Below, piece after piece: positions 1 to 33,717 of a stretch of 33,717 bases of DNA. The notes below the pieces were generated by a model, which was not told the origin of the DNA, searched no databases, and was given only the letters and a program-made list of their open reading frames with translations. Every line of letters begins with the position of its first letter. Position 1 is the stretch's first letter. Made by a program: the position numbers and the translations under genes. Source of the DNA: Arcicella sp. (lineage in GTDB: Bacteria; Bacteroidota; Bacteroidia; Cytophagales; Spirosomataceae); assembly GCA_014376355.1 (NCBI GenBank), contig JACMRQ010000233.1, forward strand, positions 1-33,717, given 5' to 3'.

Positions 1-1454
1 AGCATATCACCCGTGCGAGTAACTTTTGGCGTAATTTTTATAGAATCCGTTACTACGATTTGATAATCAGGCTTATCGGCTTTTCCAGTTACATTCAATT
101 TCAATTTTGAATTTTCATTTATCGTCAAATCATAAGTTCCACGAACATCTTTCACGTTCAAATCTGAAATAACATAACGCTTTCCTTTTACCCAGTTCTC
201 ATAAATTATGTTACCGTCTTTGAATAAATTATCTGACGTAATCAAGAAATTAGCCAACATTCCAGTTTTCAAAGAACCTACCAAATTATCAACTTTCATC
301 ATCGAAGCGGGCGTTGAAGTCAAAGCCGCCAACGCCACTTTTTCGTCCAAACCATTTTCAATCGCTTTTCTAAGATTAGCCATAAAATCTGCCTTCGATT
401 TCAAATTAGAAGTCGTCAAGGCAAAATTGATACCTGCTTTCGATAAAATTCCCGCATTGGCAGGAGCCATTTCCCAGTGTTTCATATCGGTTAATAAGAC
501 AATTTTCTCATCAAAAGGATCTTCAACATCGGGCGTTACGGGGAAATTTAATGGTAAAATCAAATTAACGCCCGCTGCTTTCACTTCATCCAAACGTTGA
601 TATTCATCGCCCATTCCTTTGATAACGTATTGAATACCAAATTCTTTGCCTATTTTGTTAGCTCTCAAAACGCCCAATTTATCCGAAACCTCAAAGACTT
701 GCGGAATGCCTTGATTATTATTGAAAGCATCCAAAGAAATATTGAATTCAGTTTTACCTTTTGCTTTTTTATACCAATCAACATCATAAAATGTTTGACG
801 TAACAAAGCTACCGAACCCATCAAAGAATTTGGATAATCTTGGGTTGAAGTTCCTTTAGAAAACGAATAATGCGAAGAAACTCTGCTTTTCAACAACGCC
901 TCTTGGTCTTTGCCATCGGTGAGGGCAACTAAGGCGGAGGTTCCACGCACGATACCATCTTGAATGTGGGTAACGGCCGAACCAAATCCAATTTTACGTA
1001 ATTCTTCCGCAGCAGCGGTGTTAGTTGTAAAAACTTTTTCTGCTTCAATTTCTGGATTAATCGCTTGATTCCAATTATATGCTCCTTTTTTCTTAGAATC
1101 AGGTTGCGGTTCGCCTCTAAAACCACCCGTTCCTTGTCGAGTTGGTTCTGGAACACCATAATTAGAATAAGATTCTACAAAAGATGGATAAATTCTTTTA
1201 CCCTTCAAATCCACAACCGTTGCACCCTGTGGGATGGCAATTCCTTTTCCAATGGCTTCAATAATTGAACCTCTGATAATGAGCGTTGCACCGTCAATGG
1301 TTGAATTGGCATCAGTTATTATAGTGGCATTAGTAAAAGCGTACAAATCAAGTCTTTCATCTTGAACTCCATTTTTCGGAAAAGTTTGCGTTTGGGAAAA
1401 AATGAGTGGACTCAACAGAAATACATTGAGTAGTGTGATAAACAGTTTTTTCAT
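1..1454 (-). CDS. Amidohydrolase family protein (imidazolonepropionase-like), secreted; 3' end lies outside the window
   Basis: Manual reverse-strand translation from ATG at 1454: MKKLFITLLNVFLLSPLIFSQTQTFPKNGVQDERLDLYAFTNATIITDANSTIDGATLIIRGSIIEAIGKGIAIPQGATVVDLKGKRIYPSFVES..., open to position 1. Signal peptide, then the typical amidohydrolase N-terminal composite domain. Not in the ORF track because it has no stop in the window. Confidence 0.85.
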   Translation of the reverse strand, partial: MKKLFITLLNVFLLSPLIFSQTQTFPKNGVQDERLDLYAFTNATIITDANSTIDGATLIIRGSIIEAIGKGIAIPQGATVVDLKGKRIYPSFVESYSNYGVPEPTRQGTGGFRGEPQPDSKKKGAYNWNQAINPEIEAEKVFTTNTAAAEELRKIGFGSAVTHIQDGIVRGTSALVALTDGKDQEALLKSRVSSHYSFSKGTSTQDYPNSLMGSVALLRQTFYDVDWYKKAKGKTEFNISLDAFNNNQGIPQVFEVSDKLGVLRANKIGKEFGIQYVIKGMGDEYQRLDEVKAAGVNLILPLNFPVTPDVEDPFDEKIVLLTDMKHWEMAPANAGILSKAGINFALTTSNLKSKADFMANLRKAIENGLDEKVALAALTSTPASMMKVDNLVGSLKTGMLANFLITSDNLFKDGNIIYENWVKGKRYVISDLNVKDVRGTYDLTINENSKLKLNVTGKADKPDYQIVVTDSIKITPKVTRTGDM

Positions 1455-1658
1455 TGGTAATTGATTATTGGTTTGTTGAAATATTTTTTAAAAGTAAATG
1501 CTAAAAAGGTAATATCCAATTTGGTTTTGCAGTTTTCGATAATTTTACAGTAAAAAATGAGTAGAGAATACACCTTAAAAGCGGTAATTGTCAAAAACTA
1601 CTTTTGGGTTTAACCAATATAATTTTATTAATATTTAAAGGTATTTTTCATGTAAACG

Positions 1659-1680
1659 TTTCCGTAAACGTTTACGGAAA
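1659..1680. promoter_or_regulatory. Perfect 22-bp palindrome TTTCCGTAAACGTTTACGGAAA, LacI-family-type operator candidate
   Basis: Self-reverse-complementary over 22 bp; contains GTAAACGTTTAC (CRE/LacI-family-like core with central CG). A second imperfect copy TGTAAACGTTTCCG overlaps at 1651-1664, with centres 12 bp apart. Confidence 0.6.
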
Positions 1681-1784
1681 AATATTCAATAAAAACCTTG
1701 AATAGTGATATTTTTTTAATATATCTTTATAGCATAATTAGTTTCAAATTTACTGAAGCAGAATTTCATAACCCATTTAAGATA

Positions 1785-2366
1785 ATGACGATTAACCCAA
1801 AAAACATTGATGAAGTAAAAATGTGGAATGAGTTTAGAGGTGGTAATCACACAGCGTTTACGCAGATATATCAAAATTACATCAGTCTTTTATATAATTA
1901 TAGTACCAGTATCACGCCCGACCGTGAGTTAATAAAAGACTGTTTACATGATTTATTTGTGGAATTGTGGAAAAATCATCGAAATTTAGGAGAAACAACT
2001 TCCATTCGTTATTATTTAATGGCTTCAATTAAACGAAAGTTGGTTCGTCATTTGGAAACTACTCAACGTCATTCGCAACATCATGAAGCATATTACCTTG
2101 AAAATCCTGATTATACGGGTTCACATGAACATCGTTTAGTTGCTTTTGAGGAAGAAAAATTATTAGCCGATAATTTGAATGAATCTTTTCGTTTTTTAAC
2201 TAAAAGACAAAAGGAAGCGGTGTCTTTGAAGTTTTTTCAGGATATGGATACCGACCAAATATCTAACGCAATGAATATTAATCCTCAGTCAGTTTATAAT
2301 CTAATTTTTGGGGCATTAAAAATATTGAAAGAACACATTTCTCCAGAAAAAATGACTTTTGCCTAA
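1785..2366 (+). CDS. ECF-type RNA polymerase sigma factor
   Basis: ORF protein MTINPKNIDEVKMWNEFRGGNHTAFTQIYQNY...DCLHDLFVELW...LTKRQKEAVSLKFFQDMDTDQISNAMNINPQSVYNLIFGALKIL; sigma2 and sigma4/HTH regions recognisable. The ATG at 1785 is preferred over the longer 1698 start. Confidence 0.85.
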   Translation: MTINPKNIDEVKMWNEFRGGNHTAFTQIYQNYISLLYNYSTSITPDRELIKDCLHDLFVELWKNHRNLGETTSIRYYLMASIKRKLVRHLETTQRHSQHHEAYYLENPDYTGSHEHRLVAFEEEKLLADNLNESFRFLTKRQKEAVSLKFFQDMDTDQISNAMNINPQSVYNLIFGALKILKEHISPEKMTFA

Positions 2367-2383
2367 CCATAGTTTAATATATT

Positions 2384-2417
2384 AAAAGCCTGATTGTAGA
2401 GACAATCAGGCTTTTTT
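2384..2417 (+). terminator. Intrinsic terminator after the ECF sigma gene
   Basis: AAAAGCCTGATTG-TAGAGA-CAATCAGGCTTTTTTT: perfect stem followed by a T-run. Confidence 0.85.
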
Positions 2418-2536
2418 TATGGATAAAATCTTGATTTTAAAAGAATTGATAGAGAATAACTCACATTTTCGAGTAGAAAAAAATCAATTGAAACTTTTAA
2501 TCAAAAATACAATTTAAACTAAAAATATTACTAAAA

Positions 2537-2806
2537 GTGGCAAAATTAAATTTTCAAAAATATGAAGATTATCGTTCGGAAGAGTTTGCTACTGATATTT
2601 ATTTCTCACAGTGGGTTCAAACGCCAGATAATTTAACGGTTTCATTTTTTTGGGAATCATTTTTAAAAAAGTATCCTGAAAAAGAATACGAAATTGAAAT
2701 GGCACGGCACAAGATTTCGAATCCAGTGTATCAGTTTGAACATTTTTCCCAATATGATATTGATTCACTCTGGCATCAAATAAATATAACAATTACTACA
2801 AATTAA
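2537..2806 (+). CDS. 89-aa FecR-family N-terminal-domain-like protein (putative soluble mini anti-sigma factor)
   Basis: YEDYRSEEFATDIYFSQWVQTPDNLTVSFFWESFLKKYPEKEYEIEMARHKI...DIDSLWHQI matches the pattern of the cytoplasmic N-terminus of Bacteroidota FecR anti-sigma proteins (EDF-x-D-x-x-F-x-x-WV ... FW ... YPEK ... A). Stops before any TM or periplasmic FecR domain. Start is GTG at 2537. Confidence 0.65.
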   Translation: MAKLNFQKYEDYRSEEFATDIYFSQWVQTPDNLTVSFFWESFLKKYPEKEYEIEMARHKISNPVYQFEHFSQYDIDSLWHQINITITTN

Positions 2807-2827
2807 TTTAATCTTAATCAAATAAAT

Positions 2828-5800
2828 ATGAGTATGAAATCTTTACTAAAATTCACAAGTAACATCAGCTGGGCAGTTTGCTTGATGCTTTCGATGATTA
2901 CTTTAATAAGTTACGGGCAACAACAGACCGTAACTGGAAAAATCACTTCGGCTGAAGATGGGCAGGGAATACCAGGAGTGAGTGTGGCAGTAAAAGGAAC
3001 AAACAAAGGGACAACAACCGATGTCATGGGTAGTTATAAAATTGCAGTTTCAGAGAAAGCCAAATTAACTTTTTCTGCCATTGGTTATATCGCTCAAGAA
3101 GTTGAAGTTGGAGTAAAAAGCGTTGTCAATATAAGTTTAGTTGCAGATATTCAATCGTTAGGCGAAGTTGTTGTTATTGGTTATGGTACTCAAAAGAAGA
3201 GCCAATTAACAGGAGCAATTTCTCAGGTTACTGCCAAGCAGATAAACGAAATGCCTATTACTAACCTTGGACAAGCTATGCAAGGGCGTGTTGCAGGCGT
3301 TGATGTATCGCAATCAGGAAGTAAGCCGGGTACTGTTCCAAAAATTTTAATTCGTGGTCGTCGTTCTTTTAATGCAGGTAACGATCCTCTTTATGTAGTT
3401 GATGGAATTCCATTGTCGGCTGGTTACGAAGATCTTAATCCAAGTGATGTTTCTTCAATGGAAGTATTAAAAGATGCAACTGCCACTGCTATTTATGGAG
3501 CAAGAGGAGCCAATGGGGTTGTTTTAATATCTACTAAAAGAGGAGCAACAAAAGGGAAAACTACGGTTTCTTATGATAACTATGTAGGCGTAACAAATGC
3601 ATTGGATAAAATTAATTTGTTTTCTGGGGCAGAGTTTGCAGAATACATTCGTGAATCAAGACGAGGCGTTGTGTCTGGAAGTATTTATAAAGATGCAAAC
3701 GGAAATCCTGTTCCTTCTGGAACAATTGATGCTTTTGCTGACTCAAAGTTATTTGAAGCAGTTGAATTAGATGGTATTTCAAAAGGACGTACTACTGATT
3801 ATCAATCAATGATTTTACGTCAAGGATTTCAACAAAATCATTCATTGGGTGTACAAGGTGGAAATGATAAAACTCAGTTTTATATTTCAGGAAATTATTT
3901 TCAAGATAAAGGTATTTCTGAGGGCTTAGATTTTACAAGAACATCGCTTCGTGTAAATCTTGACCATAACATCAATCAAAATATTAAAATTGGACTTTCT
4001 TCTTATTTGATGCACAGTCTTAGAAATGGGGGGAGTTTAAATCCATACGGATTTACACTTACACAAAATCCATTAGGAAAGGCTTATGATGATAATGGTG
4101 TCATGATTTTTGCTCCAACAAATGATGCTCTTTTAACAAATCCATTGGCAGAGATTGTACCAGGTGCACAAATAGATGAAACCAAGAAATATCGTATTTT
4201 CAATAGTGTGTATGCTGAAATCAAAATTCTTGAAGGATTGAAATATCGGGTAAACTTCGGACCAGATTTTACGATACAACGAAATGGTCGTTTTGTAGGT
4301 GCTGCTACTAATGCTCGTAAAGGTGGGGATCCGCAAGCATCTACAAATAGTAGTTTTGGGTTCAACTGGACTTTAGAAAATATTCTTAGTTACAACAAAA
4401 CTTTTAATAAAGTTCATAATCTTGGCATAACTGCTTTGCATTCGATTCAGAGAGATAATTTTGAAGGAAATAATATTTCAGTACAAGGTATTCCTGCGGA
4501 ATCTCAATCATTTTATAGCGTTGGAAGTGCAAGTTCAGTTTTAGGCGTTGGTAGTTTCCTTAGTCAATGGACGATTAATTCTTACATGGCTCGTATTAAT
4601 TATGACTACAATGATAAATATCTTTTAACGCTTACGCTACGTAGAGACGGGTCAAGTCGTTTTGGAGAAAATACAAAATATGGTAATTTCCCTGGTGTTG
4701 CTGTTGGGTGGAATATTTCTAATGAACCATTTATGAAAGGAATTACATCGATTGATTTGTTGAAAATACGTGCAAGTTATGGTTCAGTAGGTAATCAAGG
4801 AGTTGTGCCGTATCAAACACAAGGATTATTAAGTAGAACCATTTATGCTTGGAATGCAACGGGTGCTTTTGGATACCGTCCTTCAACGATTGGAAATCCT
4901 GATTTGAAATGGGAATCTTCTGCTACGGCAAATATTGGTTTAGATTTTAGTTTCTCTAAAGGTAGAGTACAAGGTTCACTTGAATTTTATCAAACTAATA
5001 CCACAGATTTATTGCTTTCTGACCAATTACCAGGCTCAATTGGATTTGGTGCTGTGACTCGTAATGTAGGTGAAACTCGTAACCGTGGTATTGAATTAGG
5101 TTTAACAACGGTTAACCTTAATACTGCTGGTGGATTTAAGTGGACAACTGATTTTACATTCACTAAAAATACGGAAGCAATTATTTCTTTATATAACGGT
5201 GCCAAAGATGATTTAGGAAACAAATGGTTTATTGGACAGCCATTATCAGCTTATTTTGACTATAAAAAAGTAGGCATCTGGCAAACCAATGAAGCTGATT
5301 TGGCAAAGTCTTATGGAAGTAGAGTTGGACAAATTAAAGTACAAGATACTAATGGCGATGGCAAAATTAATGCAGATGACCGTGTACTTTTAGGTTCAGA
5401 TATTCCAGATTTTAGTGCTGGAATTACTAACAGATTTACTTACAGAGGCTTTGATTTATCTTTCTTTTTCTTTGGAAGGTTCGGGCAAACAATTGTGAGT
5501 GGTTTCCACCAAAATAATAATGCTTTGGCTGGTCGTTACCAACAAATTAAAGTTGATTATTGGACTCCAAACAATCCAACTAACGAATTCCCACAACCTA
5601 ATAAGGATCAAGAATTTCCAGTAAATAATACAGCTATTATTTATTACGATGGATCATTCATTAAATTACGTAACATAAACTTTGGTTATACTTTTGCTCC
5701 TACATTTGCCAAAAAATTAGGAATGGAGTCATTGCGTTTGTTTTCAAGTATTCAACAACCATTTATCTGGTCATCTTATCGTACTAAATACAATGGCGTT

Positions 5801-5887
5801 GACCCTGAAACTTCGGGTACAACCGTTAATAGTGACGTAACACCTGCTACAAGCATTGTTACTTTAGGCTTGAATGTAAAGTTTTAA
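2828..5887 (+). CDS. SusC/RagA family TonB-linked outer membrane protein, no N-terminal STN domain seen
   Basis: Signal peptide, then carboxypeptidase-regulatory-like domain (VTGKITSAEDGQGIPGVSVAVKGTNKGTTTDVMGSYKI), TonB-box-like EVVVIGYGTQKK, SusC plug motifs (IRGRRSFNAGNDPLYVVDGIP; DASVLKDATATAIYGARGANGVVLI type). Confidence 0.95.
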   Translation: MSMKSLLKFTSNISWAVCLMLSMITLISYGQQQTVTGKITSAEDGQGIPGVSVAVKGTNKGTTTDVMGSYKIAVSEKAKLTFSAIGYIAQEVEVGVKSVVNISLVADIQSLGEVVVIGYGTQKKSQLTGAISQVTAKQINEMPITNLGQAMQGRVAGVDVSQSGSKPGTVPKILIRGRRSFNAGNDPLYVVDGIPLSAGYEDLNPSDVSSMEVLKDATATAIYGARGANGVVLISTKRGATKGKTTVSYDNYVGVTNALDKINLFSGAEFAEYIRESRRGVVSGSIYKDANGNPVPSGTIDAFADSKLFEAVELDGISKGRTTDYQSMILRQGFQQNHSLGVQGGNDKTQFYISGNYFQDKGISEGLDFTRTSLRVNLDHNINQNIKIGLSSYLMHSLRNGGSLNPYGFTLTQNPLGKAYDDNGVMIFAPTNDALLTNPLAEIVPGAQIDETKKYRIFNSVYAEIKILEGLKYRVNFGPDFTIQRNGRFVGAATNARKGGDPQASTNSSFGFNWTLENILSYNKTFNKVHNLGITALHSIQRDNFEGNNISVQGIPAESQSFYSVGSASSVLGVGSFLSQWTINSYMARINYDYNDKYLLTLTLRRDGSSRFGENTKYGNFPGVAVGWNISNEPFMKGITSIDLLKIRASYGSVGNQGVVPYQTQGLLSRTIYAWNATGAFGYRPSTIGNPDLKWESSATANIGLDFSFSKGRVQGSLEFYQTNTTDLLLSDQLPGSIGFGAVTRNVGETRNRGIELGLTTVNLNTAGGFKWTTDFTFTKNTEAIISLYNGAKDDLGNKWFIGQPLSAYFDYKKVGIWQTNEADLAKSYGSRVGQIKVQDTNGDGKINADDRVLLGSDIPDFSAGITNRFTYRGFDLSFFFFGRFGQTIVSGFHQNNNALAGRYQQIKVDYWTPNNPTNEFPQPNKDQEFPVNNTAIIYYDGSFIKLRNINFGYTFAPTFAKKLGMESLRLFSSIQQPFIWSSYRTKYNGVDPETSGTTVNSDVTPATSIVTLGLNVKF

Positions 5888-5932
5888 GAGATAGAAAATT
5901 AGGGAAAAAAATCAAAATAATAATTTACGATA

Positions 5933-7597
5933 ATGAAAAATATACACAAAAAATCATTAAAAATTTTCAGTTTGGTTGCCTTCATGATGGTAGGGCAATC
6001 TTGCCAAGATGTATTAAAAGAAACGGTAATTTCTAATATTGGTAATAATTATATCAATACAGCAAAGGGTTTTGAAGATGCTGTCAAAGCAGCGTATTCA
6101 TCTTTAAGAAACTATTATGGAACCCAACAAGGTCTTACCGTGACTGAATACGGAACCGATTTATATGCAACGGGTGCCGATGGTGGTTATAAAGGTTTTC
6201 ACTTTTATGATGCACAATTACAGCCAACGGTTGATTATCTTGCTATAATTTGGGATGAAACTTACCGAGGAATCAATACTTGTAATGCTGTTATAGAAAG
6301 AGCTCCAAAAGTTACAGGAGTGACAGATGCAGTGAAAAAACAAAGAATCGCAGAAGTTAAATTTTTGAGAGCTCACTATTACTTTCTCCTTTTCCAACAG
6401 TTCGGAGGGGTAGACTTGAGACTTACAGAAACATTAACTCCGACTAAAGTAACAAGCAGAGCCAGTGATGCAGATATGTATAAAGCTATTATTGCTGACT
6501 TAGAAGCTGCATTGCCCGACTTGGATAATAAAATTAGAGCCACAGAGTATGGGCGTGCTACTAAAGCTGCAGCTGAACATTTGTTATCAAAAGTGTATTT
6601 GACAAAAGGAAATTCATCAGTTAAAGCAACTGATGATTATGCAAAAGCAGAGTCTTATGCAGCAAGTGTTATTAAAAACTATGGTTTTAAATTATTGCCA
6701 GACTTTGCGAGCGTTTTTGCTCAAGGTGCAGGAGAAATTAATGATGAAGTAATTTTTGCAGTACAATATACTTCTGATCCTTTAACTGATGGTGGCGGAA
6801 ATAATTTGCATTTACTTTTTGGTATGCAATACGATGTTCAAGCGGGTATGGTTCGTGATATTGTTAATGGAAGACCATTTAAGCGTTTGCGTCCCACTAA
6901 ATATTGTTTAGAAACAGTTTTTGCTGACCGTGTAAATGATTCTCGTTATAAGGCAACATTTAAAGATACTTGGTTAAGTAATAATCCAGGAACGTTTACT
7001 AACGTATTCGATAATTCTAAAAAATCGGTAACTTTTAAATCGGGTGATACAACAATCTTTATTCCTGGTTATGAAATGTCATTGGCAGATAGAGCGAAAA
7101 AACCTTATCAAGTATTAGTGCCAAGTTTATACAATGAAGCTCTTTTTCCAACTTTACAGAAATTTTTAGATCCACTTCGCCCTGATAGAACTTATGAAGC
7201 TGGAAGCCGAGATTACTTATGTTTCCGATTAGCGGATACCTATTTAATGATAGCAGAAGCTCAATTATTACAAGGAAAAACGAAAGATGCTACCGAGTCT
7301 ATAAATATGGTACGCCGTCGGGCTGCATTTGCAGGAAAATCAACAGCTATGGAAATTACGCAGGCTCAAATGAATATGGAAATGATTTTTGAAGAGCGTG
7401 GACGTGAATTAGCTGGTGAACAAACTCGTTGGATGGATTTAAAACGTTGGGGTAATTTGGTGGATAGAGTGCAGAAATATAATCCACAGGCAGCACCAAA
7501 CGTAAAAGTAATTCACTTAGTACGTCCAATTCCACAAACACAAATTGACAGAACTGAAGGTGGTACGTCTGCTTTTCCTCAGAATCCTGGATATTAA
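5933..7597 (+). CDS. RagB/SusD family nutrient-uptake lipoprotein
   Basis: Lipobox-like ...MVGQSCQDVLKE; SusD-like TPR region (EVKFLRAHYYFLLFQQFGGVDLR) and C-terminal FEERGRELAGEQTRWMDLKRWG motif; directly downstream of susC. Confidence 0.95.
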   Translation: MKNIHKKSLKIFSLVAFMMVGQSCQDVLKETVISNIGNNYINTAKGFEDAVKAAYSSLRNYYGTQQGLTVTEYGTDLYATGADGGYKGFHFYDAQLQPTVDYLAIIWDETYRGINTCNAVIERAPKVTGVTDAVKKQRIAEVKFLRAHYYFLLFQQFGGVDLRLTETLTPTKVTSRASDADMYKAIIADLEAALPDLDNKIRATEYGRATKAAAEHLLSKVYLTKGNSSVKATDDYAKAESYAASVIKNYGFKLLPDFASVFAQGAGEINDEVIFAVQYTSDPLTDGGGNNLHLLFGMQYDVQAGMVRDIVNGRPFKRLRPTKYCLETVFADRVNDSRYKATFKDTWLSNNPGTFTNVFDNSKKSVTFKSGDTTIFIPGYEMSLADRAKKPYQVLVPSLYNEALFPTLQKFLDPLRPDRTYEAGSRDYLCFRLADTYLMIAEAQLLQGKTKDATESINMVRRRAAFAGKSTAMEITQAQMNMEMIFEERGRELAGEQTRWMDLKRWGNLVDRVQKYNPQAAPNVKVIHLVRPIPQTQIDRTEGGTSAFPQNPGY

Positions 7598-7600
7598 TCT

Positions 7601-7717
7601 TAATTGACAACTGATAATTAATAATTGACAATTAAAATTTAAGGGTTAGTAAATTCAATTATTTTGAATTTACTAACCCTTAAATTTTTTAAATTATCCA
7701 TTATCAATTGTCAATTA
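7601..7717. repeat. Composite inverted-repeat element filling the convergent intergenic region, with a terminator hairpin inside
   Basis: Outer arms 7601-7625 (TAATTGACAACTGATAATTAATAAT) and 7693-7717 (ATTATCCATTATCAATTGTCAATTA) are inverted repeats, 22/25 by hand. The inner 24-bp perfect stem is at 7635-7658/7664-7687. Confidence 0.75.
7635..7687. terminator. Strong bidirectional terminator hairpin between susD and nspC
   Basis: AAATTTAAGGGTTAGTAAATTCAA-TTATT-TTGAATTTACTAACCCTTAAATTT, perfect 24-bp stem with T-runs. Confidence 0.85.
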
Positions 7718-8851
7718 GCTAAGCCTATCTTTGAAACTCTCATAGCCAAAAGACTTAATTAAATCGAAAGTATCATCTTCTCGCCAAATACCAATAGAAG
7801 GTAAATTAACGCCATTAAAAGTGGTAGTTTTTACCATTGTATAATGAATCATATCATCAAAAACGATTGAATCGCCAATTTCTAAAGGTTTATCAAAAGA
7901 ATAATCTCCGTAAAAATCTCCTGCTAAACAAGTCATTCCTCCGAAACGATACGTAGGCTTCCCTTCAACAGGTTCTTGATAAGCTCCTAAAATGGTAGGT
8001 TTATAAGGCATTTCAAGCGTATCGGGCATGTGAGCAGCAAAACTTAAATCTAAAATTGCCACGTTTATTCCTTGAGAATCAATAATATCCAAAACCGTTG
8101 AAGTCAAATAACCAGTTCTCCAACCAACTGCCGAACCTGGCTCCATGATAATTTTTAGGTTCGGATAGCGAATTTTCAGAGCTTTCAATATTCCGATTAA
8201 ATGCTCAACATCATAATCTGCTTTAGTAATTAAATGTCCTCCACCCAAGTTTAACCATTTTGCTTGTTTTAATAATTCTCCAAAACGTTCCTCAATGGCT
8301 TCTAACGTTCTTTCCAACGTATAAGAATTATTTTCACACAAAGTATGTGAATGTAAACCCTCAATGCCTTCTGGTAAAATATCACTAAGCTGATTTCGAG
8401 TAATTCCCAAACGAGAACCCGCAATACATGGATTATACATATCTGTCTCAACCTCAGAATATTGCGGGTTAATTCTTAGTCCACAACTCACTCCGACCGC
8501 CATCGCTCTATCCTTGAATTTATTGAACTGATTCAGAGAATTAAATGAAATATGATTAGAATAAGTCAATAATTCATCAAACTCTTTATCTAAATACGCA
8601 GGTGAATAGACGTGAGTTTTGGCTCCCATTTCTTCAAATCCTAATCGAGCTTCGTGTAGAGAACTTGCCGTTGAACCCGCTAAATATTGACGAACCATTG
8701 GAAAAGTAGAAAACATCGAAAATCCTTTTAAAGCACAAATAATTTCGATATCGGCCTGTTGTTGAACATACTTTAGAAGTTCTAAATTTTTACGTAATAA
8801 GCTGTCTTCCAAGACATAACATGGTGACGGGACTTTTGAAAAATCTATCAT
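7715..8851 (-). CDS. nspC: Carboxynorspermidine decarboxylase
   Basis: MIDFSKVPSPCYVLEDSLLRKNLELLKYVQQQADIEIICALKGFSMFSTFPMVRQYLAGSTASSLHEARLG...LNLGGGHL...EPGSAVGWRTG: PLP-dependent alanine-racemase-fold decarboxylase typical of NspC. Confidence 0.92.
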   Translation of the reverse strand: MIDFSKVPSPCYVLEDSLLRKNLELLKYVQQQADIEIICALKGFSMFSTFPMVRQYLAGSTASSLHEARLGFEEMGAKTHVYSPAYLDKEFDELLTYSNHISFNSLNQFNKFKDRAMAVGVSCGLRINPQYSEVETDMYNPCIAGSRLGITRNQLSDILPEGIEGLHSHTLCENNSYTLERTLEAIEERFGELLKQAKWLNLGGGHLITKADYDVEHLIGILKALKIRYPNLKIIMEPGSAVGWRTGYLTSTVLDIIDSQGINVAILDLSFAAHMPDTLEMPYKPTILGAYQEPVEGKPTYRFGGMTCLAGDFYGDYSFDKPLEIGDSIVFDDMIHYTMVKTTTFNGVNLPSIGIWREDDTFDLIKSFGYESFKDRLS

Positions 8852-8870
8852 TAGATAATTTTTTAATTAA

Positions 8871-8900
8871 AATTGCCCGCATTTTTTGATACGGGCAATT
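8871..8900 (-). promoter_or_regulatory. Hairpin in the nspC leader (possible attenuator or weak terminator)
   Basis: AATTGCCCG-N12-CGGGCAATT, 9-bp perfect stem about 20 bp upstream of the nspC ATG and just after the Rpn-like fragment. Confidence 0.5.
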
Positions 8901-8921
8901 GTCAATATAATTTTATGAAAG

Positions 8922-9143
8922 CTATAATAATCTTTTTATTCGTTCTACCCTTTCAACAGGAACATCCAAACTATCCGCAATTTGTTGAATCGTAAGAATC
9001 TTCACTAATAACTGTCTTTTTATGGAAGCATTTATGGTTTGTTCCACTCCACGTGCTTCACCTATTGCTTCACCACGTGCTTCAGCCTTATTCATACCTT
9101 GTACGTAACGGATGTCTGTTTCTAAGTCATATACGATTGGCAT
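8922..9143 (-). pseudogene. C-terminal fragment resembling Rpn/PD-(D/E)XK-family nuclease/transposase proteins
   Basis: 73-aa ORF MPIVYDLETDIRYVQGMNKAEARGEAIGEARG...LLVKILTIQQIADSLDVPVERVERIKRLL: Gly/Glu/Ala-rich repeat plus C-terminal helix-turn-helix-like tail typical of Rpn/YhgA-like proteins, with no nuclease domain. Confidence 0.55.
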
Positions 9144-9173
9144 AATTGATGTCTGTTTAATTGTTTCTTCCCA

Positions 9174-10388
9174 TTAATACTCATGTGGTAGTGTGCCATT
9201 CACAACTTCATGCCAAGGCAAACCATGAATATTCAACATCGCCATAAAAGGGTCAGGATTCATATCTTCGCAATTCCAAACGCCTGGTTTCATCCATTCG
9301 CCCGTAATCATCATCATTGCTCCTAACATTGCAGGGACTCCCGTTGTGTAGCTAACGCCTTGCGCTTGAACTTCTTTCCAACAATCTTGGTGTTTGCAGT
9401 TATTCCAAACGTAATAAGTTTTATCAACACCGTCTTTTATTCCTTTGATTTGACAACCAATGGATGTTTCTCCCGAATAATTTTCTCCTAAAGAACTTGG
9501 TTCTGGCAAAACTGCTTTCAAAAATTCCAAAGGCACAATATCCATTCCTTGAAATTTGATTGGTTTAATACTGGTCATCCCAACATTTTCCAGCACATTC
9601 AAATGTGTAATATATTGCTGTCCGAAGGTCATCCAGAATCTTGCACGCTTCAAGGTTGGAAAGTTTTTAACCAAAGATTCTAATTCTTCGTGATACAAAA
9701 CGTAAGATTCTTTCGGGCCAATGCTTGGATAATCAATTGGTTTATGAATTGACATTGCTTCAATTTCTATCCACTCACCATTTTCCCAATATTTTCCTTT
9801 TTGTGTAATCTCCCGAATATTGATTTCTGGATTAAAGTTAGTTGCAAATGCTTTTCCATGGTCGCCCGCATTACAGTCAATAATATCCAAATAATGCATC
9901 TCATCAAAGTGATGTTTGTTGGCATAAGCTGTATAAACTTGGGTTACACCTGGGTCAAAACCACAACCTAAAAGTGCCATTAAACCAGCAGCTTTAAAAC
10001 GCTCTTGATAGGCCCATTGCCACGAATATTCAAATTTAGCAACATCTTTAGGTTCATAATTTGCAGTATCCATATAATGAATTCCTGTCTCCAAACAAGC
10101 ATCCATAATGGTTAAATCTTGGTAGGGAAGAGCCACATTGATAATCATAAATGGCTTAACTTTGTTGATTAATGCCACTAATTCAGGAACATTATCAGCA
10201 TCAACTTGGGCTGTTTCAACCTTCGTTGGTAAACCAATTTTTGCACATTCATCTGCAATAGCATCACATTTACTTTTAGTACGGCTTGCTAACACCACTT
10301 CCGAAAACACTTCTGGATTCATCGCACATTTTTTCACGACTACGTTTCCAACCCCCCCTGCACCAATGATTAATACTTTCTTTGACAT
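9174..10388 (-). CDS. Carboxynorspermidine dehydrogenase/synthase (saccharopine dehydrogenase family)
   Basis: MSKKVLIIGAGGVGNVVVKKCAMNPEVFSEVVLASRTKSKCDAIADE...GIHYMDTANYEPKD...GCGFDPGVTQVYTAYA; in the same cluster as nspC. Confidence 0.88.
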   Translation of the reverse strand: MSKKVLIIGAGGVGNVVVKKCAMNPEVFSEVVLASRTKSKCDAIADECAKIGLPTKVETAQVDADNVPELVALINKVKPFMIINVALPYQDLTIMDACLETGIHYMDTANYEPKDVAKFEYSWQWAYQERFKAAGLMALLGCGFDPGVTQVYTAYANKHHFDEMHYLDIIDCNAGDHGKAFATNFNPEINIREITQKGKYWENGEWIEIEAMSIHKPIDYPSIGPKESYVLYHEELESLVKNFPTLKRARFWMTFGQQYITHLNVLENVGMTSIKPIKFQGMDIVPLEFLKAVLPEPSSLGENYSGETSIGCQIKGIKDGVDKTYYVWNNCKHQDCWKEVQAQGVSYTTGVPAMLGAMMMITGEWMKPGVWNCEDMNPDPFMAMLNIHGLPWHEVVNGTLPHEY

Positions 10389-10533
10389 TTTATTATTTGT
10401 TTCAGTTAATAGTGCAAAACTACTTAAAATTCTTAATTATTTAAAGGTTTAGATTAACAAGAAACTATACTATTCCCAGACCTTTACTATTAATTTGTTT
10501 TCAAATGTTGTAAAATATCAATTTTATCATTTG

Positions 10534-11427
10534 TTATATCACGATTTTCTTTAATTGTTCAAATAATTCTCGTTGTTTATCCGTCAACTTATCGGGGATT
10601 GAAACTCGTATTTCGAGGTAAAAATCTCCATAAATATCTTTTCTATCATAAGTTGGCATTCCTTTTCCTTTTAAACGGATTGATTTGCCATTTTGTGTTC
10701 CTTCAATAATTTTAATTTTTACTTGACCCGATAAGGTATTAACGATAACTTCTCCACCCAAAACGGCGGTATATAAGTCAATGGTTTGAGTATTGAATAA
10801 ATCATCTCCTTTTCGAATAAATTCAAGATGATTTTTGACTTTAATTCTAACAAATAAATCTCCTCTGTTATTAGCATTACTACCTTTTGCTCCTTTGTTT
10901 TTTATTCTTAATTGTTGGTCGTTATAAGACCCAGGTTTGGTTGTAATTCGTAATTTTTCTTCATCAACTTGAATCGTTCGGCTCGTTCCTTGATAGGCTT
11001 CTTCTAAGGTAATTTCCATTTCAGTTTCATAGTCTCCCCCTTTTCGGTTTTGAGTTCTACCATCACCTCTTGCCCCACCAGAGAAGAATTGTTCAAAGAA
11101 ATCAGAAAAATCAGATTGGTTCCCATAAGAATCGTTCCCATCTGACTCGTACCGATATTGCCCGCCTGAATTACGACCTCTTTGGTTTCCATTCTGCTCA
11201 TATTGTTGCCAATTTTCTCCTAACTCATCGTATTTTTTTCTTTTTTCTGGATTTCCCAATACCTCATTAGCTTCATTGGCAAGTTTAAATTGTTCTTCTG
11301 CCAATTTATTATCTGGGTTTTTATCGGGATGATGTTTCACCGCCAGAGTCCGATAGGCCTTCTTAATTTCATCCTGAGAGGCTTTTTTATCAACACCTAA
11401 TATCTTATAATAGTCTTTATAATCCAC
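10534..11427 (-). CDS. J-domain protein, DnaJ/CbpA-type without zinc finger
   Basis: [40 protein letters not shown] with HPD motif, G-rich linker and DnaJ C-terminal domain; no CxxCxGxG repeats. Confidence 0.9.
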
Positions 11428-11440
11428 GTTTTGTTAAATT

Positions 11441-12430
11441 TTAAATTACTTCATTTTCCAAATATGATCCTTTTTCAAAATCAGTAAAATTTTTCAAAGT
11501 AATTTTAGTGATTTGCTCAACAGCTTCATGAGTAAAAAAACCTTGATGAGGCGTTATTATGACGTTATGGAAGGTCATCAATCGTTCAAAAAGATCATCT
11601 TGAATAATACTTTCAGATAAATCTTTGAAGAACAAACCTTCTTCTTGTTCATAAACGTCAATTCCTAAATAGCCTAATTGCTTATTTTTTAAAGCAATGG
11701 CAGCGTGTTCAGTTTTAATCAGTCCGCCTCGACTAGTATTAATGAGCATTGCTCCTTTTTTCATTGTATCAAAGACGATACTATTGAAAAAATGGTGCGT
11801 TTTAGGTGTAAGTGGGCAATGCAAGGAAATAATATCCGACTCTTTTAAAACATCGTCAAAATGCTTGTATTCGATACCTTGTGCTTTTAATTCTTCGGAT
11901 TCAATTAAATCATAAGCAATAACCTTACAGCCGAAACCTAACATTATTTTACAAAAAGCCACACCTATTTTTCCCGTTCCAATTACGCCTACTGTTTTCC
12001 CGAAAAGGTTAAAACCCATGAGATTTTCTAAAGAAAAATTGCCTTCCCTAACTCGATTATAAACTTTATGGGTTTTTCTATTCAAAGCCAAAATCAAAGC
12101 AACTGCGTGTTCCGCAACCGCTTGGGGCGAATAGGCAGGTACTCTTAGTATTTTAATACCTTCTTTTTGAGCAGTCTCTATGTCCACATGATTGAAACCA
12201 GCACTGCGTAAATCAATGAGTTTAACCCCAATTTTTGCTAACTTTTCAATGGCTTTTTTATCCATTTTATCGCCTACAAATATACAAACAGCTTCGAATC
12301 CTTTAGCTAAATCAGTTGTATCGGCGTTGAGTGAAGCCTCGAAATATATTAATTCATGTTGGCTATTAATATTGAATTTATCAAAATATTCTCGCTCGTA
12401 AGATTGAGTGCTGAAAATGGCCACTTTCAT
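11441..12430 (-). CDS. ldhA: D-2-hydroxyacid dehydrogenase, D-lactate dehydrogenase-like
   Basis: MKVAIFSTQSYEREYF...LRSAGFNHVDIETAQKEGIKILRVPAYSPQAVAEHAVALILALNR...GVIGTGKIG...NTSRGGLI: NAD-binding and catalytic motifs of LdhA-type enzymes. Confidence 0.85.
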   Translation of the reverse strand: MKVAIFSTQSYEREYFDKFNINSQHELIYFEASLNADTTDLAKGFEAVCIFVGDKMDKKAIEKLAKIGVKLIDLRSAGFNHVDIETAQKEGIKILRVPAYSPQAVAEHAVALILALNRKTHKVYNRVREGNFSLENLMGFNLFGKTVGVIGTGKIGVAFCKIMLGFGCKVIAYDLIESEELKAQGIEYKHFDDVLKESDIISLHCPLTPKTHHFFNSIVFDTMKKGAMLINTSRGGLIKTEHAAIALKNKQLGYLGIDVYEQEEGLFFKDLSESIIQDDLFERLMTFHNVIITPHQGFFTHEAVEQITKITLKNFTDFEKGSYLENEVI

Positions 12431-12658
12431 ATTCTAATTTATTAAATACAAGAAATAATTTGGTTTTTAACAAAGATGAGGAGTAATTATGAGAAATTAT
12501 TACACAATTTTTGAAAATACTTATATCATTCACATATTGACAATTTGGAATTCAAGTTGCCAACTCAGTTCAAACTAACTAACTATATGTTGGCCAGTGC
12601 ATAAGCCACTTTTAACTATTTGTTTAGAACTAAAATAGTAGATGATTCTTTAAAATAA

Positions 12659-13492
12659 TCACTTCCTGAACGTTAGAATTGGAAGATTTGCCTCCTCAAC
12701 GAAATGTTCAGTTATACTTGTATTAAATATTTTACTCAGAAATGACTTTTCATGCACTGCCAATGCCAATACATCAGGTTTATGTGTTTTGATATAAGTT
12801 TCCAAGCCCTCAATAATATTTGCTCGATTCAAATTTGTAACCGTTACCTGCTCCTTATCGAACTCATTTTTCAATTGATGAATTGTACGTTCAACGTATT
12901 GTGCTGTATTCATTTCAAAATAATCATGAATATGAACAACGTGACAAACTGCACCAAAAGGTTTGGCGATTTTCATGATTCTATTGGTTGCAAAAATTTC
13001 ATCTTCTTGAAAATCAGCAGCATACAGAATTTTTTGTGGATACTCGATGATGGTATTTTGAGGGATAATCCAAACAGGACATTCTGCTATTTTCATTATA
13101 TTCTCAGCATTTGTTCCCATCCATTTATCCAAAATATTTGATGCTCCCTTCGTTCCCATTACAATAATATCCGCCTCAATTTTACGGGCAGTATCCAAAA
13201 TTTTATCCGCAATATAACCGTATTCAATTCTTTGCTTAATTCGGTCTTCGGATAACCCTGTTCTTTTAATAAATTTCACCGTGAATTCACGTAAATTATT
13301 CGCTGCAATGCTTTTGTTTAGATTAATAAAATTCTCAATTTCACTCGGTAATTGATATTCCGAGATAGTTGGAATAGAATATACGTTTAACAAAACTACG
13401 TTGGCATTCATACCTTTAGCAATCATTCCAGCGTATTGAGATGCGTGGAGTGCATTGTTACTAAAATCAGTCGGAAATAGAATCGTTTTCAT
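12659..13492 (-). CDS. Tandem-domain universal stress protein (UspA family), copy 1
   Basis: MKTILFPTDFSNNALHASQYAGMIAKGMNANVVLLNVYS... with GTKGASNILDKWMGT (G-2x-G-9x-G-[ST] ATP-binding motif). ATG at 13492 preferred over the 13537 extension. Confidence 0.92.
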   Translation of the reverse strand: MKTILFPTDFSNNALHASQYAGMIAKGMNANVVLLNVYSIPTISEYQLPSEIENFINLNKSIAANNLREFTVKFIKRTGLSEDRIKQRIEYGYIADKILDTARKIEADIIVMGTKGASNILDKWMGTNAENIMKIAECPVWIIPQNTIIEYPQKILYAADFQEDEIFATNRIMKIAKPFGAVCHVVHIHDYFEMNTAQYVERTIHQLKNEFDKEQVTVTNLNRANIIEGLETYIKTHKPDVLALAVHEKSFLSKIFNTSITEHFVEEANLPILTFRK

Positions 13493-13499
13493 TTTTTCG

Positions 13500-13520
13500 T
13501 TTGTTAGAAGACCTAACAAA
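13500..13520 (-). promoter_or_regulatory. Short hairpin in the 5' leader of usp copy 1
   Basis: TTTGTTAG-AAGAC-CTAACAAA, 8-bp perfect stem with 5-nt loop, within 10 nt of the start codon. Confidence 0.4.
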
Positions 13521-13569
13521 TTTCCATTTATTATCAAATTCTACCCATGATATAGTATAGTTTTAAAAA

Positions 13570-13581
13570 TGATTTTTATCA
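13570..13581 (-). promoter_or_regulatory. FNR/CRP-like box TGAT-TTTT-ATCA upstream of usp copy 1
   Basis: Perfect TGAT-N4-ATCA dyad; minus-strand context ACTGATAAAAATCATTTTTA, near-identical to the box upstream of usp copy 2. Confidence 0.6.
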
Positions 13582-13791
13582 GTAAATAAAAAGTATGTAA
13601 TCATTTATTTTTTGAAATTTTGATATTTTTTTTCGGAAAATTGAATAAAATAATTGAACCTCCAAAGATGTAAAGAAAAAAATAGTAAGTCATCGAGCGA
13701 AGATTACACGCATAGTCAGGAGTTGCGGGTTTTTGACAAAATTGCGTATTGCGGAATTATTTGGGTTAAAAAAAGACTGTTGACATAGAGG

Positions 13792-14850
13792 TTATCCTGG
13801 TAGATTTACCAATTTTTTCTCATTCAAAATTTTAATTTCACTACCGTTAATTTCAATTAAATTATTAGCTTTAAAGTCACTCAAAGTTCTGATTAATGAT
13901 TCCGTTGCCGTGCCAACTACTGAGGCTAAATCATCTCTGGAAATTTTCATGGTAAAATTTTCCTGAGATTCATTTTTGTACTTTTTTGATAACATTATCA
14001 ACGCATCTGCCGTTCTTTTTCGAATAGAATTATAAGCAATTTGCGTTAATTGCTTCTCTTTTTCTTGAATATCATTTGCTAACATTTTAATAAATTGGTT
14101 CGCAACTGATTGATTACGAGTGATTAACTCCAAAAAGTCATGTTTTGGAATGCCAATAATTTCACATTCTTCCAAAGCCTCTGATGAATCTTGATATTCG
14201 GTATTTTCAATAATTGAGATATGCCCAAAAAAATCGCTTGAATTGTATAATCCCGTGATGAATTCTTTTCCGTCCTGATTGGTTTGATAGGTTTTTACTT
14301 TACCTGATTTGAGAAAAAAGAATCGAATTGGCTCATCTCCCTCCGAATAAATGATTTGTTTCTTCTTGATAATTGATACTTTTCTATCAACTGACAATGA
14401 GTTTAAATCAACATGTTTTGTGGCTTTTTGATAAAAATCTTCGATGCTTTCTTGCGTATTTTTAAACGATTTTGAAAGATTTTCCACTTTTTTTAATCGA
14501 CTTTCAATTGCCTTCAATAATTCAATTTCTTGAAAAGGTTTAGTTAAATAATCGTCTGCCCCCATGTCCATCCCTTTCCGAAGGTCGGAACGGTCAGTTT
14601 TTGCAGTTAAAAAAATAAAAGGAATATTTTGCAAATTAGGACTTTGACTGAAAATATGTAAGACACCGTAGCCGTCCAATACGGGCATCATAATGTCACA
14701 AACCACCAAATCAGGCATAGTTTTATTGGCAATTTCAACGCCAATTTTTCCGTTTTCAGCCGTTAAAACTTTGTAATTAGCGAGTTCTAATATTTCAGCC
14801 GTTGTTTCTCTGATGTCGTCACTGTCTTCGATTAAGAGGATTATTTTCAT
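13792..14850 (-). CDS. Response regulator fused to a Crp/Fnr-type module (REC - cyclic-nucleotide-binding-like - HTH)
   Basis: N-terminal REC (MKIILLIEDSDDIRETTAEI...VVCDIMMPVLDGYG...FLTAKTD...GADDYLTKPF), then CNB-like fold (KKKQIIYSEGDEPIRFFFLKSGKVKTYQTNQDGKEFITGLYNSSDFFGHISIIENTEYQDSSEALEECEIIGIPKHDF), then Crp HTH (MKISRDDLASVVGTATESLIRTLSDFKANNLIEINGSEIKIL). Confidence 0.92.
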   Translation of the reverse strand: MKIILLIEDSDDIRETTAEILELANYKVLTAENGKIGVEIANKTMPDLVVCDIMMPVLDGYGVLHIFSQSPNLQNIPFIFLTAKTDRSDLRKGMDMGADDYLTKPFQEIELLKAIESRLKKVENLSKSFKNTQESIEDFYQKATKHVDLNSLSVDRKVSIIKKKQIIYSEGDEPIRFFFLKSGKVKTYQTNQDGKEFITGLYNSSDFFGHISIIENTEYQDSSEALEECEIIGIPKHDFLELITRNQSVANQFIKMLANDIQEKEKQLTQIAYNSIRKRTADALIMLSKKYKNESQENFTMKISRDDLASVVGTATESLIRTLSDFKANNLIEINGSEIKILNEKKLVNLPG

Positions 14851-14854
14851 AGTC

Positions 14855-16468
14855 TTAAAGATTTATCGTTACTGTAAAAGTTGTGCCAACATTTAATTCG
14901 CTTTCCACCGAAACTTGTCCATTTAATAATTCAGCGTAACGAGCCACGATATGCAAACCAAGCCCCGTTCCTTGAATGTTTGTTACATTTGTTCCTCTGA
15001 AGAAACGATCAAAGAGATGTTTTTGGTCTTCTTTTGATATACCGATTCCAGTATCCGAAACTTTTAAAATAAACGTATCTTCTTGATTATCAATTAGTAA
15101 AGTAACGATTGAATTGTCATTAGAAAATTTTAGTGCGTTTGAACAAAGATTAATAATAATTTTTCGTAGTAATGATTTATCAAGATTTACCGATGAAGAA
15201 CCTGTATGTTTATTTTCAACTTTTTGACCTTTTTTCATGATACTTGCCAAATCAGGCATACATTCTTTTAATAATTCTGGTATTTCAAAGCTAACCATCT
15301 TAGGTTCAACTCGCCCTTCTTCTAATTTTCCAACTGATAAAAATTCCTCTAAAATATCCGTTAAATTTCCGACTGCCGCTTTAATTCGTTGGGTATGGCG
15401 TTCACGTTTTGCCTGTTCTTCTGTTTTTTGATATTTTTCAATTAATGAAGCAGCCGATTGAATTGTTGTTAAGGGCGTACGAAATTCGTGAGAAGCCATC
15501 GATACAAAACGAGATTTCAATTCTCCCAATTCCTTTTCTTTGTCTAAAGCAATTTGCAACTCTTGTTTGGATTTTTCTAAACTTTTAAGCGTTTCAACCA
15601 AAGCATTTGTTCGATTTATTACTTCTTTTTCGAGATTTGCATTCAATTTTTCAATTTCTGATTTTTTATTGAGCAAATCATTTTCGGCATTTTTCTTAAA
15701 AGTTGTATCGTTGATAAAGGAAATATAGTAGGGTGTTTCTCCCGATTTGAAGTGACTTAAACTAATTTCTATTGGAAAAAGTGAACCATCTTTTCGTATT
15801 CCATGCAGGTCTAAACCTACGCCCATTGCCCTTGATTGTGGCTTATGATTATAGTTTTCATAGGTTTTTTTATGTCGTTCTTTCACAGTTTGAGGAATTA
15901 AAATATCAAGGTCACTACTTATCAATTCTCCATGTTCATACCCAAAAAGAACATCGGCAAAATGATTAGACAGTACAATTTTCCCTGCTTTGTTCACCAT
16001 AATTATTCCAATGGCAGCGTGCATAAAAAGCGCTTCAAAACGGATTGCTTCGTCTCGGATAAGTTGCTCATTTTGTTTGCGAGTGGAGATATCGGTAATA
16101 CGAATAAAATAGTGAGGAACTTTTTCGTGTTGGAACATGGAGATTTGTAAAATTCCCCAAAAATCAATTTTATAGATATTCTGAAAAAGAATTTCACCCG
16201 ACCAAATTCGCTCTTTTTGGAGGTGTTTTTTAATTTCATCGTGTTGTAATTCAGTAAGTGTTTCCTTTCTAAATCCGTGAGGATATTTAATCACAAACTC
16301 TTCTAAATCAGCTACTTCCAGCATTCTTAATCCCACCTGGTTGATGTGAACAAACTGACCAATAACAGTATTGTAAACGCCAATAAAAGAAGGGGTATCT
16401 TCCAAGGCAGTTTTTAAAAGTGCTTCGCTAAATGGGAAATTCATGAAAAATGACAAATTATGTTTCAT
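14855..16468 (-). CDS. PAS-domain sensor histidine kinase, second PAS FixL-like
   Basis: Two PAS-like regions, coiled coil, HisKA (FVSMASHEFRTPLTTIQSAASLIEKY), HATPase (LINLCSNALKFSNDN...VSDTGIGISKEDQKHLFDRFFRG...GTGLGLHIVARYAELL). Confidence 0.95.
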   Translation of the reverse strand: MKHNLSFFMNFPFSEALLKTALEDTPSFIGVYNTVIGQFVHINQVGLRMLEVADLEEFVIKYPHGFRKETLTELQHDEIKKHLQKERIWSGEILFQNIYKIDFWGILQISMFQHEKVPHYFIRITDISTRKQNEQLIRDEAIRFEALFMHAAIGIIMVNKAGKIVLSNHFADVLFGYEHGELISSDLDILIPQTVKERHKKTYENYNHKPQSRAMGVGLDLHGIRKDGSLFPIEISLSHFKSGETPYYISFINDTTFKKNAENDLLNKKSEIEKLNANLEKEVINRTNALVETLKSLEKSKQELQIALDKEKELGELKSRFVSMASHEFRTPLTTIQSAASLIEKYQKTEEQAKRERHTQRIKAAVGNLTDILEEFLSVGKLEEGRVEPKMVSFEIPELLKECMPDLASIMKKGQKVENKHTGSSSVNLDKSLLRKIIINLCSNALKFSNDNSIVTLLIDNQEDTFILKVSDTGIGISKEDQKHLFDRFFRGTNVTNIQGTGLGLHIVARYAELLNGQVSVESELNVGTTFTVTINL

Positions 16469-16704
16469 AAATATACGATAAATTTAATGGTTGTAAGCAG
16501 GTATTTTTTAGTAAAAATCGTTATTTTATGGTATAAGAATTGGATATTTCAGGAGAAATAGCCTGTTTTTTAAATGTTGGACGCATGAATATAAGATCCT
16601 AATTTAGACCTCTTATGATTAACTGTGCATGAGGTTGCCTCCTAAGCCTTATATTTAATAAGGTAAAAGCTTTTTTAATAATCCAAAAAGGATAAATTCA
16701 AAAA

Positions 16705-17268
16705 TCAACCAATCGACTCAATTACACTTCTTCGTTTAACACGTAATTGTTTAAAGTGAGATGGTGAAAAACCAGTAATTTTTTTGAATTGATTTGATAA
16801 GTGGGCGACGCTACTATAATTCATTTTATAAGCAATTTCTGAAATTGTTAATTCGTTATAAGTAATCAATTCTTTTACTCTTTCTGCTTTATGAAGTAGG
16901 ATAAAATGTTGAATATTAGTGCCTTGCATTTCTGAAAATAAATTTGAAAGGTAGGTGTAATCGTAATCTAATTTACGGCTCAAATAGTCCGAAAAGTTTA
17001 CTTTAATCATATCGTCCGCAAAATGTACCATTTCAACAATTGTATTTTTTACTTTTTCTATCAAAATTGTTCTTTTGTCGTTCATCAATTCAAGTCCCAT
17101 TTTGAGTAAAGTTTCTTTCAATTCCTCCCGTTGTTTTTTCGAAATATTTTCCATTATTTCAGCTTCGCCCAAATTTACCATAATGTAGTGTAAGTTGAGT
17201 TTATTCAACGCATCTTTCACGACTAATCTACAAGTATTACTGACCATGTTTTTAATGTAAAGTTTCAT
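16705..17268 (-). CDS. AraC-family transcriptional regulator with small N-terminal ferredoxin-fold/HMA-like domain
   Basis: C-terminal AraC HTH (DYTYLSNLFSEMQGTNIQHFILLHKAERVKELITYNELTISEIAYKMNYSSVAHLSNQFKKITGFSPSHFKQLR); N-terminus resembles a betaalphabeta-betaalphabeta HMA-like module. Confidence 0.85.
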   Translation of the reverse strand: MKLYIKNMVSNTCRLVVKDALNKLNLHYIMVNLGEAEIMENISKKQREELKETLLKMGLELMNDKRTILIEKVKNTIVEMVHFADDMIKVNFSDYLSRKLDYDYTYLSNLFSEMQGTNIQHFILLHKAERVKELITYNELTISEIAYKMNYSSVAHLSNQFKKITGFSPSHFKQLRVKRRSVIESIG

Positions 17269-17646
17269 AATTTTCGTGTTTAATATGGATAATTCATAAA
17301 TTAGAGGTTTAATTTTACTAACTTATTAACGGATTTTTTTCAATTCTGTTGCTATCTATATATCACTCTGAGGTACTTTTCCAATGTCAGAATTTGGAAT
17401 GTTAATAAATTCCTCCAAAAATAGCATTTTCAATAAAGACAAAAACGACTGTATTCACTTAGTATGAAAATCCCGATTCCGCACGAAGGTAAAATACTGT
17501 ATTACGTCTGTGGTTGGTCAAAAAACTTGCTGGTAATCAACAAACCCCCGGATAAATCGCTTACAGTCGCATGAGTGAAAGAATTGCAAAATTTCGCAAA
17601 AAAATGTCGTCTTACTCAAAATGTTCTACACTTACAGGGATGATTG

Positions 17647-17772
17647 TTATGACTTTAATCTATGTTTTAGATTTTGCAAATTTGCTCCTTGTGTGATTTT
17701 GCAATGCACACAATCTTTATCACATTTACACTTCTTTGGATCGTTTTTGGGGGGTAGTAATTGAGTTTTCAT
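17647..17772 (-). CDS. Small Cys-rich hypothetical protein (41 aa)
   Basis: ATG at 17772: MKTQLLPPKNDPKKCKCDKDCVHCKITQGANLQNLKHRLKS, C-x-C-x3-C-x2-C cluster. The ORF-track extension to 17859 uses a GTG start and looks less plausible. Confidence 0.35.
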   Translation of the reverse strand: MKTQLLPPKNDPKKCKCDKDCVHCKITQGANLQNLKHRLKS

Positions 17773-18034
17773 AGAAAAAAGGGTATTTTTTATGATTAAT
17801 AAATGTTTAATTATTCTGTAAAATCGTTGTTGTTGGCGAGGCTTGTTACATTTTTGCACCTTTTTATTGGCTCAAGGGAACTCAAAGCCGATAAAAGTAT
17901 TTTTTAATCCTAAGAAAATAATAATATCCACCAGCGATAATTATAAAATTATATTTCTACAAAATTGAAAGATTTCTGAGATAATTACTAAGAGAATAGT
18001 CAGGGAAGAGAGGGCAATTTATCAGTTCAAAGGC

Positions 18035-18046
18035 TGATGAAAATCA
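18035..18046 (+). promoter_or_regulatory. FNR/CRP-like box TGAT-GAAA-ATCA upstream of usp copy 2
   Basis: Perfect TGAT-N4-ATCA dyad, context GCTGATGAAAATCATGTTTA. A -7-like GAACTTTG (one mismatch to TAnnTTTG) is at 18070-18077 and the ATG at 18104, a geometry compatible with activation near -41.5. Confidence 0.6.
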
Positions 18047-18103
18047 TGTTTATTTTAAGAAAAATCTAAGAACTTTGTTTTACATATTTTAAATCTTAAT
18101 GTT

Positions 18104-18940
18104 ATGAAAACCATCCTTGTTCCAACTGATTTTAGTAAAAACTCCCTTCATGCTTCTGAATATGCAGGAATGTTGGCAAACCGAATGAATGCAAATGTGG
18201 TGTTTTTAAATACTTACTCGGTGCCAATGGCTTCTGATTATCCATATTCTTACAACATTGACAATTTTTTGATTGTGGGGAAAGAAACTGCTGAAGAGAA
18301 CTTGCAAATTTTTACAAACGATTTTATAGAAAGAACAAAGTTTGATGCTAAAAGAATCGCCCAAATTGTTGAATACGGTTTCGTGGCAGATAAAGTTATT
18401 GATACTGCAAATACTATCAAAGCTGATTTTATTGTGATGGGAACAAAAGGAGCATCCAATATTTTGGATAAATGGCTCGGTACAACGTCCCAAAAAGTAA
18501 CGAAAATGGCTGAATGCCCCGTTTGGATTATTCCTAATAAAGCTGACATTCACTTTCCAAGTAAAGTTTTATATGCGGCTGATTTAAAAGAAGATGAGAT
18601 TGTGGCAACGCATAAAGTTTTGGAAATGATTAAACCATTGGATGCTTTGTGTAAAGTAGTCCATATTCACGATTACTTTGAAGATAATACTAACCGTGAA
18701 GTTCAAAAAAAGGTAAATAATTTGCAAAATGCTTTTGATAATGATGGTGATATTTCTTTTAAAAGTGTGAATGATGGTGACATAATTGATGGGTTAGAAA
18801 ATTATATTAAATCATATAAACCCGATATTTTAGCTTTGAAAATACAACATAAATCATTTTGGAGTAAGATTTTTGATGCCAGTATTTCAAAGCATTTTTT
18901 GCAACACGCCAATTTACCGATGCTGACTTTTCGGAATTAG
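18104..18940 (+). CDS. Tandem-domain universal stress protein (UspA family), copy 2
   Basis: MKTILVPTDFSKNSLHASEYAGMLANRMNANVVFLNTYS...GTKGASNILDKWLGT...AECPVWIIPN; clearly paralogous to the 12659-13492 product. Confidence 0.93.
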   Translation: MKTILVPTDFSKNSLHASEYAGMLANRMNANVVFLNTYSVPMASDYPYSYNIDNFLIVGKETAEENLQIFTNDFIERTKFDAKRIAQIVEYGFVADKVIDTANTIKADFIVMGTKGASNILDKWLGTTSQKVTKMAECPVWIIPNKADIHFPSKVLYAADLKEDEIVATHKVLEMIKPLDALCKVVHIHDYFEDNTNREVQKKVNNLQNAFDNDGDISFKSVNDGDIIDGLENYIKSYKPDILALKIQHKSFWSKIFDASISKHFLQHANLPMLTFRN

Positions 18941-19029
18941 TACCGCACTAAAATAAGAGATTTTATTATATTTTGTATTTTTGTGGTATGAATTTATAAA
19001 AACATTTCACAGTAGTCCAAGAATTTTGA

Positions 19030-19430
19030 GTAAAAGGTAGCTGTTTAAACGAATTAAGCGATATTTTGATTATCGTTTTGCTTGGGACATTAGCGGATTG
19101 TATAAATTTTCCAGAAATTGAAGATTATGTCAAAGATAAATCGGTCTTCCTAATTGAAGAGTTAGGCTTACTGTTACTTTCAGGAATTCCTTCCGAAGAT
19201 ACACTAAGTGGTGTTGTACGATTTCTGAAATCCTCAGAATTAGAGAAAAGTTTACGTTCAGCATTTAAGGAAATATTTGAAACCGTTGGGCGTAAACACA
19301 TTAGGATTGAAGGGAAGTAAATGATAGGAATCTTTTGGCAAAAAAATACGTAACTGTTCAAGTTGTAAGTGCTTCATTATCACAATAGAGTATAAGTTTT
19401 GGACAAGTAATAGGTAGACAAAAAATCTGA
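19030..19430 (+). pseudogene. ISAs1-family transposase remnant
   Basis: Frame through 19066-19320 reads ELSDILIIVLLGTLADCINFPEIEDYVKDKSVFLIEELGLLLLSGIPSEDTLSGVVRFLKSSELEKSLRSAFKEIFETVGRKHIRIEGK (ISAs1/DDE_Tnp_1-associated N-terminus). After a stop and frameshift another frame reads VTVQVVSASLSQ*SISFGQVIG, like the next ISAs1 block. No catalytic C-terminus seen. Confidence 0.7.
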
Positions 19431-19595
19431 TGTAAATTATATTCAAACATTTGCATGAACCATATAAATTGTTGCGCTTCACTGGCGAAATAGAGTGATT
19501 TGGGGAAATGAAAACTTGTTATCTTAGGATTATAGTGCTGAGCGAATTAGAATAGCGAAAAGACCAGAATTAGTTAAATATGACAATAAAATGTC

Positions 19596-20150
19596 TCAAA
19601 AAGAAGGTCTGGTTGCCTTAGCAAAACAACTCATCCAATATTTACTAAATAAGTTGTCTTCTTTAATTCCTTTGGAAGAGGATGAGTGAATAAAAAGTAG
19701 CTCTTTATCATTTTTAAATTCTGTAATCATACCAGCATGATTTATTGAAGAAGTTCCTCCTTTATTGGTGACAAAGAATACCCAATCACCCGCTCGAAGT
19801 TCATCGATGGGTATTTCTTTACCAACTTCCGATTGTTGCCATGAAATTCTTGGAATTTTAAAGCCATATTGTCCGTAAACGCAAAAAAGTAAACCAGAAC
19901 AATCCATGCCATTACCATCAGTTCCACCTAAACGGTAGGGTACACCGGTATAGGAACGTGCCAAAGAAACCATTTCATTAATGGTTTTTGAATTGTAATT
20001 ACGTTGATAAGATTTTGATGATAAGATTTTAATTGAAGATGAAGAATTATCATTTTCCCGACGACGAAAATGCCGACATGAATCCAAAAATGCAAGTAGT
20101 AAAAGAAGTATCATCACCCTTAACAGGGTATAGGAAGAGATTTCTTTCAT
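19596..20150 (-). CDS. NlpC/P60-family cell-wall endopeptidase, lipoprotein
   Basis: LLLLLAFLDSCRH lipobox; YTGVPYRLGGTDGNGMDCSGLLFCVYGQYGFKIPRISWQQSEVGKEIPIDELRAGDWVFFV...NHAGMIT catalytic Cys/His motifs. Confidence 0.92.
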   Translation of the reverse strand: MKEISSYTLLRVMILLLLLAFLDSCRHFRRRENDNSSSSIKILSSKSYQRNYNSKTINEMVSLARSYTGVPYRLGGTDGNGMDCSGLLFCVYGQYGFKIPRISWQQSEVGKEIPIDELRAGDWVFFVTNKGGTSSINHAGMITEFKNDKELLFIHSSSSKGIKEDNLFSKYWMSCFAKATRPSF

Positions 20151-20221
20151 TTAATTTTTATTAAGGACAATTAGTAAGTACAATCCAAAGATAAACGATT
20201 TTTTGTTGATAGGATTATATT

Positions 20222-20737
20222 TTACGAATTTTTTAGAATTCTTATCGTTACCAAAAGTTGTCCAACGTGGCGTTGAGTATGTTCGGCAGCATGAAACAAT
20301 AATCCTAATTGATTGCTTGGAATTTGTTTTCTGCCAACACCTCTAAATTCTAAAAGAGTTTTTTCTTCTGTATTTTTTAATTGAGTAAGTGCTTTGTTGA
20401 CTTGATTGTTGAAACGAGTAAGTAAACCTTTAACAGTCAAATATTGGGTACTATCCGATTCTAAAGCTAATTGTTCTAACTGGTCTTCATTCAATATTTG
20501 ATTATTGGCATAAGTAAATATTCTATCCAATACGCCAGAAAGGTGCTGTAAATGAAATGCCACGGAAGCAACTCCACTGGGTCTCTCCCAAATTAATGCA
20601 TCAGGGAAATCAATCATCATAAGATTTACTTCCTCACGAGCTTGGAGGATTGCATGAGCAATGGGTTGAAGTAATGGAATAAGTCCTGCTATGGGACCAC
20701 GCATCCATACTTCAAGATTTTGGGTTGGTTTATTCAT
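20222..20737 (-). CDS. DinB-family protein
   Basis: VASVAFHLQHLSGVLDRIFTYA... and LLFHAAEHTQRHVGQLLVTIRIL: DinB/YfiT-like helical bundle with metal-ligand histidines. Confidence 0.8.
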   Translation of the reverse strand: MNKPTQNLEVWMRGPIAGLIPLLQPIAHAILQAREEVNLMMIDFPDALIWERPSGVASVAFHLQHLSGVLDRIFTYANNQILNEDQLEQLALESDSTQYLTVKGLLTRFNNQVNKALTQLKNTEEKTLLEFRGVGRKQIPSNQLGLLFHAAEHTQRHVGQLLVTIRILKNS

Positions 20738-20948
20738 AGGTTAGAAGGAGTTTATTCTGCAAAAAAATATAAATGTTATCAAAAATATCATTCAATTTTA
20801 GATTCATCGTTTCAATCGAAATTTCATGGTTTTTGTGGCTGTAATTTATATTAATTTATAATATTGAATAATCTGTTTTCTGAAATAGTTTATAACTTTA
20901 TCCAATTCACTCATAAATAATACTTCATGAAGTGAACATTTGGTATGT

Positions 20949-20998
20949 GGAACAAATTAGTCGTGCTGTCATTTTTATTTGACTGACTAATTTGTCCC
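20949..20998. terminator. Long inverted repeat downstream of the OYE gene, probable terminator
   Basis: GGAACAAATTAGTC (20949-20962) / GACTAATTTGTCCC (20985-20998), 13/14 paired. Confidence 0.5.
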
Positions 20999-21044
20999 AA
21001 ACATTATTATTTAAAACTAGTTTTTGATTCTACAAAAAATTAGG

Positions 21045-22121
21045 TTATTTTTTGGTACGTTTCGCTCGATCATATTGTTTTGCCCATTTAGTATCACAAC
21101 CCAATTCATAAGCTGCATGAAGAGGGAAATAAGGGTCTCTAAGCATTTCTCTCGCTAAAAGAACTAAATCTGCTTTACCCGAAGTAATAATCTCATTGGC
21201 TTGTTCTGGAGAAACTATCATACCAACGGCTCCTGTTTTTATTCCAGCTTTTTCTCGGATACTTTCCGCAAAAGGCACTTGATAACCAAAGCCAACAGGA
21301 ATTGCTTCTGGGGGCGTAAGTCCACCTGAGGAACAATCAATCACATCAACTCCTCTATCTTTTAAGATTATTGATAGTCGAACCGAATCATCAATTGTCC
21401 AACCATTTTCAAGCCAATCAGACGCAGAAATTCTCACAAAAAGAGGAAGGTTTTCCGGAATAATCGTACGTACTTCATCAGTAATCTGCAATAAAAGTTT
21501 TATTCTATTTTCAAAACTACCTCCATATTCATCAGTCCTTTTGTTAAATAAAGGTGATAAGAATTCGTGAACCAAATAACCATGAGCTCCGTGAATTTCT
21601 ATGACTTTAAATCCCGCTTCTAAAGCTCTTTTAGTCGCATTTTTAAAATCAGTAATTACTTGCTGAATACCTGCTAAGGTAATCACTGATGAGTATGATT
21701 GATTATCTTCAAGGAGAGTTTTACTTGGTGAAAAAACTTCCCAACCGCCATCTTCGGGTGTAACATAACTTCGACCGTTCCAAGGTTCTTGCGAACTCGC
21801 TTTGTAACCTGCATGAGCCAATTGAATGCCAGCAATTGAATTATTTTGATGAATAAAATCGGTTATTTTTTTTAAATGAACAATATGCTCATCTTTCCAA
21901 ATACCCAAATCAGAGGGTGAAATCCGTCCTTCGGGTGATACAGCAGCAGCTTCTGTAAATATCAAAGCGGCTCCACCAACTGCACGACTGCCCAAATGGA
22001 CAAAATGCCAATCATTTGAAAAACCATCTTCTGAGGAATATTGACACATTGGAGAAACTACTATACGATTTTTAAGGGTAATATCTCGTAAACTTAAAGG
22101 AGAAAATAAATTGGAATTCAT
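21045..22121 (-). CDS. NADH:flavin oxidoreductase, Old Yellow Enzyme family (YqjM/NamA-like)
   Basis: MNSNLFSPLSLRDITLKNRIVVSPMCQYSSEDGFSNDWHFVHLGSRAVGGAALIFTEAAAVSPEGRIS...EIHGAHGYLVHEFLSPLFNKRTDEYGGSFENR. Confidence 0.93.
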   Translation of the reverse strand: MNSNLFSPLSLRDITLKNRIVVSPMCQYSSEDGFSNDWHFVHLGSRAVGGAALIFTEAAAVSPEGRISPSDLGIWKDEHIVHLKKITDFIHQNNSIAGIQLAHAGYKASSQEPWNGRSYVTPEDGGWEVFSPSKTLLEDNQSYSSVITLAGIQQVITDFKNATKRALEAGFKVIEIHGAHGYLVHEFLSPLFNKRTDEYGGSFENRIKLLLQITDEVRTIIPENLPLFVRISASDWLENGWTIDDSVRLSIILKDRGVDVIDCSSGGLTPPEAIPVGFGYQVPFAESIREKAGIKTGAVGMIVSPEQANEIITSGKADLVLLAREMLRDPYFPLHAAYELGCDTKWAKQYDRAKRTKK

Positions 22122-22169
22122 AACTTATATAATTGTTTAATTTTTATTAGCAACAATCGAATTGCGAAT

Positions 22170-23096
22170 TTAGTTTTGATTCACAATTTTTGTTCTATTG
22201 GCAGAAGTAATCAAAACGACAGCACTAATAATTATTCCACCTGCTAAAAGCATTAAGGGATGCAAATGCTCATTGGCAAAAGCGGCACCCAAAATCATAG
22301 CAACCAAGGGGTTTACATACGTATAAGTAGCCACGAGCGTAGGAGGTGCAACTTTTGATAACCAACTGAAAACCAAAAATCCAACTACTGAACCAAAGGT
22401 TAATAAATAAACAAAAGCTCCGATCGCTTTTGTGGTTATATTTTCAACTTGAAAGGTATCAAATTCACCAATTAAACCACTCAAAATTAAAGATAAACTT
22501 CCTCCAACCAACATTTGCATTCCTGCAATTTGTGAAGCGTGATAATTATTAATATTTGAATTTTTAACCATTACCACTCCTATATTCCAACCTAAAACAG
22601 CCAAGGAAAGAAAGAAAATTCCTACAAAATAATACTGTTCACTTCCTTTGAGAGCCAATGATTTTAAACTCATCAAAATACTAACCCCAACCACTCCTAA
22701 GAATGCTCCGATGATGACTTTTTGTTTTGGTTTTTCATTATTCCATACCCAAAGTAAAGCAATCAACATGACTGGTCCAGAGGCAGAAAATAAGGCTGAA
22801 TAGCTCGACGGAATCCATTTGGCCGCATTTGTTGTAAGTCCATTGCCAATGGTAAGCATAAAAAAACCAGATACCGCCGTAGTTATTAACATCTGGCGAC
22901 TTGGCTTTTGGTATTTTTTTGAAAGAATTGCGAAAGTAAAAAGAATCGACCCTGCAAAAAAGTTTCGTAAACCCGAAACCATAAAAGGAGGCACACTTTC
23001 AACGACAAAACGAATTCCAAGATAAGTAGAACCCCAAATTAAATAAAGGGTTATTAGCCCCGCCCAAATTTTTAATGGTTGATTTTGATTATTCAT
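22170..23096 (-). CDS. EamA/DMT-family transporter
   Basis: Ten-TM hydrophobic protein, MNNQNQPLKIWAGLITLYLIWGSTYLGIRFVVESVPPFMVSGLRNFFAG... ATG at 23096; the 23132 ORF-track start is TTG and overlaps an inverted repeat. Confidence 0.92.
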   Translation of the reverse strand: MNNQNQPLKIWAGLITLYLIWGSTYLGIRFVVESVPPFMVSGLRNFFAGSILFTFAILSKKYQKPSRQMLITTAVSGFFMLTIGNGLTTNAAKWIPSSYSALFSASGPVMLIALLWVWNNEKPKQKVIIGAFLGVVGVSILMSLKSLALKGSEQYYFVGIFFLSLAVLGWNIGVVMVKNSNINNYHASQIAGMQMLVGGSLSLILSGLIGEFDTFQVENITTKAIGAFVYLLTFGSVVGFLVFSWLSKVAPPTLVATYTYVNPLVAMILGAAFANEHLHPLMLLAGGIIISAVVLITSANRTKIVNQN

Positions 23097-23108
23097 ATAT
23101 TTTAATTT

Positions 23109-23180
23109 TAGTGGGCAGTTAAGCGTAGGCAATAGAATATATCAATATTTCTAAAATAATTTATTGCCAAATGCCCACTA
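23109..23180 (-). promoter_or_regulatory. Nested inverted repeats forming a structured 5' leader of the EamA gene
   Basis: TAGTGGGCA (23109-23117)/TGCCCACTA (23172-23180), perfect 9 bp; inner GGCAATA (23128-23134)/TATTGCC (23162-23168), perfect 7 bp. No T-run follows on the minus strand; the ATG starts about 13 nt after the outer stem. Confidence 0.5.
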
Positions 23181-23200
23181 ATGACTGTTTACTCAACAAC

Positions 23201-24178
23201 TCAATCTATTCCCCAAATTAGTTTATCTATTACTTTTTCGTCAAAAAACTTTTGAGCAACCACACCAGCTTGTTTCAATAAAATATCCATTTTGGGATAA
23301 TCATTTCCTAAAACTCTATAAGCTTCGTTCATTGCTTCTTCATCTTTCAAAAAAGCGATTTCTTGAAAGGCATTTTTCAGAGCCGTGATTTTTAAACCTT
23401 TATCTTTCAATTTACCTAATTCGGAAATCATCCAACTCAAAGCCAGAAAATGGCATTTTTCTAAAAGTAAATGGTGTTTTATAGTTGAGGAAACGGGCAA
23501 ATTATTGAAAGGCGAAGAAACTATCTCTTCTATCAAATATTTTTTTAAATTTTTTAAATCGGCTTCGTTTTCGTGCAATTGAATTGCACCTTGAAAAGCC
23601 TGTGGATAAATACTTAACCATCTCAATTTTCGCCTTAATTCATGAACTTGAGTTTCTACATTTTTAAATTCAAAAGTGGTTTCACTAACAAATTCATTAA
23701 TTTTTTTAATTTGTTTATGGTAATATTTTTCAATATTAGCAATTTCATCTTCTTGATTTTGCCATTTTGAGTTGGTCAAACCCTCGTTAATTTTTCTTAA
23801 AGTTTTGCCGTTAGTCCATCCTTTTTTTATTAGTAAATCATTAAAAAGTATAATCTTTTCTCTGGTTTTGCTTTCCAAATGATTTTTAACAGTCATAGGT
23901 ATTTTAACATCGGCATGAAATTCTCTTAGAAAAGCAGCGTAATAATCAATTGCTCCTAAAACATCTTCAATTTCCTTAAAGCGTACATTTATTTCAGTAA
24001 AAAATGCTTTATCATGGAATTGAGAATACATTTTTGATAGACTTTCCAACATAAACATTGGGGTTCTTAAGTCGTGGAGAAACAACCATAAGGCAGGATT
24101 TTCTTGTGATTGAGCTTCTGATAGAAGAGCATTTACTTTATTTAATTGATAGTCGAATCTGGCTTTGCCTTGTTTCAT
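23201..24178 (-). CDS. CHAD-domain-like protein
   Basis: MKQGKARFDYQLNKVNALLSEAQSQENPALWLFLHDLRTPMFML... and later VETQVHELRRKLRWLSIYPQAFQGAIQL: helical, His/Arg/Lys-rich repeats of CHAD type, divergent. ATG at 24178 preferred over TTG at 24271. Confidence 0.55.
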   Translation of the reverse strand: MKQGKARFDYQLNKVNALLSEAQSQENPALWLFLHDLRTPMFMLESLSKMYSQFHDKAFFTEINVRFKEIEDVLGAIDYYAAFLREFHADVKIPMTVKNHLESKTREKIILFNDLLIKKGWTNGKTLRKINEGLTNSKWQNQEDEIANIEKYYHKQIKKINEFVSETTFEFKNVETQVHELRRKLRWLSIYPQAFQGAIQLHENEADLKNLKKYLIEEIVSSPFNNLPVSSTIKHHLLLEKCHFLALSWMISELGKLKDKGLKITALKNAFQEIAFLKDEEAMNEAYRVLGNDYPKMDILLKQAGVVAQKFFDEKVIDKLIWGID

Positions 24179-24230
24179 TTTATTAAGTTTTTCATTGGTT
24201 TGTAAAAGTATGGAATAATTTAACAAACAA

Positions 24231-24268
24231 AAAACAGGCAACAGATGTTGGATTCTATTGCCTGTTTT
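24231..24268 (-). terminator. Intrinsic terminator downstream of yidC
   Basis: AAAACAGGCAA (24231-24241) / TTGCCTGTTTT (24258-24268), perfect 11-bp stem, T-rich on the minus strand. Confidence 0.8.
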
Positions 24269-24286
24269 CAAATGATTATCTCTATT

Positions 24287-26149
24287 TTATTTCTTCTTTT
24301 TCTTCGTATCTATCGCAGGCTGAGTTTTTTGAGCTTCCTCTACAGCTTTCATTTGCTTTGAAATATATTCCGAAAAACGTGACTTTTTGGCACCACCACC
24401 CGCTGCAATTTTCTTGCGATTATCATCCAAAATATTCTTAATTTTATCTTCATCCACAAATTTACGAATTCCAATTTGCTGACCAATCGTTACAATATTT
24501 GAGATAAAGTAATAGAAACTCATTCCTGCTGGTAAAGAATTCATAACAAACATAAAAATTACGGGCGTGATGTACGCCATTTTCTTCATGTCGATTGGTT
24601 GTCCTGTTTGGTCTGGTGTATTTTGATTATTATAATATCCGTAGGCAATACTTGAAACCGTCATTAATAAAGTAAATAAACTGACGTGGTTTCCGTATAA
24701 AGGAATCATAAACGGTAAAGTTGCAATAGAGTCAAACGTTGAAAGGTCATTTGCCCATAAAAACGATTGCTGACGAAGATTAATTAAATTGGGAAACAAC
24801 ATGAAAACTGCCATCAAAACAGGCATAGTTGCCACCACAGGCACACAACCACTCAAAGGACTTACGCCAACTTCGCCGTATAATTTCATTTGCGCTTGTT
24901 GTTGCTTCGCTGGATCGTCACCAATTTTTTCTTTTATAGCATTCAATTCAGGCTGTAGAATTCTCATTTTCGCCATACTTACATACGATTTATAAGTAAG
25001 TGGTAATAGGGCAAATTTGATAATTAAAACCAAAGCAATAATCAATAAACCGTAGTTAGAAAAAATCTTTTCCAACACATTAAACAAAGGCACAAAAACG
25101 TAGCGAGTGATTGGCAAAAAGATGTCATAACTCAACTTTACATTCTTGCCAAAACCTGGGGCAACATTTTTGATAATATTGTAATCATTTGGTCCAAAAT
25201 ACCACTGAAAATTTCCTTTTCCTGCTTTTATTCCCGCCAAATTCAAATCCATGTTTGCACGGAGCGTTTTGATATTTACCGAATCCTGTTCATTGGCAGT
25301 TCCTATAACTTCTGCTTTTAGAATTGGGTCGTTTTTAGTGATAAAACTTGACAAAAAGTATTTTTTCTTAAACGCTACCCATTTCAGCGGTTGGTCTAAT
25401 TTTGCATCATTTGAACCAGTTGGAGATTCCGATAATTGGTCAAAATTCTCTCCATCATTAATCAAATAATTTACCGTTGCTTTACGGTTTTCAGTTAAGT
25501 CTTTCTCCGTTGGCCGAACATTCTCAACCCAATTCATTTTAACAGATTCATTTTTAAGAATACCATCTAAACCTGTCAATTTTAAATCATTGTCCAATAA
25601 AAAACCTGCACCAGCTAAAGTGTAAGTTTGCTCAACTGACTGACCATTAGCTAATTGTATCTTGAAAACTACTTTTTCTGATTTTCCATCTGCAACCATT
25701 CCTCCGACTGAATTGGTATTGAAATACAATTTATTCAAATCAACATTTCCTTTAGTTGTCGGTAAATCAAGTGAAATTTTATCGAAATCTTGATCAAAAA
25801 TTATTAACGGTTCTTTTTTGTTTGTTGCAAAAGAATGATAGGTTTCATAATTTTTTAATAAAACCTGTTTCACTCGTCCACCCTGTGAGGTGAAAGTGAT
25901 TTTAATGTCTTTATTTTCCAAAACTACATCCTTGCTGGTTCCTACAGCAGCCGATGCAAAATCTCCAGCAGCAGTTTTTGCGGTATTAGAATCAAGTGTG
26001 ATAACTCTTTGAGGGGTGACAGTGGCTTGGGTTGTTTTGGGTTTTTGTTGTGATTTCTCTGGGTCAATCTTTGGGGCAAAGAAAAATTGATAACCAAGCA
26101 ACATTGCCATTATCAATACTAAACCCGTGATTTGATTTTTATCCATCAT
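24287..26149 (-). CDS. yidC: Membrane protein insertase YidC
   Basis: MMDKNQITGLVLIMAMLLGYQFFFAPK...; large periplasmic domain; YGLLIIALVLIIKFALLPLTYKSYVSMAKMRILQPELNAIKEKIGDDPAKQQQAQMKLYGEVGVSPLSGCVPVVATMPVLMAVF. Confidence 0.98.
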   Translation of the reverse strand: MMDKNQITGLVLIMAMLLGYQFFFAPKIDPEKSQQKPKTTQATVTPQRVITLDSNTAKTAAGDFASAAVGTSKDVVLENKDIKITFTSQGGRVKQVLLKNYETYHSFATNKKEPLIIFDQDFDKISLDLPTTKGNVDLNKLYFNTNSVGGMVADGKSEKVVFKIQLANGQSVEQTYTLAGAGFLLDNDLKLTGLDGILKNESVKMNWVENVRPTEKDLTENRKATVNYLINDGENFDQLSESPTGSNDAKLDQPLKWVAFKKKYFLSSFITKNDPILKAEVIGTANEQDSVNIKTLRANMDLNLAGIKAGKGNFQWYFGPNDYNIIKNVAPGFGKNVKLSYDIFLPITRYVFVPLFNVLEKIFSNYGLLIIALVLIIKFALLPLTYKSYVSMAKMRILQPELNAIKEKIGDDPAKQQQAQMKLYGEVGVSPLSGCVPVVATMPVLMAVFMLFPNLINLRQQSFLWANDLSTFDSIATLPFMIPLYGNHVSLFTLLMTVSSIAYGYYNNQNTPDQTGQPIDMKKMAYITPVIFMFVMNSLPAGMSFYYFISNIVTIGQQIGIRKFVDEDKIKNILDDNRKKIAAGGGAKKSRFSEYISKQMKAVEEAQKTQPAIDTKKKKK

Positions 26150-26313
26150 TATTTCTCGTACATTTTTGAGTTTATCGCTCGCTTTTAAATTAATTTTCTA
26201 TTAGTTTTCATCTAAGATGCAAAATTACTAAGACTTATCCGTATTTGGTAATGGATTAAAGTTAATTGTGATTAATGGTTGAATTGCTTCGTATTTTGGA
26301 TACTTAAAAATTA

Positions 26314-26345
26314 AAAAGAGAACTCTACTAATAGAGTTCTCTTTT
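26314..26345. terminator. Intrinsic terminator downstream of the TonB-dependent receptor gene
   Basis: AAAAGAGAACTCTA-CTAA-TAGAGTTCTCTTTT, perfect 14-bp stem. Confidence 0.85.
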
Positions 26346-26368
26346 AACAATAAATCTATTTGAAACGA

Positions 26369-29170
26369 TTAGAAGCGAATTTGCAAATTAGCATTAAACA
26401 TAGTTCCTAACTGACTAAACTGTGAACCATTATAGCCAAGAATATCGTAACGACCGCTAAATCCTAAGAAACCCCTCAATAAAGCTTTTTTCTCGGGAGT
26501 ATTAATGGCTGATTCACCTTTTGAATTCAAAGCAATTAAATCCCACATTGGCAATACATTCAATAAATTATTCACATTTGCCGTGAAAGAAACATTTTTA
26601 CTGAAATTATACCCAACGCTTAAATCAGAAACAATAGCAGGTTTAAATTCAGCCTTAATATTTTCCATATCATCTCCACCATTATCCAAATCTTGGAAAG
26701 ATGTTGAACCAAATAAAGTATTCGCTAAATTAAAATTCCATTTATTAAGTGCATAGTTCAATGATAAAATAGATTTATATCTTGGACGGCTATTTGTCAA
26801 CAATGATCTAATTTGCGTATTTAAAATACTTGAACCTGCATCCGCAATGGCTTTTGGTACGGTTGGATTTCCAATAATTGAGTTATCCAATACAAAATTT
26901 CCCGCCAAACTTATGCCTAATTTACCCTTACCTAATTCAACGTTTCTGTATGAAATAACGTAATCAATACCTGAATTTACGGTTTCAATACCATTAATAA
27001 AGAACTGAACACTGGCTAAATCAAAATTATTAACTCCGACAGAAGTTCCCTTCAAGATTCTACCTAAATCTGTTGTTGGTATTGCTAATCTTTTATCGTC
27101 TGTATTGATTGAAGAACTGTAAACGATTCTATCTGTAACTCTGATGTTGTAGTAATCCACCGTAACGCTAAGATTCTTGGTTGGATTGAAGCCTAATCCG
27201 AAAGAAATATTTGTTGATAGTTCAGGCTTTAAATTAGGAATTCCCAAGGCACGTGCTTGTGCAGAACGATTGTTAAATAAACCTGATAATTGGATTGTAC
27301 CACCCGCAAAAGCCGCTTGAACTGATTGTGCATAAATTTGGTGCAAGGTTGGAGCTCTAAATCCAGTTGATACTGAACCTCTCAAAACTACTTTATCATC
27401 CGCTAATTTATAACGAGAAGATATTTTCCATACATTTTTCGAACCAAAATCACTGTAATTTTCAGTCCTAACCGTTCCGTTGATTAAGAAATTTTTTGAA
27501 ATATCATAGCTTACATCAAAATAAGCTCCAAGGTTAAAACGCTTATTTACCCCTGCATTCAATTTATTGATACCTGGGAATGAATTTGACCCTTCTTGAT
27601 TGAACGAAGCATCATCACCCGCAACAATTGTGTATGCTTCTGTGCGTGCTTCTACTCCGAAAGCAATGCCAATTTTATCGGTTACAGCCTTAGAAATATC
27701 AATATTTCCTACCAGATGACTAAATTCATATCCACCTGGCTTGAAACGAGTTGGACTTGATTTTCCTAAAGAACGGTTTACCGTATTATCAACGGTATAA
27801 CTTTGCGTATTTCCACCAATCGTTAAACTTCCATCGTGTTTCCAACCATTAGTTTCTCCTTTTAAGCCTAACGTTGCATTATAATCGAGTAATTCACCTT
27901 CAAAAGTTGGCACATAACCGATATAGCCTTTGTATAAATCAACTTTATCTTCCGTTGGGAATGCTAAAGTTGCGGCTGTAAGATAGTTTTTACCACCATT
28001 GTCCGTCACACTATGCAATAAGCCACGATCTTGTCTCCAGTAAGGTGTGCGATAGTTAGCAAAACTTGAAACTCTTTTAACAACCATTGCTCCGTTACCA
28101 TAAAATTCGTTGTCGTTACCAATAGGAACTCCAAAGTTTATTAAGAATTTACCTGCCGTTGTTTCAGCAGTTCCATTAATATTTCCACCCGTTGGATAAT
28201 CTTTTAAATAGTTGGTAATTAGGGCATCCTGTCCAGGACTACCACCGAAAGTAGCAATTTCAGTGGGAACGTGGATTATTCCCGAACGAACCGCCGAATT
28301 TTGTTGAGAAAAATCAACGGTATAATTGATAAAACCTTTACTACCAAAGTTTCCTCCGCCGTTTAAAGCTAAACCATACATACCTCCGTCACCCTTTGAA
28401 GTAACTCCAGTATTGAAGTTCAACGAAGTATATTCGTATCTATCCTTCAAGATAATATTCATTACTCCCGCAATTGCATCAGAACCATATTGGGCGGATG
28501 CACCATCACGCAAGATTTCAACTCGTTTGATGGCTTGTTGTGGAATAGCTGAAATATCAACCCCAGTTTCTCCACGACCTGGCGAGAATTGAACGTACAA
28601 TAAAGAACTCAAGTTTTTGCGTTTCCCGTTAATCAAAACTAACGTTCTACTTGGCCCCATATTACGAATTTCCCAAGGGTCTAAAAGTGTTGTAGCATCA
28701 TTCACTGGAGTATTTACAGTATTGAAAGATGGAACGGTGTATTGAAGTGCTTTATCAAATGTTGTTTGACCAGTCATTTTTAAATCACTTGCTCCAATAA
28801 TGTCAATCGGTACGGCAGCATCGGTAACAGTACGCTGAACGTTACGGCTACCCGTGGAAACAACAACTTCGCTCAATTCAGTATTTGATGCAAATAACTG
28901 AACATTAACAGAATTTGAAGCACCAACTGCTTGGGTATTGGTTGAGTATCCAATGAATGAAAATACTAATTTACTTCCAGAAGCGACAGAGATTTTGTAC
29001 ATTCCATTGACATCGGTAACTGTGCCAGTATTCGTACCTTGAACAGTAATGTTCACTCCTGGCAGACCAGCATTACTGGCACCATCGGAAACTTTACCAG
29101 TACGTTCTTGGGCAAGTAAGTTACCCGCAACCCCGAGCATAATCAGGGCAAATGAGAAAATTTTTTTCAT
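26369..29170 (-). CDS. TonB-dependent receptor with N-terminal carboxypeptidase-regulatory-like domain
   Basis: Signal peptide; GKVSDGASNAGLPGVNITVQGTNTGTVTDVNGMYKI; plug (LVLINGKRKNLSSL...IKRVEILRDGASAQYGSDAIAGVMNIILK); beta-barrel ending in aromatic-containing ...LGTMFNANLQIRF. No SusD partner adjacent. Confidence 0.95.
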   Translation of the reverse strand: MKKIFSFALIMLGVAGNLLAQERTGKVSDGASNAGLPGVNITVQGTNTGTVTDVNGMYKISVASGSKLVFSFIGYSTNTQAVGASNSVNVQLFASNTELSEVVVSTGSRNVQRTVTDAAVPIDIIGASDLKMTGQTTFDKALQYTVPSFNTVNTPVNDATTLLDPWEIRNMGPSRTLVLINGKRKNLSSLLYVQFSPGRGETGVDISAIPQQAIKRVEILRDGASAQYGSDAIAGVMNIILKDRYEYTSLNFNTGVTSKGDGGMYGLALNGGGNFGSKGFINYTVDFSQQNSAVRSGIIHVPTEIATFGGSPGQDALITNYLKDYPTGGNINGTAETTAGKFLINFGVPIGNDNEFYGNGAMVVKRVSSFANYRTPYWRQDRGLLHSVTDNGGKNYLTAATLAFPTEDKVDLYKGYIGYVPTFEGELLDYNATLGLKGETNGWKHDGSLTIGGNTQSYTVDNTVNRSLGKSSPTRFKPGGYEFSHLVGNIDISKAVTDKIGIAFGVEARTEAYTIVAGDDASFNQEGSNSFPGINKLNAGVNKRFNLGAYFDVSYDISKNFLINGTVRTENYSDFGSKNVWKISSRYKLADDKVVLRGSVSTGFRAPTLHQIYAQSVQAAFAGGTIQLSGLFNNRSAQARALGIPNLKPELSTNISFGLGFNPTKNLSVTVDYYNIRVTDRIVYSSSINTDDKRLAIPTTDLGRILKGTSVGVNNFDLASVQFFINGIETVNSGIDYVISYRNVELGKGKLGISLAGNFVLDNSIIGNPTVPKAIADAGSSILNTQIRSLLTNSRPRYKSILSLNYALNKWNFNLANTLFGSTSFQDLDNGGDDMENIKAEFKPAIVSDLSVGYNFSKNVSFTANVNNLLNVLPMWDLIALNSKGESAINTPEKKALLRGFLGFSGRYDILGYNGSQFSQLGTMFNANLQIRF

Positions 29171-29420
29171 GATAATTTTAAAAAATGGTTAATAACTTTA
29201 AAATAACTATACTCACATTTAACAATATTTGTTTGAGGTAATTAGTAATTTTTACCAAATATTATTTTGAACGATGAATCATTTAGCAATGATTCTCTTG
29301 CAAATGAAGGTTAAAAAGTGATATTCACAAAATAATAATCTGCTTATTTACCATAGCTAAGATAAAAATGAGTATAACTAACCAAAAAATACTTTCAGAT
29401 GATTGAATTATTGCAAAAAA

Positions 29421-29448
29421 AAGAGACAAAGCTATTGCCTTGTCTCTT
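29421..29448 (-). terminator. Intrinsic terminator downstream of pyrG
   Basis: AAGAGACAA-N10-TTGTCTCTT; minus strand continues into a T-run (the A-run at 29415-29422 on +). Confidence 0.8.
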
Positions 29449-29468
29449 CAATATATTATCAAAAAATA

Positions 29469-31118
29469 TTATTTAACTCCTTTCATTAAAGGAATGGCAT
29501 TTTTCAAAACAGCTTTTACAAAATGAATAAATAAAGGAGCTGGATTTATAACCGTTGATTTATATTCAGGATGAAACTGCACACCAATGAAAAATGGATG
29601 GTCTTTCAGCTCAACAATTTCGACTAATCCCGATTCTGGATTAACACCCGTTGCAACCAATCCTGCATTTTTAAATTGCTCTAAATAAGCATTATTAAAC
29701 TCGTAGCGATGACGATGACGTTCTTGAATGTTCAATTTTCCGTAAACATGGTGAGCCAATGAACCTTTTTCTACTTTACAAGCATAAGCTCCCAAACGCA
29801 TTGTTCCACCTTTATTAGTTACCGTTTTCTGTTCTTCCATCAAATCAATTACTGGATTGGTAGTTTCTGGATTCATTTCTGATGAATGAGCATCCGATAA
29901 ACCAAGCACGTTACGAGCATATTCAATCACAGCACATTGCATTCCTAAACAGATTCCAAAGAAAGGTATTTTTTTCTCACGGGCATATTTTACCGCATTA
30001 ATTTTACCCTCAATACCTCTTTCACCAAAACCTGGTGCAACCAAAATTCCATCCAAATTTTCTAATTTCTTTTCGTATCCAACTTCAACCAATTGTTCGG
30101 ATGAAATCCATGTTACATTCACTTTAGTTTCATTTACCGCTCCCGCATGAATCAATCCTTCGGCAATTGATTTATAAGAATCTTTCAATTCAACGTATTT
30201 TCCAACCAAACCAATAGTTACTTGTTCAGTTGGATTTTTGAGTTTACCCAAGAAATTTTTCCAACTTTCAAGGTCAGCGTCTTTATCATTGTAGATATCT
30301 AATTTATACAAAGCACGTTGGTCGAGTTTTTCCTTGCGCATCAACAAAGGAACGTCATAAATCGTCTCAGCATCAATTGATTCTATAACATCGTTAGTGG
30401 AAACGTTACAAAATAATGCAATCTTACGACGCATTTCAATGGGAATAGTATGTTCCGTGCGACAAACAATAATATCAGGTTGAACGCCCAATTGTGACAA
30501 GGCACGAACTGAATGTTGCGTTGGTTTTGTTTTTAATTCACCCGCCGAAGCTAAATAAGGCACGAGTGTCAGGTGAATAAAAAGCGTGTTTTTTTCGCCT
30601 AAATCCCACTTTAATTGACGAGCAGCTTCGATAAAAGGTAATGATTCAATATCTCCAACACAGCCACCAATTTCTGTAATTACAATATCATACAATCCTG
30701 TTTCGCCCAAAATCAGAATATTTCGTTTGATTTCGTCCGTAATATGAGGAATAACTTGAACGGTTTTTCCCAAATAATCACCTTTACGTTCTCTGGTTAT
30801 GACATTATTGTAAACTCTTCCCGTTGTAATATTATTTGCCTGAGAAGTTGGAACACCCAAGAAACGTTCGTAATGACCAAGGTCAAGGTCAGTCTCTGCT
30901 CCGTCATTTGTAACGTAGCATTCCCCATGTTCATAAGGATTAAGTGTGCCTGGGTCAATATTAATGTAAGGATCGAATTTTTGAATAGTTACTGATAATC
31001 CTCTGGCTTGTAGTAATTTAGCTAACGAAGAAGCTACAATTCCTTTGCCTAATGATGATGTTACACCGCCTGTAACGAATATATATTTTGCGGTTTTAGG
31101 TTGACCTTTACCTGACAT
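29469..31118 (-). CDS. pyrG: CTP synthase
   Basis: TAKYIFVTGGVTSSLGKGIVASSLAKLLQARGLSVTIQKFDPYINIDPGTLNPYEHGECYVTNDGAETDLDLGHYERFL; GATase domain PFFGICLGMQCAVIEYARN. Confidence 0.99.
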   Translation of the reverse strand: MSGKGQPKTAKYIFVTGGVTSSLGKGIVASSLAKLLQARGLSVTIQKFDPYINIDPGTLNPYEHGECYVTNDGAETDLDLGHYERFLGVPTSQANNITTGRVYNNVITRERKGDYLGKTVQVIPHITDEIKRNILILGETGLYDIVITEIGGCVGDIESLPFIEAARQLKWDLGEKNTLFIHLTLVPYLASAGELKTKPTQHSVRALSQLGVQPDIIVCRTEHTIPIEMRRKIALFCNVSTNDVIESIDAETIYDVPLLMRKEKLDQRALYKLDIYNDKDADLESWKNFLGKLKNPTEQVTIGLVGKYVELKDSYKSIAEGLIHAGAVNETKVNVTWISSEQLVEVGYEKKLENLDGILVAPGFGERGIEGKINAVKYAREKKIPFFGICLGMQCAVIEYARNVLGLSDAHSSEMNPETTNPVIDLMEEQKTVTNKGGTMRLGAYACKVEKGSLAHHVYGKLNIQERHRHRYEFNNAYLEQFKNAGLVATGVNPESGLVEIVELKDHPFFIGVQFHPEYKSTVINPAPLFIHFVKAVLKNAIPLMKGVK

Positions 31119-31427
31119 GATAATATTATTTTAAAAATTCGTAAGTCTTTAAACCGTAGGTCGTAAGCAGGATACAAAAGAATTTTCCAATTACTTTTGG
31201 GAAGTAATTTTCTAATTACGTTACATTACGATTGATACTTGTATGAAAAGAAACTTAGGAGGAGGATAAATCCGCAACCTGTTGTTACGGGATACAAAGT
31301 TAGGACAATTTTATAGACTTAAAGACTAAATGTTTTATGATTTTGTAAGAAAATTGGTAATTGTATGAAAGTTAGCGGTTTACAAGATTGGAAAATGAAC
31401 AAGATTTTGCGTTTAGCATGAGTACTT

Positions 31428-31460
31428 ATTGATAGCATGAGTTTAAATCATGCCATCAAT
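31428..31460 (-). terminator. Hairpin downstream of the helicase gene, probable terminator
   Basis: ATTGATAGCATGA-GTTTAAA-TCATGCCATCAAT, 12/13 paired stem, 12 bp past the helicase stop. Confidence 0.5.
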
Positions 31461-31472
31461 AACCCAATTTTC

Positions 31473-33717
31473 TTACCTAACCTCTACAACTTCTTCTCCT
31501 TCCAAATAAAGCAAAATTCCCTCTACATTTTGATGTCCCATGGCCCGATAAATATTCATATATTGTCGCACTTGTATTTTGTGCGAATCAGATTTTGAAC
31601 CCGTTTTGTAATCCAAAATTACGATTCGGTCTTTCAACCTCACAACTCTGTCGGGACGAAGCGGATTTCCTGTGGGCATCAAAATTTCTCGTTCATTTTT
31701 AACGAAATCTTGATGAACTGAAAAAAGCGGTTTGATTCTTTCTAAATTAATGATTTTAATGATATTTGCTCGTAAATCTTCTAATTCGCTTTCCATAATT
31801 AAGCCCTCTCTAACGGATTCTTCTAAGGCAAAATCAACGTCATAAATCGTTTTAATTTTAGCAAAAGTATTGTGGATTTTATTGCCGTAATCACGACTTT
31901 TCTCAAAGGTTTCAAGGTCAAAAAGGCGTTCAGCAGACTGTCTTAATTTTATCGTATTACTCTTTTCAGAACTTTCAATTGCCTGTATTTCAATTACTTG
32001 CAAATCTTTCTCAACCTCAAATTTTATTTTTTTATTTTCTCCCTGACTCACAATTTTAATAAATTTGTCTCCTTTCTCAATTTCAGGACATTCAGCATAT
32101 TGATATAATTGATACCCAACGGTTTTATCAAATCTGAAAACATCTTTTTTAACGATTAAATATAATCGGTCGGTTGGGCGAGTCAGGGCAACGTATAACA
32201 TATTAAGACTTTCTAAAAACGTTTTTTCCTTTTCTGCATGGTATTGAGGGGCAATTAACGTCTCCGCTAATTTGTTGGTAATTCGCAAAGGTGTTGTTTT
32301 TAAAGATGCTGTCAAGTTGGCTTCCAGTTCAACCTCTGACGGTAACTCTGCCCAAATCTCAGAGTACAAACTTGTGTCCATCGACCAATGACAATAGGGA
32401 ATTATCACAACTGGATATTCTAATCCCTTTGCCTTGTGTATGGATGTTACCGTCACCGCATTCTGACCATCAGGTGTGGAGATGGATAGAACGTTTTTTT
32501 TATATTCCCAAAATTGCAAGAAATCGGTAAGGTGGGTACTTTTCTTTGTCTGAAATTCAAGGACAACATCTAAGAATCTGAATAAAAAATCTAAGTCCTT
32601 GTAATGCTCAAAAAGATGAAAAGTGTTGATAATTTTCTCGGCCACCTCATATAAAGCCATCTGTTGCAAACGAAAGGAATGCAAATAATAACCTTGCTTT
32701 TCAATTAACTGATAAAATTGATTAACATCCTTATTTTCAATGGATTGCTTGATAATTTGATTGTCGTTGGTGTCAGGAATTCGCTGTAATACTACTCGAT
32801 AAAATAGATAAATTGCCTCATATTTTGATAAGATATTTTCTGGATTTTGAATTACCTTCATTAATGCCATGGTGAGATTGACAGCCTCGGAGAAATTCAA
32901 ATTTAATGAATCAGAAGAAATGACTTGAATATTTGCATCTTTCAAAGAATTGGCAATAATTCTGGCGTGTTGATTTTTGCGACAAAGAACGGCAATGTCC
33001 TTGTAGGAATAACCTGCCGAAAGGCTTTCTTCGATGATTTCAAGGGTTCTATTTAACATCAATTCATCTTCGCCTTCGCCCGTCAGAAAATCAATTTCCA
33101 CATGTCCACCTGATTTTGAGTTTTCGGGAATTTGTTGAGCAAAAAACTCATCATAAACCTTTGGTAAAATCGGTGCAATTGCCTCATTATTATCAGATTC
33201 TTTGATAAACTGAAAAAGATTGTTATTGAATTTTATAATCTCCTTGGCACTTCGATAATTGATTGTGAGATTTTCGGGTTTCAAATAGGGACGAATACTG
33301 GCATAGCGTTCTAACAAAAAGTCATTTTTTTCGTGACCTACTACCAAAGCCTTTAAATTCTCCTTGTGTAGATGAACAATCAATTCCATTTCGCCGCCTC
33401 TGAAACGATAAATGGATTGTTTGGCATCGCCAACTGCCAAATTAAAATGTCCATTTGCTAAGGAATTTTCTACTAAAGGCAGAAAATTATGCCATTGTAA
33501 AGTTGAAGTATCTTGAAATTCGTCAATGAGAATGTGGTTAAATTTTTCCCCCAAACGCTCATACACAAATGGAATTGGCTCAGTCATCACAATTTCAAAG
33601 ATTTTACGGTTAAATTCCGAAATATGAATCTGTCCCGTATCATTCTGAATATCAGCAATTTCCTTTTTTAATTGACTCAATAAAGCCAGCTTTTTAAGTT
33701 GTTTTGATATTTCTTTA
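31473..33717 (-). CDS. UvrD/RecB/AddA-like ATP-dependent helicase-nuclease, N-terminus outside the window
   Basis: ILIDEFQDTSTLQWHNFLPLVE, VGDAKQSIYRFRGGE, LTINYRSAKEII, VTSIHKAKGLEYPVVIIP, LNMLYVALTRPTDRLYLI helicase motifs; C-terminal PD-(D/E)XK-like RVVRLKDRIVILDYKTG. The frame stays open from the track's 33680 'start' (TTG) to 33717, so the gene is truncated by the window. Confidence 0.93.
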   Translation of the reverse strand, partial: KEISKQLKKLALLSQLKKEIADIQNDTGQIHISEFNRKIFEIVMTEPIPFVYERLGEKFNHILIDEFQDTSTLQWHNFLPLVENSLANGHFNLAVGDAKQSIYRFRGGEMELIVHLHKENLKALVVGHEKNDFLLERYASIRPYLKPENLTINYRSAKEIIKFNNNLFQFIKESDNNEAIAPILPKVYDEFFAQQIPENSKSGGHVEIDFLTGEGEDELMLNRTLEIIEESLSAGYSYKDIAVLCRKNQHARIIANSLKDANIQVISSDSLNLNFSEAVNLTMALMKVIQNPENILSKYEAIYLFYRVVLQRIPDTNDNQIIKQSIENKDVNQFYQLIEKQGYYLHSFRLQQMALYEVAEKIINTFHLFEHYKDLDFLFRFLDVVLEFQTKKSTHLTDFLQFWEYKKNVLSISTPDGQNAVTVTSIHKAKGLEYPVVIIPYCHWSMDTSLYSEIWAELPSEVELEANLTASLKTTPLRITNKLAETLIAPQYHAEKEKTFLESLNMLYVALTRPTDRLYLIVKKDVFRFDKTVGYQLYQYAECPEIEKGDKFIKIVSQGENKKIKFEVEKDLQVIEIQAIESSEKSNTIKLRQSAERLFDLETFEKSRDYGNKIHNTFAKIKTIYDVDFALEESVREGLIMESELEDLRANIIKIINLERIKPLFSVHQDFVKNEREILMPTGNPLRPDRVVRLKDRIVILDYKTGSKSDSHKIQVRQYMNIYRAMGHQNVEGILLYLEGEEVVEVR

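Follow-up and report, generated by a model that had tools for sequence, protein, structure and literature searches.

The window analysed here, a 33,717-nucleotide stretch of an Arcicella assembly (completeness 89%, contamination 6.9%), contains two minus-strand genes spaced 4 bp apart. The first gene of the pair (14855..16468, ATG start) encodes a PAS-PAS histidine kinase of 537 amino acids, identified by Pfam and by a survey of related loci, while the second (13792..14850, ATG start) encodes a 352-residue regulator in which a receiver (REC), a cyclic-nucleotide-binding-like domain (CNB), and a Crp-type helix-turn-helix (HTH) follow one another, as supported by Pfam and by full-length homologues. 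A first-pass annotation had described a receiver, CNB, and Crp HTH in one chain with a PAS kinase 4 bp upstream, such that phosphorelay output and Crp/Fnr regulator would be one polypeptide; the open reading frames and three Pfam domains above their gathering scores, the CNB and HTH among them, bear this out. Two universal stress protein (Usp) genes flank the pair, one downstream of the regulator gene (12659..13537, minus strand) and one at 18104..18940 (plus strand), both identified by Pfam and both likely targets by virtue of the predicted sites described below. A short AraC-type regulator of 187 amino acids without a sensor domain is encoded at 16705-17268, upstream of the kinase, and is conserved in a sister locus (L031, 91%). 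Rfam and tRNA scans of the window returned no match.

Within the regulator, the REC domain spans residues 4-116 (14503..14841; Response_reg, E 5.7e-27), followed by a low-confidence linker at residues 129-147 (14410..14466; AlphaFold pLDDT <50), a cNMP-binding-like beta-roll at residues 162-246 (14113..14367; cNMP_binding, 1.9e-20), and the Crp-type HTH at residues 279-349 (13804..14016; HTH_Crp_2, 1.4e-13), all on the minus strand; no listed NCBIfam model reaches its cut-off. The receiver motifs cited in the earlier annotation are real and conserved: across 131 aligned rows, D9, D52 (the phospho-acceptor position), and K104 are each present in at least 97% and T82 in 97%. The recognition helix reads T-E317-S-L-I-R321, with E317 and R321 invariant in all 131 rows, and we take these two, by position, to be the Glu and Arg that contact the TGA core in CRP and FNR. 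In the AlphaFold model (mean pLDDT 84), residues 148-350 fold as a CRP, with structural matches to MtbCRP, GlxR, and CAP; the placement of the domains is uncertain given a pTM of 0.53.

A frameshift or chimera that fused two genes was considered as a source of this architecture and is excluded, since the reading frame is unbroken and proteins with all three domains in full are found across Bacteroidota at 34-93% identity. The full-length architecture is encoded in 91/101 genomes of the taxonomic family (E<=1e-40) and in 44/297 sampled Bacteroidota genomes (E<=1e-50), the nearest locus being that of an Arcicella MAG (93% identity); the family is one of water and soil Bacteroidota. A related kinase lies immediately upstream in 111 of the 124 distinct loci, and the two genes often overlap by 4 or 23 bp, overlaps that look like a sign of translational coupling. 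The pairing supports an evolutionarily fixed kinase partner. A paralogue in this same genome (contig C239:11725-12762), a REC-CNB-HTH protein 55% identical to the window regulator, has no kinase beside it. This paralogue groups with a Runella copy, and a small ORF nearby is preceded by a TTGACGAAAATCAA box. In one other genome (G025:C404:14901-15907) the receiver and CNB-HTH parts appear as two adjacent matches, from either a frameshift or a natural split, and in four genomes (G001, G037, G053, and G078) a stand-alone Crp/Fnr protein of ~237 amino acids, 40% identical to the CNB-HTH half, is encoded 2-3 kb from the fusion and is possibly the source or a sibling of the fused part. The pair also occurs on NZ_CP007144.1 and five other plasmids of Hymenobacter, Runella, and Spirosoma, once with ccoS and ccoN, and so can move as a unit; these six full-length plasmid matches are all from Bacteroidota and are annotated merely as 'response regulator' or 'transcriptional regulator'.

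In relatives, the gene neighbourhood of the pair ties it to the cbb3-oxidase cluster. Among 79 long loci, recurrent neighbours are heavy-metal P-type ATPases (35 loci), universal stress proteins (20), CcoNO (15), and bacterial globins (12), with CcoG, FixH, CcoP, and a DsbD-like protein in 7 loci each; representative CcoP, CcoG, FixH, CcoNO, CcoI-like P-type ATPase, and globin neighbours were confirmed by Pfam or NCBIfam. On a Hymenobacter swuensis plasmid the order is kinase, regulator, two truncated hemoglobins, P-type ATPase, ccoS, ccoN, and a FixP-like gene. When positions were compared by hand in the phylum sample, no more than 15 kb separated the regulator from ccoN in 15 of the 38 genomes holding both (0.285 expected, P ~2e-22), and the presence of regulator and ccoN was found to co-vary weakly (38/43 vs 173/253, P = 0.006). 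A conserved protein of ~141 amino acids without a known Pfam or NCBIfam family is encoded in 14 loci (e.g. L045:8507-8953); its gene mostly adjoins the pair and is preceded by a box in 6 of 8 cases. CcoG is absent from the present genome and from the sister MAG (L031) and present in four other Arcicella genomes, and no close CcoN was found in the present genome; by gene content, the Arcicella-like lineage of the window probably lost cbb3 and kept the regulator. Both CcoG-less genomes are also smaller, at 4.6-4.7 Mb.

The kinase core comprises HisKA at residues 318-385, including H327, and HATPase_c at residues 430-536 (14861..15517, minus strand; Pfam), and H327 is present in 118/118 aligned kinases. 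Together with the D-D-T-K set of the receiver, a HisKA histidine accompanied by an HATPase domain gives the pair, as judged by sequence, the hallmarks of a two-component system. Upstream of the core lies a FixL/DosP-like PAS at residues 143-256 (15701..16042, minus strand), supported by Pfam, alignment, and Foldseek, and preceded by a PAS-like fold at residues ~15-127 (16088..16426, minus strand), which Pfam missed and which is seen in an AlphaFold model of the first 262 residues. The top Foldseek matches of this sensor half are the tandem PAS structures of FixL (best 8js5, TM 0.68 over 250 columns), with DosP and other heme PAS also scoring high, so that by its modelled fold the sensor would be a tandem PAS with a second PAS of the heme type. 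By sequence, the window PAS is likewise closest to FixL (31% identity) and then to DosP; one further PAS match, a weak one, occurs in this genome. Of the residues that define FixL, the axial ligand is in place, with His199 aligning to the heme-ligand His200 of FixL and retained in 98/103 distinct family kinases, while the distal Arg220 is replaced by Leu219, Arg being found in 56/103. A conserved H199 on its own would be weak evidence for heme.

Clearer cases exist among relatives. The PAS domains of eight kinases (L120, L122, L124, L128, L129, L133, L134, and L135) are 42-51% identical to that of Bradyrhizobium japonicum FixL and contain His200, Ile215, and Arg220 alike, and one FixL-type relative scores E 2e-33 against FixL; these sequences suggest near-canonical FixL heme-PAS domains. 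The eight loci fall at two places on the regulator tree, which means either repeated joining of FixL-type sensors to the REC-CNB-HTH output or their loss between the two places. For the window kinase itself, oxygen sensing is uncertain, since it belongs to a lineage apparently without cbb3 and its PAS lacks Arg220. One could therefore suppose a phospho-gated CRP-like system whose PAS responds to something other than oxygen, such as a redox flavin, a small molecule, or the energy state, in which the likeness to FixL is that of the PAS fold in general and the histidine is structural. The Leu at the distal position, the modest identity to FixL, and the apparent lack of cbb3 in this genome all favour such a sensor, as does the majority of family PAS domains, which are of the RxMGxG type rather than the PHIIGIGR type of FixL. 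Yet the structural matches lead with FixL and other heme PAS, the linkage to cbb3, globin, and Usp genes holds across lineages, and unmistakable FixL-type kinases pair with the same regulator at both places on the tree, which leaves a signal other than oxygen a serious but unlikely proposition.

Candidate operators for the regulator emerged from an unbiased search for 5-bp inverted repeats in 471 intergenic stretches, in which CTGAT-N4-ATCAG ranks first (12 seen vs 0.5 expected) and CTGAC-N4-GTCAG second (9 vs 0.3). The relaxed form of this predicted Crp/Fnr box, (C/A)TGAY-N4-RTCA(G/T), occurs in the loci at 209 intergenic and 86 intragenic positions, a 17-fold difference in density, and other gap lengths yield 4-22 intergenic counts each against the 209 at a gap of 4. 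The box lies upstream of CcoI in 24/26 cases, CcoNO in 7/9, Usp in 16/24, and the kinase in 28/63, compared with 94/397 for other genes, fractions that are descriptive only because the loci, many of them from Hymenobacter, are not phylogenetically independent. It corresponds to the FNR/FixK anaerobox, TTGAT-N4-ATCAA (PMC7888657), with C or A in place of T as the first base. Predicted sites of the anaerobox type thus appear to precede cbb3 genes in relatives of the window, as they do for FixK. Two boxes 22-23 bp apart recur before ccoNO (L042, L044, L052, and L064) and before other genes (L066; L061), a spacing of about two helical turns that suggests tandem binding of dimers.

The window holds three occurrences of the relaxed pattern against 2.17 expected over its whole length, which is about chance, and one of these occurrences is intragenic. 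What is notable is the position of the two extragenic ones, which stand before the Usp genes on either side of the pair: ATGATTTTTATCAG (13569..13582) is centred 83.5 bp before the likely Usp start codon at 13492, and CTGATGAAAATCAT (18034..18047) is centred 63.5 bp ahead of position 18104, the ATG of the other Usp gene. The sister locus has both Usp boxes too, and no perfect box precedes the kinase gene of the window. A scan of the whole assembly gave 47 perfect sites vs 28 for the control, nearly all of them intragenic; beyond the two in the window, the intergenic sites are limited to those 206 bp ahead of a RoxA-like cytochrome c gene and 268 bp ahead of a Clp ATPase gene. Genome-wide counts were also tried as a test of dependence on the fusion and proved uninformative, the box being enriched over control 4.64-fold in 43 genomes with the fusion and 6.15-fold in 30 without it, all from one class. 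Since enrichment extends to Bacteroidota that lack the fusion, free Crp/Fnr proteins may share the box elsewhere, and it could even be that the predicted boxes belong to such stand-alone proteins altogether, with the fusion regulating other genes, an idea to which the separate Crp/Fnr protein near the fusion in some relatives lends some weight. We regard this as improbable: the only Crp-type HTH proteins above cut-off in the present genome are the window regulator and its paralogue, yet the box is retained at both Usp promoters, here and in the sister MAG.

Neither of the classical triggers of this fold seems available to the regulator. The position of the cAMP-contacting Glu (210) is Tyr or His in 117/131 rows, and Arg does not predominate at any of positions 219-221, position 219 being Tyr or His, 220 variable, and 221 Asp or Glu in 128/131. 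The regulator has only two cysteines, C51 in the receiver and C229, in agreement with the earlier remark that an FNR-type N-terminal cysteine cluster is missing. Given the replaced Glu and Arg and the two cysteines, the protein is, on its residues, not a cAMP receptor of the canonical kind, nor is it an FNR of the Fe-S type. Of the earlier suggestion that phosphorylation might gate the dimer with or without a ligand, the ligand part is weakened insofar as cAMP is unlikely to bind a pocket without its contacting residues. That the CNB might nonetheless bind cAMP, cGMP, or another small ligand and integrate it with phosphorylation is quite improbable on the same substitutions, which speak against canonical cAMP binding, even with an intact beta-roll and several conserved pocket positions (G209, D/E221, S/T222, and A223).

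We hypothesize, with a probability of roughly two in three, that the pair forms a two-component system of Bacteroidota: a FixL-like kinase with tandem PAS domains would phosphorylate the receiver that is fused to a FixK/FNR-like protein and thereby gate the dimer of that protein. In response to low oxygen, or to some related signal of respiration or redox state, the kinase would autophosphorylate at H327, from which the phosphate would pass to D52 of the regulator. The phosphorylated receiver would then alter the CRP-like dimer through the flexible linker, such that phosphorylation would take over the role of allosteric trigger that a cyclic nucleotide or an Fe-S cluster has elsewhere. We infer that the dimer would bind the predicted boxes and activate respiratory and stress genes: in relatives, these would include the cbb3 oxidase (CcoNO) with its copper pump CcoI, Usp, and the kinase-regulator operon, and in this genome, apparently without cbb3, the two flanking Usp genes.

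The comparison with rhizobia, in which fixK is induced by FixJ and its product in turn binds anaeroboxes upstream of fixNOQP (PMC4999443, PMC7888657), stands in part. Shared with that cascade, as proposed here from sequence, are a FixL-like PAS kinase, a phosphorelay, a Crp/Fnr-type output devoid of Fe-S cysteines, TGA-N6-TCA sites resembling the anaerobox, and cbb3 genes as neighbours and likely targets. What does not carry over is FixJ: rhizobial FixJ combines its receiver with a LuxR/NarL-type HTH and FixK is a separate, stand-alone CNB and Crp HTH protein without a receiver, making two transcriptional steps, whereas here the HTH is Crp-type and the receiver is fused at the N-terminus. With no LuxR-type HTH, the merger of FixJ and FixK in the earlier reading is better described as a receiver placed directly on a FixK/FNR-like protein, which would remove the intermediate transcriptional step between FixJ and FixK. 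The hFixL-FxkR-FixK system of Rhizobium leguminosarum (PMC7888657) similarly feeds a low-oxygen sensor kinase into a Crp/Fnr regulator of fixNOQP, but there FxkR and FixK are separate proteins and the kinase is a hybrid. With FNR and FnrN the regulator shares the Crp-type fold, the Glu and Arg of the recognition helix, and the half-site spacing, and it differs in having a receiver where they have the N-terminal cluster of four cysteines. CRPs (CAP, MtbCRP, and GlxR) are the best structural match of residues 148-350, though they have the cAMP-contacting residues that are absent here and lack the added receiver. DosS/DosT-DosR of Mycobacterium is a further two-component system for low oxygen and has universal stress proteins in its regulon; unlike the present pair, it uses GAF heme sensors and a NarL-type regulator.

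A full-text literature search returned no paper on a REC-Crp/Fnr fusion, with an earlier listing in the Galperin response-regulator surveys being possible, and the literature searched held no experiment or paper on this regulator family. Control of the high-affinity cbb3 oxidase in non-gut Bacteroidota likewise appears to be undescribed in that literature. On a broader scale, we give even odds to the pair being a Bacteroidota counterpart of the rhizobial cascade, widespread in that phylum, with the functions of FixJ and FixK in one phospho-triggered protein that serves cbb3, or stress genes where cbb3 has been lost. If true, this would identify, for hundreds of genomes, a cbb3 regulator together with its partner kinase and DNA box. 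A further gain would be a clean example of a CRP fold triggered by phosphorylation in place of a small ligand, an idea for whose test a single kinase, a single regulator, and a single 14-bp site would suffice.
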